Assembly (NCBI RefSeq): GCF_014229095.1
Contig: NZ_JAARZC010000002.1
Location: forward strand, 186,001-250,000
Direction: 5' to 3'
DNA: 64,000 nucleotides
DNA from: Listeria cossartiae subsp. cayugensis
GTDB taxonomy: Bacteria; Bacillota; Bacilli; Lactobacillales; Listeriaceae
Each line of letters starts with the position of its first letter. Position 1 is the first letter of the stretch. The notes beneath the pieces were generated by a model. The model searched no databases. It saw nothing but the letters and a program-made list of their open reading frames with translations, and was not told the DNA's origin. Position numbers and translations under genes: made by a program. This document shows, piece by piece, positions 1-64,000 of this stretch.

Positions 1-224
1 GTGAATTAACTTGGCTAGGCGCAAGTAGTGAAACAGGCATTACCGCATTTACAAAAGAACTGAATGGCGAAAAACTGCATTTCCTTTTCAATCAAGCCAA
101 TGAAGAGAAAGATTTCACAATATCATTTAAAAACGCAGCAACTGATATTTGGAACAATCAAGCTGTATCAGATAATCTTGTCATCCCAGCAAAAGGATTT
201 CTTGTTATTAAAGAAAACAGTTAA
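1..224 (+). CDS. C-terminal end of an alpha-amylase family enzyme (maltogenic amylase/neopullulanase-like), partial
   Basis: An open frame enters from the left edge (codons start at base 3) and ends with TAA at 222-224. It encodes about 73 residues with a beta-sandwich-like composition ending LVIKENS, as in the C-terminal all-beta domain of GH13 enzymes. No catalytic residues lie inside the window, so the family call rests on this tail and on the neighbouring maltose operon. In Listeria a maltogenic amylase gene sits directly upstream of the maltose binding protein gene. It would degrade maltodextrins in the cytoplasm. Confidence 0.6.
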   Translation, partial: ELTWLGASSETGITAFTKELNGEKLHFLFNQANEEKDFTISFKNAATDIWNNQAVSDNLVIPAKGFLVIKENS

Positions 225-244
225 ATCAACAGCGTAAAGGGATT

Positions 245-290
245 TTTCACATGTTTACTAGAAAAATGTTGTTATCGGTAACATGTGAAA
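245..290 (+). repeat. Inverted repeat after the amylase gene, possible terminator or mRNA end
   Basis: TTTCACATGTTTAC (245-258) and GTAACATGTGAAA (278-290) form a stem of about 12 pairs around a 19-base loop. No U-run follows, so intrinsic termination is uncertain. It lies just upstream of the promoter for the binding protein gene. Confidence 0.5.
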
Positions 291-296
291 TCTCCT

Positions 297-325
297 TGTA
301 AACGCTTTCGAAATCAGCATATAAT
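297..325 (+). promoter_or_regulatory. Sigma-A promoter overlapped by a cre (CcpA) site, maltose transport operon
   Basis: TTGTAA (297-302) and a perfect TATAAT (320-325) are separated by 17 bases. TGTAAACGCTTTCG at 297-310 fits the catabolite-response consensus TGWAANCGNTNWCA at 13 of 14 positions and covers the -35 box and spacer. CcpA bound here should block RNA polymerase, giving glucose repression of maltose uptake. The consensus is established knowledge; occupancy is inferred. Confidence 0.8.
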
Positions 326-438
326 AAATGCATAGGTTAACCTAATTCACAAACTTTAAAAAAGAATTGAAAAAAGAAAGGGACTTATAAAATCAGACAG
401 TAAAGAGCGACTTTTTTCATAAAGAGGAGGAAAAGTAA

Positions 439-1698
439 ATGAAGCGTTTCAAAAAAGTGGGAATAGTTTCGGCGGTTTTAGTAATGGCTTTAAGCTTGGC
501 AGCATGTGGTGGCGGAAAAGATACTAGCAAATCGGGCTCATCTGATGAAAAGACATTAACGGTTTCTGTTGACGCAGGTTACAAAGACTACGTGAACAAA
601 ATAAAAGGTGATTTTGAAAAAGACAATGACGTAAAAGTAAAAGTTGTCGAAAAAGACATGTTTGAAACATTAGAAGCACTGCCACTTGACGGACCAGCTG
701 GAACTGCTCCAGACGTAATGATGTCCGCATTTGATAGAATCGGAAGCCTAGGTCAACAAGGACATTTGGCGGAAGTGAAACTTGGAAATAAAGACGATTA
801 CGATGAAAAAGACCAAAAACAAGTAACGATTGATGATAAAATTTATGGCGCTCCAGCAATTATTGAAACATTAGTTCTTTACTACAATAAAGATTTACTC
901 GACAAAGCTCCAGCAACTTTCAAAGATTTAGAAACACTTTCCAAAGATTCTCGTTTTGCCTTTACTTCTGAAAAAGGAAAAAATACTGGTTTCTTAGCAA
1001 AATGGACTGATTTCTACTTCTCTTACGGACTTCTTGCAGGATACGGCGGTTATGTATTCGGCGATGAAGGCACAAATCCAAAAGACATCGGTTTAAACAA
1101 TAAAGGTTCGGTTGAAGGAATTACTTATGCAACAAAATGGTTCCAAGATGTATGGCCAAAAGGTATGCAAGATAATAAGAGTGCGGATGACTTTATCCAA
1201 GATCAATTTGTTAAAGGTAAAGCAGCAGCTATTCTAGGCGGTCCTTGGTCAGCAGCAAACTACAAAGAAGCAAAAATTAATTACGGTGTAGCAAAAATCC
1301 CAACACTTGATAATGGCAAAGAGTATTCTCCATTTGCAGGCGGTAAAGGTTGGGTTGTAAGTAACTATTCTAAAAACAAAGATGTAGCTCAAAAATGGTT
1401 GGATTATGTGACTAACCAAAAAAATCAAGAAACTTTATATGATATGACAAATGAAGTACCAGCTAACTTAAAAGCACGCGATACAGCAAAATCGAAAAAT
1501 GACGAATTAACAAATGCCGTTATCGAACAATACAAAAATGCACAACCAATGCCAAATATTCCTGAAATGTCGGAAGTTTGGACTGGCGCTGAAAACTTAA
1601 TGTTTGATGCAGCTTCTGGTTCGAAAACACCGCAACAATCAGCAGATGATGCAGTAAAAGTAATTGAAGACAATGTAACGCAAAAATATACTAAATAA
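439..1698 (+). CDS. malE: Maltose/maltodextrin ABC transporter substrate-binding lipoprotein
   Basis: 419 residues. A signal peptide with lipobox LSLAAC (Cys at about residue 23) means the protein is lipid-anchored on the outer face of the membrane. The mature part has the family 1 solute-binding fold, with features typical of maltose binders such as APDVMMSAFDRIG, YGAPAIIETLVLYYN and a C-terminal VWTGAENLM segment. It delivers maltose and maltodextrins to the two permeases encoded next. The start has a strong site, GAGGAGGAAAAG. A stem-loop terminator after the stop probably makes its mRNA more abundant than that of the permeases, as is usual for binding proteins. No ATPase gene is nearby; a shared MsmX-type ATPase elsewhere is the likely partner. 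Confidence 0.9.
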   Translation: MKRFKKVGIVSAVLVMALSLAACGGGKDTSKSGSSDEKTLTVSVDAGYKDYVNKIKGDFEKDNDVKVKVVEKDMFETLEALPLDGPAGTAPDVMMSAFDRIGSLGQQGHLAEVKLGNKDDYDEKDQKQVTIDDKIYGAPAIIETLVLYYNKDLLDKAPATFKDLETLSKDSRFAFTSEKGKNTGFLAKWTDFYFSYGLLAGYGGYVFGDEGTNPKDIGLNNKGSVEGITYATKWFQDVWPKGMQDNKSADDFIQDQFVKGKAAAILGGPWSAANYKEAKINYGVAKIPTLDNGKEYSPFAGGKGWVVSNYSKNKDVAQKWLDYVTNQKNQETLYDMTNEVPANLKARDTAKSKNDELTNAVIEQYKNAQPMPNIPEMSEVWTGAENLMFDAASGSKTPQQSADDAVKVIEDNVTQKYTK

Positions 1699-1704
1699 TT
1701 ATGA

Positions 1705-1743
1705 GTTGGCGGGGCAAAGATAGCGCGCTCCGCCAATTTTTTC
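1705..1743 (+). terminator. Stem-loop between binding protein and permease genes (attenuating terminator)
   Basis: TTGGCGGGG and CTCCGCCAA flank a short loop and are followed by six T residues. Read-through would supply the permeases at lower level. Confidence 0.8.
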
Positions 1744-1785
1744 AACTTAGCTAGTGAATCTATATCTAGAATTGAGGGTAACAAA

Positions 1786-3093
1786 ATGAAACTAGAACAA
1801 AAACAAATTAAAAATGTTCGTCAAGCGACTTTGTTATCAATCATTCCAGGACTTGGTCAATTTTATAATAAGCAAAATTTTAAAGGGATTGTCTTTTTCG
1901 CACTATTTGCTTTGTTTATCATAGAATTTTTTGCAGTTGGGCTGAATGCACTTATTGGCCTCGTGACACTTGGATCTGTGCCAGGTGTGGACCATTCCTT
2001 ATTCTTAATGATTGAGGGTACTTTACAATTAATTGTGACATTACTATTTATAGGCTTCTGGTTTATAAATATTTTCGATGCAAGACGCGTGGCGATGCAG
2101 TGGAACCTTGGTGAAACTGTGAATCGTTCCGCAATTGCTATTATAAAAAATATGCTCGACAAAGGCTTCCCGTACTTACTTACACTACCCGCTTACCTAG
2201 TGATGACTTTTGTTATTATTTTCCCTGTTCTTGTAACACTTTTCATGGCATTTACGAACTATGATTTTTACCATATTCCGCCAGCGAACTTGATTGACTG
2301 GGTTGGATTTAAGAACTTCTTTAATATTTTCTTCCTAAGTTCGTATCGCGACACGTTCTTGAGTGTATTTTCGTGGACGCTCGTTTGGACGATTTGTGCG
2401 ACTTCTTTACAAATTGTTGTTGGGGTATTCACAGCGATTGTTGCGAACCAAAGCTTTATTAAAGGGAAACGTCTTTTTGGGGTTGTTTTCTTACTTCCTT
2501 GGGCGGTACCAGCTTTTATTACAATTATGAGTTTTTCAAATATGTTCAACGATAGTATCGGGGCGATTAACTCGCAAGTCATTCCACTTCTAAATCATCT
2601 TCCATTCGTTGATATTAATGCGATTGCTTGGAAAACAGATCCTTTCTGGACAAAAGTGGCACTTATTGGTATCCAAGGTTGGCTTGGGTTCCCGTATATT
2701 TACGTTATGGTAACAGGGGTGCTTCAAGCGATTCCTGGTGAGCTTTACGAAGCAGCTAGAATTGATGGAGCAAGCGCGATTCAACGGTTCCGCAAAATTA
2801 CGCTACCGATGATTTTATTTGTAACAGCACCGGTATTTATTACGCAATATACATTTAACTTCAATAACTTTTCGATAATCTACTTATTCAATGAAGGTGG
2901 TCCCGGAAGTGTCGGAGCAGGCGCAGGATCAACCGATATCTTAATTTCATGGATTTACAAATTAACAACAGGTACTTCGCCACAATACGCTGTAGCTGCT
3001 GCTGTGACGCTTCTTATCTCCATTATCGTTATCACTGTTTCGATGATTGCCTTTAAGAAGACGAATGCCTTTGGGAACGAGGAGATGATGTAA
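1786..3093 (+). CDS. malF: Maltose/maltodextrin ABC transporter permease (MalF type)
   Basis: 435 residues, polytopic. Two extra hydrophobic segments at about residues 28-55 and 78-95 precede the core permease domain, as in MalF proteins. The cytoplasmic EAA loop is visible as EAARIDGASAIQRFRKITLP near residue 320; it is the docking site for the ATPase subunit. It pairs with the next gene product to form the membrane channel for maltose and maltodextrins. It is translated after an 87-base gap containing a terminator, and its stop TAA touches the ATG of the next permease. Family assignment is firm; the sugar specificity comes from the neighbouring binding protein and maltose phosphorylase. Confidence 0.9.
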   Translation: MKLEQKQIKNVRQATLLSIIPGLGQFYNKQNFKGIVFFALFALFIIEFFAVGLNALIGLVTLGSVPGVDHSLFLMIEGTLQLIVTLLFIGFWFINIFDARRVAMQWNLGETVNRSAIAIIKNMLDKGFPYLLTLPAYLVMTFVIIFPVLVTLFMAFTNYDFYHIPPANLIDWVGFKNFFNIFFLSSYRDTFLSVFSWTLVWTICATSLQIVVGVFTAIVANQSFIKGKRLFGVVFLLPWAVPAFITIMSFSNMFNDSIGAINSQVIPLLNHLPFVDINAIAWKTDPFWTKVALIGIQGWLGFPYIYVMVTGVLQAIPGELYEAARIDGASAIQRFRKITLPMILFVTAPVFITQYTFNFNNFSIIYLFNEGGPGSVGAGAGSTDILISWIYKLTTGTSPQYAVAAAVTLLISIIVITVSMIAFKKTNAFGNEEMM

Positions 3094-3945
3094 ATGAGAG
3101 ACTTTATGAAAGATCAACGGACAACAAAGTTTTTAACACAGTTTTTCACGTATTTATTTTTAACCGTGCTTACGATTATTATTTTGTATCCGATTCTAAT
3201 AACTGCATCTTCGGCCTTCAAACCAGGCAATATCGCGGCATTTACGCTTGAGTGGTCGGATAGCTGGACGCTGAATAACTTTACAAGATTATTTAATGAA
3301 ACATTATATCTCGATTGGTACAAAAATACGCTAATTATCGCAGTTGTAACAATGATTATGCAAGTAACGATTGTGACGCTAGCCGGTTATACATACAGCC
3401 GTTACCGTTTCAAAGGTCGTAAAAATAGCTTGGTGTTCTTCTTGATTATTCAAATGGTACCAACAATGGCGGCACTAACAGCTTTCTACGTGTTAGCAAT
3501 GCTACTAGGCGCATTGGACCAATATTGGTTCTTAACACTGATTTACATCGGTGGCGGAATTCCAATGAACACATGGCTGATGAAAGGATACTTTGATACC
3601 GTGCCACGCGATCTGGATGAATCCGCTAAACTAGACGGCGCAGGGCATTTCCGAATTTTCGCCCAAATCATCTTGCCGCTAGTAAGACCGATGATTGCCG
3701 TTCAAGCGTTATGGGCATTCATGGGACCATTTGGCGATTTCCTACTTGCAAAATTCTTACTAAGAACGCCAGAAAACTTAACAATCGCGGTAGGACTTCA
3801 AACGTTCATCGCCAACCCACAACAACAAAAAGTAGCCTTATTCGCAGCGGGCGCAATCTTAGCCGCGCTACCAATTTGTTTGCTATTCTTCTTCTTACAA
3901 AAGAACTTTGTTTCCGGCCTAACTGCTGGTGGAACAAAAGGATAA
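3094..3945 (+). CDS. malG: Maltose/maltodextrin ABC transporter permease (MalG type)
   Basis: 283 residues with about six membrane segments. The EAA-type loop reads [20 protein letters not shown] near residue 190 and is followed by the usual C-terminal segment [16 protein letters not shown], in which the glycine-rich tail is typical of MalG proteins that contact the ATPase. The ATG directly follows the TAA of malF, with a GAGGAGATGATG ribosome site inside the end of malF, so translation is coupled. It forms the heterodimeric channel with the preceding gene product. Confidence 0.9.
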
Positions 3946-3972
3946 TTGATTTTTAAAAAGGCTGTGATATCA

Positions 3973-4806
3973 ATGAAAAAAGTTCCGTTTATCATTCAAT
4001 ATGTAAAAAGTACGCTCGGTCCAACGGCAATTTTCGAAGGGCGGAAAGTACTGAAATTCTGGCAAATGGTCATCGTGTTTATTTTCTTAAATGCGTTGCT
4101 GTTATTACCTGTATCCGCTCATTTTGCCAACCAGTCGAGCTTTGATTTACCGAGTTTAATGCCGAAAATGGCGACGCTTGGCACGGATCAATTGGCGGCC
4201 GAGGTTGGTGGACTGACACTTGAAAATGGCGAACTAACCGATAAAAATGCGCATATCGTCGAAAAATCAGCGAATGGTGTTGCTGGAGTGAATTTAACGA
4301 AAAGAGAACTTGCTGGAGCGAAGAACGTGATTAACATCAAAGACCGAGAAATGACGCTAACAGATGCGAGTGGATATGATTTTGAAGTAAGCTATCCAAA
4401 AAACGCGACTTTAAGCGAAATTACATCCGGAGAATCGCTCGTTGATTGGATTTCGGCGCAGTGGTACTTAGAAAACCAAGCGTTTGTTTTCTTATCGATG
4501 GTGCTAATGATTGGCTCGATTATTTTCGTTAGCTCTCTTATGTTAGCTGTATTCACGACACTTTTCATTTGGATGACAAAACGGAGCAGTTTTTCAAGCA
4601 TTGCTTCTTTTAAAGAATCATTAAATTTAACGCTAAATGCACTGGGAATTCCAGTGGTTGCGGCTTGTATTATCGGCTTTATCTACTTTGATATTACCGT
4701 TATTATGGCTGTTCAGTCGCTCGGAATGGTGTTAATGATAGCATGGACATTTTTGAAAACAAGATTTTATAAGACTAGTGAAAAAAGTATGGCTGCTAGT
4801 CGCTAA
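3973..4806 (+). CDS. DUF1189-type membrane protein of the maltose operon (MalA-like)
   Basis: 277 residues from the ATG at 3973. A TTG at 3946 is also in frame, but it lies directly after the malG stop and has no ribosome site of its own. One hydrophobic segment near residues 25-45 is followed by a soluble, probably extracellular region of about 110 residues (LTLENGELTDKNAHIVEKS and onward), then three or four membrane segments to the C-terminus. This layout fits the DUF1189 family often annotated as maltodextrin utilisation protein MalA. No enzymatic motif is visible. It sits between the permeases and maltose phosphorylase and is probably co-transcribed, so a helper role in maltose uptake or envelope sensing is possible but unproven. 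Confidence 0.7.
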   Translation: MKKVPFIIQYVKSTLGPTAIFEGRKVLKFWQMVIVFIFLNALLLLPVSAHFANQSSFDLPSLMPKMATLGTDQLAAEVGGLTLENGELTDKNAHIVEKSANGVAGVNLTKRELAGAKNVINIKDREMTLTDASGYDFEVSYPKNATLSEITSGESLVDWISAQWYLENQAFVFLSMVLMIGSIIFVSSLMLAVFTTLFIWMTKRSSFSSIASFKESLNLTLNALGIPVVAACIIGFIYFDITVIMAVQSLGMVLMIAWTFLKTRFYKTSEKSMAASR

Positions 4807-4821
4807 TTAGGAGGTTTTAGT

Positions 4822-7083
4822 ATGGCACAGAAGCAATTATTTGAAATCGAACCATGGACATTACGGACAACCAAACTAGATAAAGAAAATAAACGTTTGC
4901 AAGAAAGCCTAACTTCACTCGGTAATGGATACATGGGGATGCGCGGGAATTTTGAAGAAGGATACTCGGGCGATGGCCATATTGGAACTTATTATGCAGG
5001 CGTATGGTTTCCCGATAAAACACGCGTTGGTTGGTGGAAAAACGGCTATCCAGATTATTTTGGGAAAGTCATTAACGGCCTTAATTTTATCGGAATTGAA
5101 GTACGTCTTGACGGTGAAAAACTCGATTTATTTGTAGATGAAATAAGCAATTTTGAACTTGTTTTAGATATGGAAAAAGGCGTTTTAAGACGCAAATTCA
5201 CGGTCGTTAAAAATAGTAAAACGTTCCAGATTTCAGCGGAACGTTTCCTAAGTATTGCAACGAAAGAACTGGCGGTTATTCGCTACCACGTGCAATCTGA
5301 AAGCCCAGCAAAAGTGGAATTAACATCTACTTTAAATGGTAACGTCCAAAATGAAGATGCCAACTATGAAGAAATGTTCTGGCAAGAAGTCGAAAAAGCT
5401 TCATCAGCAAGTCGCGGCTCACTTGTAACTAAAACAATCCCAAATAACTTTGGTACACCACGCTTCACCGTTTCAGCAGTAATGAAAAATAAGACCAATA
5501 CGGCAAATGAAACAAACCAAACAAAAGCCCTTTACGCTGAAAATCACTACCAATTCGACATACAAGCAAATGAAGTGGCACAAATTGAAAAGCGCGTAGT
5601 CATCACGACTTCTCGTGATTTTGAAGAAGCAGAAATTTTGCCAGCGGGAGAAGCGATTTTAAATAGTTTAGAAACATTGTCTTACGAAGAGTTACTGGCC
5701 GCCCATGTCGCAGGATGGCGCGAACGCTGGGATAAAGCCGATGTCGAAATTGCGGGAGACGATTCCGCGCAACAAGGCATCCGTTTTAATATTTTCCAAT
5801 TATTTGCGACTTATTACGGCGAAGATGCTAGATTAAACATTGGTCCTAAAGGCTTCACTGGTGAAAAATATGGTGGCGCAACCTATTGGGATACCGAAGC
5901 ATTCGCGCTTCCAATGTATTTATCGCTGACTGACAAATCTGTGAGCCACAACTTGCTGAAATATCGTCATGATCAATTAGACGGTGCCAAAATCAACGCA
6001 CAGAAAATCGGCTTAGGAGGCGCACTTTACCCAATGGTCACTTTTACCGGAGTCGAGTGCCATAATGAATGGGAAATTACTTTTGAAGAAATCCACCGCA
6101 ATGGCGCGATTGCCTATGCGATTTACAACTATACTAACTACACTGGCGATGATTCGTATTTAAAAACAGATGGTATCGAAGTATTAACCGAAATCACTCG
6201 TTTTTGGGCCGACCGCGTGCATTTATCCGATCGATTAGATAAATACATGATTCACGGTGTCACTGGGCCAAACGAATACGATAATAACGTCAGCAATAAC
6301 TGGTATACAAACTATATCGCAGCTTGGACAATTCGATATACGCTGGAAAACTTGGACGCAGAAGCGAAAAAACGTCTAGGCGTGACCGAGTATGAAGTCG
6401 CTAAATGGGAAGACATCGAACACAGAATGTATTATCCTTTTGACGAAAAATGGCAGATTTTTGTACAACACGATACCTTTTTAGATAAAGAATTACGTTC
6501 GACCGATACATTAAAAGCAGAAGATATGCCAATCAATCAAAACTGGTCTTGGGACAAAATTTTACGTTCTTGCTTCATTAAACAAGCCGATGTACTGCAA
6601 GGTTTATATTTGTTCTATGATGACTTTGACTTTGATACAAAACAACGCAACTTCGAATTCTATGAGCCATTAACGGTACATGAATCTAGTTTATCGCCAG
6701 CTGTGCATGCGGTGTTAGCAGCGGAACTTGGTAAGTATGATAAAGCAGTAGAACTGTATCAGCGGACCGCGCGACTGGATCTTGATAATATTAACAACGA
6801 CACAGAGGATGGCTTGCACATTACCTCCATGGCCGGAAGCTGGTTATCGATAGTCCAAGGTTTCGCTGGGATGCGAGTAACAGCCGGCGAGTTAAGCTTT
6901 GCACCATTTTTACCAACAGGCTGGGATAATTATCGTTTCAAAATTAACTTCCGTGATCGCTTATTAGAAGTAAAAGTGGAAGTCGGAGAAGTGACAGTGA
7001 AATTATGCCACGGAGAGCCAATTGATTTAGAAATGTATAAGAAAAAATATTTGCTGGAAACGGCTGTAACAGTAGAAATGTAA
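4822..7083 (+). CDS. malP: Maltose phosphorylase (glycoside hydrolase family 65)
   Basis: 753 residues, the normal length for GH65 phosphorylases. It splits maltose with inorganic phosphate into beta-glucose 1-phosphate and glucose in the cytoplasm, saving one ATP. Domains in order are an N-terminal beta-sandwich (about 1-270), a helical linker, the (alpha/alpha)6 catalytic barrel (about 320-690) and a small C-terminal beta domain. The catalytic acid lies in the [13 protein letters not shown] motif near residue 480, and the phosphate-binding region includes [12 protein letters not shown]. The ribosome site is TAGGAGG. It is the last gene of the maltose operon and is followed by a strong terminator. 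Sister GH65 enzymes act on trehalose or kojibiose; the operon supports maltose. Confidence 0.88.
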
Positions 7084-7092
7084 CGATAATAG

Positions 7093-7135
7093 AACTTGTT
7101 GAAAACGATAACAACCGTTTTCAACAAGTTTTTTC
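7093..7135 (+). terminator. Rho-independent terminator of the maltose operon
   Basis: AACTTGTTGAAAACG pairs with CGTTTTCAACAAGTT, a 15-pair stem followed by TTTTTTC. Confidence 0.92.
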
Positions 7136-7257
7136 TTTAACAAATCTTTCTAATTTTTGGTGGGATGATTGCTTTTTCCGCCTGCACTCTTATGCTATAA
7201 TAAAGAAAGTGAACCATATGATCATAAATGGTTTACAAGAGGCACGGAGGTGAAGTG

Positions 7258-8079
7258 ATGGATTTTTCCAATATGTCGATATTGCATTATCTAGCAAACA
7301 TTGTAGATATTCTTGTCGTATGGTTTGTAATTTATAAAGTGATCATGTTAATCCGAGGTACAAAAGCGGTACAATTATTAAAAGGCATTTTTATTATCAT
7401 TGCAGTCAAACTATTAAGCGGATTTTTTGGTCTCCAAACAGTAGAATGGATTACGGATCAGATGCTTACTTGGGGATTCCTTGCAATTATAATTATCTTC
7501 CAACCGGAATTACGCCGTGCTTTAGAAACGCTTGGACGAGGCAATATTTTTACTCGTTACGGATCAAGAATCGAGCGCGAACAGCACCACTTAATTGAGT
7601 CTATCGAAAAATCTACCCAGTACATGGCGAAACGTCGTATTGGCGCATTGATTTCAGTAGCACGTGACACTGGGATGGATGATTATATTGAAACAGGTAT
7701 TCCGCTAAATGCAAAAATTTCTTCTCAATTATTAATTAATATTTTTATTCCTAATACACCGCTTCATGATGGAGCTGTTATCATTAAAGGAAACGAAATT
7801 GCATCGGCAGCAAGTTACTTACCACTTTCAGATAGCCCGTTCTTATCCAAAGAACTTGGAACGCGTCACCGGGCTGCGCTTGGAATTAGTGAAGTGACAG
7901 ATAGTATTACCATCGTAGTTTCCGAAGAGACAGGCGGAATTTCCCTTACTAAAGGTGGAGAACTTTTCCGTGATGTTTCAGAAGAAGAGTTACATAAAAT
8001 TCTTCTTAAAGAGTTAGTCACAGTAACCGCAAAGAAACCTTCTATCTTTTCTAAATGGAAAGGAGGCAAAAGCGAATGA
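7258..8079 (+). CDS. cdaA: Diadenylate cyclase CdaA (DacA), c-di-AMP synthase
   Basis: 273 residues. It condenses two ATP into cyclic di-AMP, the essential second messenger of Listeria that controls potassium, osmolyte uptake and pyruvate carboxylase. Three N-terminal membrane helices (about 5-80) precede the DAC domain. The catalytic DGA motif is at residues 171-173 and RHR at 203-205. The ATG at 7258 is chosen because CGGAGGTG sits five bases upstream; an in-frame start 30 bases earlier has no such site. The stop overlaps the next start (ATGA), giving the conserved cdaA-cdaR-glmM order. CdaR and GlmM are both known to modulate this enzyme. Confidence 0.97.
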   Translation: MDFSNMSILHYLANIVDILVVWFVIYKVIMLIRGTKAVQLLKGIFIIIAVKLLSGFFGLQTVEWITDQMLTWGFLAIIIIFQPELRRALETLGRGNIFTRYGSRIEREQHHLIESIEKSTQYMAKRRIGALISVARDTGMDDYIETGIPLNAKISSQLLINIFIPNTPLHDGAVIIKGNEIASAASYLPLSDSPFLSKELGTRHRAALGISEVTDSITIVVSEETGGISLTKGGELFRDVSEEELHKILLKELVTVTAKKPSIFSKWKGGKSE

Positions 8080-9422
8080 TGGATCGAATTTTAAATAATA
8101 AATGGTCGATTCGGATTATAGCTCTAGTTCTTGCAGCCATCCTTTTTACGTCGGTGAACGCTAATAACAATAATGCCACGTCCTTTTCGACAACTGCTTC
8201 AAGTGATTCAGAAGTTATTGAGAACGTTCCTGTCAAAGTATATTATGATAAAACTAATTTATACATTTCAGGCATTCCAGAAACCGTGACCGTTACACTT
8301 TCTGGCCCGCGTAGTATCGTTCAATCTGCCAAAGCACAACAAGACTTTACCGTTTACGCAGATTTGAAGAATGCATCGATTGGGACACAAGAAGTAAAAC
8401 TACAAGTAAAAGATGTATCTGACCGCTTAAAAGTAAAAGTGAATCCTGCGACAGTGACAGTAAACGTACAAGAAAAAGTAACGAAAAAATTCTCTGTAGA
8501 TGTAGAATTAAGTAAATCTGTTATCGCAGACGGATACCAAGCTGGAACACCAATAATTGACCCTAAAAAAGTCTCCATTACTGGTGCCAAAGATACGATT
8601 GAACAAATTGCTTACGTCAAAGCAACACTCGAAAATGATGGCAAGCATAAATCCGAATTTACCGATAAAGCAACCGTCTCTGTTTTTGACAGCAATTTGA
8701 ATAAACTAGACGTGGAGGTAAATCCGCAAGAAGTGGAAGTAACTGTCCCAGTGGAAAAAGTTGGGAAGTCCGTTCCAGTCAAAATTAAGCAAGAAGGCAC
8801 GCCAGAAAGTGATATTGAAATTTCTAGCATGACACCAGATAAGTCAGAAGTAGTTGTCGTTGGTGACGATGCTGTCCTTGAAAAAATCAAAGAAATCGAA
8901 ATTCCAATTGATGTTTCTAAAATAAAAGCAGATACCGTCAAAGAAGTGACTGTTCCCGTTCCAACTGGTGCGAAATCAGTTCAACCGACGACGATAGAGG
9001 TGAAGATTAAGACCGTAAAAAAGTCTGAAGCAAATAACAATACAACCTCAGATAATAATCAGGGTACAGATACAAGCGATGAAAACACAGATGATAATAG
9101 CACAAAAATTTCCAAGTCGTTTTCTAGCATGCAAGTATATATGAGCGGATTGAAAAATACGTTCGATGCCCAGATGATTACGCCTGCGAATGGAAAAGTT
9201 TCTGTAACCATCACCGGTGAGAAGAAAACAGTCGATGGAATTGCAGCGAAAGATCTAAGTGTTATTGCTAACTTGAGCAAGAGCAAAGCAGGAAATTATA
9301 GCATACCGCTAGAATTGAATGGTTTACCAGATAATGTCGCCTATGTGATTAATCCTAGAAGGGCAGATTTTATCATTACGGACAAAGAAGCGTCCATTCA
9401 AGTACCTTCCAAAAAAACATAA
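8076..9422 (+). CDS. cdaR: CdaR, YbbR-domain regulator of the diadenylate cyclase
   Basis: 448 residues. One N-terminal membrane anchor (about residues 8-27) is followed by an extracytoplasmic region with repeated YbbR-like beta domains, roughly 50-130, 140-220, 225-310 and 345-435. A low-complexity linker rich in Asn, Asp and Thr near residues 320-345 precedes the last domain. It binds CdaA in the membrane and adjusts c-di-AMP output. The ATG at 8076 overlaps the cdaA stop and has AAAGGAGG upstream; an earlier in-frame ATG at 8055 lies inside cdaA without its own site. Confidence 0.93.
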   Translation: MMDRILNNKWSIRIIALVLAAILFTSVNANNNNATSFSTTASSDSEVIENVPVKVYYDKTNLYISGIPETVTVTLSGPRSIVQSAKAQQDFTVYADLKNASIGTQEVKLQVKDVSDRLKVKVNPATVTVNVQEKVTKKFSVDVELSKSVIADGYQAGTPIIDPKKVSITGAKDTIEQIAYVKATLENDGKHKSEFTDKATVSVFDSNLNKLDVEVNPQEVEVTVPVEKVGKSVPVKIKQEGTPESDIEISSMTPDKSEVVVVGDDAVLEKIKEIEIPIDVSKIKADTVKEVTVPVPTGAKSVQPTTIEVKIKTVKKSEANNNTTSDNNQGTDTSDENTDDNSTKISKSFSSMQVYMSGLKNTFDAQMITPANGKVSVTITGEKKTVDGIAAKDLSVIANLSKSKAGNYSIPLELNGLPDNVAYVINPRRADFIITDKEASIQVPSKKT

Positions 9423-9427
9423 ACATA

Positions 9428-9466
9428 AGGAGTGTGGGGCGTTTGTCTCATACTCCTCCTTTTTTA
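9428..9466 (+). terminator. Terminator after cdaR
   Basis: AGGAGT and ACTCCT arms with G-rich and C-rich flanks surround a loop and are followed by CCTTTTTTAA. The following 195 bases hold a TATAAT-like box at about 9543-9548 that may start a separate glmM transcript. Confidence 0.75.
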
Positions 9467-9661
9467 AGAAAGCTTTTTATACATAGAAGCGAGTGATAGC
9501 AACGTTTTAACATAGAGAGATGAAATTTTCTCTCAAAAAAGGTATAATAACAGATGTATGGTTGAGAATGAGCAAATATAGAACCAGCATTTGAAAAGTA
9601 ACTACGAAATGACAAACAAAAATCATTTAGATAATGAATGACTTAGAAGGAGAGTAATGAA

Positions 9662-11014
9662 ATGGGTAAATATTTTGGTACGGATGGAGTTAGAGGTGTA
9701 GCAAACTCTGAATTAACACCAGAACTTGCATTCAGATTAGGTCGTATGGGTGGGTATGTTTTAACTCGTCACGTTGGTGAACATCCACGTGTGCTTGTTG
9801 CGCGTGATACACGTATATCCGGAGAAATGCTTGAATCCGCTTTAATCGCAGGACTTGTTTCTGTGGGAATTGAAGTAATGCGTTTAGGTGTTATTTCCAC
9901 TCCAGGTGTAGCTTATTTAACAAAAGCACAAGGAGCTTCTGCCAGCGTAATGATTTCTGCCAGCCATAATCCAGTAGACGATAATGGTATTAAATTCTTT
10001 GGTTCTGATGGCTTTAAACTATCAGACGATCAAGAAGAAGAAATTGAACAACTTCTTGATACACCAGAAGATACATTACCACGTCCAAGCGGTGAAGGCC
10101 TAGGAACCGTGAGTGATTATTTTGAAGGTAAACAAAAATATATTCAGTACTTAAAACAAACAATCGAAAATGATTTTAATGGTTATCATATTGCATTAGA
10201 TTGCGCTAACGGAGCAACTTCTGGCCTAGCGACACATTTATTTGCTGATTTAGATGCCGATATTAGTTCAATGGGAGCTTCTCCTAATGGTCTAAATATC
10301 AATGACGGCGTTGGCTCTACTCACCCAGAAACACTAGCTGCATTCGTCCTAGATAAAAAAGCAGACGTTGGTTTAGCTTTTGATGGCGATGGCGACCGTG
10401 TTATTGCGATTGACGAACTTGGCCAAATTGTTGATGGAGATAAAATCATGTTCATTTGCGCGAAATACATGCGTGAACAAGGCTTATTAAATAACAACAC
10501 AATTGTATCAACGGTTATGAGTAACTTAGGCTTTTACAAAGGCTTAAAAGAACTTGCAATTGAAGACGTACAAACGGCCGTTGGTGACCGTTACGTAGTA
10601 GAAGCTATGCGTGAAGGTAATTATAACCTTGGCGGCGAACAATCCGGTCATATTATTTTCTTAGATCATAATACGACAGGTGACGGACTTCTTTCCGGAA
10701 TCCAATTAATCAACGTAATGAAAGCTACTGGCAAAAAATTATCTGAGCTTGCGGCTGAAATGAAAACATTCCCGCAAAAATTAGAAAACATCCGTGTAAG
10801 TGATAAAAATCATGTAACGGATAATCCAAAAGTAAGTAAAGTAATCGGTGAAGTAGAAGCGGAAATGGCTGGAAATGGTCGAGTTCTTGTTCGTCCATCT
10901 GGTACAGAACCACTAGTACGTGTAATGGTAGAGGCTGCTTCCCAAGAAGAAACAGACGAATATTGTGAACGTATTTCAGCGGTTGTTCGTTCAGAAATGG
11001 CACTTAACGATTAA
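9662..11014 (+). CDS. glmM: Phosphoglucosamine mutase GlmM
   Basis: 450 residues. It converts glucosamine 6-phosphate to glucosamine 1-phosphate for UDP-GlcNAc and peptidoglycan synthesis. The phosphoserine loop is [16 protein letters not shown] near residue 100, the metal loop DGDGDR near 240, the sugar-binding loop GGEQSGH near 325 and the phosphate-binding site [11 protein letters not shown] near 410. It is the third gene of the cda cluster and is known in Gram-positives to inhibit CdaA by direct binding, linking wall precursor supply to c-di-AMP. The 239-base gap after cdaR contains a terminator and a probable promoter, so glmM may also be transcribed alone. Confidence 0.97.
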
Positions 11015-11026
11015 AACAACAAACAA

Positions 11027-11058
11027 AAAATCCTGATGATCAACGTCATCAGGATTTT
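11027..11058. terminator. Bidirectional terminator between glmM and the converging acetyltransferase gene
   Basis: AAATCCTGATGA and TCATCAGGATTTT form a 12-pair stem with A and T tracts on both sides. It contains the stop codon of the minus-strand gene. Confidence 0.92.
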
Positions 11059-11510
11059 ATTTCTTTTGTTAGCATAATCTGATCAAGACAAGCGATACCA
11101 TTTTCGATAATGGTTTGATCTGGATAATGTTCTACAAAGTAATTTGGACTAATTTGCTGCATCCGAAAGCCATTTTTTTGATAAAAGGCAAGTTGGTCGA
11201 TACTAGAATTGCCAGTTTTAACGATAATTTCTGAAAAATGATTTTGAACAGCATAATCAAATGCTTTTTCGAGTAATTGTTTGCCAATGCCGTGATTGCG
11301 ATGCTCAGCGGAAACAGCAATATTCATAATTTCAAGTTGGTTCGCACTTAGTGGAAGTAAGCAAACGACGCCGGTTATTTTAGCAGCATGCACTAATTGG
11401 ATCACATGAGATTTGTCGAAGTATGTCGCAATTTGTCTTTCGCTAGGATCGGCCTCTAACAATAGATGGAGTGGGATTGGTTGGCTTTTGTCCCAGATGG
11501 TCCAGTTCAT
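11049..11510 (-). CDS. GNAT family N-acetyltransferase
   Basis: 153 residues. The acetyl-CoA binding motif is readable as NIAVSAEHRNHGIGKQLLEKA (R/Q-x-x-G-x-G/A type) near residue 75, followed by the usual YQKNGF segment. The substrate is not predictable. The ATG at 11510 is preferred because GAGGTGAT lies four bases upstream; the longer GTG start would place the ribosome site inside the gene. Convergent with glmM and divergent from the next gene. A single-gene transcription unit. Confidence 0.8.
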   Translation of the reverse strand: MNWTIWDKSQPIPLHLLLEADPSERQIATYFDKSHVIQLVHAAKITGVVCLLPLSANQLEIMNIAVSAEHRNHGIGKQLLEKAFDYAVQNHFSEIIVKTGNSSIDQLAFYQKNGFRMQQISPNYFVEHYPDQTIIENGIACLDQIMLTKEIKS

Positions 11511-11562
11511 TTTTATCACCTCATTGTTAGGTTAACATGGCAAGACATAAATAGGAAGGGAA

Positions 11563-12396
11563 GTGGGCGAATTGCCTAGTAAGTGGAGAGGAATATGTGG
11601 TAGTTTGCTGGTGGCACTTGGCGTCACCCAGCTATATAGTTTTACAAGTGCCGTTATTGGTTACTTTACTGCTGAAGAAAATAGTTTTGTATTTGTATGG
11701 AATTATTGGATGTTATTATTATTTGGTTTAGGACTTTTTATCGTTGGCTTTATTTTTATGAGAAAAGAAAGCTTTCGTGTCATTAGTATAGTTTTAGTGG
11801 CTTGCTTTGTTTTATTCCAAGGATTTTCGGTTTATTATTATCAGCTGCGAATCTTAGCAAAATTGGAATACGCGCAGCCGTTTGAATGGTCGGGAACGTT
11901 ATTATGTATAGCAGGCGTCTTGGTGTTGATTGCACTTCTTGTTGGGCCTAAGTTTCAAGCAAAAGAAGTAACAACGGATCAAGCCTGGAAAACGAAATGG
12001 CGCTATGCTGCAGGATTTTTCTCGCTTCTTGGTGCAGTGACTTCGATTTATGCAGCGATAACAATTTTTAAACAGCTGCATTCGGATAATATCAAACAAG
12101 GATATTTATTTACAACGGCACTAGATGGCTACTTTGCTTGTTTTATGGCAGTAGTATTTCTGCTTGTAACCGTACTTGCTTGGCGTAAAGTTTCATACCT
12201 ACTTATCGGTATTTTGATGGGAGCGGCATTTATTTTGCTTACTAATTATTTATCGGTAAATAGTTGGATTGATTTTGCCAAAGAAAATTTAGCAATTACT
12301 TTTGGTAGCAATGAACGACAAGTGTTTGGTATGCAGTTTCTAATGGGAGCATCCGCGTTTATCTCTAGCATCTTTGCCTATATTGCGAAAAAATAA
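11563..12396 (+). CDS. Polytopic membrane protein of unknown function
   Basis: 277 residues with about eight hydrophobic segments in two similar halves of four: WKTKWRYAAGFFSLLG in the middle resembles PSKWRGICGSLLVALG at the start, suggesting an internal duplication. No transport, enzymatic or sensor motif is visible and I do not recognise the family. It begins with GTG at 11563 after GGAAGGGAA; a TTG nine bases downstream is an alternative. It stands alone between two bidirectional terminators, next to the peptide-resistance transporter genes on the other strand. Confidence 0.7.
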   Translation: MGELPSKWRGICGSLLVALGVTQLYSFTSAVIGYFTAEENSFVFVWNYWMLLLFGLGLFIVGFIFMRKESFRVISIVLVACFVLFQGFSVYYYQLRILAKLEYAQPFEWSGTLLCIAGVLVLIALLVGPKFQAKEVTTDQAWKTKWRYAAGFFSLLGAVTSIYAAITIFKQLHSDNIKQGYLFTTALDGYFACFMAVVFLLVTVLAWRKVSYLLIGILMGAAFILLTNYLSVNSWIDFAKENLAITFGSNERQVFGMQFLMGASAFISSIFAYIAKK

Positions 12397-12397
12397 G

Positions 12398-12429
12398 AAG
12401 AACCCTCTAATTTAGAGGGTTCTTTTTTT
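12398..12429. terminator. Bidirectional terminator between converging membrane protein and anrB genes
   Basis: AAGAACCCTCTAA and TTAGAGGGTTCTT form a near-perfect stem followed by a run of T residues on the plus strand. Confidence 0.92.
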
Positions 12430-14371
12430 ATTGTTTTTTACCGAATACGATATTTGTATAACTATTTAAAGTAACGAAATAGTATATGATATACATAAGC
12501 GTGTAAATTCCAGTAGAAATAATAACTGGTAAAGTAAGATTTAATTCTAACATGTGCGATAAGCCGAGTAGCGCAAAACTACTGTGGGCAATACCGATTA
12601 CTAGCGGGATTAAGAAAACGACTAGTAACTGTTTTGCTAGGATCTTGCGGATGTCTTTACGCGTAAGACCGATTTTTTTCAAGATATCAAATGTGCCGAT
12701 ATCGTTGTAAGCTTCTGTTAGCTGTTTGAAGTAAATAATACTTCCTGTTGCTGCTAAGAACACAAAGCCGATGAACATACCGATGAAAAGTAGTACACCT
12801 GTCACTGTGATGATTTGTTGATAGGTACTAGTATAAGATGTGAAATCTGTATCTTCTGGAATGACAGAACGCATTTTCTTATCTAAGGATTGTGCTTGCT
12901 TCGGATCTTTAATCACGATAGATTCAACACCGTGTGCTTTAATAGTGGAATCTGCCGCTATTTGTTTGACTTGGCTGTCTGGAAGAACGAGCAATCCAGG
13001 AACAGTACTGATTGGTGAATTTTGGACAACAGATTTAATTTCAACTGTTGGTTTATTTGAGGAAGCAAGTGTATATTTTTCGCCAATCATTTCTTTTTGC
13101 GCTTCTTCATTGTAGGTAATTGACAGCACCATTTGCGCTTCATTCTCTTTTAGTTTTACTGCATTTTCTGGTTCACCTTGCCCTTTAACTAGGCCATTGT
13201 AATCTGACTCAGAAATAACAGGGAAACCTTCATTTATATCATACTCGACAAAGTCTGGACGATTACCTTCTGCTTTAACGATGTAGTAGTTACTTTCTTG
13301 TTTAAACTCTACTGGGTGATTTGGGTCACTTTCAGCTGTTTCGAGAATTTTATTGTTCGTTTCACTATTGTTAGGAACGACATATTCAAAGCTAGACGGA
13401 GCAGCAGTATTGGCGGAGTTATTCGCTTGATAATAAATACTGCTTATCGTACCTATAGCAGAAAGGGTAGTTGCACTCAAGATAGAAATAATAATGAGCG
13501 TTTTCGCATTGGATGAAATTCTAAACGTTAATTGTGAGGTAGAAATAATATTGCTACCTTTGTAGAAAATTCGTTTGTTATTTCTAAGTTTATTAAGCAA
13601 GTACGGCAAGAAGAAGGTAATGAAAAGGGCAGTCCCAACGATTACCGAAGCCAAAATAACTAAAGCGCCGATAGAAAAGCCAAGTTGCGCCCAGATGGAA
13701 CCTTTGGAATCAAGAGGCTGTCCAGCGATTACATAACCTAGACCGATTAATAGAACGGAAAGTAGCGCCAAAATAAAAGAAGGTTTTGGGCTTTTTTCGC
13801 GTTTTGCTTCAGAGTGGAACAATTCAAGTAACGTCGTGCGGTAAATAATGCGATAACCAGAAAATGATGTAAATAGCGTGATGATGATAAAGACAATACT
13901 CGTTTGAACGACAGCGCCCCATGAAAAGGCAAAGCCACCGATATTATCGATATTGATAAGATTAAGTAAAATCGTTACGAAAATTTTGGAAAGTAGTGTA
14001 CCGGCAAGAATACCAATGATTAATGCCCCGAGTCCCATAATGAAATTTTCATAGAATAACATACGGCCGATTTCTTTTTTACGAAGGCCAAGTAAAGAGT
14101 AAAGTCCGATTTCCTTTTTTCGTTTTCGTGTAAAGAAATTATTGGAATAAAGGATAAAAATCGCTACAAAAATAAGTAAAATGACAGAGGAGCTGGAAAA
14201 TGCAGTCGATAGTTTGGATGATTGGTCAATTCTCGCGACAACTGCTGGATCTTTAGAAAGTACTAAGAAGGTAAAATAAATCATGATACTAAAAATCATT
14301 GACGCAAAGTATAGAAAGTAGTGGACGAAATTATGTCGAATATTTTTCTTGGCTAAATCAAATAACGTCAT
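12428..14371 (-). CDS. anrB: AnrB, BceB-type ABC transporter permease for peptide antibiotic resistance
   Basis: 647 residues. It has the BceB layout: one N-terminal helix, an FtsX-like group of helices, a central pair, a large extracellular domain of about 200 residues (roughly 310-510) and a C-terminal FtsX group of three helices. Such permeases with their ATPase free cell wall lipid intermediates from nisin, bacitracin or similar compounds. In L. monocytogenes this pair is known as AnrAB and belongs to the VirR regulon. The ATG at 14371 is chosen because it follows a GGGGGG site and starts MTLFDLAKKN, as in homologues. It overlaps the anrA end by 14 bases. Confidence 0.88.
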   Translation of the reverse strand: MTLFDLAKKNIRHNFVHYFLYFASMIFSIMIYFTFLVLSKDPAVVARIDQSSKLSTAFSSSSVILLIFVAIFILYSNNFFTRKRKKEIGLYSLLGLRKKEIGRMLFYENFIMGLGALIIGILAGTLLSKIFVTILLNLINIDNIGGFAFSWGAVVQTSIVFIIITLFTSFSGYRIIYRTTLLELFHSEAKREKSPKPSFILALLSVLLIGLGYVIAGQPLDSKGSIWAQLGFSIGALVILASVIVGTALFITFFLPYLLNKLRNNKRIFYKGSNIISTSQLTFRISSNAKTLIIISILSATTLSAIGTISSIYYQANNSANTAAPSSFEYVVPNNSETNNKILETAESDPNHPVEFKQESNYYIVKAEGNRPDFVEYDINEGFPVISESDYNGLVKGQGEPENAVKLKENEAQMVLSITYNEEAQKEMIGEKYTLASSNKPTVEIKSVVQNSPISTVPGLLVLPDSQVKQIAADSTIKAHGVESIVIKDPKQAQSLDKKMRSVIPEDTDFTSYTSTYQQIITVTGVLLFIGMFIGFVFLAATGSIIYFKQLTEAYNDIGTFDILKKIGLTRKDIRKILAKQLLVVFLIPLVIGIAHSSFALLGLSHMLELNLTLPVIISTGIYTLMYIIYYFVTLNSYTNIVFGKKQ

Positions 14372-15125
14372 CTGTGTCGCCCCCCAGTTTTGCAAGGACA
14401 TCTAGAATTTTTTGGAAGAACTCCTTACGCGTTTTGCTGCCACGATAAATCTCCGTATATAATTCGCCGTCTTTGATAAATAATATTCGCTTACAGAAAC
14501 TTGCGGCAAAGGCATCATGCGTTACCATCATGATAGTCGCTTTATCTTGTTCATTTAAGTCACGTAGGCTTTCTAGTAAGTTTGTTGCGGATTTGGAATC
14601 AAGTGCACCAGTTGGCTCATCAGCGAAAATCAGACTTGGAGAGGTAATGATTGCTCGTGATGCGGCCGTACGTTGCTTTTGACCTCCAGAAATTTCACTT
14701 GGGTATTTATCCAGAATATCAGTAATCCCAAATTTAGTACTAATTGTTGCTAATTTTGCTTCCATTTCTTTAACAGGGCGTTTAGCTAGTGCAAGTGGAA
14801 GGATAATATTTTCACGAATCGTTAGTGTATCTAGTAAGTTGTAGTCTTGGAAAATAAAACCTAGTTTATCACGGCGGAAAGTAGACATTTGTTGTTCATT
14901 CATGTTTTCAAGTTCTTGTCCAGAAATTCTAATCTCACCAGAAGTCGGCTTATCGATAGTAGATAAGACATTCAAAAGTGTCGATTTACCAGCACCAGAA
15001 GGACCCATAATTCCTGTGAATTCGCCTTCTTTAATATCAATACTGATATTTTCTAGTGCAGTGTAGACATTTCCTTTACTGCCATATATTTTTCTCACAT
15101 TTTTTGCTTGTAAAACTGTCTCCAT
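14358..15125 (-). CDS. anrA: AnrA, BceA-type ABC transporter ATPase
   Basis: 255 residues. Walker A is GPSGAGKST near residue 40, the Q-loop lies in FIFQDYNLLD, the signature is SGGQKQR near 145, and Walker B is LIFADEPTGALDS. It powers the AnrB permease and is co-translated with it. The gene is transcribed from the region 15126-15250. VirR control is known for this operon in L. monocytogenes, but I could not single out a VirR box with confidence. No cognate sensor kinase gene is adjacent, unlike the B. subtilis bceRS-bceAB arrangement. Confidence 0.9.
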   Translation of the reverse strand: METVLQAKNVRKIYGSKGNVYTALENISIDIKEGEFTGIMGPSGAGKSTLLNVLSTIDKPTSGEIRISGQELENMNEQQMSTFRRDKLGFIFQDYNLLDTLTIRENIILPLALAKRPVKEMEAKLATISTKFGITDILDKYPSEISGGQKQRTAASRAIITSPSLIFADEPTGALDSKSATNLLESLRDLNEQDKATIMMVTHDAFAASFCKRILFIKDGELYTEIYRGSKTRKEFFQKILDVLAKLGGDTDDVI

Positions 15126-15253
15126 TATTTTCTCTCCTTATAAAAACTAGATTCGTTACTATCTACCATTCTATCGTCTATAAAGAGTTGGTTCCATCGT
15201 ATCAAATGACAATTGGCAAGGATATCCTTACAAAAATGTTAGTTTTATGAAGT

Positions 15254-15320
15254 AAAAAAACCGAAATCTATACAAACAAATCTTTAAAATAGATTTATTT
15301 ATTAGAATTTCGGTTTGGTT
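15254..15320 (-). terminator. Terminator of hemQ
   Basis: On the minus strand AAACCGAAATTCTAA pairs with TAGATTTCGGTTT across an AT-rich loop and is followed by seven T residues. Confidence 0.8.
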
Positions 15321-15323
15321 TTA

Positions 15324-16079
15324 TTAGATGGTAAATAATTTGGAGAGGTTTTCGGATGGTAAGAGGTTCCCGATGAAGAAGGAGCCAAATTCTGCATAAC
15401 GAGCACTTGCTTCATCAAAGCGCATTTCTGTTACGATGCGTTTAAACTCAAGTGCATCATCTGAAAATAACGTAACGCCCCATTCATAATCATCAAATCC
15501 GATGGAGCCACCGATGATTTGTTGTACTTTTCCAGCATAGCTTCTACCAATCAAGCCGTGGTCGCGAATCAATTGTTGGCGTTCTTCCATTGGAAGCATG
15601 TACCAATTATCCGCGCCATCTCGTTTTTTACTCATAGGATAGAAACAAAGATGCTTTTTAGGTGGAAGTGCTGGGTAAAGTCTCGCGCGAACGCCTTTGT
15701 TTTGGTAAGGATCTTCGCCACCAGCCATATGGGACGCAAGATAGTTACTTAATTCCACTACAGATATATAGGAATAAGTCGGTAATAAATAGTCGGCAAT
15801 CGCTAATTTATTAAAACGATTTTCAACTTCATTTAAAGCTTCTAAGGAATCACGTAACGTGAAGAATATTAAATCTGCTTTTTGACCAAGGATGCTATAA
15901 ATGGTATGTTCACCTTCACCAATGTTTTTAGTAATTTCCATATCACTTAAAAAATGGCTTAACTCATTTAACATAAGTTCTTGATTGCCTGGATTTAATT
16001 CACGCCATGCTGCCCAGTCAATCGAACGAAAATCATGTAGACAAAACCAACCGTCTAACGTTTTTACTGCTTCATTCAT
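15324..16079 (-). CDS. hemQ: Coproheme decarboxylase HemQ (chlorite dismutase family)
   Basis: 251 residues. It catalyses the last step of the coproporphyrin-dependent heme pathway of Gram-positives, oxidative decarboxylation of coproheme III to heme b, in the cytoplasm. Key positions match those described for the Listeria enzyme: Tyr147, Met149, the proximal His174 in the IRDHG motif and Gln187. [14 protein letters not shown] and the acidic EWGV segment are typical of the family. The start has GGAGTGAT upstream. Transcribed alone. Older annotations call it chlorite dismutase, but the enzyme is not one. Confidence 0.95.
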
Positions 16080-16162
16080 TATGTATCACTCCTTGTTTAG
16101 AATATCACTAACTAAAGTGTAACATATGGAAAGTAGTTCGTCCGTTTCGCTGTTTGTGAAAT

Positions 16163-16393
16163 TTATGTTTCGAACGGACGGTATTTTTCGCGTAAGCTTT
16201 GTTGATTTTCAAGCCGAAGTTCAATGTCGATTCGGTGAAAAAGGACCATGTTTCCTTTTTTCGTAAAGGGGAGTACTTCACGTTTTGCCAAGGAAAGGAG
16301 TGCTTGCTTAGATATGCCTAAGTAAGTCGCGGCTTCATTTGCAGTCAGGAAGTTTTCTTCTAGCCATTTAAAATCTATTTGTTGTTGGCGCAC
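16163..16393 (-). CDS. Small excisionase-like (HTH_17/MerR-type) DNA-binding protein
   Basis: 76 residues, starting with GTG behind GAGGTGAAAAGAT. A winged helix motif runs from FLTANEAATYLGISKQALLSLA to the FTKKGNMVLFHRIDIE segment, as in the helix-turn-helix 17 family used by phage excisionases and small regulators. No integrase or phage gene is nearby, so it is more likely a free-standing regulator. It lies between hemQ (same strand) and a divergent nitroreductase gene, either of which could be its target. Confidence 0.75.
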   Translation of the reverse strand: MRQQQIDFKWLEENFLTANEAATYLGISKQALLSLAKREVLPFTKKGNMVLFHRIDIELRLENQQSLREKYRPFET

Positions 16394-16515
16394 ATCTTTT
16401 CACCTCTTTTCTTTTAAGTGTAGAAAATATCTGGCAGAAATACAAGGGAAAACATTAACAATTGCCTAAAAACAAGCTATACTTTAACTAAATGATAAAT
16501 CTAGGAGGCATAAAT

Positions 16516-17247
16516 ATGAATGACGTATTAACTTTGCTAAGAAATCATCGCTCTTTTCGTAAATATAAACAAGGGGTCGAGATTCCAGAACAACAACTAG
16601 ATGCGATCATCCGCGCAGCTCAAGCAGCCCCGTCGTGGATTAATGGCCAACACTATTCAATTATTGCAATTAAAGACCAAGACCGTAAAAATAAAATGGC
16701 TGAGCTTTGCGGAAATCAACCATACATAGCTGAATGTTCGGTATTTCTTTGTTTTGTAGCAGACTTCTATCGCGTAAAAGTTGCTAGTGACATGCATGGC
16801 AAAAGCTTCCAAATCGCTGCAGAAGAGGACTTACTGATGGTTGCGGCAACGGATATCGGACTTTGTATGCAAAATGCTTTAACTGCTGCTGAATCGCTTG
16901 GTTACGGGACGATTTGTATTGGTGGCTTGCGCAGAAATATTACGGCAACATCTGAATTTCTAGGCTTACCAGAATTCGTTATGCCAGTTGTTGGACTTTG
17001 TATTGGTGTTCCAGATGTGGAAGCGCCAGTAAAGCCTCGTTTGCCAAAAGAAGCAGTTTATTTTGAAGAAACGTACCAAACCGATGTGATACCTTTACTC
17101 GAAGCATACGACCAAGAAATCATTCCGTTTTCAGAGCGTGAGGGCTTTGTTTCTTACACAGAACGTTTAGCGAAATTTTATGACAGACCATATTATCCGA
17201 ATTTAACCGAACAAATAAAAGAAAGAGGCTTTTTAGGCGGAAAATAA
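16516..17247 (+). CDS. NfsA-like NAD(P)H-dependent flavin/nitroreductase
   Basis: 243 residues. The FMN-binding N-terminus LRNHRSFRKYKQG, the GICIGG-type loop (YGTICIGGLRRN near residue 140) and the central SWINGQH segment place it in the oxygen-insensitive nitroreductase family (NfrA/NfsA). It reduces FMN, quinones or nitro compounds using NAD(P)H. The ATG at 16516 is preceded by CTAGGAGG; the earlier frame start lacks a site. The neighbouring small HTH gene on the other strand is a possible regulator. Confidence 0.85.
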   Translation: MNDVLTLLRNHRSFRKYKQGVEIPEQQLDAIIRAAQAAPSWINGQHYSIIAIKDQDRKNKMAELCGNQPYIAECSVFLCFVADFYRVKVASDMHGKSFQIAAEEDLLMVAATDIGLCMQNALTAAESLGYGTICIGGLRRNITATSEFLGLPEFVMPVVGLCIGVPDVEAPVKPRLPKEAVYFEETYQTDVIPLLEAYDQEIIPFSEREGFVSYTERLAKFYDRPYYPNLTEQIKERGFLGGK

Positions 17248-17326
17248 CTAGCATCTTCGCGATAGTTAGTATATACTTTTAATTGACAAAACCCAGCGAA
17301 ATGGCTGGAATGGAGGTAATTTTATA

Positions 17327-18283
17327 ATGACAGAAGCATTGTTTTTAAACCCTGTTTTTCAAGATCGAATTTGGGGTGGAACGAAATTACATGATTACTT
17401 TGGTTATGATATCCCGTCTGATACTACTGGAGAAGACTGGGCGATTTCCGCTCATCCGAATGGTCCTTCCGTAATCAAAAACGGCGTATATAAAGGCAAA
17501 ACATTAGCCGAATTGTGGCAAGAAAACCCAGCACTTTTTGGTAATCCGACAGAAGCAGTTTTTCCGTTATTAACGAAAATTTTGGATGCGAATACAGACC
17601 TATCTGTGCAAGTCCATCCAAATGACGAATATGCAAAAGTACATGAAAACGGCGAACTAGGCAAAACAGAATGCTGGTATATTATTGACTGTGCTCCTGG
17701 TGCGGAATTAATTTACGGACATAAAGCAGCCAGCAAAGAAGAATTCGCTACTTGGGCTAAAAACGGCGAATGGGACAAATTGCTTCGTAAAGTCGCGATT
17801 AAACCGGGCGAATTTTATTACGTTCCAAGTGGTACGATTCATGCGTTAGGTACTGGCACGTTAGTACTGGAAACACAACAAAGCTCTGACACTACTTATC
17901 GTGTATATGACTATGATCGTAAAGACGCAGAAGGAAACTTGCGCGAACTTCATTTAGATAAAGCCATTGACGTTACGACGGCACCTCACGTGGATGCCAA
18001 ACTAGATATTCATACTGAAACTCGTGGTGGCTTAACGGAAACGACTTTTGTTTCCAACGACTTCTTCAGCGTTTACAAATGGGAAGTGGATGGCAAGGCT
18101 GAATTTACAGCTAAAGCGCCTTATACATTGGTTAGTATTTTAGACGGAGAAGCGGTACTTACGATTGATGGTAACGAGCAAGCGATTAAAAAAGGGGATC
18201 ATTTCGTTTTACCAAATGAAGTGAAAACTTGGGAAATAGCTGGTAAAACCACAGCGATTGTTTCTACTCCTCCTGTAAAATAA
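17327..18283 (+). CDS. manA: Mannose-6-phosphate isomerase, class I, Gram-positive type
   Basis: 318 residues. It interconverts mannose 6-phosphate and fructose 6-phosphate. The cupin zinc site is visible in VQVHPNDEYA near residue 95 (first His) and in KTECWYI (Glu); YVPSGTIHALG near residue 170 supplies another metal His. The length fits the short Bacillus/Listeria ManA class with one catalytic cupin and a C-terminal cupin-like half. The ribosome site is TGGAGGT. It stands alone, with a strong terminator after it. Confidence 0.93.
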   Translation: MTEALFLNPVFQDRIWGGTKLHDYFGYDIPSDTTGEDWAISAHPNGPSVIKNGVYKGKTLAELWQENPALFGNPTEAVFPLLTKILDANTDLSVQVHPNDEYAKVHENGELGKTECWYIIDCAPGAELIYGHKAASKEEFATWAKNGEWDKLLRKVAIKPGEFYYVPSGTIHALGTGTLVLETQQSSDTTYRVYDYDRKDAEGNLRELHLDKAIDVTTAPHVDAKLDIHTETRGGLTETTFVSNDFFSVYKWEVDGKAEFTAKAPYTLVSILDGEAVLTIDGNEQAIKKGDHFVLPNEVKTWEIAGKTTAIVSTPPVK

Positions 18284-18284
18284 A

Positions 18285-18352
18285 AAAATCAGCAGAAATC
18301 ATTGTATAAAGCCATTTCTAACAATGGAATATACAAGATTTCTGCTTTTTTA
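18285..18352 (+). terminator. Terminator of manA
   Basis: AGCAGAAATC-TTGTAT pairs with ATACAA-GATTTCTGCT around an imperfect loop and is followed by TTTTTTAT. A very similar stem-loop follows pta. Confidence 0.88.
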
Positions 18353-18372
18353 TTTCTTTATGAAAGAGTGAC

Positions 18373-19170
18373 TTACTTTTTTGAGCTGCTGATAATAAAT
18401 GTATTTATATAGTCATCAATTTCCGATTTATGTTTCTCTGCATCAACGGTCTTAGGGGTAAGTTCATAATAACTGGCATTTTTCATATTACGTGCATAAA
18501 ATAAGCTGTATTCCATCGGATGAATCACATCATAATTATTTGCGAGTATCAAAGCGGGAATTGTTAAATTAGTTAATTCACTTTTGCTTTTTATTGGTCT
18601 ATCTCTAGGAATGTCGATAAATTTTTTATAGTAATTAACAGAGGCATCATCTTCAAAATATCGCTTAAAAGTATCAATTGCTTTAGGATAGGTATCTTTT
18701 ATCGATGGAAATATTGGATCTTGCTCAAATAACTGAGAGCCATTTTCTCTAGGTAAATACATACTCACGGTACTAAACCATTCTATCACTTCTTTTTTCA
18801 TCGGCTCATCTGTCGCAGAGCTTCTAAGTAATATTACTCCCATCACTCTATTTTTTGCATGGACTGCCAAATTTACTGCAACACCAGCCCCCATAGATAA
18901 TCCTCCGACATAAAAACGCTCTATTCCTAAATAATCCATTAACGCTAATGCATCACTTGCCAATTTATCATAACTAAGTTTTTTGGAATCATCTCCGCTT
19001 TTCCCATGACCTCTTTGATCCAATGAAATTAATTGGATTTTTTTATCATTATTAAATGTTTCAAAAGCAAATTTTAAATTATCACCTAATCCATGAAGAA
19101 ATAAAAAGGGGATGCCTGTTCCTTGTATTTCATAGTTAAAATCAATTCCTTCGTATTTGAATAACGGCAT
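18373..19170 (-). CDS. Alpha/beta-fold hydrolase
   Basis: 265 residues. The oxyanion HG motif LFLHGLGDN is near residue 26, the nucleophile elbow GLSMGAG near residue 94, an acid lies in LILANNYDVIHP near 213, and a late His is present in DAEKHKSEIDDY. There is no signal peptide, so it is cytoplasmic. The substrate is unknown. AAGGAGTGG precedes the start. It follows nagA on the same strand with a short gap and may be co-transcribed with the deoR-nagA unit. Confidence 0.8.
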   Translation of the reverse strand: MPLFKYEGIDFNYEIQGTGIPFLFLHGLGDNLKFAFETFNNDKKIQLISLDQRGHGKSGDDSKKLSYDKLASDALALMDYLGIERFYVGGLSMGAGVAVNLAVHAKNRVMGVILLRSSATDEPMKKEVIEWFSTVSMYLPRENGSQLFEQDPIFPSIKDTYPKAIDTFKRYFEDDASVNYYKKFIDIPRDRPIKSKSELTNLTIPALILANNYDVIHPMEYSLFYARNMKNASYYELTPKTVDAEKHKSEIDDYINTFIISSSKK

Positions 19171-19211
19171 ATTTTATAATCCACTCCTTTGATGATAGTA
19201 ATCAAGCCAAT

Positions 19212-20354
19212 TTAGTATTTTTTACCGTTAATCCATGTATTTAGAACTTCGAATTTTTCATCAAGTAAAACTAAGTCAGCGGTATAACCTTGTTCAATGC
19301 GGCCCAAATTTTTCATGCCTAAAATAGCTGCGGGTGTGCTTGTTGCCATTTGTATAGTATCTTGTAAGTTAATACCAAATTCATTACTTAGTCTTAAAGA
19401 TTTATTCATCGTCACGGTACTTGAAGCTAATGTTCCGTCTTGTAAGCGTGCCACGCCTTCTGTAACAGTTACTTGGTGCCCGCCAAAAATATACTCGCCG
19501 TCGCCAACTCCCATGGCTTGCAGGGCATCGGTTGTGAGAACCATTTTATCGGGCCCTTTTATTTTATAGATGAGACGCACAATCCCAGGATGAAGGTGGA
19601 CCCCGTCTACGATGGCTTGAACGCTTATCGAATCATTTTCTAAAGCTGCTGCAACAAGTCCTGGTGCCCGGTGATGGATAGTTGGCATAGCATTAAAGCA
19701 ATGCGTTATATGAGATGCCCCTTTTTCAAAAGCATTTTGCGCCTCTTCATAAGTTGCATTGGAGTGCGCAATGGCAACAACAACCCCTCGTTTTTTCAAG
19801 AAGTCAATGAGTTCGATACCGCCGGGCAATTCTGGAGCAATCGTTACCATTTTAATAAGACCATCTGCTTCATCGAAAATCTTTTTCATTTCTTTTAGGT
19901 CAGGGTGTCTTAAATGGGCTGGATTTTGCATTCCTTTTTTTTCGATATTAAGATAGGGGCCTTCTAAATGGATTCCTGCAATTTTGGCACCTTTCTCTTT
20001 TCCAATTACTTTTTTTGTTTGTCGAATCATTTGAATTAAATCTTCCAAAGAAGAACTAACCGAGGTGACTAAAAAACTAGTACATCCTGTTTCCGCACAA
20101 GCCATAGAAACAGCTTGAATGCTCTCTGTTAAGCCATCCATCATATCATAATTTTTTGCCCCATGAATATGAACGTCAATCATTCCGGGAATGAGCAACT
20201 GACCATTTCCATCAAAAATTGGTTCTTCGGAATACTGTTTGGGAATAATTTTATTGCTTGGAATAATTTCTTTTATTAGATTTCCTTCTGTCACAACTGA
20301 TACATCTATTAATCCATTTTCTTTGCAAACTTTCACGTTTTTGATTAGCGCCAT
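19212..20354 (-). CDS. nagA: N-acetylglucosamine-6-phosphate deacetylase
   Basis: 380 residues. It removes acetate from GlcNAc 6-phosphate, giving glucosamine 6-phosphate. Metal and substrate residues are visible: DVHIHG near residue 58, the metal Glu in HLEGPYLN near 128, AHSNATYEEA near 196, HCFNAMP near 217 and the catalytic Asp in TTDALQAMG near 275. A GTG three codons earlier overlaps the deoR stop (GTGA) and is a possible start; ATG is preferred by homology. Transcribed with its DeoR-family regulator. Listeria has another nagA-nagB operon elsewhere, so this is likely a second copy with its own inducer. Confidence 0.9.
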   Translation of the reverse strand: MALIKNVKVCKENGLIDVSVVTEGNLIKEIIPSNKIIPKQYSEEPIFDGNGQLLIPGMIDVHIHGAKNYDMMDGLTESIQAVSMACAETGCTSFLVTSVSSSLEDLIQMIRQTKKVIGKEKGAKIAGIHLEGPYLNIEKKGMQNPAHLRHPDLKEMKKIFDEADGLIKMVTIAPELPGGIELIDFLKKRGVVVAIAHSNATYEEAQNAFEKGASHITHCFNAMPTIHHRAPGLVAAALENDSISVQAIVDGVHLHPGIVRLIYKIKGPDKMVLTTDALQAMGVGDGEYIFGGHQVTVTEGVARLQDGTLASSTVTMNKSLRLSNEFGINLQDTIQMATSTPAAILGMKNLGRIEQGYTADLVLLDEKFEVLNTWINGKKY

Positions 20355-20359
20355 TATTT

Positions 20360-21124
20360 TCACAATCCTTTCAAAGATATAACTTTCACTTCTTTAGCGA
20401 TAAGGTGTTGCATTAAATCTTTTGGCAAGGGCTCGTTTGTGATTACAGCATCAATTCCAGAAAAATCAATTTTGAATGCTGTCGTTTTATTCACTTTTGT
20501 ACTATCAATTAATAAATATACTTTTTCAGAATTTCTGATAATCTCTTGCTTCATATAGACGTCTGTAAGTTCTGAATAAAAGACACCTTCTTCCGTTAGC
20601 CCAGCTCCTCCAATAAAAGCAACATCAAAGTTAAATTGTTGGAGCTGACCTAAAACGGGTTCACCTGATAATACACGCGATTGGAAGTTGAAAAAACCAC
20701 CGAGCAAGTATACTTTATTATCTTCTTTCTGAGATGCCGCTATTGCATTATCCATAGAATTAGTTACCACTACTAAGTCATTTTGCTCAAGGTGTGAAGC
20801 CAAAAAATGAACAGTGGTCGAAACATCTAAATAGATAGTCATATGATCTTTTATCACTTCACTAGCCGCATAAGCAATTTCCTGTTTCTGTTCACTTTGT
20901 TTCACTAATCTACTTGTATAACTCTCTATTTGAGGTTTTAAGATGGGCAGTGACACCCCGCCTGGATAGCGTTCAGCCAAACCACTTTCGACTAATTTTA
21001 AAATGTCGCGTCTTGCTGTATCTTTTGAAATGGAAAAAATCTGCATGAGTTCTTCCTGAGAAATAGTTTTCTTGTCCTCTAAGAGCTTCAATTCCTCCAC
21101 TATTCTTTCTTTTTGGTTCATCAT
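20360..21124 (-). CDS. DeoR-family transcriptional repressor of the nagA unit
   Basis: 254 residues. An N-terminal DeoR helix-turn-helix is visible (KKTISQEELMQIFSISKDTARRDI, about 18-41), followed by the sugar-phosphate binding DeoR C-terminal domain with DVSTTVHFLA and VVTNSMDNA motifs. The ATG at 21124 is chosen for its AAGGTGG site; an upstream in-frame GTG lies inside that site. It precedes nagA directly, so an amino-sugar phosphate is the likely effector. Four phased repeats at its own promoter suggest autoregulation. Confidence 0.88.
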   Translation of the reverse strand: MMNQKERIVEELKLLEDKKTISQEELMQIFSISKDTARRDILKLVESGLAERYPGGVSLPILKPQIESYTSRLVKQSEQKQEIAYAASEVIKDHMTIYLDVSTTVHFLASHLEQNDLVVVTNSMDNAIAASQKEDNKVYLLGGFFNFQSRVLSGEPVLGQLQQFNFDVAFIGGAGLTEEGVFYSELTDVYMKQEIIRNSEKVYLLIDSTKVNKTTAFKIDFSGIDAVITNEPLPKDLMQHLIAKEVKVISLKGL

Positions 21125-21149
21125 TTTTGCCACCTTATATAATTTATTT

Positions 21150-21208
21150 TAAGTTTATTTTATTTATTAATAAGTTTTTATAAGTTAATTATATACCTTA
21201 TCAAGTTT
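21150..21208. promoter_or_regulatory. Phased TAAGTTW repeats, probable DeoR-family operator
   Basis: TAAGTTT (21150), TAAGTTT (21171), TAAGTTA (21181) and CAAGTTT (21202) are spaced 21, 10 and 21 bases apart, so all face one side of the helix. They cover the spacer, -10 and early transcribed region of the deoR promoter. Binding by the neighbouring regulator is inferred. Confidence 0.6.
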
Positions 21209-21215
21209 ATGTCAA
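21188..21215 (-). promoter_or_regulatory. Sigma-A promoter of the deoR-nagA unit
   Basis: On the minus strand TTGACA (21215-21210) and TATAAT (21193-21188) are both perfect and separated by 16 bases. Confidence 0.85.
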
Positions 21216-21274
21216 CTTAATGGTTTTCTCTGTTTTATACTTTTATCAGACTGGGGTGATTTTTTCGCGCATTT

Positions 21275-21304
21275 TGAGTCAGCACTTAATCTAGGTTATA
21301 ATGA
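21275..21304 (+). promoter_or_regulatory. Sigma-A promoter of the metallophosphoesterase gene
   Basis: TTGAGT and TATAAT are separated by 17 bases, with the -10 ending near 21303, about 70 bases before the ATG at 21372. Confidence 0.7.
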
Positions 21305-21371
21305 TAAAGATAACGTTTAAAGGATGACAAAAATTGATAATAAGTGAAAACAACAACATAGAGGTGAGAAA

Positions 21372-22226
21372 ATGTCTTTAAAAATGAAGTGGATTCTAGC
21401 AGTTAGTATTATCGTCGTGCTTTTAGTTGTGGGGTGGTTTCTTGGGACTAGGCTAACGGTGAAAAAATATGAAGTGAGTTCTGCTAAAATTGAAAAAGAA
21501 ATAAAGCTGGTGCAATTGTCGGATTTGCATTTTAGTGAATTTGGCGATAAAAATGAAAAATTGTTAAGTAAAGTGGCGGATTTAAAGCCAGATGTAATTG
21601 CTATCACTGGGGATTTGTTTGATAGGCAAGGGGATAGCGTTCCAAAAGAACTGATTAAAAAATTAACGAAGATTGCGCCGGTTTATTATTCGCCAGGAAA
21701 TCATGAATATGATGTGAAAAGTGCGTATGAAGAGGATTATAAGCCATTTTTAGAAGAAGCTGGTGTTATTAACGTAGAAGATAAAACGGCGACTATCGAG
21801 GTTAACGGGCAGAAATTACAGATAGCTGGTTTGCGGAGTAGTGCGAATTTAGATTACGATTATCCTTATTACAAGGAAGGCTTAGCGGAAATTAAAAAGC
21901 AACAAGATGCGCAGTATTATCAAATTCTTTTGTCCCATATGCCGGATTATTTTGAGCTTTATGTGGAAAATGGTTTTGATTTGACGTTAAGTGGGCACAC
22001 GCATGGCGGGATTGTGCGTATTCCGTATACGAATATTGGCGCGATTGCTCCGGGGCCACAGCGAACACTTTTGCCGAAGTATGTATACGGTGAGCATTCA
22101 AAAGATGGGAAGACGATGATAATTTCTGCCGGACTTGGTGCGGGAAGCCTTCATCAAAAAGCATTTCCGCGGTTAGGGAATCCATATGAAATTGTTGCGG
22201 TGACGATTAAGCCGGAGACGAAATAA
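21372..22226 (+). CDS. Membrane-anchored calcineurin-like metallophosphoesterase (YkuE/YaeI type)
   Basis: 284 residues. A single N-terminal hydrophobic helix (about 5-25) anchors it, with the enzyme probably outside. The metal-binding blocks are complete: DLHF near residue 52, GDLFDRQ near 82, GNHEYD near 112 and GHTHGG near 208. YaeI/YkuE relatives act on lipid A precursors or wall-associated phosphodiesters; the substrate here is unknown. Single-gene unit with its own promoter and terminator. Confidence 0.85.
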   Translation: MSLKMKWILAVSIIVVLLVVGWFLGTRLTVKKYEVSSAKIEKEIKLVQLSDLHFSEFGDKNEKLLSKVADLKPDVIAITGDLFDRQGDSVPKELIKKLTKIAPVYYSPGNHEYDVKSAYEEDYKPFLEEAGVINVEDKTATIEVNGQKLQIAGLRSSANLDYDYPYYKEGLAEIKKQQDAQYYQILLSHMPDYFELYVENGFDLTLSGHTHGGIVRIPYTNIGAIAPGPQRTLLPKYVYGEHSKDGKTMIISAGLGAGSLHQKAFPRLGNPYEIVAVTIKPETK

Positions 22227-22253
22227 AAAAGAGCCTATCTCAGGCTCTTTTTG
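22227..22253. terminator. Terminator between metallophosphoesterase and converging feo genes
   Basis: AAAAAGAGCC and GGCTCTTTTT arms around a seven-base loop, with A and T tracts on both sides. Confidence 0.92.
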
Positions 22254-22427
22254 CTATTTAAATATATGATCCAAATTCGTATGCTCGTCTGACTCGCAAT
22301 TGCAGGCTTTTTCAAGTTCGCAACCGCCACATTTTCCTTGCTTGCTGCGTTTGACAAAGTTGATAATCGCGTAAATAGTGTAACCAAAAATTGCGCCGCC
22401 AAGTAATAAATTAACGATAATGCTCAT
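22254..22427 (-). CDS. FeoB-associated Cys-rich small membrane protein
   Basis: 57 residues. One hydrophobic helix (about 3-23) is followed by a basic stretch and a cytoplasmic tail with the CGGCELEKACNCESDEH cysteine cluster and a histidine. This matches the FeoB-associated Cys-rich membrane protein family, thought to act like FeoC in ferrous iron uptake. The ATG at 22427 is chosen because AAAGG lies nine bases upstream; an ATG three codons earlier overlaps that site. It is the third gene of the feo operon, 15 bases after feoB. Confidence 0.85.
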   Translation of the reverse strand: MSIIVNLLLGGAIFGYTIYAIINFVKRSKQGKCGGCELEKACNCESDEHTNLDHIFK

Positions 22428-22442
22428 GAAAAACATCCTTTC

Positions 22443-24437
22443 TTAAACGAATAGACTGCCGATTTGATAAACGAGAAATACTAATGTGTAGGCTGTGACA
22501 AGTGGATAGGCGACAGCAAATGCGGTCCATTTCCACGAACTAGTTTCTTTTCGAATTGCGGCAACCGTTGCTAAACAAGGGATGTAAAGCAAGATGAACA
22601 ACATAAAGCAATAAGCCGAAAGTGGCGTATAAAAGGAGCTAACGACGCTGCCCATCGAACTTTCCCCAACAGCATAAATAATGGCCATTGTAGAAACAAC
22701 AACTTCTTTTGCTAGAAATCCGGGAATAAGTGTGGCGCCAGCTTGCCAAGTTCCAAAGCCAAGCGGAACGAGTAGTGGTGCAAGCATGCCGCCGATAATT
22801 GCTAAGAAACTTTCGCCCATTGGTACATCAAGTCCAGATGGCCCTGCGTAGTTGAGCAACCAAATGATAACCGAACCAGCGAAAATGAACGTTCCCGCTT
22901 TACGCAAGAATCCTTTTCCTTTTTCCCATGTGCTACGCCATAAAGTTTTTAGTGACGGCAAACGGTAAGGTGGCAGTTCGACGACGAATACGGAATTGTC
23001 TTTTTTAAGCAATGTTTTCGAAAGGATTTTAGTGACAATCAGTGCCATTAAAATACCGATAACGTAAAGTGACAGAACGACAAGCGCTTGATGCTTCTCG
23101 AAAAATACGCCAACGAAAAGGGCATACACGGGAAGTCGCGCGGAACAGGACATGAATGGCGAGACAAGAATCGTCAGTGTGCGTTCTTTGGACTCTTCAA
23201 TTGAGCGTGCTGCCATAATTCCTGGCACGTTGCAGCCAAATCCGATAATCATTGGGATAAAAGCTTTCCCATTTAAACCAAAAATTTCCATTATCCGGTC
23301 CATAACAACCGCTATCCGTGCCATGTAGCCGGAATCTTCTAAGACGGAAATAAAGAAGAAGATAACCAAGATTTGAGGAACGAAGACGAGCACGCCGCCA
23401 ACCCCAGCGATGATTCCATCTGCAACAAGATCCGTGATAAACCCAGATGCACCAATAGTTGTTAGGAAGGATGTCACCCAGTCCGTCAGTTGCCCACCGA
23501 TAAAACCATCGAGCAAATCGGACAGCGGTGCGCCAACCCAAGTAAAGGTTATTTGGAAAATTAACCACATAATACCAAGGAAAATCGGAATCCCGAAAAA
23601 CTTATGCGTGAAAATTTTATCGAGTTTGTCTGATAGGGGAATATCGGAATTGCGCGTATATTCGACTGAGGTCAAACAAATATCATGAATATAATTAACG
23701 CGAACTTGGTGGAAATGATTTTCTAATTTGCCATCAAGTGCTATTTCTAAAGTCGCTCTGATTTGCTCTAATTGTTCGAAAGCAGGGGAAGCGGCTAAAA
23801 ATTCTTCCGTGACTTCATTTTTGGAAAGAAATTGAACGGCTAGCCAACGAGATTGCTTAGCGGGAAGCATATCTTTTGTTAATGCTTGGATTTCAGCGAT
23901 CGCTTTCTCAGCAGGTTCGCCGTATGGTAAAACAAGCGGAATTGCTGGTGCCATATGTTTTTCCGATAAAGTGGTTAAAATGTCATCGGTACCTTTTCCA
24001 GACCGAGCAACGACTGGCAAAATTGGAATGCGCAGTTTTTTCGCCAAGTTTTGAATGTTTAAATGGATGCCGCGACCAGCAGCCACATCAATCATATTCA
24101 GCCCCATCACAACGGGCGCACCGAATTCAAGTAATTGAATCGTTAAATTTAAATTACGCTCAATTTGCGAGGAGTCGACAATATTTAACATACAATCAAA
24201 TTTTTCTTCTAATAAAAAACGAGTGACAACTGTTTCATCACGAGAAATAGGGTTTAAATCATAAATGCCAGGTAAATCTATTAATTTACCTGTTTTTGAA
24301 CGCAATGTGCCGATTTTCTTTTCAACGGTTACGCCGCTCCAGTTCCCTACATATTCATAAGAGCCTGTTAATGCATTAAATAAAGAAGTTTTCCCAGTAT
24401 TTGGGTTTCCGAGTAAACAATAAGTATTTTGACTCAT
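22443..24437 (-). CDS. feoB: Ferrous iron transporter FeoB
   Basis: 664 residues. An N-terminal G domain shows G1 GNPNTGKTS near residue 10, the G3 motif DLPGIYDL near 55 and G4 NMID near 115. It is followed by a GDI region, two Gate domains and a C-terminal group of membrane helices. It imports Fe2+ through the cytoplasmic membrane. The ATG at 24437 overlaps the feoA stop as ATGA, so translation is coupled; an upstream in-frame start within feoA is less likely. Iron repression through the Fur box ahead of feoA is expected. Confidence 0.95.
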
Positions 24438-24661
24438 CTGCGTTCCACCATAATGGCACAAGCATCACATTGACGAATACTAATATATTGCCCTTTTGTT
24501 TCAAAAGTACAAGGACCACCAAATAGTCCTTTTTGTTTGATACAAATATCACAACCTTCATCGCAACCAAGTGCAAGTAGGCGGCGTTTGAGCATGGCGT
24601 TCTCGATTTTTAATTCTGAGATGCGAACTTTTTCACCGACAGCAGTTTCATTTAATTGCAT
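24434..24661 (-). CDS. feoA: FeoA, SH3-like partner of FeoB
   Basis: 75 residues, the usual size. It begins with a [16 protein letters not shown] segment and ends with a beta-rich part, [18 protein letters not shown]. FeoA is a small cytoplasmic SH3-like protein needed for FeoB activity. Cysteines at several positions ([16 protein letters not shown]) are more numerous than in enteric FeoA. First gene of feoA-feoB-small protein. Confidence 0.9.
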
Positions 24662-24697
24662 AAGCTAGTAGGCCTCCTTTTATGTTATGTATTGAAC

Positions 24698-24714
24698 ATG
24701 ATAATCATTATCAA
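24698..24714 (-). promoter_or_regulatory. Fur box upstream of feoA
   Basis: The minus strand reads TTGATAATGATTATCAT, close to the core Fur consensus GATAATGATTATCATTATC. It lies 37-53 bases ahead of the feoA start, so the operon should be repressed by Fur when iron is sufficient. Confidence 0.88.
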
Positions 24715-24792
24715 CTATGTTCATTTTATCACGAACAGACTTTAATATGAAGTGTTTTTTTGGATTTATTAGTAGAATAGCAAAATAGTAGG

Positions 24793-24900
24793 GTATAACA
24801 GCAAAAAAACTTCTGCGTAGAACGATGCTCTTTTACCTAAGGAGCATGCCTTTTCCCCTCTGTATTGATACACGGGAATAAGTGCTGGAGCTGTTTTTAA
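24793..24900 (+). ncRNA. Unidentified structured segment between feoA and pta, possible RNA
   Basis: Two hairpins are clear: ATGCTC/GAGCAT (near 24827-24849) and TTCCC-TGTAT/ATACA-GGGAA (near 24853-24878). An outer pairing of CTTCTGC (near 24812) with GCTGGAG (near 24883-24889) closes a three-way junction and is followed by TGTTTTT. A TATAAC box near 24793 could start it. I do not recognise the class. The rest of the 318-base gap holds the Fur box and a probable pta promoter. Confidence 0.45.
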
Positions 24901-24979
24901 TCACTTTTTTCTGTCAAGTTGCGCTTTTTTATAGTAAAATGATAACTATAATATGTATATTAATGGAGGCAATTAACAC

Positions 24980-25957
24980 ATGAGTGATTTATTTACTACA
25001 ATCAAAGGACAAGTTACTGGGAAAAACGTGCGCATTGTATTACCTGAAGGAACAGATGAACGTATTGTTGGAGCAGCTGCACGTCTGCAAAAAGAAAATA
25101 TCGTACAACCAATTTTGCTTGGAAACAAAGCGGAAATTGAAGCAAAAGCAAAAAAAATTGGCGTTTCGGTTGAAGGAATCGCTATTCACGAACCTGCGAC
25201 AGATCCACTTTTTGATGAATTAGTGGCGGCATTTGTTGAACGTCGTAACGGTAAAGCAACAGAAGAAGCTGCGCGTAAAATGCTAGTTGATCCAAATTAC
25301 TTTGGCACAATGCTTGTATACACTGGAAAAGCAGAAGGTCTTGTAAGTGGTGCGGCTCACTCTACTGGTGACACGGTTCGCCCAGCGCTACAAATTATTA
25401 AAACTAAACCAGGCGTAAGTAAAGTTGCCGGTGCGATGATTATGGTTCGCGGCGAAGAACGTTACTTATTCAGCGATGTAGCTATCAATATTGCCCCAGT
25501 TGCAGCTGACTTAGCGGAAAATGCGATTGTTAGTGCGGAAACAGCAGAAATCTTCGGCATTGACCCACGTGTTGCAATGTTGAGCTTCTCGACAAAAGGT
25601 TCTGCAAAATCTGATGAAACGGAAAAAGTAGTAGAAGCAACAGCACTTGCAAAAGAAAAAGCACCTGAATTAACATTAGACGGCGAATTCCAATTTGATG
25701 CAGCATTCGTACCAACTGTTGCTGAGAAAAAAGCACCAGGTTCTGTTATTAAAGGGGACGCAAATGTATTTATCTTCCCAAGCCTAGAAGCAGGGAACAT
25801 TGGCTACAAAATTGCACAACGTTTAGGCAACTTTGAAGCAGTTGGACCAATTTTACAAGGCTTAAATGCACCAGTTAATGATTTATCTCGTGGTTGTAAT
25901 ACAGATGACGTTTATAACTTAACGTTGATTACTGCAGCACAAGCAGTGAATAAATAA
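24980..25957 (+). CDS. pta: Phosphate acetyltransferase
   Basis: 325 residues, the short Gram-positive type with only the catalytic PTA domain. It interconverts acetyl-CoA and acetyl phosphate in the acetate pathway. Typical blocks are RIVLPEGTDERI near residue 18, LVSGAAHSTGDTVRPALQII near 117 and the C-terminal LSRGCNTDDVYN. The ribosome site is TGGAGG. Transcribed alone, with a probable -10 TAAAAT near 24935. Acetyl phosphate links this gene to overflow metabolism and response regulator phosphorylation. Confidence 0.95.
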   Translation: MSDLFTTIKGQVTGKNVRIVLPEGTDERIVGAAARLQKENIVQPILLGNKAEIEAKAKKIGVSVEGIAIHEPATDPLFDELVAAFVERRNGKATEEAARKMLVDPNYFGTMLVYTGKAEGLVSGAAHSTGDTVRPALQIIKTKPGVSKVAGAMIMVRGEERYLFSDVAINIAPVAADLAENAIVSAETAEIFGIDPRVAMLSFSTKGSAKSDETEKVVEATALAKEKAPELTLDGEFQFDAAFVPTVAEKKAPGSVIKGDANVFIFPSLEAGNIGYKIAQRLGNFEAVGPILQGLNAPVNDLSRGCNTDDVYNLTLITAAQAVNK

Positions 25958-25980
25958 AACGCGATTTACTATTAAACTAT

Positions 25981-26044
25981 AAAAAAGCAGGAATCTTGTA
26001 CGAAGCCAGTAAAAATGGCGCATACAAGATTCCTGCTTATTTTT
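25981..26044. terminator. Terminator of pta and of the converging oxidoreductase gene
   Basis: AAGCAGGAATCTTGTA pairs with ATACAAGATTCCTGCTT, with A and T tracts on both sides. It marks the left edge of the accessory cassette. Confidence 0.9.
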
Positions 26045-26654
26045 CTATTTTGCGACTAAATGAATCTAGTAGTTTTTTTCGATCATTAATACTCATCTTA
26101 TGGACACTTGAAAAGTTATACCATTTTAATTTGTGAAATCCCATTTTTCTAAAAGTTCCTCTGAACACAATTTTAGTAATAGGACTACCAAATATGCATT
26201 TATAAATCCAATGAGGTGTGGCCATTACCGTAATCATTTTCACTTTTTTTAAATTCGGTAAATTACTTTTGAATAGTTTGCTTTTCGGGGATGCTTCATA
26301 AATGATGCCTTTAGCAATCACTTTATCAAAAAAGCCTTTCATCATAGCGGGCATTGCTTCCCACCAAATGGGGAAAATAAAAAGAAGCTCCTCAGCAGTC
26401 ATTATTCGTTCTTGATAGTTTTTCACTAGTGGATTATCGACTTCTTTTTTTCGCCAAGCAATTAAATCTTCTTTATGCATAACAGGGTCAAATCCGTCTT
26501 TGTGAAGATCAATTATATCGACAGTGTAACCAGCTTGTTCGTAAGTCTCTTTAGCTGTTAATAACAAAGCGGCTGAAAAACTCCGGTTATGTGGTTCGTT
26601 AAAGCTAGCATCACCTGTGTAAGGATGGTCAAAAACTATACAAATCCGTTTCAT
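26037..26654 (-). CDS. Flavodoxin-fold NAD(P)H oxidoreductase (NQO1/KefF/MdaB-like)
   Basis: 205 residues. The N-terminal FMN-binding strand-loop MKRICIVFDHPYTGD, the FIFPIWWEAMPAMMKGFFDKVI block near residue 90 and a late aromatic segment fit the flavodoxin_2 family of quinone reductases. It would reduce quinones or related electrophiles with NAD(P)H. The start overlaps the stop of the upstream membrane protein gene (ATGA), so the two are co-translated. It lies in an accessory cassette between pta and pdxT, divergent from a TetR gene that may control it. Confidence 0.8.
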   Translation of the reverse strand: MKRICIVFDHPYTGDASFNEPHNRSFSAALLLTAKETYEQAGYTVDIIDLHKDGFDPVMHKEDLIAWRKKEVDNPLVKNYQERIMTAEELLFIFPIWWEAMPAMMKGFFDKVIAKGIIYEASPKSKLFKSNLPNLKKVKMITVMATPHWIYKCIFGSPITKIVFRGTFRKMGFHKLKWYNFSSVHKMSINDRKKLLDSFSRKIEK

Positions 26655-27301
26655 AAAATACCCCCATTCTTTACTAGTTTATTTTCTGCTGATTTTCGTT
26701 TTTTCAAGAAAGCGATATATATAATATCAAAAATACTACAAATAAAGCCGCATATAATGATATAGATATTGATTTCTAGCAAAACTCCCATTAATATAGT
26801 CGGTGCCAAAGTGCCAATCCATTTGGCAAAAGCCATTAGTAAGGTTTGACCATTTGTATTTTGGCGTTGGAATAACATTGCTACAAATAAAATAGACATG
26901 GCGACATTTTGCATAAAGGCTGAATATTGCGCAGCTGGAATGGATGCAAAACTAAAATAAAAAGCAAATTGAATGGCAAATCCTGTAACAAATACAAGGA
27001 TACTAAAAGGAATAAAATATTTTTTTGCGTTTTCAGGGAAATATTTTTTTCCATATTTAAAGTATGTGTACACAATAATTAAGTCAAAACATGCCCATAT
27101 TAGATTGACCAAACCTTGTACGCCTACGCTGTTCGAATTAATTACTAAATCATTTACCGAATAAATAACTTCCCAAGCAAAATTTAGACTTAGAGCAAAT
27201 AAGGGCATTGCATAAGTTTTATATTTTATTCCATTACGAATTAATTCTATATAGACAATAGTCCAAGCGATACCACTTAATAAGGTTAAAAATAATGTCA
27301 T
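26651..27301 (-). CDS. Small polytopic membrane protein, Pyr4/PaxB-like terpene cyclase signature
   Basis: 216 residues with about seven hydrophobic segments. An acidic residue in LNFAWEVIYS (near residue 43) and an Asp in ICSIFDIIYIAFL (near 195) resemble the paired Glu and Asp of the Pyr4/PaxB family of membrane terpene cyclases, which also have seven helices and similar length. This is pattern recognition, not a search result. The ATG at 27301 follows AAAGGAGG; an upstream in-frame start is unlikely. Coupled with the oxidoreductase gene. Other small seven-helix families remain possible. Confidence 0.5.
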   Translation of the reverse strand: MTLFLTLLSGIAWTIVYIELIRNGIKYKTYAMPLFALSLNFAWEVIYSVNDLVINSNSVGVQGLVNLIWACFDLIIVYTYFKYGKKYFPENAKKYFIPFSILVFVTGFAIQFAFYFSFASIPAAQYSAFMQNVAMSILFVAMLFQRQNTNGQTLLMAFAKWIGTLAPTILMGVLLEINIYIIICGFICSIFDIIYIAFLKKRKSAENKLVKNGGIL

Positions 27302-27328
27302 TATATATCCTCCTTTATTTTCATTAGG

Positions 27329-27405
27329 TGTTACATATGTTACAGTTAATAGTGTAGTACTTGTGATTTCATAATACAAGATACACTTAAAGCTGAATTG
27401 TTACA
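27329..27405. promoter_or_regulatory. Divergent regulatory region with inverted repeat and TGTTACA repeats
   Basis: AGTGTA-ACTTGT (27351-27364) is mirrored by ACAAG-TACACT (27376-27387). TGTTACA occurs at 27329, 27338 and 27399. A minus-strand promoter TTGTAT-17-TACACT overlaps the inverted repeat. It is the probable operator of the adjacent TetR-family regulator. Confidence 0.6.
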
Positions 27406-27423
27406 CTTTGAGGAGGAAGAGTC

Positions 27424-27960
27424 TTGGAAGAAAATAGCCAAAGAGTGCTAAGTAAAAAATGGATTATTGAAGCTTTATTAGATCTTTTAAAAACAAAACC
27501 ATATTCCGCAATTACAATCACTGAAATTACTAAAAGAGCTGGAGTTGCTCGCTTAACCTTCTATAGAAATTTTGAAAATAAAGATCAAATATTACTTGCT
27601 AGATCTAATTATCTTTTTGAAGAATATTTTAATGAATTACAAAAAGTAGAAGGAATAATTGATATAAACAATGCTTTGCTAGAGTGCTTTAACTACTGGA
27701 AACGTGATGCTCAAGTTATGGAAATTCTCATTAAGAACAATTTAATTCATTTATTGGATCAACCATTTTATTCTTTTTTAGAAAAAATAATGGAAGAAAT
27801 CCCCTCCCTTAATAGTTTGAATGAGACGCAGAAAACTTTTATACTAGGAGGTTTAACGCGGACAATGCTTCATTGGATTTCAACAAAAAGCACAGATTCA
27901 CCGGCTCAGGTGACTCAGTCCATTTTGAAGTTGGTTGATTTAGAGCATTTATCAGAGTAG
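27424..27960 (+). CDS. TetR-family transcriptional regulator
   Basis: 178 residues, starting with TTG after GAGGAGGAAGAG. The helix-turn-helix is clear: YSAITITEITKRAGVARLTFYRNFENKDQILL (about 27-58). The C-terminal part (LNETQKTFILGGLTRTMLHWI) resembles the TetR_C_8 type. It is divergent from the membrane protein-oxidoreductase pair and probably represses it, responding to an unknown small molecule. The local sequence is AT-rich compared with pta. Confidence 0.85.
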   Translation: MEENSQRVLSKKWIIEALLDLLKTKPYSAITITEITKRAGVARLTFYRNFENKDQILLARSNYLFEEYFNELQKVEGIIDINNALLECFNYWKRDAQVMEILIKNNLIHLLDQPFYSFLEKIMEEIPSLNSLNETQKTFILGGLTRTMLHWISTKSTDSPAQVTQSILKLVDLEHLSE

Positions 27961-28008
27961 CAGAAATTGGAAATGTTAAAAGCTTGTTTGACGAAAGGTG
28001 AGACGATA

Positions 28009-28174
28009 ATGAATTATATTAGATGGATCAGAGAAAAGGTAGTTAAATGAGAAGAGCTGGCGAAGATGTATCGAAGTATCTTCCAGCTTTAGAGAAATAC
28101 ATGTATGAATTTATATTTATGAGGGAATTCCGGAAAAAGATGCGAAATTGTATATAGAATCTATGGCAAAATAA
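28009..28174 (+). pseudogene. Decayed gene fragments downstream of the TetR gene
   Basis: An ATG at 28009 after AAAGGTGAG encodes MNYIRWIREKVVK and stops at 28050. The first eleven residues resemble the N-terminus of NUDIX hydrolases. A second piece from 28047 reads KYLPALEKYMYEF and, after a frame change, IYIYEGIPEKDAKLYIESMAK ending at 28174. This looks like a gene with an internal deletion and a frameshift. The 260-base gap holds nothing else besides the pdxT terminator. Confidence 0.5.
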
Positions 28175-28176
28175 TT

Positions 28177-28223
28177 AAAAAATACAGCGGAAATCATAGT
28201 TTAGATTTCCGCTGTATTTTTTT
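28177..28223. terminator. Terminator of pdxT, bidirectional
   Basis: AATACAGCGGAAATC pairs perfectly with GATTTCCGCTGTATT and is flanked by A and T tracts. Right edge of the accessory cassette. Confidence 0.93.
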
Positions 28224-28788
28224 ATACCATTTTTTCGAGGAAGTAACGCATCCAACGATTGTCATTAGTTAATTCAGGATGGAAGGCGGTTACGAGAATA
28301 TTCGCTTGTTGGGCAGCGACGATTCTCTCGTCAATTGTCGCTAATATGGTGACTTCATCGCTTGGTTCAATTAAGTAGGGAGCACGGATAAACACGGCTT
28401 CAAAGGGAGTTGCACCAAATGTTTCTACATTTAATTTGGCTTCAAAGCTTTCTTTCTGACGTCCAAAACCATTACGGATCGCGGTAGCGTCAATCAATCC
28501 TAGACTCTCTTCGCCACCTTCAATTTCTTTGGATAAAAGCACAAGCCCAGCACAAGTTCCAAAAATAGCTTTCCCTTCACTTGCAAATGCGCGGATAGGT
28601 TCCATTAAATCATAACGCTTCATAATTTTGCGCATCGTTGTGCTTTCACCACCGGGTAAAACAAGCCCGTCAAGCCCAGCTAAATCATTTGAACGCTTTA
28701 CTTTAAAAGCAAGAGCACCGGCTGATTCAATCATTTGGATATGTTCATCAACTGCACCTTGAAGTGCAAGTACACCAATTTTTTTCAT
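28222..28788 (-). CDS. pdxT: PdxT, glutaminase subunit of pyridoxal 5'-phosphate synthase
   Basis: 188 residues. It releases ammonia from glutamine and passes it to PdxS. The class I triad is visible: Cys79 in GTCAG, and His and Glu in FHPELT near residues 170-172. The LPGGESTT motif near residue 47 is typical. It lies one base after the pdxS stop, in a two-gene operon. Expression is expected to depend on the divergent PdxR. Confidence 0.96.
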   Translation of the reverse strand: MKKIGVLALQGAVDEHIQMIESAGALAFKVKRSNDLAGLDGLVLPGGESTTMRKIMKRYDLMEPIRAFASEGKAIFGTCAGLVLLSKEIEGGEESLGLIDATAIRNGFGRQKESFEAKLNVETFGATPFEAVFIRAPYLIEPSDEVTILATIDERIVAAQQANILVTAFHPELTNDNRWMRYFLEKMV

Positions 28789-28789
28789 A

Positions 28790-29677
28790 TTAAATGCTCC
28801 GATCTTGCATTCTGTCCTCTGGGTTAAGGCGAGACATTTCGATTCCTTTCATCGGGGAACCTAGCTCTTTGGAAAGTTTTCCGATTAGCTCATAGTCAGT
28901 ATAGTAAGTAGTAGCTTGGACAATCGCACTGGCAAATTTGGCAGGGTTATCAGATTTGAAAATACCAGAGCCAACGAAAACGCCGTCTGCTCCAAGTTCC
29001 ATCATTAGTGCAGCATCAGCGGGAGTCGCAACACCACCAGCAGCAAAATTAACGACCGGAAGTTTGCCAAGTGTTTTAATTTCTTTGATCAGTTCATACG
29101 GAGCACCGAAATTTTTAGCGGCAACCATTAACTCGTCATCTGTCATACCAGCAATTTGACGGATTTGGCCGTTTACTTGGCGCATATGACGAACAGCTTC
29201 GACGATATTACCAGTTCCGGGTTCTCCTTTTGTACGGAGCATGGCAGCACCTTCACCAATACGGCGGAGCGCTTCACCAATATCACGACAACCACACACG
29301 AAAGGAACAGTGAAATCTGATTTTAGTAAATGGAATTCATCATCAGCGGGAGTTAATACTTCACTTTCGTCAATATAATCCACGCCCATTGCTTCAAGGA
29401 CGCGCGCTTCTGTAATGTGACCAATACGAGCTTTTGCCATAACAGGGATAGAGACAGCATTCATTACTTCTTCGACAATGCGAGGGTCAGCCATTCGAGC
29501 GACACCACCGGCTGCGCGAATATCGGAAGGAACCCGTTCAAGCGCCATAACTGCAACTGCACCAGCTTCTTCCGCGATTTTTGCTTGTTCAGCATTAACT
29601 ACATCCATAATGACGCCGCCTTTTTGCATTTGCGCCATACCACGTTTTATACGATCAGTACCAACTTTTTTCTCCAT
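28790..29677 (-). CDS. pdxS: PdxS, pyridoxal 5'-phosphate synthase lyase subunit
   Basis: 295 residues. It builds PLP from ribose 5-phosphate, glyceraldehyde 3-phosphate and ammonia as a dodecameric (beta/alpha)8 barrel. Family landmarks are [21 protein letters not shown] at the N-terminus, the lysine in MAKARIGH near residue 82, and the [19 protein letters not shown] and [11 protein letters not shown] phosphate-binding loops. The ATG at 29677 is chosen; codons further upstream are in frame but homologues start MEKKVGT or similar. First gene of pdxS-pdxT. Confidence 0.97.
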
Positions 29678-29754
29678 ATTAACAACCTCCATCAAAGTTA
29701 ATTGAAATTACCTGACTATTATGATAAGCTAAAAGCCATTTCGTACAAACAGCC

Positions 29755-29782
29755 AATTGGATGTTGTTTTCTCCATCCAATT
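29755..29782. promoter_or_regulatory. Inverted repeat in the pdxS-pdxR intergenic region
   Basis: AATTGGATG (29755-29763) and CATCCAATT (29774-29782) form a perfect 9-base inverted repeat with a 10-base gap, just upstream of the pdxR ribosome site. It could be part of PdxR control or a hairpin in the pdxR leader. Confidence 0.55.
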
Positions 29783-29803
29783 TATATAGGAGGAATGGTG
29801 TGG

Positions 29804-31249
29804 ATGTGGCAACTAACTAGAAATTCGAGTTTACCGATTTATTTACAAATTGTTGATTTAATCGAAACGAAAATTATGAATGGTGAACTTTTGCCAGAAG
29901 AAAAATTGCCTCCGGAAAGGCAGTTGGCGGAGATGTTTGGTGTGAATCGTTCGACAGTTGTGCGGGCGCTCGATGAACTTACGGCGCGGGCAGTTATCAT
30001 TCGCAAACAAGGAAGCGGAACGACGGTTAATGCGGAAAAATGGGGGCTTTTTGCAGGGCAGTCAACGAATTGGCGCCATTATTTAACACAAGGCGGTTTT
30101 ACACCGGCAGTTCCCTATATTCGCCAAACCGGCGTGATGGAACAAGTGGATGCGGAACGGGTGATTGATGCTGCGAGTGGTGAACTTCCACTGGAAATGA
30201 CGCCGAAAATGGAAACGCCGAGTCTTTCATGGCAGTCTTTTATTGCCGAGGAGCAGCTAGAAGACGAAGCGGGTTACAGGCCTTTGCGAGAAACGATTCA
30301 AAAACAAATGAAAGCTGCATATGGATTAGAGTCGCGACCGGAACAAATTTTGATTACATCTGGTGCGCAACAAGCACTCTTCTTAATTACGCAATGTTTA
30401 TTAAAACCGGGTGATGCTGTAGCAATTGAGTCGCCGTCTTATTTTTATTCGCTATCGTTATTTCAATCAGCAGGCTTACGAATTTTTGCTTTACCAATGG
30501 ATGAGGATGGCGTGATTATTTCCGAGTTGCGCGATTTATACCATAAACATCGTGTCAAAATGGTATTTGTTAATCCGACATTTCAAAATCCGACTGGGCT
30601 AGTGATGAGTTTAAAGCGGCGCAAAGAACTCGTGAAAATTTGCGCTCACTTGCAAATTCCGATTGTGGAAGATGATCCATTTTCAGAATTGGCCGCGCTC
30701 GATAGCCGAATTCCAGCGCCGTTAAAGCAACTGGACACGGATAATGTGTTATATATTGGCTCACTTTCAAAAATTATGGGATCAACTACACGAATTGGTT
30801 GGCTAATTGGACCAACCGCGGTTATTGAACGACTCGCGCTCGCCAGACAAGAAATGGATTTTGGTTTAAGTATTTTTCCGCAAGTTTTGGCTAACAGTGT
30901 ATTAAATACGGCGGGATATAGTAGCCATTTAAAACAATTGCATGATGTTTTAGAACAGCGGCGCGATAACTTAATCGAAGCTTTGGATGAAATTGTACCG
31001 GACGAGCTGACGTTTATTAAACCACAAGGCGGATTTCATTTATGGGTAAAATTACCAATTGAATTTCGCGCGATTCGTGATTTTGATATTTTTTTAGCGA
31101 ATGATTTACTCGTGATGCCAGGATTTTTATTCGGGGTAAAAGAGACCGTTATTCGCGTAACTTATGCACGACTTGAGAAGGAAGATGCGATACGTGTTGC
31201 GGCAATAATAAAACAAATTTTATTAGAAAAAAAGTGCGAGGAAGCTTGA
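29804..31249 (+). CDS. pdxR: PdxR, MocR-family activator of pdxST
   Basis: 481 residues. An N-terminal GntR winged helix (about 10-75: LPIYLQIVDLIETKI to VNRSTVVRALDEL) is joined to an aminotransferase-like domain. The PLP lysine lies in SLSKIMGSTTRIGW near residue 325, preceded by the NPTFQNPTG and EDDPFSE blocks. PLP binding turns this family from activator to repressor; the Listeria protein is known to be required for pdxST expression. ATG 29804 is chosen (AGGAGG ten bases upstream); ATG, GTG and TTG codons upstream are closer to or before that site. Confidence 0.92.
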   Translation: MWQLTRNSSLPIYLQIVDLIETKIMNGELLPEEKLPPERQLAEMFGVNRSTVVRALDELTARAVIIRKQGSGTTVNAEKWGLFAGQSTNWRHYLTQGGFTPAVPYIRQTGVMEQVDAERVIDAASGELPLEMTPKMETPSLSWQSFIAEEQLEDEAGYRPLRETIQKQMKAAYGLESRPEQILITSGAQQALFLITQCLLKPGDAVAIESPSYFYSLSLFQSAGLRIFALPMDEDGVIISELRDLYHKHRVKMVFVNPTFQNPTGLVMSLKRRKELVKICAHLQIPIVEDDPFSELAALDSRIPAPLKQLDTDNVLYIGSLSKIMGSTTRIGWLIGPTAVIERLALARQEMDFGLSIFPQVLANSVLNTAGYSSHLKQLHDVLEQRRDNLIEALDEIVPDELTFIKPQGGFHLWVKLPIEFRAIRDFDIFLANDLLVMPGFLFGVKETVIRVTYARLEKEDAIRVAAIIKQILLEKKCEEA

Positions 31250-31274
31250 TTTAAAGCTGATTCGCACTTTTTTC
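31228..31274 (+). terminator. Terminator of pdxR
   Basis: AAAAAGTGCGA pairs with TCGCACTTTTTT around a loop that includes the pdxR stop codon. Confidence 0.88.
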
Positions 31275-31329
31275 ATATTCCCCTCGAATACCTTCTAATC
31301 TATAATAGAAAGAGACCCCAAAATGTCAC

Positions 31330-31371
31330 TCATCACAATAAATCTTTCTGCCAAAAGATAAGTTGTGATGA
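31330..31371 (+). promoter_or_regulatory. Long hairpin upstream of the PTS activator gene
   Basis: TCATCACAA and TTGTGATGA, then ATCTTT and AAAGAT inside them, form a two-segment near-symmetrical stem with a 6-base loop. It sits 59 bases ahead of the activator start. It may be an operator or an RNA switch; the following bases are not a clean U-run. Confidence 0.6.
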
Positions 31372-31429
31372 ATCAGCATTTTTATGTAAGGGTTATCATT
31401 TACTATTAATATAAGGGAGGGGAAAGTAG

Positions 31430-33436
31430 ATGGAACAGAATTGTAAGGAATTAATTACTTATCTGCTCTTGAATCGGCAAGTGAATCTTAGAAATGTTTC
31501 CAAAAATTTTAAGGTAACAAAAGAAGCAATTAGCGCACAGATTACACAAATAAACCATCTACTAAAGTCAGAACCAATTTTAATTGACCATGACATGATT
31601 TTTGTTACAGATGTATGTAGAGAAGCTTGTTACCGGCTTTTAACTGCGGAAGAGCAACAGTTATTTTCGTTTTATGAGGTAAATATTCGTCGCAAACTTA
31701 TCATGATTAAATTACTGCTTCACAATCATTACATGTCACTCGGCGCACTTGCGGAATATGTTTATGTGAGTAAAAATACGATGTTAACAGATGTGAAAAG
31801 TATCAAGGAAAGCTTGCATGAATTCGAAATACAACTAGATTACTCACGAAAAGATGGTTATGCAGTTTCCGGTTCAGAATTCTTGATTCGTAATTTACTG
31901 GCGGAACTTATTCGCGAAGTCGTTCAGACCCCGTACGGGAAATTCGTACTTGATGAAAAGAAGCTCATTACAGTCAGTGAAGTCTTTTTACTAAAAAAAC
32001 GACTGGAAAAAGTCGAAAGTAAACTTCAAATTACATTTACAGATGAACAAATGGAAGAATTGCCCTATATCCTCCATGGCATCATCAAACGATCCAAAGT
32101 AACAAACAAGAAATGGACATTTAAAATTGAAATGTATGACATCAAAAATACCCGTGAGTTCCCGATAATGAAAGAAATGTTTTGGGGTTATGACTTTTTA
32201 AGTGAAAATGATTTGCTTTACTTATCGTTACAAGTACTCGCTTCGAATTTAGTCGAGTCGGCGCTTCATTTCTCAGACAGTGAAGAAATCGCCTACGCAG
32301 TTGATGAGTTCATCCGCTTACTAGAAATGTATTTTGCGACCGAAATCATGAAGAAAAATGAGTTTAAAGAAAAAGTGATTTTACATGTCAGACCAGCAAT
32401 TTACAGGACGATTTTAGGATTTCAAATCAATAATCCGCTTAAAAAACAATTTATCAAAGAATACACCCCAACATTCAACATTGTAGAAAAAGCCTCCAAA
32501 CCTTTTGAAAAATTGGTTGGCCGTAAGTGGTCGGAAGAGGAAATTGTGTACCTTTCGATGATAGTTCTTGGATGGATGTATCAAATCGAGGAAACGGAAC
32601 AGCCGATTTTCCGCGCAGTCGTCCTTTGTAAAAGTGGTACATCCATCTCCAAACTACTGTTAGAAAATTTGAAAATGATGTTTCCAAGTATTGATTTCCA
32701 AGGAGCTTATGCGGTGCGGCAATTAAATACGGTTGCCCGTGATATTGATTTTATTTTTACGACCGTTCCAGTACAGAGCGATGCTACCATTTTCGTGATT
32801 CCGTCGATTTTAAGTAAAGATAGCCGACAAATCCTTAGAGAACAAGTCGATAAAGCCATCGAAATGGACAGTCATAAAAAAACCAAAGAACTACTTGCCA
32901 TGCTAAAAGATGAAATTCCCGAAGAAAACATTCGCTTAGTGCAAGCTAAAGTGGAATCATTTTTCAGTAAAAAAGAGCAGCTTGTGGAGAAAAAAGAACC
33001 AGAACCAATGCGGATTACCGAAGAACAGGTTCATTTTTTAGAAACGCCACTTGAGTGGGAGAGGCTGGTTTCGGCGGCGTTTGCACCAATGTTAGAACGA
33101 GGAACAGTGGATACTTGTTACATTCATACTTGCGAAGAAATCTTCTATCAAAATTATGAGCAGATGATGATTGGACCGAATATTTATTTACCTCATGCTA
33201 AACCGGCGAATGGCGTAATCGAGCAAGATATTCAGTTGATGATAATGAAAGCGGACACAAAAACGCCGGTGGACGAAACAGTCAAAATCATGATTGCCCT
33301 AGCCCCATCCGAACAAAACAAACACATACCACTATTACTAAAATTGAACGAAATTTTCTTACAGCCAGAAAGGTTAGTGGAACTTCTTGCTTCAACTAAC
33401 AAAAAGAAAATCGTTGAAATCCTTGAAAGGGGGTGA
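31430..33436 (+). CDS. PRD-containing PTS transcriptional activator (MtlR/DeoR-like, with EIIB and EIIA domains)
   Basis: 668 residues. Order of domains: two N-terminal helix-turn-helix modules (about 5-55 and 95-145), PRD1 (about 190-290), PRD2 (about 300-395), a galactitol-type EIIB-like domain with CKSGTS near residue 404, and an EIIA-like domain with PHAKP near residue 590. Phosphorylation of the PRD histidines by HPr or by EII proteins controls such activators. It is the first gene of the galactitol-type PTS cluster and presumably activates it. Older annotation calls it an antiterminator, but the HTH modules point to DNA binding. Confidence 0.88.
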   Translation: MEQNCKELITYLLLNRQVNLRNVSKNFKVTKEAISAQITQINHLLKSEPILIDHDMIFVTDVCREACYRLLTAEEQQLFSFYEVNIRRKLIMIKLLLHNHYMSLGALAEYVYVSKNTMLTDVKSIKESLHEFEIQLDYSRKDGYAVSGSEFLIRNLLAELIREVVQTPYGKFVLDEKKLITVSEVFLLKKRLEKVESKLQITFTDEQMEELPYILHGIIKRSKVTNKKWTFKIEMYDIKNTREFPIMKEMFWGYDFLSENDLLYLSLQVLASNLVESALHFSDSEEIAYAVDEFIRLLEMYFATEIMKKNEFKEKVILHVRPAIYRTILGFQINNPLKKQFIKEYTPTFNIVEKASKPFEKLVGRKWSEEEIVYLSMIVLGWMYQIEETEQPIFRAVVLCKSGTSISKLLLENLKMMFPSIDFQGAYAVRQLNTVARDIDFIFTTVPVQSDATIFVIPSILSKDSRQILREQVDKAIEMDSHKKTKELLAMLKDEIPEENIRLVQAKVESFFSKKEQLVEKKEPEPMRITEEQVHFLETPLEWERLVSAAFAPMLERGTVDTCYIHTCEEIFYQNYEQMMIGPNIYLPHAKPANGVIEQDIQLMIMKADTKTPVDETVKIMIALAPSEQNKHIPLLLKLNEIFLQPERLVELLASTNKKKIVEILERG

Positions 33437-33443
33437 GCGTCAC

Positions 33444-33911
33444 GTGGATTACCATGATTTGTTTCAAAAAGAGTTAACCCTGATAAATTCAAGTTACGAG
33501 AGTCAGGCAGAACTTTTTGAATACACGAGCAAGATATTAGAGAAAGAGCAGTATGTAGAGCCCACTTTTAAAGAAGCAGTAACAAGCCGAGAAGTAGTTT
33601 TTCCTACTGGACTCGAGATGAATGGCATCAAAATCGCAATTCCTCATACAGACACGATTTATGTAAAACGTCCTTTTGTACTCGTAAATAAACTTTCTAC
33701 ACCGGTTCCTTTTGTTCAAATGGGAACGACAGATAAGTGGATTGATGTCGAAGTAATTTTCATGTTAGGAATCAAAAATCCCCAAGATCAAGTTCCACTG
33801 CTTTCAAGTATCATGGAAAAATTTATGGAAGCAGACTTTGTGGAACAAATAAAAGAAATGAATGATAGCAATACTTTATGTGATTTCCTAAAAAAACAAT
33901 TTGGAGAGTGA
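33444..33911 (+). CDS. PTS EIIA component, galactitol/fructose-mannitol type
   Basis: 155 residues, starting with GTG after AAAGGGGGTGAG. The phosphorylated histidine is in the IAIPHTDTIYVK motif near residue 65, as in EIIA domains of the PTS_EIIA_2 family. It passes phosphate from HPr to the EIIB encoded next. It starts seven bases after the activator stop and is followed within five bases by EIIB, so the genes form one operon. Confidence 0.9.
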   Translation: MDYHDLFQKELTLINSSYESQAELFEYTSKILEKEQYVEPTFKEAVTSREVVFPTGLEMNGIKIAIPHTDTIYVKRPFVLVNKLSTPVPFVQMGTTDKWIDVEVIFMLGIKNPQDQVPLLSSIMEKFMEADFVEQIKEMNDSNTLCDFLKKQFGE

Positions 33912-33916
33912 TTACA

Positions 33917-34192
33917 ATGAAAAAAGTTATCGTAGCATGTGGATCAGGAGTAGCGACAAGTCAAACAGTTGCCTCCAAAGTAGAACGTATTTTAAAAGAA
34001 AAGGGCGTTCGCGCGACAGTAGAAGCAGTAGACATTAAGTCACTTGAACAACACATTAAAACAAGTGATGTTTACGTGGCGATTACAAAAGCAAACAAAG
34101 AATTTGATATTCCAACATTAAATGGTATTGCTTTCTTAACTGGCATGGGCATGGACGAAGAAACAGAAAAATTACTGAACGCCTTGAAATAA
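33917..34192 (+). CDS. PTS EIIB component, galactitol family
   Basis: 91 residues. The phosphocysteine lies in VIVACGSGVATSQTVASKV near residue 9, the standard galactitol-type EIIB loop. The ATG at 33917 follows GGAGAGTGA. It accepts phosphate from EIIA and phosphorylates the sugar during uptake through EIIC. Confidence 0.92.
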   Translation: MKKVIVACGSGVATSQTVASKVERILKEKGVRATVEAVDIKSLEQHIKTSDVYVAITKANKEFDIPTLNGIAFLTGMGMDEETEKLLNALK

Positions 34193-34225
34193 AAACAAAC
34201 AAGATAAAATAGGGAGCGTGAAAAA

Positions 34226-35575
34226 ATGGAGTCATTACAATCAGTTATACAGTTTATTTTGAACCTTGGAGCTGCCGTTTTTGTTCCAGCACTGATGATT
34301 ATTATTGGGCTAATCGTACGAATGAAAGTGAGAGATGCAGTAAGTGCGGGGATTATTCTAGGGGTAGCTTTCCTTGGAATGAATATTGTTATTGGCTTTA
34401 TGATTGAGGCTTTAACACCTGCTGCACAAGGACTTGCAGAGAGAACAGGGATTAATTTAAGCATCTTAGACGGAGGATGGACATCAATGGCAACACTTGC
34501 TTGGGCGTGGCCATTTGCTTTCTTGATGTTCCCGCTACAACTTGGTATTAACGCAATTATGCTCGTTATCAATAAAACCAAAACCTTAAACGTCGATTTA
34601 TGGAATGTTTGGGGCAAAATTTTAACAGCCGTACTTATTATTGGCGTAACACAAAATGTTTACTTAGCATTTATTGTTGCCGGAATTCAAATTGTTACAG
34701 AACTAATTCTATGTGATGCCAACCAACGTCAAATTCAAGAATTAAATGGGATTCCTGGTGTAACCGTTTCCCACGGTATGATGATTTTCTGTATTTTCTT
34801 AATGCCAATTGACTGGTTACTGAAGAAAATTCCAGCACTACGTAAAGATATGGATGCCAATGCATTAAAAGATAAAATTGGTATTTTTGCCGAAAACCAT
34901 GTAATGGGCTTTATTATCGGTGGACTTCTAGGGATTGCAGCTGGTTATGATGTAGCGAAAACGTTGATGTTAGCCATGCAAGCTGCTGCGGCATTAACAC
35001 TATTCCCGATGGTTGCGAAACTATTTATGCAAGCATTATCCCCATTATCTGATGGTATTTCTGAATTCATGAAACGCAAATTTAAAAACCGTGAATTGTT
35101 CATTGGGCTAGATTGGCCGATTTTAGCAGGATGTAGTGAAGTATGGGTAGCTATCGTTCTTATGGTCCCAGTGACACTTATTTTTGCGCTAATTTTACCA
35201 GGAAATGGCGTTTTACCGTTTGCCGGAATATTAAATATTTCCTTGTGTGCACCAGCGCTTATCGTAACAGGTGGGAACTTGATCCGAATGATTATCCTAG
35301 GAACAATTACAACACCAATTTTCTTATATGTATCGACTTTCTTCGCAGGATCAATCACAGACTTAGCGCATTCAACAGGAGCAATTTCGCTTAAAGCTGG
35401 GCAACAAATTACTTGGAGTACGCTTGAGTATCCAGTGTTCCGTTATGTATTTGCAGAAGCAGCACAGTTCACTATTTTAGGATTTATTTTTGTCGCGATT
35501 TGGGTACTATTACTAGTATTCTACGTGAAAATGATGAAAAAACGAACTATTGAACTAGAAAAAGCTAGCTCTTAA
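34226..35575 (+). CDS. PTS EIIC component, galactitol family permease
   Basis: 449 residues, polytopic with about ten to twelve helices. The start QSVIQFILNLGAAVFVPALMI and the SPLSDGISEF segment are typical of GatC-type EIIC proteins. It forms the membrane channel of the PTS; the transported sugar cannot be read from the sequence. The operon lacks a galactitol-1-phosphate dehydrogenase, which matters for the likely substrate. RBS AGGGAGCG. Confidence 0.9.
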   Translation: MESLQSVIQFILNLGAAVFVPALMIIIGLIVRMKVRDAVSAGIILGVAFLGMNIVIGFMIEALTPAAQGLAERTGINLSILDGGWTSMATLAWAWPFAFLMFPLQLGINAIMLVINKTKTLNVDLWNVWGKILTAVLIIGVTQNVYLAFIVAGIQIVTELILCDANQRQIQELNGIPGVTVSHGMMIFCIFLMPIDWLLKKIPALRKDMDANALKDKIGIFAENHVMGFIIGGLLGIAAGYDVAKTLMLAMQAAAALTLFPMVAKLFMQALSPLSDGISEFMKRKFKNRELFIGLDWPILAGCSEVWVAIVLMVPVTLIFALILPGNGVLPFAGILNISLCAPALIVTGGNLIRMIILGTITTPIFLYVSTFFAGSITDLAHSTGAISLKAGQQITWSTLEYPVFRYVFAEAAQFTILGFIFVAIWVLLLVFYVKMMKKRTIELEKASS

Positions 35576-35592
35576 GAAATAGGAGTGATGAG

Positions 35593-36525
35593 ATGATTTA
35601 TACGATAACATTAAATCCAGCTATTGACCGGTTGCTTTTCATTAATGGAGAGTTGGAAAAAAGGAAGACTAATCGAGTCAAAAAAACGGAATTTGATTGC
35701 GGGGGAAAGGGGCTTCATGTTTCGGGCGTGCTATCGAAATTCGGAATTAAAAATGAAGCACTTGGAATTGCGGGATCAGACAATCTCGACAAACTATATG
35801 CCATTCTAAAAGAAAAACATATCAACCATGATTTCCTTGTAGAAGCTGGAACTTCGACAAGAGAATGCTTCGTCGTCTTGAGTGATGACACGAATGGCAG
35901 CACCATGATACCAGAAGCTGGTTTTACCGTAAGTCAGACCAACAAAGTGAACCTTTTAAAACAAATCGCTAAAAAAGTTAAAAAAGAGGACATGGTGGTG
36001 ATTGCTGGATCCCCGCCTCCTCATTATACATTATCTGATTTTAAAGAACTACTAAGAACTGTCAAAGCAACAGGCGCGTTTCTTGGATGTGATAATTCCG
36101 GTGAATATTTAAACGTAGCTGTCGAAATGGGTGTCGATTTCATTAAGCCAAATGAAGATGAAGTAGTGGCCATTTTAGATGAAAAGACGAATTCACTGGA
36201 AGAAAACATTCGCACGTTAGCCAAGCAAATCCCTTATCTAGTCGTTTCGCTTGGAGCAAAAGGATCGATGTGCGCACATAATGGCAAATTGTATCAAGTT
36301 ATTCCGCCAAAAGTGGAGGAACGCAATGATACTGGGGCTGGCGATGTGTTTGTCGGTGCATTTATCGCGGGACTTGCAATGAATATGCCGATTACCGAAA
36401 CGTTAAAAGTCGCGACAGGTTGCTCAGCCAGCAAAGTCATGCAACAAGATAGTTCGAGCTTTGATTTAGAAGCTGCTGGAAAACTTAAAAATCAAGTAAG
36501 TATTATACAATTGGAGGAGAGATAA
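35593..36525 (+). CDS. PfkB-family sugar-phosphate kinase (1-phosphofructokinase/tagatose-6-phosphate kinase type)
   Basis: 310 residues. The FruK/LacC signature is present: TLNPAIDRLLFI at the N-terminus, the CGGKGLHVSGVLSKFG glycine-rich block near residue 37, and the catalytic NDTGAGDVFVGAFIAG near residue 240 with the base Asp. It phosphorylates a ketose monophosphate to a bisphosphate with ATP. Its position between the PTS permease and an aldolase suggests the order import, second phosphorylation, cleavage. Confidence 0.88.
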   Translation: MIYTITLNPAIDRLLFINGELEKRKTNRVKKTEFDCGGKGLHVSGVLSKFGIKNEALGIAGSDNLDKLYAILKEKHINHDFLVEAGTSTRECFVVLSDDTNGSTMIPEAGFTVSQTNKVNLLKQIAKKVKKEDMVVIAGSPPPHYTLSDFKELLRTVKATGAFLGCDNSGEYLNVAVEMGVDFIKPNEDEVVAILDEKTNSLEENIRTLAKQIPYLVVSLGAKGSMCAHNGKLYQVIPPKVEERNDTGAGDVFVGAFIAGLAMNMPITETLKVATGCSASKVMQQDSSSFDLEAAGKLKNQVSIIQLEER

Positions 36526-36526
36526 T

Positions 36527-37177
36527 ATGTTATACCAAAAAGAACGTGAAGATTTAGCCAAAGTTGTGAAGACGATGTTTGACCGCTTTGAAACAAATGC
36601 TGCGGGAGGAAATGTGAGTGTCCGCATGAATAGCGAACATATTATTATGACGCCAACGCTTATGAGTCAAGCAAAACTTTGCGATCTTTCCCCATATGAA
36701 ATCCTTGTAGTGGACAACAACAATGAAGTCGTAGAAGGAGATGGAAGAGTTACTAGAGAAATTAACTTACACCGTGCTTGTTACGTAGAAAATCCCAAAA
36801 TCGGCTGTGTACTTCATGCCCATCCAAAAGAATCAATGTTATTCGCAACACTTGGTATGGAACTGCCGAACTTAACAGAAGCAACACAAAAAATTGGTCA
36901 AATTCCAACACTTGAATTTGCACCAGCAACTAGCCCAGAACTTGCGGAAATCGTTCGTAAACATGTTATCGAGCTAGGGGAAAAAGCTGTTCCTAGTGCA
37001 AGTTTATTAAATAAACACGGTATTGTCGTGTTAGACACGTCCTTGCATAAAGCGTACGATATGCTAGAACGTATCGAATACAATGCTTATATTGCAGAAA
37101 AAGCGTTAGTATTCGATGCTTTAGGTATTAAAAAATTAGCACATGATCACGACCTAAACTACAATTTGGAGGAGTAA
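36527..37177 (+). CDS. Class II aldolase (FucA/AraD family)
   Basis: 216 residues. The zinc ligands are visible in LHAHPKES near residue 104 and in a later LNKHGIVVLD block near residue 160; the FETNAAGGNVSVR phosphate loop is near residue 25. This family cleaves L-fuculose 1-phosphate-type sugars or epimerises ribulose phosphates. In this operon it probably cleaves the product of the adjacent kinase. The ATG overlaps the ribosome-site region of the kinase end (AGGAGAG), so translation is coupled. Confidence 0.87.
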   Translation: MLYQKEREDLAKVVKTMFDRFETNAAGGNVSVRMNSEHIIMTPTLMSQAKLCDLSPYEILVVDNNNEVVEGDGRVTREINLHRACYVENPKIGCVLHAHPKESMLFATLGMELPNLTEATQKIGQIPTLEFAPATSPELAEIVRKHVIELGEKAVPSASLLNKHGIVVLDTSLHKAYDMLERIEYNAYIAEKALVFDALGIKKLAHDHDLNYNLEE

Positions 37178-37180
37178 CTA

Positions 37181-37378
37181 ATGGAAAAATTCCTTTTTAA
37201 TGCAACATTATTTGCCAGTGCTTTATTACTAATGGTCGGTATTTTTAGAAGTTCTATTCCAATTACCGCCATCTCACTCGTGTTAGCAGTCGTTTCGCAA
37301 CATTTCTTTCGGAAAAAATATCCTAAACAAACTCGTAGCTATCGTGAAATAATCGCGGCAAAGCAGAAAAAAGGATGA
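37181..37378 (+). CDS. Small two-helix membrane protein of the PTS operon
   Basis: 65 residues with two hydrophobic segments (about 4-24 and 27-45) and a basic cytoplasmic tail (FRKKYPKQTRSYREIIAAKQKKG). It starts three bases after the aldolase stop with TTGGAGGAG as ribosome site and ends at the operon terminator. I do not recognise the family and see no catalytic motif. Confidence 0.75.
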   Translation: MEKFLFNATLFASALLLMVGIFRSSIPITAISLVLAVVSQHFFRKKYPKQTRSYREIIAAKQKKG

Positions 37379-37380
37379 AA

Positions 37381-37421
37381 AAAAGGCTGGGAATCTAAAA
37401 CTAGATTTCCAGCCCTTTTTA
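37381..37421. terminator. Terminator of the PTS operon, bidirectional with betL
   Basis: AAAAGGCTGGGAATCTA pairs with TAGATTTCCAGCCCTTTTT around a four-base loop. Confidence 0.93.
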
Positions 37422-38945
37422 TTATAGTTGTGAACGTTGTGATTTTTTCGGTCGAACGAATAAGCCTAGTTTTTCTTGTTCCCTTATTAAAGAGATGAAC
37501 AAGGAGACAATCATTAAAATAATCACGATTGAAAAGGGAAAGGCCGCGATAATCGAAGCATTTTGAAGTGCTGTTAATCCGCCCGCGTAAAGTAGTACAC
37601 TTGCAATTCCTGCTTGTAAAAGTCCCCAAGTCACTTTGACGGAGTTCGGTGGGTTTAAAGAGCCACCAGTCGTTTGCATACCGAGAACAAATGTGGCAGA
37701 ATCTGCCGATGTTATAAAGAAGACGGCAATTAAAATCATCGCGACAATCGATAACACCATTCCAGCTGGAAACTCGTTAAATACCCCAAACAGTACTTGT
37801 TCTGTCGCTAAGCTCGAAAGCGCGGAATTTGTATGTTGTTCGACAAAAATCGCTGAGCCGCCAAATACAGCAAACCAGAAGACGCTGACTAGAGCTGGAA
37901 GAACGATAACCCCAAGTAAAAATTGTCTGATCGTTCTGCCACGTGAAATTCGCGCAATGAAAATCCCGACAAACGGTGACCAAGAAAGCCACCATGCCCA
38001 GTAAAAAATAGTCCATGAGTCAATCCATTTTCGAGCATCCGGCGCATCAGGTGCAGTCTGGAAACTCATTTGGATAATATTTTGTAAGTAATCCCCAAAT
38101 GAATTAGTAAAATTATTCATAATGAAAAGGGTAGGTCCAAGAATAAGCGTTAAAACGAGCAATACAGCAGCGACATAAATATTTACATTACTCAACAGCT
38201 GAATCCCTTTATCAAGACCAGACATTGCTGATAACATGAATAAAATCGTAACGATAATGATAATTGTAAATTGAACCGTAAAATTATTTGGAACGCCAAA
38301 TAGGTAAGTAAGTCCACCATTAATTTGTTGAGCGCCAAGACCAAGTGTCGTCGCAACACCGATGACCGTCGCGAAAACAGCGATAATATCAATCAATTGA
38401 CCAATCGGACCTTTTGCATGTCTTCCTAAAAGTGGATACAGTGTGGCGCTTATTAAACCAGGCGCATTTTTTCTGAATTTAAAGTAAGCAAGTGCTAAGG
38501 CTACAACCGCATAAATCGACCAAGCGGAAATGCCCCAATGAAAGAATGAATAACGAAGCGCGTCTTTCATAGCAGCTTGTGTGCCAACTTCACCGCCGGG
38601 AGCTTGAACAGCATAATGCGATAAAGGTTCAGCAGCACCCCAGAAAACGAGGCCAATCCCCATTCCAGCACTAAATAACATGGCAAACCAAGATTTATTA
38701 CTATATCCCGGTTCTTCGCCAGGCTTTCCGAGCCGAATCGTGCCAATCGGGCTTAAAACCAAAAATAAGCAGAAGATAATAATAATCGCAACAACGATTA
38801 AATAGTACCAACCGAAATTACTAGTTAGAAATTTTTGGATATTTGTTGTAAGTGTCTCAAATTGCTCTGGTAAAAAAGCACCAAATAAAACAGCTAAGAG
38901 AACTAAAAAACCTGCTCCCCAAAAGACATTCGTTAATTTTTTCAT
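37422..38945 (-). CDS. betL: Glycine betaine transporter BetL (BCCT family)
   Basis: 507 residues with twelve membrane helices. The BCCT signature is readable as [28 protein letters not shown] near residue 315 (given here as two overlapping parts: [14 protein letters not shown] and [11 protein letters not shown]), with aromatic betaine-box residues. It imports glycine betaine with sodium for osmoprotection. It is known in L. monocytogenes as BetL, one of three osmolyte systems, and as partly sigma-B dependent. Transcribed alone, toward the PTS operon terminator. Confidence 0.94.
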
Positions 38946-38977
38946 TACATCACTTCCCTTTATATTCTATGTATGTA

Positions 38978-39003
38978 TTTCCCCATGTTAGCACAAAGGT
39001 AAC
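38978..39003 (-). promoter_or_regulatory. Probable sigma-B promoter of betL
   Basis: The minus strand reads GTTACC, 14 bases, then GGGAAA, close to the sigma-B pattern GTTT-N13-15-GGGWAW. A sigma-A-like pair (TTGTCA-18-TACTAT) lies slightly upstream. Known sigma-B control of betL agrees with this. Confidence 0.6.
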
Positions 39004-39064
39004 ATCTATTTAATAGTAACAAAAAAAGTAGTGCTTTGACAAATAGGGGCAGGTAGGGCAAATA

Positions 39065-39098
39065 CAAAAAAGCTGGAACACCAATAAGTATTCCAGCC
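39065..39098 (-). terminator. Terminator of the argGH operon
   Basis: On the minus strand GGCTGGAATA pairs with TGTTCCAGCT and is followed by TTTTTTG. Confidence 0.85.
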
Positions 39099-39102
39099 CA
39101 CT

Positions 39103-40473
39103 TTATAACGTTTTTTTCGCATTAGCCAGTGCAACTTTAATTTGCTCAAAACCAGTCCCGCCGTAAGAATTTCTCTTTTGGACGGCAGTTTTAGAAGAAA
39201 GCACCTCGTAAATATCTGCTTCAATAAGTGGATTTATTTCTTGATAGTGACTAAGCGACACATCTTGCAAATAAATCCCATTTTGCGTACATTCCAGCAC
39301 CAATTTCCCAACGATTTCATGCGCTTCTCTAAAAGGAACGCCCTTTTTCGCTAAGTAATCGGCCAGTTCTGTCGCATTGGAAAAATCTTTTTGGGTAGAT
39401 TCTTCCATTATATCCGTGCGAACCTTCATCGTTTCAATCATCCCGGCAAATATATCTAAGCTCGTCTGAACCGTCTCGAGCGTATCAAACATGCCTTCTT
39501 TATCTTCTTGTAAGTCTTTGTTATAAGCAAGTGGCAGCCCTTTTAAAACCGTCAACATGCCAAAAAGGTTCCCGTACACTCGACCAGTTTTCCCGCGAAT
39601 TAACTCGGCCATATCCGGATTTTTCTTTTGGGGCATAATCGAACTTCCTGTCGAAAATGCGTCCGTCAACTCCACAAATTGAAATTCATGACTCGTCCAA
39701 AGTATCAGCTCCTCGCAAAAACGCGATAAATGCATCATCAAAAGGGAACTATTACTCAGAAACTCAATGATAAAATCACGATCACTCACACCGTCCAAGC
39801 TGTTTTCATATACAGCAGAAAAGCCAAGCAATTCTGCACTATAAGCACGGTCAATCGGAAAAGTCGTTCCAGCCAGCGCAGCAGAACCAAGCGGCGAAAT
39901 ATCAATCCGTTTGACACTTTCTTCTAAACGTTCTAAATCCCGCGAAAACATTCCGAAGTAAGCTAGTAAATGATGGGCAAAAGATATGGGCTGGGCGTGT
40001 TGCAAATGCGTGTAACCAGGCATAATCGTTTCAATGTGCGCGTCGGCTTTTTGAACAAGCACCGCACGTAGATGTTTTAATGATTGGATGATTTCCGCTA
40101 CGGCTTGTTTTAAATATAAATGCATATCAGTCGCAACTTGATCATTCCGACTCCGCGCCGTATGAAGTTTCCCAGCGACAGGACCGATTTCCTCGTGCAA
40201 CAACTTTTCGATATTCAAATGGATATCTTCATTCACCGTGCTAAATTCCAGTTCACCAAGCGCTAATTTTTCTTGGAGGATTTTCAACCCGGCCGTGATT
40301 TCTGCGGCTTCTGAATCCGGAATAATGCCACATTTGGCAAGCATAGCGACATGTGCCAAACTTCCCGTTAAGTCTTCTTTTGCCATTTTTTGATCAAACG
40401 AAATCGAAGCGCCAAAATCATCAATCCATGCCTCGCTTTTCCCTTGAAAACGGCCACCCCATAATTTTTCCAT
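39103..40473 (-). CDS. argH: Argininosuccinate lyase
   Basis: 456 residues. It splits argininosuccinate into arginine and fumarate, the last step of arginine synthesis. The fumarase/aspartase signature [12 protein letters not shown] lies near residue 280 with the catalytic Ser, and the [13 protein letters not shown] block near 107 binds substrate. Second gene of argG-argH, three bases after the argG stop. Confidence 0.96.
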
Positions 40474-40476
40474 TTT

Positions 40477-41691
40477 TTACACCTCAGTCGTTATCGTAAC
40501 TTTTGAATTGACTTCTGCGCTCACTTTCGTTGGTAGTCCCCAAAGTTTGATGAAACCAACAGCTGCATCTTGATCAAATGTATCGGAGGAAGTATAGGTC
40601 GCTAAGTTTTCATCGTAAAGCGAATTTGGAGATTTTCTTCCTTCCACAATAGCATGCCCCTTAAATAATTTGACGCGAATCGTTCCATTAACAAATTTTT
40701 GCGTGGATTTTAAGAAAGCTACTAATGCTTCTGTTAAAGGTGAGAACCACAAGCCATTGTAAATCGTTTCGCTGATTTTTTGTTCAATAATTGGTTTGAA
40801 ATGCGCCACTTCACGAACAAATGTTAAATCTTCCAGTTCTTTATGAGCAGTAATTAAAGTGACTGCAGCAGGGCATTCATAGACTTCACGTGATTTAATA
40901 CCAACTAAACGATTTTCGATATGATCAATTCTGCCGACGCCATGTTTTCCAGCGATTTCGTTTAAAGTAAGGATTAAATTAGCCAGGCTCATATTTTCTC
41001 CATTAAGAGAAATCGGAATACCAGCATCAAAAGTAATTTCGACAATATCTGCTGTGTCCGGTGCATCCTCTAAACTAACTGTTAAGTCGTAGGCAGCTTC
41101 TGGTGGCGTTGTCCATGGGTTTTCCAGCACACCACATTCGTTACTTCTACCCCAAAGATTTTGGTCAATCGAGAAGGGGTTATCTAAATCAATCGGAACG
41201 GGGATGTTATGTTCTTTGGCGTAATTGATTTCTTCTTCTCTTGACCATTTCCAGTCACGGACAGGGGAAACAACTTTTAAATCAGGAGCAAGTGCATGAA
41301 TCGCTACTTCAAACCGTACTTGGTCATTTCCTTTACCAGTACAACCATGAGCGATAGCAGAGGCGCCTTCTTGACGAGCTACTTCAACTAATTTTTTCGC
41401 GATTAACGGACGGCTTAGCGCGGAAATGAGCGGATACTTTCCCTCATAATAAGCATGGGCTTGAAGGGCGATTAACGCAAAATCCTCGGCAAATTCTTCT
41501 TTCGCATCTATCGTGTAGGATTCACTTGCTCCAACCGTAATGGCTTTTTCTTTAATAAAGTCCAAATTTTTCCCTTCACCAACATCTAAGCAACATGCGA
41601 TAACTTCATAACCTGATTCTACTAACCACTGAATTGCAACCGAAGTATCTAACCCACCAGAGTAAGCTAAAACGATTTTTTCTTTCGCCAT
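40477..41691 (-). CDS. argG: Argininosuccinate synthase
   Basis: 404 residues. It joins citrulline and aspartate using ATP. The PP-loop is AYSGGLDTS near residue 9; [14 protein letters not shown] near 116 and the IDQNLWGRS block near 175 are standard. The ATG at 41691 has AGGGG nine bases upstream; an in-frame ATG three codons earlier overlaps that site. Other arginine genes are not in the window. Confidence 0.96.
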
Positions 41692-41710
41692 TGTAAACAT
41701 CCCCTATTCA

Positions 41711-41737
41711 TAAATATACAAACATTTGTATTTATAT
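41711..41737. promoter_or_regulatory. AT-rich palindrome ahead of argG, possible ArgR-type operator
   Basis: TAAATATACAAA and TTTGTATTTA are arranged around a 2-base centre; the core TACAAACATTTGTA (41717-41730) is a perfect palindrome. It starts 20 bases ahead of the argG ATG. It differs from the textbook ARG box, so ArgR binding is only a possibility. Confidence 0.4.
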
Positions 41738-41905
41738 TAACATCGATGCTTTTGGATATCAACCTTTTTGTTTTTATTTATTCATAATTATGCTTAAAAA
41801 TACATTTTGAAATAAAAATAATCATTTCAAATAGTAATAAATTGGTTCCTGTTCGTAAAACTGCTATACTTGTTAATGAAGTTATATTGAAGGAGTTGAG
41901 CGAAT

Positions 41906-42949
41906 GTGAAAAATACAATAAAATGGATTGCCATTGGTTTTGCTGGGATCATTCTACTTCCATTATTAATCGTTTTCTTTATTTACAAAAAAGCGGTTGG
42001 GAAAAAAGAATATAATCCCGAGGTACTTGAGAATTTAGATGAAGCTTCACAGGAATTTGTGAAAAACACTTCACCATTATCCGACGTAGATTCGCGATAT
42101 AAATATATGAGACTAGCAACAAAAGCATTACCATCCGCAAAAGATATCGAAATTGGCGATGTTGAAAATAAAAAAATTGATGGCCCGGCTGGCAAAATTC
42201 CAATTCGGATTTATACGCCACAAGAAGACGGACCTTTCGAAATTATCGTTTACTATCATGGTGGTGGATTTGTTTTAGGCGGACTGCAAACACATGATGC
42301 GATTGCTAGAAAACTGGTACAAACTACGGGCGCTCGTGTTGTCACTGTTGATTACCGACTTGCTCCAGAAAATCCTTTCCCAGCAGCAGTAGAAGATGCT
42401 TACGCTGCATTACTTTGGGTACAAAATCACCGTACTAGTTTACGCGCTAAATCCTCAGACATTATCGTTGCGGGAGATAGCGTTGGCGGAAACTTAGCGA
42501 CCGTTGTTACACAAATCGCTAAAGCAAAAGGAAAACCTAATATAACAGCTCAAATTTTACTTTATCCAGCAACGGATATTTTCAGTCGTGATGCATCGGT
42601 TCTTTATCCGTCAATGGATGAATTTGCTGAAGGCTACGTACTTACAAAAGAATCATTAGATAAATTCTTTAAATTATACATTGCAAATGCAAGTGATCGT
42701 AAATATGATCCACTTGTTGCACCAATTCGTAGTAAAGACTTAGTCGGGCTGCCAAAAACATTCGTTGCAACTGCTGAGTTTGATCCACTAAGAGATCAAG
42801 GAGAAGCATACGCGAAGAAATTAAAAGATGCTGGCGTAGAAGTATTTGCGAAACGTTTTGAAAAAGTCCCTCATGGCTTTATGACGACGAATTCTGCAGC
42901 TACTGATGAAACGTATGAACTTATTAGCGAGTTTTTAGAAGAAAAATAA
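41906..42949 (+). CDS. Membrane-anchored alpha/beta hydrolase, hormone-sensitive lipase family
   Basis: 347 residues, starting with GTG after GAAGGAGTTGAG. One N-terminal membrane helix (about 5-27) is followed by the HSL-type oxyanion motif HGGGFVLGG near residue 118, the nucleophile GDSVGGN near 191, an acid in the FDPLRDQG segment near 291 and the catalytic His in VPHGF near 321. It is a carboxylesterase or lipase probably acting at the outer membrane face or just inside it. Substrate unknown. Confidence 0.87.
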   Translation: MKNTIKWIAIGFAGIILLPLLIVFFIYKKAVGKKEYNPEVLENLDEASQEFVKNTSPLSDVDSRYKYMRLATKALPSAKDIEIGDVENKKIDGPAGKIPIRIYTPQEDGPFEIIVYYHGGGFVLGGLQTHDAIARKLVQTTGARVVTVDYRLAPENPFPAAVEDAYAALLWVQNHRTSLRAKSSDIIVAGDSVGGNLATVVTQIAKAKGKPNITAQILLYPATDIFSRDASVLYPSMDEFAEGYVLTKESLDKFFKLYIANASDRKYDPLVAPIRSKDLVGLPKTFVATAEFDPLRDQGEAYAKKLKDAGVEVFAKRFEKVPHGFMTTNSAATDETYELISEFLEEK

Positions 42950-42956
42950 AACAGTG

Positions 42957-42988
42957 AATCCACTCTTTCAATAGGGTGGATTTTTTTA
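42957..42988 (+). terminator. Terminator after the esterase gene
   Basis: AATCCACtctttc-type stem: AATCCAC pairs with GTGGATT, followed by seven T residues. Confidence 0.85.
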
Positions 42989-43038
42989 TTGACAAAGAAT
43001 TTTTTTCGTGAGAGAATGACTTACGAACGGTCGTCAGT
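42989..43038 (+). promoter_or_regulatory. Promoter and palindromic operator of the TetR-MATE operon
   Basis: TTGACA (42989) and GAGAAT 17 bases later make a promoter. ACTTACGAACGGTCGTCAGT (43019-43038) is a 20-base palindrome with one mismatched pair and a four-base centre, starting two bases after the -10. This is the usual place for a TetR-type autoregulator to bind. Confidence 0.75.
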
Positions 43039-43061
43039 TTTTTTGCGAGAGGAGTGATAAG

Positions 43062-43652
43062 ATGAGAAAAGAAGAAATCAAACAAGCCGCGCTGACACTT
43101 TTTGCCCATAATGGTTTTGAAGGGACGTCACTTGCTGATATTGCAGGAGTGGTGGGGCTGAAGAAGCAATCCATCTATTCTCATTTTAAAGATAAAGATG
43201 ATTTGTTTTTATCCATTATGAAGGATGCGAAATCAACCGAAATAGATTACTATCGTGCGAAACTTCGGGATAGTGACTTATCAAGGCCGGATCTTGTCTT
43301 GTCTAGTTTACTTTTTGGTGTGAAGGAATTGTACGATACGGATGAGGCTTACCAATTCTGGTTAAGATATGGATTTTATCCACCGAAGCATTTATATGAT
43401 ATCGTCCAAGCGGATATTACCGAAAATGTCGGGCAAATGGAGCAAGATTTTACAGTTTTATTTAGCAATTGGATTGACCAAAAATTAATTCCAATGCAAG
43501 ACGTGGAAACGATGAAAGAAGCGTATATGGGGATTCTCGATGCTGTCATTGTTGACATTGTGTACGTGAATGACCCAGAAAGAACGGAAAAGAAAATCAC
43601 GGCTTTATGGCAAATTTTCTGGAGAGGAATTACGCTAAAAGCTCTGAATTAG
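43062..43652 (+). CDS. TetR-family regulator of the adjacent MATE exporter
   Basis: 196 residues. The N-terminal helix-turn-helix is FEGTSLADIAGVVGLKKQSIYSHFKDKDDLF (about 19-49; two segments, with GLKKQSIYSHF as recognition helix). The C-terminal ligand domain is unassigned. It lies nine bases upstream of the MATE gene and has a clear palindrome ahead of it, so it most likely represses its own operon until a drug or metabolite binds. Confidence 0.9.
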   Translation: MRKEEIKQAALTLFAHNGFEGTSLADIAGVVGLKKQSIYSHFKDKDDLFLSIMKDAKSTEIDYYRAKLRDSDLSRPDLVLSSLLFGVKELYDTDEAYQFWLRYGFYPPKHLYDIVQADITENVGQMEQDFTVLFSNWIDQKLIPMQDVETMKEAYMGILDAVIVDIVYVNDPERTEKKITALWQIFWRGITLKALN

Positions 43653-43661
43653 AGGTGTAAC

Positions 43662-44993
43662 ATGGCAAAAAATATTGAAATTTTAGAAACAGACTCAGTA
43701 AAAAAGATTTATTTTAGATACTTAATCCCTTCCTTAGTGGGCATGTTATTAATGTCTTTAAACATTGTAATCGATGGGATTTTTGTTGGGCATAAGCTTG
43801 GCGGGGTGGCGCTTGCTGGGATTAATATTGCTGTGCCAGTATTTACTATTTTTACAGCAATTTCAATCTGGATTGGGATTGGTGCTGCGACCCAGTTTTC
43901 CTTTGCAATTGGGGAAAAAAATGTCGCGAAGGCGCAAACAATTTTTACCAATGCGATTTTAGCGGTTGTCTCAATTACGATTTTTATTGGAATTATCGCG
44001 TTTATTTTTAAAGAACCGTTAGCTTATTTTTTAGGTGCGAATGATGACACGATTGGTTATGTGCTTGAGTATATGAACATATTGCTTATTTTCGGATTTG
44101 CGCTGACATTGGAAAATATCTTGAGTATTTTCGTTCGTAATGATGGCGATCCTAATTTATCCATGATTGCGCTTATTGTGACGGCGATTAGTAACGTTAT
44201 TTTGAACTATTTATTTTTATTTGTATTCGAATGGGGTGTAACTGGTTCAGCTCTAGCAACAATGCTGGCGATTATTATCGGTGTAGTTATTCTAATCACC
44301 CATTTCTTCAAAAAATCGAGTCGCTTGAAATTTGTAAAAGTGGACTGGAATAAAGCTTTTTTCAAAAAGACATTGTCGATTGGTTTACCGAGCTTTTTAG
44401 CAGAAGTTGGCGTATCGGTCTTTACGTTAGGTTATAATATTTCGATTGCGGCAATTGCTGGAACTGCAGGGGTCGCCGCTTTCTCCGTATTGAATTATAC
44501 GCACAGTGTGATTTTGATGTTGTTCCTCGGGATGGGTTCGGCGATTCAGCCGCTTATTAGTTATTACCGCGGGGCGAAAGCTAGACAAAAAGAACTGGAA
44601 ACGTTGAAAATTGCGATTATCGTTGCATTTAGCACGGGAGTTGGCTTTTTACTCGTTGGTTTCTTTGGCTCCAATTTACTCGTTTCGATGTTCGGGAACT
44701 TTAGCCCAGAAATTAGAGACCTAGCAAGTAACGGCATCAAATTATTCTATACGGCTTATCTGTTCATGGGATTCAACTTTGTAATGATGACTTACTTCCA
44801 AACATCGGACAAAGTAAAAATGGCGACATGGATTACGATTTCGCGCGAGATTATATTTATGGTTATCTTCTTGTTAGTACTACCACCAATCATTGGTATT
44901 CCTGGTGTATGGCTAGCGATTCCGATTTCAGAAATGATTGTAGCGGCATCAATCGTATTTTACATGAAGAAAAAACATATTTTATTTAAATGA
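43662..44993 (+). CDS. MATE-family multidrug/toxin efflux protein
   Basis: 443 residues, twelve helices in two homologous halves (first half begins YLIPSLVGMLLMSLNIVIDGIF, second half begins LSIGLPSFLAEVGVSVFTLG near residue 235). It exports cationic drugs or metabolites by sodium or proton antiport. Listeria carries several MATE proteins; which substrate this one exports is not visible. Ribosome site AGAGGTG. Confidence 0.9.
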   Translation: MAKNIEILETDSVKKIYFRYLIPSLVGMLLMSLNIVIDGIFVGHKLGGVALAGINIAVPVFTIFTAISIWIGIGAATQFSFAIGEKNVAKAQTIFTNAILAVVSITIFIGIIAFIFKEPLAYFLGANDDTIGYVLEYMNILLIFGFALTLENILSIFVRNDGDPNLSMIALIVTAISNVILNYLFLFVFEWGVTGSALATMLAIIIGVVILITHFFKKSSRLKFVKVDWNKAFFKKTLSIGLPSFLAEVGVSVFTLGYNISIAAIAGTAGVAAFSVLNYTHSVILMLFLGMGSAIQPLISYYRGAKARQKELETLKIAIIVAFSTGVGFLLVGFFGSNLLVSMFGNFSPEIRDLASNGIKLFYTAYLFMGFNFVMMTYFQTSDKVKMATWITISREIIFMVIFLLVLPPIIGIPGVWLAIPISEMIVAASIVFYMKKKHILFK

Positions 44994-44996
44994 AAA

Positions 44997-45029
44997 AAGG
45001 CGAGGATAGCTGCTATCTTCGCCTTTTTA
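44997..45029 (+). terminator. Terminator of the TetR-MATE operon
   Basis: AAGGCGA and TTCGCCTT arms with a further GATAGC/GCTATC inner pairing, followed by TTTTT. Confidence 0.92.
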
Positions 45030-45045
45030 GATAAAACGGACCAAA

Positions 45046-45082
45046 AACATCTTCAAAAAAGCCGAAAAAGGACGATGTTTCC
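45046..45082 (-). terminator. Possible terminator of the decayed minus-strand gene
   Basis: On the minus strand AAACATC pairs with GATGTTT around a 22-base loop, followed by TTT. It lies just beyond the stop codon of the fragment at 45094-45258. Confidence 0.4.
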
Positions 45083-45093
45083 TTTTTGCAAAA

Positions 45094-45258
45094 TTATTTA
45101 TTTTCGATGGTAAAATGAAAATCTACGTTTCCATTTTTGCGTAGAACAAGTTTTAAAAGGGAATGTGTAGCGATTTTTTCGGATTTGATAAGGGAAAGAA
45201 TCCAAAAGTCTTGTTGTTTATTAACGGAATTAGTCGCATGTGGGAGCAGACTAAAAAA
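45094..45258 (-). pseudogene. C-terminal remnant of an unidentified gene
   Basis: A minus-strand frame of about 54 codons reads FFSLLPHATNSVNKQQDF, then WILSLIKSEKIATHSLLKL and VLRKNGNVDFHFTIENK before TAA at 45096-45094. It has natural-looking protein composition but no start codon, and an in-frame stop lies just upstream. The rest of the 566-base interval 45030-45595 contains no other gene; the bases 45260-45560 are AT-rich with no clear structure. It looks like the end of a deleted gene. Confidence 0.5.
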
Positions 45259-45595
45259 TTAATAAGATGTCAGTATTAGGTGAAATAAGGAATATGTGGG
45301 AATATTTCTGTTTTCCCTATACTGATAAACAAGTCAAAATTCCGAAGAGCTAGTTATGACAGTTTAGTGAATTTTTTTGAAGATTAAATAGAGCTAATTA
45401 ATCGTTTTAGGTCAAAAAGCAATCGAGCTTTTATGGTCTGAAACGTTTTGTATGTAAGAGACAGCATTTTGCAAAGCGCTATAATAGCAAAAATGCAGGA
45501 TAGTAAAAATAGAAGATAGTTGAAAAAGACGGTTGTTTTCCGTTAGTAAAAGTTTATAATTAAAAGGAAAATATGGAAAAATTGGCGGTGACATC

Positions 45596-46867
45596 ATGAA
45601 TTTAATCGGTTTGCGAATTAAAAATATTCGTAAAGAGAAGAAGCTAACATTAAAAGAAGTAGCGCAAGGAATTATTTCAGTTCCTTATTTAGCAAATATC
45701 GAAAATGGCATAAAATTTGGCTCGTTTGAAACGTTGATGCATATAGCAAGAAGGCTAGAAATACCAGAAGAAGTATTATTAATGAGCGAGGAAGAAACAA
45801 ATAAAGAGCTACTGAGAGAAATGGATGAAATTTTTGAACTATTGGTATTTTCGAATCCAGCAGAAATGGAAAAACGTTTAAATAAAATAGCTGAAACAGT
45901 GGATTTACTGCATGAATCACCAACTGTCGAGCTTAGTTTTTATTGTTTAAAAGTAGCATTTTACTATAAAACTTGGGAATTTGCTAAAGCCGAGGAAGTT
46001 GAAACGAAATATTTAAATAGTACAGAAAAACACGCGGCTGAATCATTTTCGCGCCAGTTACTTTCCTACTATTACTATAGTCAGGCGGTAAAACATTCTC
46101 ATGCAACGTGCGATTATCCATTAGCAGTAGAATACTGGGAAAAATGCGTGGATATTACGAATAATAAAGATTTTCATGCTGTTTTTCACGTGTGTATCTG
46201 TATTAATTATATTTGCCAAAGCATCTATGAACCAGCACTTGGGCATATTCAGCAAGCGTGGGATTTAATAAAGGATGAAGAACAAGAACGGTTTGTGTCC
46301 ATTCTCTATTTCTATGGCTATATTTATTTTCAAATCGGCTTTATGAAAGAAGCAAAAAATAGATTTGAACAAACACTGCATTACTTTTCCAAATACCCCG
46401 AAGCGAAAAAAATCTATTATTTTGTCGTTCAATTAAAAATGGCAGAAATTGAAAATATCGAAGGAAATGAAGCGCTATTTGATGAGAAAATCACCAGTTT
46501 GTATGAAGAACTGATGGCCTATGAAACTACTAATACAAGCTTTAACAATAATGATTATCTTGTCATAACGGAATTGATGGTCATTTTTGCGGAAAAAGGG
46601 TCTGTCGAAAAAGCAACATCATTAATGGGAATCATGAACAGAGTAATTGAGCGAGTGCAAGAGCTGAATTACTTCATGGAATACACCGAAACCCTGCTTT
46701 TATATCACCAAAACGAGCAAGTGAGTTACGAATCGAAAATGATGAAACTACTAAAAAAAATCGATGCGTCCAACGATCCCATTCTGATTGACCGGGTGAA
46801 AAAGCATGCAAGCACGCATTTCGCAAAATCAACGAAGTATAAGATGGCTTATGATATTTTGTCGTGA
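45596..46867 (+). CDS. XRE-family regulator with TPR-like C-terminal domain (Rgg/PlcR-like layout)
   Basis: 423 residues. The N-terminal helix-turn-helix (about 6-62: LRIKNIRKEKKLTLKEVAQ then SVPYLANIENG) is followed by a helical repeat region from about residue 75 to the end, with several TPR-like pairs (LAVEYWEKCVDI, AKNRFEQTLHYF). This layout is shared by peptide-responsive RRNPP regulators such as PlcR and Rgg. No small secreted peptide gene is apparent in the adjacent intervals. Target genes are unknown. Confidence 0.8.
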   Translation: MNLIGLRIKNIRKEKKLTLKEVAQGIISVPYLANIENGIKFGSFETLMHIARRLEIPEEVLLMSEEETNKELLREMDEIFELLVFSNPAEMEKRLNKIAETVDLLHESPTVELSFYCLKVAFYYKTWEFAKAEEVETKYLNSTEKHAAESFSRQLLSYYYYSQAVKHSHATCDYPLAVEYWEKCVDITNNKDFHAVFHVCICINYICQSIYEPALGHIQQAWDLIKDEEQERFVSILYFYGYIYFQIGFMKEAKNRFEQTLHYFSKYPEAKKIYYFVVQLKMAEIENIEGNEALFDEKITSLYEELMAYETTNTSFNNNDYLVITELMVIFAEKGSVEKATSLMGIMNRVIERVQELNYFMEYTETLLLYHQNEQVSYESKMMKLLKKIDASNDPILIDRVKKHASTHFAKSTKYKMAYDILS

Positions 46868-46872
46868 GAATG

Positions 46873-46914
46873 AAAAAGACAGTCCGGTTATAATTAACCA
46901 AGACTGTCTTTTTT
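46873..46914. terminator. Strong bidirectional terminator between the TPR regulator and tRNA-Leu
   Basis: AAAAGACAGTC pairs with GACTGTCTTTT, and an inner GGTT/AACC pairing extends the stem. A and T tracts on both sides. Confidence 0.93.
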
Positions 46915-46916
46915 GA

Positions 46917-47000
<84 letters not shown>

Positions 47001-47133
47001 GTATCTGTAGCAAAATTAATTATAATATTGAAGCCTTTATTTTGTCAACAAATTCTGCATAGATAATGAAGAAAAAGTAAGCGTATTCTTGTATAATGGA
47101 GGATAGCGAGTTTTATAGGAGGGAAAGCTGATT

Positions 47134-48027
47134 ATGGATGTGGCACAACTAAAAATGTTGCATAATGCGAAAGTGATTTCGGAAATAAAAAAAGGTTTTT
47201 CTGTTGATAGGAAATATCAAGTGGATGAAACTTACCTTGTTCGTGTTTTTTCCATAGATTTGCTTCAAGAACGGAAGCAAGAATTTGAAATAATCCGCGC
47301 GTTAAGTTCTCAAATTCCACTTGTTCCAAAGGCTTATGATTTCGGCTCTATTGGTGAAGAGGGCTACATGATTATTGAGTATTTGCGCGGAGAAGATGCG
47401 GAAAGTGGTATGAAACAATTGTCGAATTTGGAACAGTTTAAAGCTGGTTTTTCGGCAGGGGAACTTTTACGGAAAATCCATGAACTACCTTTAGATATAC
47501 CAGTAATGAATTGGTTTGATTTTCAGGCAGCCAAATTTAATCGAAAAGCACAGGAACTAAAAAAATTAGGAGTCACAGCTCCTTTTTTAATGGAAACAGA
47601 AAAATTTGTTCTTGAGAATATAGTTAGGTTAAAAAATAGACCGATTTGTTTACAACATGGCGATTTTCATCCGGCAAATATTATTTTGGATAATAAAAAA
47701 TTTGTGGGGCTTATTGATTTTAATCGGCTAGAGTTCGGAGATCCTTTATTTGATTTAGCAAAAATTGGCTTTTTTACAACAGAGGTCAGTATTCCTTTTG
47801 CACGAGGAAATATTTTAGGCTATATTGATAAAGAAGAAGTTACGGATTTTTGGAATCTTTATGCGCTTTACACGGCGATGCATATTACTTCGGCCGTTAA
47901 TTGGGCGGCGAAAAATGAATCTCGTAATTTTAAAAAGTTAATGAATTATGCAGCGAAGACGGCAGCGAGTCATGATAATTTTCAGAAGCTGATGCCAGAC
48001 TGGATGAACGAGGAGGAATTCAAATGA
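47134..48027 (+). CDS. Aminoglycoside phosphotransferase-family kinase
   Basis: 297 residues. The catalytic loop is LQHGDFHPANIILD near residue 172 (Asp base, Asn metal ligand), followed by the DFG-like LIDFNRLEFGDPLFDLAK. This is the APH/choline kinase fold. Such chromosomal proteins may phosphorylate small alcohols, sugars or antibiotics; there is no evidence that this one gives resistance. It overlaps the next gene by ATGA, so the two are co-translated. Confidence 0.82.
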   Translation: MDVAQLKMLHNAKVISEIKKGFSVDRKYQVDETYLVRVFSIDLLQERKQEFEIIRALSSQIPLVPKAYDFGSIGEEGYMIIEYLRGEDAESGMKQLSNLEQFKAGFSAGELLRKIHELPLDIPVMNWFDFQAAKFNRKAQELKKLGVTAPFLMETEKFVLENIVRLKNRPICLQHGDFHPANIILDNKKFVGLIDFNRLEFGDPLFDLAKIGFFTTEVSIPFARGNILGYIDKEEVTDFWNLYALYTAMHITSAVNWAAKNESRNFKKLMNYAAKTAASHDNFQKLMPDWMNEEEFK

Positions 48028-48650
48028 CTGAGAAGAAAATGGATTTTAAAAAAGACGAAAAGAAATTTTATGCGCCAAAACGGAAACCTGAGCGTATTTT
48101 TGTGCCAGAGATGAATTTTTTGATGGTGGATGGGAAAGGTGACCCAGACGGCGAGGAATATCAAAAAGCGGTGCAGTCTCTTTACGCGATTGCTTATACG
48201 ATTAAAATGAGTAAAATGGGCGAGACGCGTCTGGATGGTTATACGGATTTTGTTGTGCCGCCGCTGGAAGGCTTTTGGTGGTCTGAGGGAATGTTCGATT
48301 TGCATGACCGGAATGCGTGGCTTTGGACCTCACTTCTTAGACAACCAGATTTTGTTACCGAAGAAGTGTTGGAGTGGGCGAAAGAGGTTGCTAAGAAGAA
48401 AAAGCCTGATGTCGATACGAGCCGTGTGAAATTGGTTCGTTTTGAAGAAGGTGAATGTGTGCAAATGATGCATATTGGGCCGTTTAGTGAAGAAGTGAAG
48501 ACAGTGGCGGAAATGCATCAATTTATGGAAATAGAGGGGCTCCATAATGATACAGGAGCTGTTCGGAAGCATCACGAAATTTATTTGAGCGATCCACGTA
48601 AAGCTGACCCAGAAAAAATGAAGACAATCCTGCGACTTCCGGTGAGTTGA
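48024..48650 (+). CDS. GyrI-like small-molecule binding domain protein
   Basis: 208 residues. The start FVPEMNFLMVDGKGDPDG and the late CVQMMHIGPFSEEVKT segment match GyrI-like proteins of the COG4832 group, cytoplasmic single-domain relatives of the SOUL/GyrI fold. Some members bind or hydrolyse small cyclopropanoid or hydrophobic ligands. It is translationally coupled with the APH-like kinase gene, so the two may act on the same compound. Confidence 0.8.
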   Translation: MTEKKMDFKKDEKKFYAPKRKPERIFVPEMNFLMVDGKGDPDGEEYQKAVQSLYAIAYTIKMSKMGETRLDGYTDFVVPPLEGFWWSEGMFDLHDRNAWLWTSLLRQPDFVTEEVLEWAKEVAKKKKPDVDTSRVKLVRFEEGECVQMMHIGPFSEEVKTVAEMHQFMEIEGLHNDTGAVRKHHEIYLSDPRKADPEKMKTILRLPVS

Positions 48651-48700
48651 ATAAAAGGAATGTTTTGCGTTATAGTATAGAAGAAATAGGACAAAGGCGA

Positions 48701-48735
48701 CTGCCCCGAATGTAAATGTTTCAGGGTGGTTTTTT
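48701..48735 (+). terminator. Terminator ahead of the crcB pair
   Basis: GCCCCGAA pairs with TTTCAGGGT (one mismatch) around a short loop, followed by GGTTTTTT. It ends the preceding operon or attenuates crcB transcription. Confidence 0.65.
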
Positions 48736-48755
48736 GTGAAGTGGGGTCTTAGAGG

Positions 48756-49145
48756 ATGTATTTTTTATATGTGGGGATTTTTGGTGCGCTAGGTGGGATG
48801 TGTCGATATGCGATGAATTTATGGCTTGGTGGTGAGGGATTTCCTTATGCGACTTTGGCTGTTAATTTGATTGGTTGTTTTTTACTGGCTTTTCTCATGC
48901 AGTTTTTGGCGGAGAAATCGCGTATTTCATTAGTAATCTTAAATGGGATTGGAACGGGATTCATTGGTGCTTTTACAACGTTTTCTGCTTTTAGTGTCGA
49001 CACAATTCAACTGTTGCAAAATGGTGATGTGATTTTGGCGATTAGCTATGTTTTGGTTAGTTTAATTGGTGGGCTTGTGATGGTGAAGCTTGGTAGAATG
49101 CTTAGCGATACATTGCTAAAACGAGGTGCGCGCCATGTTCATTAA
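48756..49145 (+). CDS. crcB: Fluoride channel subunit CrcB/Fluc, first copy
   Basis: 129 residues with four helices. Motifs of Fluc channels are GALGGMCRYAMNLW at the N-terminus, the central GxxGxxTTFSAFS block (GTGFIGAFTTFSAFSVDTI near residue 70) and a conserved Asn in LAVNLIGCFLLA. Fluc channels export toxic fluoride as antiparallel dimers. The gene overlaps the second copy by 11 bases, so a heterodimeric channel is likely. Confidence 0.9.
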   Translation: MYFLYVGIFGALGGMCRYAMNLWLGGEGFPYATLAVNLIGCFLLAFLMQFLAEKSRISLVILNGIGTGFIGAFTTFSAFSVDTIQLLQNGDVILAISYVLVSLIGGLVMVKLGRMLSDTLLKRGARHVH

Positions 49146-49491
49146 TTTTTTACTGGTTGGTTTTGGTGCGGGACTAGGCGCAATGCTACGATATGGGATT
49201 TCGGTTTTTGTTAAAAGTAAATGGAAGACGAACTTTCCTTTCGCGACTTTTTTCATTAATATAACTGGTTCATTTTTGTTAGGTTTTCTATTATCTTCTA
49301 CGCTTGGTCCTGACTGGCAGCTGTTTCTTGGCACAGGATTTATGGGTGGATATACGACATTCTCAACATTCAAAGTGGAGAGTATGGAATTAAAATGGAA
49401 AACAAATTATCGCGTATTATTTTCATATTTAGGCTGTACATATGTGTTTGGCTTGGTGGCAGCTTTTATCGGCATTTTGCTAGGTGTATAA
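49135..49491 (+). CDS. crcB: Fluoride channel subunit CrcB/Fluc, second copy
   Basis: 118 residues, four helices. GAGLGAMLRYGISVF, the Asn in FFINITGSFLLGFL and the GTGFMGGYTTFSTFKVE block repeat the family pattern. The ATG at 49135 follows GAGGTG inside the first gene; an earlier GTG in frame lies within that site. Pairs of divergent fluc genes in Bacillota encode the two orientations of a heterodimer. Confidence 0.9.
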   Translation: MFINFLLVGFGAGLGAMLRYGISVFVKSKWKTNFPFATFFINITGSFLLGFLLSSTLGPDWQLFLGTGFMGGYTTFSTFKVESMELKWKTNYRVLFSYLGCTYVFGLVAAFIGILLGV

Positions 49492-49586
49492 GAATTGTTT
49501 AAGAAACAAAGAAAACGATTGCCTGTATTTCCGCTAAATGCTATGCTAGAAAGAACGAAAAGCTTCGGAGAGGACGAGAGAGCGCG

Positions 49587-49967
49587 ATGACAGGTTTTAG
49601 AAAAATAATGTTGCCGGTTTTACTAGTTGTACTATTTTTGGCGGGTTGTAATAAGGAAGAAGTTCCTGCTTTAGTCCTTGATGGATCAGTAACTGACACT
49701 AGTTTATTGGAGAATAATAAGCAGTTAACAGTCAATGGAACATTAACATGGAATGGCGAAAAAAATAATTATGCCAGCGAAGTTATCGTCACCGTAAGTA
49801 GCAATACTTCCGTGACTAACGCAACAACTGGCAAAACGATGAAACTAACAGATATTAAAGATGATGACACAATCAAAGCCGTATTCCCACAAGGAACAGA
49901 TATTACTTCACCAGCTCCGGGGAAAGTGTCTGAAAATGCTACTTCTATAAAAGTAACTCCAAAATAA
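49587..49967 (+). CDS. Small lipoprotein of unknown function
   Basis: 126 residues. A signal peptide with lipobox LFLAGC (Cys near residue 21) marks a lipid-anchored surface protein. The mature part is a single small beta-rich domain with repeated Thr/Val segments (SEVIVTVSSNTSVTNATTG). I do not recognise the family. Single-gene unit with its own terminator. Confidence 0.75.
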   Translation: MTGFRKIMLPVLLVVLFLAGCNKEEVPALVLDGSVTDTSLLENNKQLTVNGTLTWNGEKNNYASEVIVTVSSNTSVTNATTGKTMKLTDIKDDDTIKAVFPQGTDITSPAPGKVSENATSIKVTPK

Positions 49968-49997
49968 AAACGTCCTTCTCATAAGGGACGTTTTTTT
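49967..49997 (+). terminator. Terminator after the small lipoprotein gene
   Basis: AAAACGTCC and GGACGTTTTTTT arms around an 11-base loop. Confidence 0.92.
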
Positions 49998-50100
49998 ATG
50001 ATGTGATTTGTGACAGACTTATGAACACTTTGGAAAATGGCTTGTTTTCAGTACTTTATATGTGTTAATTTTAATGTATCAACTAAGTAGGAGGAGAACA

Positions 50101-51225
50101 ATGAAAAAAGGGATTTTACTTTCAATTCTGTTAGTTTTAGCATTAGTAATTAGTGCATGTGGGGAAAGCGCAGAAGAAAAAGCAGCAAAAACACCACAAG
50201 GGAAATTTATTCAAACATTAAAAAATGGGAAAAATGCTCCGGATAAGTCTACATATACTACTACGATGGGTGTAACAGATATCCAAATACCAAGCGACGA
50301 CTCTAGCTCGCAAATGATTGGTATTCTAAAAGATATTAAACTATCTGTAACGACTTCAACGGATAAAAAAGCCAACAAGACAGAAACAAAAGCTAATATA
50401 AAATCTACGAATAATATGTTACCATTTTCCATGGATTTCAGTGTTTTATCGGATTTAGAGTCAGGAAATTCATATATTCCACTTAAATCTATCGTTAAAC
50501 CAGACGCGTCATTACTTAGCTTTTTAGATCAAGCGACAGGTGGCATGTGGTCTAAAATTGACACAGAAATGCCCGGTTTAAAAGATAAATATATTAGTAC
50601 AGAAGAATTAACGAGTTTATTAACAGATGGCACTGAAGTGAAGATTGATGAAAAAGCGTATGAAGGTGCTAGAAAAAATATCAATGAAAAAATAACAAAA
50701 CTATCAGAAGACTATTTCCAAGGTTTGGAAAAAGATCGTTTTAAAGAAGCAGAAGATGGTACAATCACGGTTTCACTTAAAAAAGAAGATGTTGTAAAAT
50801 TACTAACAGAACTTCGTGAATTAATGAATGAAGAAGCAGTAAAAGCGGATTTCAAAGTAATGACAGAAAGCCAAGGTTCAGATCAAGTAAAAGACTTTGA
50901 CACACAGTATAGTGAGCTACTAACAGGCCTTAAAACGGCTGCTGATAAGTTACTAGATGATAAAAAACTAATGATTAATTTCGATATTGCTGTAAAACCA
51001 GGAAAAAATAATACATTAGATACATTAACTATTAGCGGAAAAGTAGAAGATACATTAAACAATACGAATCCAGAGTCTATCAGTTTTAAACTAGAAACAA
51101 AAGCAGAAAAATTTGTTCCAATTTCTGATTTTCCAACAAAAGAACAAATTCTTTCTAAAGAAGAGTTAACTTTAATCATAAGCGATTTTGCAAGACAAAT
51201 GTATATAAACAGTGGAGTTTACTAA
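50101..51225 (+). CDS. Lipoprotein of unknown function
   Basis: 374 residues. The ATG at 50101 follows TAGGAGGAG; earlier in-frame codons lack a site. The lipobox is ALVISAC (Cys near residue 18). The mature protein is rich in Lys, Asp and Thr, mixes beta strands and helices, and ends with LTLIISDFARQMYINSGVY. Similar long Listeria lipoproteins are annotated only as hypothetical. No enzymatic motif seen. Confidence 0.75.
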   Translation: MKKGILLSILLVLALVISACGESAEEKAAKTPQGKFIQTLKNGKNAPDKSTYTTTMGVTDIQIPSDDSSSQMIGILKDIKLSVTTSTDKKANKTETKANIKSTNNMLPFSMDFSVLSDLESGNSYIPLKSIVKPDASLLSFLDQATGGMWSKIDTEMPGLKDKYISTEELTSLLTDGTEVKIDEKAYEGARKNINEKITKLSEDYFQGLEKDRFKEAEDGTITVSLKKEDVVKLLTELRELMNEEAVKADFKVMTESQGSDQVKDFDTQYSELLTGLKTAADKLLDDKKLMINFDIAVKPGKNNTLDTLTISGKVEDTLNNTNPESISFKLETKAEKFVPISDFPTKEQILSKEELTLIISDFARQMYINSGVY

Positions 51226-51237
51226 TTCTCTGGAAAG

Positions 51238-51266
51238 ACGCAGCGACTCAGGTCGTTGCGTTTTTT
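51238..51266 (+). terminator. Terminator after the 374-residue lipoprotein gene
   Basis: ACGCAGCGAC and GTCGTTGCGT with a four-base loop, followed by TTTTTTG. Confidence 0.93.
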
Positions 51267-51329
51267 GTTTTTTATTTTGGCGCGGCTTTGTGGTATGATA
51301 TGTAGAGAAAATGATGGACGGGTGAGCTA

Positions 51330-51791
51330 ATGGAATTCGAATTAATAATGACAAGTGAAAGAGAGACAAGACTTCGCGCAAAACAACTTGGTGAACAACT
51401 GGCAGCTGGAGATGTGATTTTACTTGAAGGTGATCTCGGCGCTGGAAAAACTACATTTACAAAAGGACTTGGTGAAGGTCTTTTGATTCCGCAAATGATT
51501 AAAAGTCCGACATTCACTATTATTCGCGAATATAAGAAAGGGCGCTTGCCACTTTATCATATGGATGTGTACCGCTTGGAAGATACTTCGGCTGATGAAC
51601 TTGGTTTGGAGGAGTATTTCTACGGAGCGGGTGTTAGTGTGGTTGAATGGGCACAGTTTGTTCGCGAAGATTTGCCAGAAGAATACTTGGAAATTAAGCT
51701 TTTTCATATAGATGAGAATACGCGCAAAATGGTTGTGAAGCCAGTTGGGGAAAGGTACGAGCAACTTGCGATGGAGGTTTTTGGGAAATGA
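51330..51791 (+). CDS. tsaE: TsaE, ATPase of the tRNA t6A synthesis complex
   Basis: 153 residues. Walker A is LEGDLGAGKTTFTKGLG near residue 37, then SPTFTIIREY near 58 and the Walker B-like MDVYRLE near 76. It helps reset the TsaB-TsaD complex during N6-threonylcarbamoyl adenosine formation at position 37 of ANN-decoding tRNAs. First gene of tsaE-tsaB-rimI-tsaD; each following gene overlaps the one before. Confidence 0.94.
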   Translation: MEFELIMTSERETRLRAKQLGEQLAAGDVILLEGDLGAGKTTFTKGLGEGLLIPQMIKSPTFTIIREYKKGRLPLYHMDVYRLEDTSADELGLEEYFYGAGVSVVEWAQFVREDLPEEYLEIKLFHIDENTRKMVVKPVGERYEQLAMEVFGK

Positions 51792-52480
51792 TACTTGGGA
51801 TGGATACGTCTTCCGATACGATGACGATAGCACTTTTTAATGAGGGTGTTGTTCTCGGTGAATATACAACGAATTTGAAAAAAAATCATAGTGTGCGCCT
51901 ACTTCCGGCGATTGCTGCTTTAATGGAGGAATGTGGCGTAAAACCGACAGACTTAGAAAAAATTGCTGTAGCAAAAGGGCCGGGTTCTTATACCGGACTG
52001 CGCATCGGCGTAACTGTCGCGAAAACAATGGCCTGGGATGCGGGAATTCCGATTGTTGGGATTTCTTCTTTGGCACTTTTAGCAGAAAATGGCTTATACT
52101 TTCCTGGAAAAGTGGTTGCATTAATGGATGCGCGCCGTGGTAATGTGTACGCGGGGGTTTATCAAGCGAACTGTGGCAAAATGAAGAACGTTGTAGCAGA
52201 TGGTCATATTGCGCTTACCGAATTAGTAGAGCAATTTACTCAAAGTGACGATACAATTTTATTCGTGGGAACGTTGACGGAGCAAATTCAGCTAGCAGTG
52301 ACAGCGATTCTTGGTGAACGAGCGATTTTTGCTCAGGCGGATTATACGTATGCGCGGGCTAGTTCACTTGTAAAATTAGCGGCGGACTTGGACGGCGAAC
52401 CAGCGGACAATTTTGTTCCAGACTATTTAAAATTGGCAGAAGCGGAAAGTAAATGGTTGGAATCGAGGGGTTCCGAGTGA
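51788..52480 (+). CDS. tsaB: TsaB, scaffold partner of TsaD in tRNA t6A synthesis
   Basis: 230 residues. It is an inactive ASKHA-fold relative of TsaD: LGMDTSSDTMTIAL at the N-terminus and AVAKGPGSYTGLRIGVTVAK near residue 58, without the metal-binding His pair of TsaD. It dimerises with TsaD and is needed for its activity. The start overlaps the tsaE stop. Confidence 0.93.
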   Translation: MILGMDTSSDTMTIALFNEGVVLGEYTTNLKKNHSVRLLPAIAALMEECGVKPTDLEKIAVAKGPGSYTGLRIGVTVAKTMAWDAGIPIVGISSLALLAENGLYFPGKVVALMDARRGNVYAGVYQANCGKMKNVVADGHIALTELVEQFTQSDDTILFVGTLTEQIQLAVTAILGERAIFAQADYTYARASSLVKLAADLDGEPADNFVPDYLKLAEAESKWLESRGSE

Positions 52481-52932
52481 GTTTGGAAGAAGCCTTAATT
52501 TTTCGAGAAGCAACGGTTGCTGACTTAAAAAGTATTATGAATGTCGAAAATGCGGCATTCACGGTACCTTGGACAGAAGCAGCTTTTCGGAATGAATTTA
52601 TTATTAATCAATACGCTTATTATTTGCTTGCGATTTATGAGGAGCAGGTAGTGGGCTATGCAGGTGTTTGGCTCGTTTTAGATGAAGGGCACATTACGAA
52701 TATTGCGATTCATCCAGATTATCAAGGCAATCACTACGGCGAGGCACTTTTGCGGGAAATGATTCGGGTTGCGAAAGAGCGCGGTGTTGTTCGAATGACG
52801 CTCGAAGTTCGCGTATCTAATGATGTAGCACAAAGACTTTATAAAAAATTAGGATTTCAAGACGGCGCCATTCGGAAAAACTATTATCCGGATACGAAAG
52901 AAGATGCGCTAGTGATGTGGGTGGACTTATGA
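52477..52932 (+). CDS. rimI: RimI, ribosomal-protein-S18-alanine N-acetyltransferase
   Basis: 151 residues, GTG start at 52477 overlapping the tsaB stop (GTGA) with GAGGGG upstream. The acetyl-CoA loop is [20 protein letters not shown] near residue 73, followed by [20 protein letters not shown], diagnostic of RimI. It acetylates the N-terminus of ribosomal protein S18. Its place between tsaB and tsaD is conserved in Bacillota. Confidence 0.92.
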
Positions 52933-53951
52933 AAAAAAATACATTAATTCTTGGGATAGAATCTAGCTGTGACGAAACAGCAGCTTCTGTTGTGAAAAAT
53001 GGTAATGAAATTATATCGAGTGTAGTGGCTTCACAAATTGAAAGCCATAAACGATTTGGCGGAGTCGTTCCAGAAATTGCATCGCGACATCACGTGGAAC
53101 AAATTACACTTGTGATTGAAGAAGCTTTAAAACAAGCGAATGTGACGATGGATGATTTGGACGGGGTCGCTGTGACAGAAGGGCCAGGTCTAGTTGGCGC
53201 ACTGCTTATCGGCGTGAACGCAGCTAAAACGCTCGCTTTTATGCATAATTTACCTTTAGTCGGCGTGCATCATATTGCTGGTCATATTTATGCAAATCGC
53301 TTTGAAACAGAATTTAAATTTCCGTTATTGTCGTTAGTTGTCAGCGGCGGGCATACCGAACTCGTTTTAATGAAAGCTGATAATGAATTTGAGATTATCG
53401 GTGAAACAAGGGACGATGCGGCTGGTGAAGCTTATGATAAAGTGGCGCGTACACTTGGTCTCGCATATCCTGGTGGCGTGCAAATTGATAAACTTGCCAA
53501 AGATGGTGAAGATACTTTTCATTTTCCGCGTGCGATGATGGATGATGGCTCATTTGATTTTAGTTTTAGCGGCTTGAAGTCTTCCTTTATCAATACGCTT
53601 CACAATTTAAGACAGCGCGGCGAGGAACCGAATCCAAATGATATGGCGGCGAGTTTTCAAGCAAGTGTCGTGGATGTTTTAGTAAGCAAAACGATTCGGG
53701 CAGCTAAAGAGTACGATGTGAAACAACTGCTTCTTGCGGGAGGCGTGGCGGCGAATCAAGGTTTACGAGAACGACTTATTCAAGAAGTAAAACTAGAACT
53801 TCCGAACACAGAACTGATTATTCCACCGTTATCGCTATGTGGTGATAATGCGGCGATGATTGCAGCCGCTGGGACAGTGAGCTTCTTGCAAGGAAAACGT
53901 AGTAATTTTGATATGAATGCCAATCCGGGATTATTGCTGGAAGATATATGA
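52929..53951 (+). CDS. tsaD: TsaD, tRNA N6-threonylcarbamoyladenosine synthase
   Basis: 340 residues. It transfers the threonylcarbamoyl group to A37 of tRNA. The metal site [11 protein letters not shown] near residue 112 has both His ligands; [12 protein letters not shown] is at the N-terminus, VSGGHTELV near 134 and [16 protein letters not shown] near 270. The ATG at 52929 overlaps the rimI stop (ATGA). Formerly annotated as glycoprotease Gcp. Confidence 0.95.
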
Positions 53952-53952
53952 A

Positions 53953-53984
53953 AAAGCGTACGGAATTTTTCGTTCCGCACGCTT
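53953..53984 (+). terminator. First stem-loop after tsaD
   Basis: AAAGCGTACGGAA pairs with TTCCGCACGCTT (one mismatch). No U-run follows, so it may act with the next stem-loop. Confidence 0.65.
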
Positions 53985-53987
53985 CGG

Positions 53988-54031
53988 ACTGCAGTGAAAG
54001 TGAACAATTATTTTCACTGCAGTTTATTTTT
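53988..54031 (+). terminator. Second stem-loop after tsaD, terminator
   Basis: ACTGCAGTGAAA pairs perfectly with TTTCACTGCAGT and is followed by TTATTTTTATT. Confidence 0.85.
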
Positions 54032-54114
54032 ATTAGATTTATTCAAGGTTAATTTTCCGATTATGCCTCTAAAATACAACTTTCGCACCAACTCTTTTTC
54101 TCAAGATGCTGGCA

Positions 54115-54123
54115 TGCTATAAT
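54115..54123 (+). promoter_or_regulatory. Extended -10 promoter of the toxin transcript
   Basis: TGCTATAAT is a perfect extended -10 element with only a weak -35. Predicted start near 54130, leaving a 5' leader of about 95 bases with a TGGTGCACCA palindrome (54143-54152). Confidence 0.65.
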
Positions 54124-54186
54124 TGTGAAGCAAGCAAGTTTATGGTGGTGCACCAGCCTTTTTCATCCGGAAAGTAGGTGGTGCTT

Positions 54187-54219
54187 ATGTTGTTTTTAGG
54201 CGTTACCTGGAAAGGATAA
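54187..54219 (+). CDS. Ten-codon upstream ORF coupled to the toxin gene
   Basis: ATG at 54187, preceded by AGGTGG, encodes MLFLGVTWKG and stops at 54219, four bases ahead of the toxin start. The codons AAA GGA near its end are themselves the ribosome site of the toxin (54211-54216). Ribosomes on this ORF could open or block the toxin site. Such coupled mini-ORFs are known for other type I toxin mRNAs; for this one it is inference. Confidence 0.5.
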   Translation: MLFLGVTWKG

Positions 54220-54223
54220 ACGT

Positions 54224-54310
54224 TTGACTGTTTTCGAGAGTCTTACGCTGATGATTGCTTTTGCAGTCTTAATCGTAACGATCATGAACAGCAAAAATGA
54301 CAAAAAATAA
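54224..54310 (+). CDS. Type I toxin, putative holin-like small membrane peptide
   Basis: 28 residues from TTG at 54224: MTVFESLTLMIAFAVLIV then TIMNSKNDKK. The pattern E-[SA]-L-x-L-M-I-[AG]-F-A followed by one membrane helix and a charged tail matches the holin-like toxin family that includes TxpA, BsrG and many short Listeria and Lactobacillus peptides. AAAGGA lies seven bases upstream. Its end runs into a bidirectional stem-loop that an antisense RNA would share. Expressed without antitoxin it should damage the membrane. Confidence 0.82.
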   Translation: MTVFESLTLMIAFAVLIVTIMNSKNDKK

Positions 54311-54422
54311 AAACCACTCATAAGCCTGACAGCTAGTGGTTTTTAAATAAATCATATAAAAGGCTGTCACCATCTTAAATGGTGTTTGCGAGGGAGTCAT
54401 GTTGACGCATGGCTCTCTTTTC
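54305..54422 (-). ncRNA. Candidate antisense antitoxin RNA
   Basis: A minus-strand promoter TTGGCA (54458-54453), 18 bases, TACCAT (54434-54429) would start an RNA near 54422. It would form hairpins GAGCCATG/CATGACTC and CACCAT/ATGGTG and end at the stem-loop 54309-54345, complementary to the 3' part of the toxin mRNA. This layout is standard for type I systems; transcription is not shown. Confidence 0.55.
54309..54345. terminator. Bidirectional terminator shared by toxin mRNA and antisense RNA
   Basis: AAAAACCACT and AGTGGTTTTT form a 10-pair stem, and CAGC/GCTG-like inner pairing is weak. U-runs occur on both strands. Confidence 0.85.
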
Positions 54423-54425
54423 ATT
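54391..54425 (+). terminator. Second stem-loop downstream of the toxin gene
   Basis: GAGTCATG pairs with CATGGCTC (one G-T pair) and is followed by TCTTTTC. On the plus strand it can stop read-through; on the minus strand it is the 5' hairpin of the candidate antisense RNA. The remaining bases to 54510 hold only the antisense promoter. Confidence 0.6.
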
Positions 54426-54510
54426 TATATGGTAACATATTTAGTTATTATTTGCCAAGTTTTTCCTCTGTATAACTGATAGCATATAGTTCTTAGAAAA
54501 TCGCTAGTTT

Positions 54511-55470
54511 TCACATCGTTTTATTTAAAAATTGGCGTACTTTTTCTTCGTATGTTTTCGGATCTACCGTGAATGCTTGACCGTGTTCTGCACCTCTTAC
54601 AATCCACTTTTCTTTATAGCTATTTGTAGCGTCGTATAGTTCGTCCACCATATAAGTAGGGACGAAAGCATCCGAATCACCGTGAATGTAGAAAATCGGT
54701 AAGTCAGTTTTAGCGACTGCGTCAACGGCACTTGCTTCGCTGAAAAAGAATCCTTCTTTCGCTTTGTTTATCAGACTAGCTGTTGGGATAATTGGGAAAT
54801 TCGGTAAATGGAACATGGCTTTTAATTGATAGGAAAGTTCAGCATCCATCGAAGTATAGCCGCAATCTGCGATGACACTTTTTACTTGTTTTGGTAGTTT
54901 TTCGCCGCTCGTCATAAGGACGGTAGAGCTGCCCATAGAAACACCGTGGAGTGCGATTTCTGTATCGGTTCCATTTTTGTCGATTACTTGGTCGATCCAC
55001 TGCACGTAATCTTTGCGTTCGGGCCAGCCAAAGCCAATATTTTCGCCTTCACTTTCACCGTGTGCTCGGGCATCTGGCATTAAAACATTAAAGCCAAATT
55101 TTTCATGATACATCCGTGCTAGGCCAGCCATTTCGACTTTTCCACTTTTGCCGCGATAGCCGTGTGCTAAAATGATTGTCGTATTAGATGGTTTATCGGC
55201 TGCTAAATAATTGGCAACGAGTTTCAAATCGTCGGCTGAGGCTTCAGTCCATTGCGTGAGATTTTGCTTTTCCATCCAAGCGACATTTGCCTCGCGATTT
55301 TTCTTCGCCAGTTTGGCCGTTTCCGTTGTTTCGTCTGTTGTTGCTGTATCGTCCATGCTGGAATTGTCACGCGCTAAAGCATAACTATATAAGTAAAAAC
55401 TCGCACAAATGGTAATAATGACAAGTAAGCTAACGATAATTGAACCAGAAATAATTAAAATCTTTTTCAT
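54511..55470 (-). CDS. Membrane-anchored alpha/beta hydrolase
   Basis: 319 residues. An N-terminal membrane helix (about 5-30) is followed by a linker rich in Asp and Thr, and an alpha/beta hydrolase domain with LAHGYRGKSGK near residue 102, the nucleophile GVSMGSS near 175, an acid in YIHGDSDAFVP near 265 and the catalytic His in RGAEHGQAF near 295. It resembles the YqkD-type group of extracytoplasmic hydrolases. Substrate unknown. It follows the ABC-F gene on the same strand by 24 bases and is probably co-transcribed. Confidence 0.85.
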   Translation of the reverse strand: MKKILIISGSIIVSLLVIITICASFYLYSYALARDNSSMDDTATTDETTETAKLAKKNREANVAWMEKQNLTQWTEASADDLKLVANYLAADKPSNTTIILAHGYRGKSGKVEMAGLARMYHEKFGFNVLMPDARAHGESEGENIGFGWPERKDYVQWIDQVIDKNGTDTEIALHGVSMGSSTVLMTSGEKLPKQVKSVIADCGYTSMDAELSYQLKAMFHLPNFPIIPTASLINKAKEGFFFSEASAVDAVAKTDLPIFYIHGDSDAFVPTYMVDELYDATNSYKEKWIVRGAEHGQAFTVDPKTYEEKVRQFLNKTM

Positions 55471-55494
55471 TATTTGCTCCTTTTTTTATGCAGA

Positions 55495-57447
55495 TTACAT
55501 GGATTCCAGTTCTTCGCTTATGGTTTCCCATTCTTCCATGAGTTTTTCGCCGTCCGCTTTCACCGCGTCCAGCTCTTGAGTGATTTCTAAGGCTTTTTCA
55601 TGGTCTTGGAAAACTTCTGGTTTGGTTAATTGTAGCTCGAGTTCGGCGATTTTTTCATCGGTTTCTTCCATGGCTTGCTCTACTTCTTCCAGTTTTCTTT
55701 TTCGTTGCCGAAGTAGTTTTTGTTGCTCTTTTTCTTCTTGGTAGTTTAATTTTCGAACGGAGGCAGTTGCTTCGACTTGTTCGCCTTTTTTGCGGCGGTC
55801 CTCAGCATCAAGTCGTGCGAGTTCTTTTGCTTCTGCTAATTTTTCTTGATAATAATCGTAATCGCCTAGGAAAACGGTCGCTTTTTCTGGAGCTAGTTCG
55901 ACGATTTTCGAAGCAATCCGGTTAATGAAATAACGGTCATGGGAAACGAACAAAATCGTCCCTTCAAAATCGATTAAAGCAGCTTCCAACACTTCTTTAC
56001 TTTCAATGTCTAAATGATTGGTCGGTTCATCGAGAATGAGGACATTGGCTTCAAGTAAAGTGAGTTTAGCAAGCGCGAGTCGTGCTTTTTCGCCGCCGCT
56101 CAGGGATTGGACATTTTTAAGGACATCATCATCTGAAAACAGGAAATTACCAAGTGTTGTCCGGACGTTGACTTCATTTAATTCAGGATAATCATCCCAT
56201 AGTTCCATTAAAACGGTTTTGTTGGAAGTCAGTTTGGCTTGTTCTTGATCGTAGTAGCCAATTTTCACGCCAGCGCCAAAGTGAAATTCGCCACTTAGAG
56301 CTGGAATGTCGCGAATAAGTGTTTTAAGTAGGGTAGACTTGCCAATTCCGTTTGGACCAACGAGCGCGAGGCTGTCTTGACGTTTCATTTCGAAGGTTAG
56401 ATTGGAAGCAATGCGTTTATCTTTCGCGTAACCAATGCTTAGCTGATCTACCATTAAAACATCTTTACCAGTTTGCTTTTCAAATTGGAAACCAAAATGG
56501 GCTGCTTTTTCATCCCCTTGAGGTCGCCCGAGCACATCCATTTTTTCTAATTGTTTTCTTCTGCTTTGCGCGCGCTTAGTTGTGGATGCGCGAACGATAT
56601 TTCTCGCAACAAAATCTTCTAGTTTCGCAATTTGTTTTTGCTGTTTATCAAATTCTTTCCACATTTGTTCTAGTTTCGCTTGCTTTTGACTGACAAACGA
56701 ACTGTAATTTCCTTTGTAGTGATCGATTTTTGTACGGCTGATTTCGTATACCTGGTTAACGACTTTATCAAGGAAATAGCGGTCATGAGACACGATAAGT
56801 AGCGAGCCATGATAGTTTTGTAAATACGTTTCTAGCCATGCTAACGTTTCGATATCTAAATGGTTGGTCGGTTCATCGAGAACGAGAATGTCTTGTTTAG
56901 CTAGCAATAACTTGGCAAGTGCGAGCCGCGTTTTTTGCCCACCACTTAAAGATGCAATCTCCACTTCGTAATCATCAGGATAAAAGCGTAATCCATTTAA
57001 AACGGAGCGAATCTCTGCTTCATACGTATAACCGCCAATTTCTTTAAAGGTATGCTGTAATGTATCGTAATCCGTCATCAATGCTTGATATTTTTCCGGG
57101 TCATTATATAGCTCTGGTTCACCAAGACGAAACTCCATTTTGCGCAAATCTGCTTCCATTTTTCGCAGGGAATCAAATACGCTAAGCATTTCATCCCAAA
57201 TGGTTTTGGAAGATTCTAGCCCAGTGTTTTGCGCCAAATAGCCAATTTCGACACTTTTAGGTTTAGAAATGGTTCCGCCGTCATAGCTCATTTTGCCCGC
57301 GATGATTTTAAGTAAAGTAGATTTTCCTGCGCCATTTCTGCCAACTAAAGCAATTCGATCACCAGTTTTAACTTCTAATTTAATATTATCTAAAATTACT
57401 TCTGCACCGAAGAATTTAGAAATTTGCTGAACTTGTAATAATATCAT
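55495..57447 (-). CDS. ABC-F family ATPase (YdiF-like)
   Basis: 650 residues, no membrane segments. Two ATPase domains: Walker A GRNGAGKST near residue 36 and GPNGIGKST near 356; signatures LSGGQKTRLALAK near 155 and LSGGEKARLALAK near 440; LDEPTNHLDIE in both. A charged linker of about 80 residues (about 245-320) lies between them and a coiled-coil tail (LRQRKRKLEEVEQAMEETDE) ends the protein. ABC-F proteins act on the ribosome E site as translation factors or antibiotic protection proteins; the YdiF group is a housekeeping type. Gene order next to tsaD and rex agrees with Bacillus. Confidence 0.9.
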   Translation of the reverse strand: MILLQVQQISKFFGAEVILDNIKLEVKTGDRIALVGRNGAGKSTLLKIIAGKMSYDGGTISKPKSVEIGYLAQNTGLESSKTIWDEMLSVFDSLRKMEADLRKMEFRLGEPELYNDPEKYQALMTDYDTLQHTFKEIGGYTYEAEIRSVLNGLRFYPDDYEVEIASLSGGQKTRLALAKLLLAKQDILVLDEPTNHLDIETLAWLETYLQNYHGSLLIVSHDRYFLDKVVNQVYEISRTKIDHYKGNYSSFVSQKQAKLEQMWKEFDKQQKQIAKLEDFVARNIVRASTTKRAQSRRKQLEKMDVLGRPQGDEKAAHFGFQFEKQTGKDVLMVDQLSIGYAKDKRIASNLTFEMKRQDSLALVGPNGIGKSTLLKTLIRDIPALSGEFHFGAGVKIGYYDQEQAKLTSNKTVLMELWDDYPELNEVNVRTTLGNFLFSDDDVLKNVQSLSGGEKARLALAKLTLLEANVLILDEPTNHLDIESKEVLEAALIDFEGTILFVSHDRYFINRIASKIVELAPEKATVFLGDYDYYQEKLAEAKELARLDAEDRRKKGEQVEATASVRKLNYQEEKEQQKLLRQRKRKLEEVEQAMEETDEKIAELELQLTKPEVFQDHEKALEITQELDAVKADGEKLMEEWETISEELESM

Positions 57448-57757
57448 AATCTCTCTCCTCGAACGTTCTCCCTACTAGTTTATCTTAAAAGCCAAGTAAT
57501 CGCAATGAGATAGCCAATTGTTCACGAAACGATTAGTTTGTGAAAACACTCGCATTATTTGTGATTTTAGCGTAAAATAGAAAAGAAGGACTGCGCCAGA
57601 TATTTTGCGGGACAAAACCTTACTTGAAAGTCATGAGCAAAAAGTTTGTGCATTCCTTGTGAAATGTTTATAGTATATAAGCAAGCATGTGAAAGGAAGT
57701 ACAGTTCACAAAAGCTTCAACTTCAGAAAAAATTTTAAAGAAGAAGGGACAGAAGGC

Positions 57758-58405
57758 ATGATGGAGGAAACAACCAAAATTCCACAAGCGACAGCAAAAC
57801 GCTTACCATTATATCATCGTTACTTGAAATACCTAGATGAGTCAGGTAAGGAACGAGTATCATCAGCGGAATTAAGTGAAGCGGTGAAAGTTGATTCAGC
57901 GACTATTCGACGTGATTTTTCGTACTTTGGCGCATTAGGTAAGAAAGGATACGGGTATAACGTTTCATACATACTCGACTTTTTCAGCAAAACACTCAGT
58001 CAGGACAAACAGACAAATGTTGCACTAATCGGTGTAGGTAACCTAGGTACAGCATTATTACATTATAATTTCATGAAAAACAATAATATCAAAATCGTTG
58101 CTGCATTTGATGTAGATCCAGCGAAAGTAGGTAGTGTTCAACAAGATATTCCAATTTATCATTTAAACGATATGGAAGAAATTGTTCGTGAAAACGGTGT
58201 GGAAGTAGTTATTCTGACAGTTCCAGCTGACGAAGCACAAGTAACGGTAGATCGTTTAATCGAAGCAGATGTAAAAGGTATCCTAAACTTTACACCAGCT
58301 CGTATCAGTGTTCCAAAACAAGTTCGTGTGCACCATATCGATCTTACAACGGAATTACAAACGTTAATCTATTTTCTGGAAAATTATCCAGCGAAATCAG
58401 AATAA
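57758..58405 (+). CDS. rex: Redox-sensing transcriptional repressor Rex
   Basis: 215 residues. An N-terminal winged helix (about 15-75, with [25 protein letters not shown]) is joined to a Rossmann domain with [10 protein letters not shown] near residue 90. It binds DNA when NAD+ is high and releases it when NADH rises, controlling fermentation genes. The ATG at 57758 is preferred, the usual Rex length; the frame extends 69 bases upstream. Upstream (57448-57757) there is no gene but there are Rex-like half sites TTGTGAA at 57538 and 57657 and TTCACAA near 57704. Confidence 0.94.
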
Positions 58406-58452
58406 AAAAACCTGTAGAAGGTAAGTTAAACTTACTTTCTACAGGTTTTTTT
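58404..58452. terminator. Bidirectional terminator between rex and the YdiK-like gene
   Basis: AAAAAAACCTGTAGAA pairs with TTCTACAGGTTTTTTT, extended by GTAAGTT/AACTTAC. It contains the stop codon of the minus-strand gene. Confidence 0.95.
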
Positions 58453-58636
58453 TACGTCTTTTAAGTCCGGTGATAATCAGGCCAATGCCAATCCCAAAAT
58501 CCATTAATGTCATTATAATAAGTATATAAGCTAGGATATCATAACCGTATTCAGCCACACGAACAATAACAAAATATACAAATACAAGACCAAGCGCAAA
58601 ATAAAGAAAACTTTGCTTAATTAATGAATTTTTCAT
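58439..58636 (-). CDS. Small YdiK-like membrane protein (DUF4305)
   Basis: 65 residues with two hydrophobic segments (about 6-26 and 33-56) and a basic tail. The ATG at 58636 has GGAGG five bases upstream; an upstream TTG overlaps that site. The same order (small two-helix protein, CPBP protein, groESL) occurs around ydiK-ydiL in B. subtilis. Function unknown. Confidence 0.72.
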   Translation of the reverse strand: MKNSLIKQSFLYFALGLVFVYFVIVRVAEYGYDILAYILIIMTLMDFGIGIGLIITGLKRRKKNL

Positions 58637-58637
58637 A

Positions 58638-59324
58638 TTATCCTCCAATTATTCCGAGACTCAAAAGCAAAACAATCGTGTTCATTAATATATGCGCGCC
58701 CATCGAAACCACAATCCGTTTCGTTTTCGTATAAAGAAAACAAAGAATAAGTCCGATGACAAAATAAGTCAGTAAGAACGAAATATCCCCATGAAGCAGT
58801 CCGAAGAAAAGGGAACTAATAACCGCAGCCACATGAATATTCATCACATTGCTCAGCCCACCAAAAACCACTTTTCTAAACACAAGTTCTTCCAAAATCG
58901 GACCAAGAATCGAAATGAAAATCAAGAAAATCGGCGCTGCTTTAGTCAAATCAACTAGTAATTCAGTGTTTGCTGAACTATTCATATCTCCAGAAATCAT
59001 CGTAATAATAATGCTACAAATGATTTGCGCCACGTATAAGCCAATCACACCACCAATAATCCAAACGATGCTTAGAAATGGTTTTGTTTTTTCACCAAGT
59101 TCGATTTTATTTTCTTTTGGTTTTCTATAAAGCATCGGAATAATAATGGCGAGCGACAACAGATTAGAAAATATCGACCAAGCTACCATTCCATAAGCTG
59201 CAGCATCCTCCGCTGAAAGAGAAGTGATACTTAATATAATATGTTGAACAATTGGAATTCCAATAGATGCTGAAAACAATAATAACAAATAAACTAAAAC
59301 AATCGTAATATAACGTTTAGCCAA
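58638..59324 (-). CDS. CPBP-family intramembrane metalloprotease (YdiL-like)
   Basis: 228 residues with about seven helices, apparently starting with TTG at 59324 (GAGAGG upstream). The CPBP/Abi motifs are present: EELVFRKVVFGGL near residue 143, and FGLLHGD near 178 with the metal His; a late HILMNT supplies another His-Asn pair. Family members cleave CAAX-like or signal substrates in the membrane, or protect against bacteriocins. Two bases separate its stop from the YdiK-like start. Confidence 0.85.
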   Translation of the reverse strand: MAKRYITIVLVYLLLLFSASIGIPIVQHIILSITSLSAEDAAAYGMVAWSIFSNLLSLAIIIPMLYRKPKENKIELGEKTKPFLSIVWIIGGVIGLYVAQIICSIIITMISGDMNSSANTELLVDLTKAAPIFLIFISILGPILEELVFRKVVFGGLSNVMNIHVAAVISSLFFGLLHGDISFLLTYFVIGLILCFLYTKTKRIVVSMGAHILMNTIVLLLSLGIIGG

Positions 59325-59455
59325 AAAATACGCATCCTCTCTAAAAACAAACTCTTGCTAAATTGCTTTAAACAAGCGGAAATAGCTCTCCTTATTGTAC
59401 TAGTTATCAAGCTTTACCGCAAATAAGAATTCTTCCATTTTTTAAACGTTTTTGC

Positions 59456-59483
59456 TTGCAATTTTTATTCAGTTTGGTATCAT
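59456..59483 (+). promoter_or_regulatory. Sigma-A promoter of groESL
   Basis: TTGCAA (59456-59461) and TATCAT (59478-59483) with a 16-base spacer, ending 11 bases before the CIRCE element. Confidence 0.75.
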
Positions 59484-59493
59484 AATAACTGTA

Positions 59494-59520
59494 TTAGCAC
59501 TCTGATGTGTCGAGTGCTAA
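59494..59520 (+). promoter_or_regulatory. CIRCE element, HrcA operator
   Basis: TTAGCACTC, nine bases, GAGTGCTAA: a perfect match to the consensus. HrcA bound here represses groESL until heat or misfolded protein titrates GroEL. Confidence 0.98.
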
Positions 59521-59558
59521 AATGAAAAATGTAATTATATCAGAGGAGGTCATTTACA

Positions 59559-61507
<1,949 letters not shown>

Positions 61508-61532
61508 GCATCGTATCAACCGAACAATTTTA

Positions 61533-61568
61533 AAAAGGTCTCTGAATTTTTTCAGGGATCTTTTTTTT
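61533..61568 (+). terminator. Terminator of groESL
   Basis: AAGGTCTCTGAA and TTCAGGGATCTT arms with a short T loop, followed by eight T residues. Confidence 0.92.
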
Positions 61569-61631
61569 GTAGTGGAAAAATGAAAACAAACTTATGATAA
61601 AGTAAATTTTTTTAATGATCTAGGTTGCACG

Positions 61632-61718
61632 CCCTCGGAGGGAGTTAGCGATTAGCAACTGTTCCGTTTTATTGTGAAAAAAACAACAAATTATGTTTTA
61701 CCCAAAACGCCGAGGGTA
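61632..61718. repeat. Inverted repeat spanning the bsh promoter region
   Basis: GCCCTCGG near 61631-61638 and CCGAGGGT near 61711-61718 are exact inverted copies about 70 bases apart. A local hairpin CCCT/AGGG lies in the left arm, and GGTTGC/GCAAC closes a larger stem near 61624-61661. The right arm overlaps the -10 of the sigma-B promoter. Confidence 0.6.
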
Positions 61719-61719
61719 C
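61695..61719 (+). promoter_or_regulatory. Sigma-B promoter of bsh
   Basis: GTTTTA (61695-61700), 13 bases, GGGTAC (61714-61719). This fits the sigma-B consensus GTTT-N13-15-GGGWAW closely and agrees with known sigma-B dependence of bile salt hydrolase in L. monocytogenes. Start near 61728. Confidence 0.85.
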
Positions 61720-61760
61720 TTATATACGTGTAAGCTGAAAAATTTGAGGAGGGATTTTTG

Positions 61761-62738
61761 ATGTGTACGTCAATAACTTATACAACAAAAGATCACTATT
61801 TTGGAAGGAATTTTGACTATGAACTTTCTTACAAAGAGGTTGTGGTTGTTACGCCAAAAAATTATCCGTTCCGTTTTCGCAAGGTAGAGGATATTAATCA
61901 ACATTATGCGTTAATTGGTATTGCTGCTGTGATGGAAAACTATCCTTTGTACTACGACGCCACCAATGAAAAAGGGCTTAGTATGGCGGGACTCAATTTC
62001 TCAGGGAATGCTGATTATAAGGAATTTGCGGAAGGAAAAGATAATGTGACACCATTTGAATTTATTCCATGGATTCTTAGTCAATGCGCTACTGTAAAAG
62101 AAGCAAGAGTACTACTTGATAAAATCAATCTTGTTAATATTAGTTTTAGTGAGCAACTGCCACTTTCTCCGCTTCATTGGTTGATGGCAGATCAAACTGA
62201 ATCCATCGTGATTGAGTCTGTGAAAGATGGTCTTCGCATCTATGATAATCCATTAGGGGTATTAACAAATAATCCAACATTTGATTACCAGCTATTTAAT
62301 CTAAATAATTATCGAGCGCTTTCCAGTAAAACACCAGAAAATACTTTCTCCAGCGAAATTGACTTGGATGCTTATAGTCGCGGAATGGGTGGGATTGGTT
62401 TACCTGGTGATTTATCCTCCATGTCTCGTTTTGTGAAGGCAACGTTTACCAAGTTGAATTCCATTTCAGGTGATTCTGAATCTGAAAGTATTAGCCAATT
62501 TTTCCATATTTTAGGCTCGGTAGAACAGCAAAAAGGGCTTTGTGATGTTGGTGGGGGAAAATATGAGCATACCATTTATTCCTCATGCTGCAATATTGAT
62601 AAAGGCATCTATTATTATAGAACTTACGAAAATAGCCAAATTACTGGCGTGGATATGCATCAAGAGGATTTAGAGAGTCAAGAACTAGCAATTTATCCAC
62701 TCGTAAATGAGCAGCAAGTGAACATCGTTAATAAATAA
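61761..62738 (+). CDS. bsh: Bile salt hydrolase (choloylglycine hydrolase)
   Basis: 325 residues. It deconjugates glyco- and tauro-bile acids and supports gut survival. The catalytic Cys is residue 2 after removal of Met (MCTSITY), followed by Arg16 and Asp19 in GRNFDYE, an Asn in LTNNPTFDYQ near 172 and Arg near 222. The ATG at 61761 is required, because an in-frame TTG one codon earlier would hide the nucleophile. GAGGAGGG precedes it. It is a virulence-associated gene in L. monocytogenes and absent from L. innocua. Confidence 0.96.
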   Translation: MCTSITYTTKDHYFGRNFDYELSYKEVVVVTPKNYPFRFRKVEDINQHYALIGIAAVMENYPLYYDATNEKGLSMAGLNFSGNADYKEFAEGKDNVTPFEFIPWILSQCATVKEARVLLDKINLVNISFSEQLPLSPLHWLMADQTESIVIESVKDGLRIYDNPLGVLTNNPTFDYQLFNLNNYRALSSKTPENTFSSEIDLDAYSRGMGGIGLPGDLSSMSRFVKATFTKLNSISGDSESESISQFFHILGSVEQQKGLCDVGGGKYEHTIYSSCCNIDKGIYYYRTYENSQITGVDMHQEDLESQELAIYPLVNEQQVNIVNK

Positions 62739-62746
62739 TTTATAGG

Positions 62747-62781
62747 ACTATGGCAGGGAAGCCCCTTGTCGTAGTTTTTTT
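62747..62781 (+). terminator. Terminator of bsh
   Basis: ACTATGGCAGGG and CCTTGTCGTAGT arms (with G-T pairs) followed by TTTTTTT. Confidence 0.9.
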
Positions 62782-62888
62782 GTGAGAAAAACCAAAATTT
62801 GTCATGTGTTAAACAATTTTGGGACCGAAAAAGCAAGAAGCAATTACCTAACCATTGTTATAATAAAAGAAAAGGAGATGCACTTGTT

Positions 62889-63098
62889 ATGAGAGAAAAT
62901 TCCATTATTGGTCGAATGATTGCATTCTGCGCGATTTGCTTTGCATTTTTTAATCCGAAAACCGTGACTTATTGGCTTGGGGTGCGCGCGGAATCTGGCC
63001 CAGCTTGGTATCTTACAACAGTTGTCGCATGCGGAATTGCCGGTTTTGTACTGATTGATTTAATCAAAAAAATAAAACGAAGAAAAGCGGCAGAATAA
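62889..63098 (+). CDS. Small membrane protein of unknown function
   Basis: 69 residues with two hydrophobic segments (about 8-22 and 36-56) and a basic tail KKIKRRKAAE. AAAGGAG is upstream of the ATG at 62889; the frame is open further upstream but no other site is seen. No family recognised. Confidence 0.7.
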   Translation: MRENSIIGRMIAFCAICFAFFNPKTVTYWLGVRAESGPAWYLTTVVACGIAGFVLIDLIKKIKRRKAAE

Positions 63099-63142
63099 AA
63101 GTTTTCGTGGTATACTACTAGAAAAACGACTAGGAGAACGCC

Positions 63143-63535
63143 ATGAACTGGACACGTATCAGTAGTATTTTATTAGTTGGATTTACAGCAGTTGGGGCAA
63201 TTTATGGAGGCTTATCAATGATTTTCATGCCAAGCGGTGGTCTACTTTCTCTTTCAACTGGCTTACTTGATGGTTCACCGTTTGTCGATTATTTAGTACC
63301 GGGCATATTTTTATTCGTCTTTGTTGGCTTATTCCATTTAGCAGCACTGATTTATTTGCTGAAAAAATTACCACGAACGAAAGAAGTCTTGTTTGCAGCC
63401 GCCGCTGTTTTGGCAGTATGGATGGTAGTGCAATTACTGATTATTGGTTATGTATTTATTTTACAAATTATCTTTTTAGTTGTCGCAGCAGTCGAAATGT
63501 TCTTAGCGATACAATGGAAGAAGCAACAACGATAA
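63143..63535 (+). CDS. Four-helix membrane protein of unknown function
   Basis: 130 residues with about four membrane segments. GLSMIFMPSGGLLSLSTG near residue 24 and LVPGIFLFVFVGLFHLAALIYLL near 56 (shown in part: VPGIFLFVFVGLFHL) are typical of small DoxX-like or unknown integral proteins. Ribosome site TAGGAG. Function not visible. Confidence 0.7.
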   Translation: MNWTRISSILLVGFTAVGAIYGGLSMIFMPSGGLLSLSTGLLDGSPFVDYLVPGIFLFVFVGLFHLAALIYLLKKLPRTKEVLFAAAAVLAVWMVVQLLIIGYVFILQIIFLVVAAVEMFLAIQWKKQQR

Positions 63536-63550
63536 TACTGTAATTTATTT

Positions 63551-63605
63551 AATTAGGCTATTTCCCTCTTGAAATTGATAGGGGGGTGAATAGCCTAATT
63601 TTTTT
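63551..63605 (+). terminator. Terminator after the four-helix protein gene
   Basis: AATTAGGCTATT pairs with AATAGCCTAATT, with an inner CCCTCTT/AGGGGGG-like pairing, followed by TTTTTT. Confidence 0.9.
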
Positions 63606-63947
63606 GTTCAATCAGAGGTTCAAGCAATTAAACTTGAAGAAATTATCAATAAAAGGAAGTATTGTGAAAAAATCATCTTTTTGTATAAAAGGCATTACTT
63701 GAAAATGGACCATATCAGCGTTTTATTGAAGTGTTGTTCGTTGTTCTGTCACATTTCACTTTGTGAATTTATGATATAATTTTAGGATGATATTATGAGG
63801 ATTTTTAACTATATTCTTATTTGAGAGTAACAATTTAAATATGATTGTTATTTGGATGATTTAAATTTATAGCAATTTAAGCGTTCGAATAATTGGAAAA
63901 AATTAAGATTTCAAAGAGATAAAATACAGAAGTAGGTAGGAGAAGAG
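63606..63947 (+). other. 342-base intergenic region ahead of a lipoprotein gene
   Basis: No gene is visible. It contains TTCAC-ttt-GTGAA (63755-63767), a TATAAT-like -10 (63775-63780) and an inverted repeat TAACAAT/ATTGTTA (63828-63850), suggesting a regulated promoter with a long leader. Confidence 0.5.
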
Positions 63948-64000
63948 ATGAAGAAAAAAATAATGGTTTTGTTAACAGGTTTATTGTTTTTGGGAGGCTG
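63948..64000 (+). CDS. N-terminus of a lipoprotein, partial
   Basis: ATG at 63948 after TAGGAGAAGAG encodes MKKKIMVLLTGLLFLGG and then TG at the window edge, consistent with a lipobox LFLGGC. The rest is outside the window, so the function cannot be told. Confidence 0.65.
   Translation, partial: MKKKIMVLLTGLLFLGG

Follow-up and report, generated by a model that had tools for sequence, protein, structure and literature searches.

Organization of the pta-pdxT locus

The window analysed here, a stretch of 64,000 nucleotides from Listeria cossartiae subsp. cayugensis, contains a 2.1-kb block (26037..28174) between the hairpins of pta and pdxT (Table 1). The original prediction described it as a compact cassette with two minus-strand genes overlapping by ATGA, a divergent tetR gene, a regulatory inverted repeat and decayed gene pieces at its right edge, and all of these elements are present. 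The stop codon of the membrane protein gene and the start codon of the reductase gene share four bases, and the reductase flavoprotein is probably made from the same mRNA as the membrane enzyme in Listeria. The stop codon of the reductase gene sits within the pta-side hairpin, which is missing from the list of the terminator scan because of the length of its loop.

Table 1 Features of the cassette between pta and pdxT, in window coordinates
Feature	Position	Strand	Remarks
Putative terminator hairpin between pta and the reductase gene	25981-26042		Inverted repeat I2, 22-base loop
Reductase-like gene	26037-26654	-	205 aa; Flavodoxin_2; start overlaps cyclase stop (ATGA)
Pyr4-like transmembrane terpene-cyclase family gene	26651-27301	-	216 aa
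Putative TetR operator TGTTACATATGTTACA	27329-27344		Type 1 palindrome
Inferred cyclase promoter	-10 27351-27356, -35 27374-27379	-	Reading of the inverted-repeat arms
Imperfect inverted repeat	27352-27386		35 bases, GTGTA-N3-CTTGT ... ACAAG-N1-TACAC
Inferred tetR promoter	-35 27359-27364, -10 27382-27387	+	Reading of the inverted-repeat arms
Half-operator TGTTACA	27399-27405	+	Just 5' of the tetR ribosome-binding site; role inferred
TetR-family regulator gene	27424-27960	+	178 aa, TTG start, divergent from the cyclase gene
Relic, 5' end of NUDIX hydrolase gene	28009-28039	+	DNA alignment with L006
Relic, 3' end of 146-residue membrane protein gene	about 28047-28174	+	tblastn (residues 105-146, two frames); DNA alignment
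pdxT terminator	28174-28225	-	Inverted repeat I1; also found by the terminator scan

The decayed pieces at the right edge correspond to a fusion relic. In relatives, the island is longer and encodes proteins of 146 and 225 aa, a NUDIX hydrolase, the TetR, the membrane enzyme and the reductase. L006 and L007 have intact genes for the NUDIX hydrolase and the 146-residue membrane protein at the corresponding position, and in the window the 5' piece of the former is fused to the 3' end of the latter; the NUDIX piece was missed by tblastn and was seen by DNA alignment with L006. The original prediction proposed a survey of presence or absence at pta-pdxT, which is indeed a variable spot in Listeria genomes: most lack the membrane gene and 4 of 25 genomes carry it, one copy being interrupted by a run of N. 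The G022 genome has the NUDIX part of the island and lacks the TetR-cyclase-reductase part, with no remnant of the latter seen in the gap, so that gain and clean loss of the cassette look alike. Among the matches listed for open-access literature on 'terpene cyclase' and Listeria monocytogenes, none is about this cassette by title.

The deleted and fused right part of the island and the lack of the cassette in most relatives would fit a decaying, functionless remnant in this strain. This is nevertheless highly improbable, since the three cassette reading frames (reductase, membrane enzyme and TetR) are open, the catalytic residues and the putative operator are kept, and the intergenic region shows 89% mean column identity over four Listeria sequences while the cassette proteins are 80 to 88% identical to those of L006.

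Family and catalytic residues of the membrane protein

Based on its sequence, the 216-residue protein clearly belongs to the Pyr4-like transmembrane terpene cyclase family. It matches Pfam PF25129 with 82.7 bits (curated cut-off 27 bits, E 4.1e-23, residues 4-168), the same profile matches 35 of 35 aligned relatives, and no rival family comes near PF25129 in the Pfam search. The original prediction of a Pyr4/PaxB-like protein with about seven helices, an acidic residue in LNFAWEVIYS and an Asp in FDIIYIAFL, which a clear assignment to another family or poor conservation of the acidic residues would have contradicted, is borne out by this match, by residue conservation and by the spacing of residues mutated in DmtA1. 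The AlphaFold2 model (pLDDT 94.4) exhibits seven helices, with E44 (LNFAWE) in helix 2 and D192 (FDIIY) in helix 7. Each of these two residues is conserved in 92 of 93 subfamily members, and both are present in all 14 Streptomyces members of the other subfamily; the enzyme fragments L037, L038, L040, L076 and L079 were left out of this residue count and of the tree.

The candidate catalytic set comprises W13, Y17, N40, W43, E44, D73, D192 and Y195. DmtA1, the drimentine terpene cyclase of Streptomyces youssoufiensis, initiates cyclisation through protonation of a C-C double bond, and mutation of W29, Y33, N56, W59, E60, D214 or Y217 is reported to have abolished or cut its activity (PMC6173783). 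It resembles the window protein in having seven helices, a similar length and an identical spacing of W29, Y33, N56, W59 and E60 (W13, Y17, N40, W43 and E44 in the window protein) and of D214 and Y217 (D192 and Y195), this correspondence being by spacing, with DmtA1 itself outside the alignment. D73 was equated with D94 of DmtA1 via the Streptomyces proteins L110 and L112. Beyond the two acidic residues, six more mutation-sensitive residues of DmtA1 are thus conserved in the window protein, and the W, Y, N, W, E, D and Y positions are kept in 92-93 of the 93 subfamily members and in 14/14 Streptomyces members of the other subfamily. In contrast, E133 of DmtA1 has no counterpart: its place is Q111 or F112 by spacing estimate, and position 111 is a Glu in 9 of the 93 subfamily members. 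As E133 is described as unique to DmtA1-3 in PMC6173783, it is not a family-wide residue. The two proteins also differ in their genetic setting, since DmtA1 acts together with a prenyltransferase and a cyclodipeptide synthase encoded at its own locus, whereas the window protein is without such neighbours and is paired with a TetR. Fungal Pyr4 and bacterial enzymes of the XiaH/TylF/ZigF type belong to the same Pyr4-like family, with an acidic residue as Bronsted acid (PMC13307353).

Fold of the membrane protein

Over most of its length, the predicted fold matches the KDEL receptor, cystinosin and SWEET among the VIA-align matches listed. These members of the PQ-loop superfamily have a seven-helix fold in common with the model of the window protein, which differs from them by the absence of the PQ dipeptide, by negligible sequence similarity and by its conserved cyclase residues. 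MtN3_slv was matched in 2 of 35 members (best E 0.031) and PQ-loop in 1 of 35 (E 3.6), which is no better than unrelated families, and neither the membrane protein nor its profile found a match in sequence searches of solved structures. The fold match would place an enzyme family for which the sequence search found no solved structure. A non-enzymatic protein of the SWEET/PQ-loop/KDEL-receptor fold that acts as a transporter or receptor, moving or sensing a small molecule, would share this architecture, but a fold does not show function, and such a role is very unlikely for a protein whose sequence family is that of terpene cyclases, which lacks the PQ dipeptide and in which the residues needed for DmtA1 cyclisation are nearly invariant.

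In the open-access literature, nothing pairs 'terpene cyclase' with 'KDEL receptor', and the only pairing with 'PQ-loop' is, by title, a melon virus transcriptome; broader fold searches returned none on this subject by title among the matches listed. The words 'terpene', 'Pyr4', 'PaxB' and 'cyclase' are absent from the main text of the 2012 paper on the PQ-loop family (PMC3281891).

The TetR regulator and its putative operator

The regulator exhibits a TetR_N domain (E 5.7e-11) with the recognition helix RLTFYRNF and, given the palindromic site in the divergent promoter region, is predicted to be a TetR repressor with an adjacent operator. A divergent tetR gene lies within 450 bp of the enzyme gene at 36 of 101 loci; for comparison, 14 TetR matches were found farther away in 1,268 kb. 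This switch is carried in much of the sampled Bacillota and bifidobacteria. The 62 loci without a TetR within 450 bp belong to Chlorobiota, Acidobacteriota, most Bacteroidota, 20 Streptomyces and some Bacillota (e.g. L019, L022, L044 and L081), as judged with a TetR profile derived from the surveyed loci themselves, which may overlook TetRs of other types: at the 20 Streptomyces loci it gave no hit, yet one Streptomyces plasmid match overlies an annotated TetR gene.

Two types of palindrome are present in 21 of 37 enzyme-TetR intergenic regions, compared with shuffle means of 0.00 and 0.02, the patterns having been composed after reading the sequences and the shuffles ignoring kinship among loci. 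Type 1 is found in 8 of these regions, and 16 have neither full type. The type of palindrome matches the type of TetR recognition helix in 8/8 and 13/13 cases, while the TetRs L033 and L038 have a type 1 helix but no palindrome. On the enzyme tree, the palindrome type switches only twice, which leaves two independent comparisons; both agree (sign test p 0.5), and with so few comparisons the agreement cannot reach significance. Over 34 loci, distances between TetRs correlate with those between enzymes (rho 0.46, a value reached in 0 of 2000 permutations), three short rows of the 37 being left out. The shared palindrome, the type of which goes with the recognition helix, supports the TetR control proposed originally.

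In the window, the putative operator is located 6 bases downstream of the -10 inferred for the cyclase gene, and no other site in the 2.83 Mb genome matches TGTWACANNTGTWACA; the TGTTACA half-operator is invariant across the four aligned Listeria sequences. The inverted repeat noted originally as 38 bases long exists, but it is imperfect, spans 35 bases and is unlikely to be the operator. We infer that its arms are better interpreted as a pair of overlapping promoters facing each other, and the shared palindrome adjoins it; the repeat was consequently rejected as TetR operator in favour of the nearby palindrome. The arms are mostly invariant in the four Listeria sequences, the cyclase -35 being one base off in L006 and L007. 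A consensus promoter scan listed none of the inferred cyclase and tetR promoter sites. The repeat is also absent among the 25 listed of 99 inverted pairs, probably owing to an indel between its arms.

The reductase

The 205-aa protein is predicted to be an NAD(P)H quinone oxidoreductase-like flavoprotein. It matches PF02525 (Flavodoxin_2) with 92 bits (cut-off 27, E 5.2e-26), and its nearest solved sequence is an NADPH quinone oxidoreductase/putative oxidoreductase (E 3e-18); its NCBIfam matches are all under their cut-offs. Among the surveyed loci, counterparts are found only in Listeria, Runella (L065), Chlorobiales (L073) and, weakly, Clostridia (L035). With matches at so few loci outside Listeria, the reductase was rejected as part of the core module. 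TetR- or MarR-controlled operons of the quinone and electrophile response comprise a small repressor and an adjacent operon with a flavodoxin-fold reductase. The cassette differs from these in that its main product is a putative membrane isoprenoid enzyme.

Distribution and gene neighbourhoods

The subfamily of the window protein is set apart from the cluster-type Streptomyces enzymes and is scattered sporadically over bacteria and archaea, including gut, food and soil bacteria; 80 of 131 relatives were kept in a contig scan with two peptide patterns. The membrane gene occurs in 1 of 398 sampled Bacillota genomes. Phage or plasmid origin is not supported: the phage collection gave no match, six IMG/VR stretches fit a pattern without any being a relative, and the six matching plasmid records comprised four from Streptomyces and two from Nostoc.

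Among the pta-pdxT genes read, no prenyltransferase or prenyl-synthase gene lies beside the cyclase. UbiA or polyprenyl-synthase matches (threshold 1e-4; three Listeria proteins as seeds for each, with epoxidases and P450s outside the search) are present within the fetched flanks of 2 of 81 subfamily loci, where many contigs stop short of the 7 kb flank and neighbouring genes were called by a longest-ORF script that is unreliable in GC-rich genomes. L008 and L021, which come from a single L. marthii genome containing runs of N, were left out of the neighbour, residue and TetR counts. Streptomyces matches were fetched as 30 short loci and 20 with wide flanks. With a threshold of 1e-3, none of 9 Streptomyces subfamily loci has such neighbours, compared with 5 of 11 loci of the cluster type (3 of 11 at 1e-4), which is defined by a low score to the subfamily profile. 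Operon partners elsewhere include CrtC, CruF-like proteins, an FUSC exporter (FUSC_2), an SDR and a flavodoxin-fold reductase; CrtC is found in only 6 of the 398 Bacillota genomes. These partners vary by species and most enzyme copies seem to be single genes, so that none of the partners identifies the substrate.

These neighbourhoods bear on whether the enzyme belongs to a split pathway for a secreted meroterpenoid or terpenoid, the other genes of which would be elsewhere in the genome. Such a pathway would be in line with the biosynthetic role of characterised bacterial Pyr4-like enzymes, as far as the available parts of the cited papers describe them, and with Parasporobacterium, in which the enzyme gene shares one operon with genes for CrtC, FUSC_2 and Caroten_synth proteins. 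We consider it rather unlikely, given the scarcity of prenyl genes near subfamily loci, both overall and in Streptomyces compared with the cluster type.

Possible substrates and function

The original prediction proposed a prenyl quinone or another isoprenoid as substrate. The window's genome contains three UbiA-family and three polyprenyl-synthase genes, as well as MenD, so that prenyl chains are at hand, and the partner protein is quinone-reductase-like. The enzyme could accordingly modify an endogenous isoprenoid of the host (the menaquinone side chain, the undecaprenyl carrier or another polyprenol), with the TetR sensing a stress-related lipid. However, the sporadic occurrence of the gene, in both Listeria and the sampled Bacillota, is unlike that of a core function. 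Moreover, MenD is above the cut-off in 1 of 27 carrier genomes, the window's own, while 22 of the other 26 have weaker matches (best 159 bits, in Blautia); the 27 genomes were picked, mostly as TetR-linked carriers, and the futalosine route was outside the test. Menaquinone is therefore unlikely as common substrate of the family and was rejected as such, whereas undecaprenyl phosphate may still be a substrate. Overall, an endogenous substrate appears unlikely, though less so than the split pathway.

We tentatively favour, as a reading that falls a little short of probable, a TetR-repressed, ligand-induced module that modifies a compound of isoprenoid or prenylated nature, most likely of external origin, and most likely blunts its toxicity. 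The exogenous origin is suggested by the gene lying mostly away from prenyl-substrate genes and by the scattered gut, food and soil bacteria that carry it; the detoxifying role is argued mainly from the absence of biosynthetic neighbours found with the UbiA and prenyl-synthase seeds. In this module, the TetR would sit on 27329-27344, just below the -10 of the cyclase operon, until a lipophilic compound binds it and makes it let go. The residues suggest that E44, helped by N40, Y17 and D192/Y195, could then protonate a prenyl C-C double bond or an epoxide, leading to ring closure or hydration with a chemistry as in Pyr4 and DmtA1. In Listeria, the flavoprotein may in addition reduce the compound at its quinone or aromatic moiety. 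The compound itself could be a prenylated phenol, a quinone or a terpenoid of plant, fungal or bacterial origin.

Research on Pyr4-like enzymes has concerned their role in producing the meroterpenoids of fungi and actinobacteria, and the branch described here spans many phyla, mostly without nearby prenyl-substrate genes. A bolder joint claim, which we regard as possible but doubtful, is that the stand-alone, TetR-switched branch is an inducible defence with which gut, food and soil bacteria fold up or hydrate toxic prenylated compounds of plant, fungal or competitor origin rather than making natural products, and that the enzyme arose from the SWEET/KDEL-receptor fold by conversion into a catalyst. 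Should the detoxification hypothesis hold, gut and food bacteria would have a chemical defence of a new kind. The TetR switch provides an experimental handle, as a compound that releases the TetR would point to the substrate class.

By title, the matches listed for open-access literature on Pyr4 with Firmicutes or TetR deal with other subjects. Of the 1107 bacterial Pyr4-like candidates found in a 2026 survey, the 264 having terpenoid genes in their vicinity were retained (PMC13307353), and a stand-alone TetR-linked copy would presumably fail this neighbour filter.

Membrane protein family and putative catalytic residues

The 216-residue membrane protein matches the Pfam family of Pyr4-like transmembrane terpene cyclases (PF25129) over residues 4-168, with an E-value of 4.1e-23 (82.7 bits, for a cut-off of 27), as do 35/35 members of an alignment of its relatives. 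No match was obtained with NCBIfam. By its sequence, the protein is a member of the Pyr4-like family. According to the passages of PMC6173783 on mutated residues of DmtA1, the drimentine terpene cyclase of Streptomyces youssoufiensis, changes at W29, Y33, W59, E60 or D94 abolish cyclisation or nearly so, and changes at N56, E133, D214 and Y217 lower it. W13, Y17, N40, W43 and E44 of the window protein, together with D192 and Y195, exhibit the DmtA1 spacing (W+4, +27, +30, +31; D+3). Among 107 sequences, these positions are kept in 92-93 of the 93 members of the subfamily holding the window protein and in all 14 Streptomyces members of the other subfamily, the cluster-type enzymes. D73, kept in 93/93 and 10/14 of these members, respectively, probably corresponds to DmtA1 D94; DmtA1 itself being outside the alignment, they were equated through the Glu-to-Asp distances of the Streptomyces loci L110 and L112 (34 and 154 residues), which are those of DmtA1. 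In contrast, DmtA1 E133 is without counterpart in the window protein, which has Q111 (Glu in 9/93 of its subfamily). As spacing and conservation match the DmtA1 residues, the two acidic residues highlighted in the original prediction are probably the catalytic pair by homology. Along almost its full length, the predicted fold matches those of the KDEL receptor, cystinosin and SWEET.

The cassette and its island across Listeria

The block predicted between pta and pdxT was recovered in full, with both genes, their ATGA overlap, the TetR gene and the hairpins all located. The decayed pieces expected at its right edge proved to be a relic in which the 5' end of a NUDIX gene is fused to the 3' end of a gene for a 146-residue membrane protein.

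Features of the cassette (window positions)
Feature	Position	Strand	Remark
Reductase-like gene	26037-26654	-	between pta and pdxT
Membrane gene	26651-27301	-	ATGA overlap with reductase-like gene
TetR gene	27424-27960	+	
Hairpins flanking the block	25981-26042 and 28174-28225		
Putative TetR operator	27329-27344		six bases downstream of the enzyme operon's inferred -10 element

The pta-pdxT site was compared in 24 of 25 Listeria genomes (the window, L006-L008 and L202-L221; G001 was left out). The two genes are directly adjacent in 10 genomes. Only the genes for 146- and 225-residue membrane proteins occupy the site in L203 and L205, joined by a NUDIX gene in L202 and, in L006, L007 and L. marthii (L008), by NUDIX, TetR, membrane enzyme and reductase genes, whereas the window holds the last three and the relic. 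In the remaining 7/24, the sequence retrieved next to pta showed no pdxT, or just its end. The 146- and 225-residue proteins, which gave no Pfam match over cut-off, and the NUDIX hydrolase form a nested island (L006:1746-3545, L007, L021 of the same L. marthii genome, L202, L203, L205) present stepwise by species. At the flanking genes, the closest named relative is L. marthii (95.2% over feo-pta, 93.3% over pdxST); at pdxST, G022 (L202) is closer, at 94.4%. Two protein clusters, with identities of 97 and 87% (32 and 148 member sequences), carry the NCBI name Listeria monocytogenes.

Distribution and phylogeny

A protein search gave 739 relatives among 905 candidates (E up to 1e-3), and two peptide patterns run against 84,980 species genomes gave 131, of which 80 were kept, from Bacillota, Actinomycetota, Bacteroidota, Chlorobiota, Chloroflexota, Acidobacteriota, Spirochaetota, Pseudomonadota and archaea. 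In the groups sampled, the family proved rare, occurring in 1/398 Bacillota genomes (the window's own), 4/25 Listeria genomes and 43/392 Streptomyces genomes (42 over cut-off). In the tree, built by a quick method with 38/104 inner branches weak and some end branches long, a split (SH-aLRT 99) sets the 14 cluster-type Streptomyces proteins and the adjacent archaeal L088 apart from all others. Horizontal spread is suggested by the nesting of Listeria within Lachnospiraceae, Oscillospiraceae, Streptococcaceae and others; the smallest strongly supported clade with the window protein comprises three Listeria rows. Cyclase-like genes also occur in archaeal metagenome-assembled genomes (L018, L079 and L088; Nitrososphaerota, Candidatus Bathycorpusculum and Heimdallarchaeota), where binning errors are possible. 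The Chlorobiaceae copies (L051, L060, L063, L068) look as if vertically inherited, with conserved synteny near genes named from sequence as GGR-like reductase and glycyl-tRNA-synthetase-like, and without TetR.

TetR linkage and operon partners

A divergent TetR gene lies at most 450 bp upstream in 36/101 loci (39 counting any orientation); farther off, there are 14 TetR matches in 1,268 kb. The TetR-adjacent label changes 9 times on the tree versus 25.9 in shuffles (0/500 as low), and TetR adjacency therefore belongs mainly to the Bacillota-Bifidobacterium part, some Bacillota lacking such a neighbour. TetR and enzyme distances are correlated (rho 0.46, 34 loci, 0/2000 permutations as high).

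The operon partner is a Flavodoxin_2 reductase in Listeria and Runella (L065), an SDR in L009 and a FUSC_2 exporter in L033 and L029. In L029 (Parasporobacterium paucivorans, 6344-10530), the cyclase-like gene is followed by those for a CrtC lipocalin, the FUSC_2 exporter and a Caroten_synth protein, presumably CruF-like, with TetR in divergent orientation to this row. CrtC and CruF hydrate double bonds of isoprenoids. Lactobacillus sp. (L015:4214-7618) exhibits CrtC, an FAD/FMN_bind reductase and the cyclase-like gene in a row, with TetR divergent upstream, and Bifidobacterium canis (L046) a CrtC-like gene two genes away (phmmer only). As CrtC is present in only 6/398 Bacillota genomes, its recurrence beside the cyclase-like gene is unlikely to be due to chance. 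In three Lachnospiraceae (L026, L028, L030), a small gene, ferredoxin-like by sequence, overlaps the enzyme gene, and Muribaculaceae L032:7001-8292 has two tandem cyclase-like genes beside TetR.

In the flanking DNA retrieved (at most 7 kb), UbiA or polyprenyl-synthase matches occur in 2/81 loci of the window protein's subfamily (L078, L086) and in 0/9 of its Streptomyces loci, but in 5/11 cluster-type Streptomyces loci (3/11 at a stricter threshold). The Kakumu and Helfrich survey describes 1107 bacterial Pyr4-like candidates, of which the 264 with terpenoid genes nearby were studied; by inference, the TetR-linked module belongs to those set aside (PMC13307353). The open-access literature searched yielded no experimental study of a TetR-linked Pyr4-like member. 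The protein is of a known family, and the TetR-linked module is a new variant.

Putative operator

Two palindromes were observed upstream of the enzyme gene in 37 intergenic regions: type 1, TGTAACA-NN-TGTTACA-like, in 8, and type 2, TGACA-NN-TGTCA, in 13. Mean counts in 500 dinucleotide shuffles were 0.00 and 0.02, but the patterns were picked after the sequences had been read and the regions are related, so the count is not a blind test. The TetR recognition helix is RLT[FY]YR in 8/8 type 1 loci and RQTFY[QN] in 13/13 type 2 loci. Only two switches of palindrome type occur on the enzyme tree; both independent comparisons agree, in keeping with a protein-DNA match, but are too few for significance. 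The type 1 helix occurs without a full site in L033 and L038, the latter having a near variant. In Listeria, the putative operator is identical in the window, L006, L007 and L021, for 89% mean column identity over the entire intergenic region, and its position would fit repression by TetR. Since TGTWACANNTGTWACA occurs once in the 2.83 Mb genome, as the putative operator, the regulon is probably the cassette alone. Many of the 37 regions also share a further element, TGTATCTTGT or TGTACAAGTT, close to the start of tetR (pattern set in 22/37; shuffle mean 0.85, most 4), which probably represents either the promoter of tetR or a second site.

Possible function and substrate

Uncertainty about function lies chiefly in the substrate. 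The residues of the catalytic set point to protonation of either a prenyl double bond or an epoxide. Several features favour a module that would be induced in response to an exogenous isoprenoid-like compound: prenyl-substrate genes are scarce nearby, the module has a switch, its distribution is scattered, and its partners include exporter, hydratase-like and reductase proteins; a defence role of the module is a proposal. Alternatively, the substrate in Listeria may be endogenous, the host having its own prenyl-chain and UbiA genes. Menaquinone is unlikely as a common substrate, as MenD is over cut-off in 1/27 carrier genomes (the window's own), a test of the MenD route only, with the futalosine route outside it. 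Weaker MenD matches were found in 22 other carriers (best 159 bits, Blautia L017), and 7/14 control genomes have MenD over cut-off.
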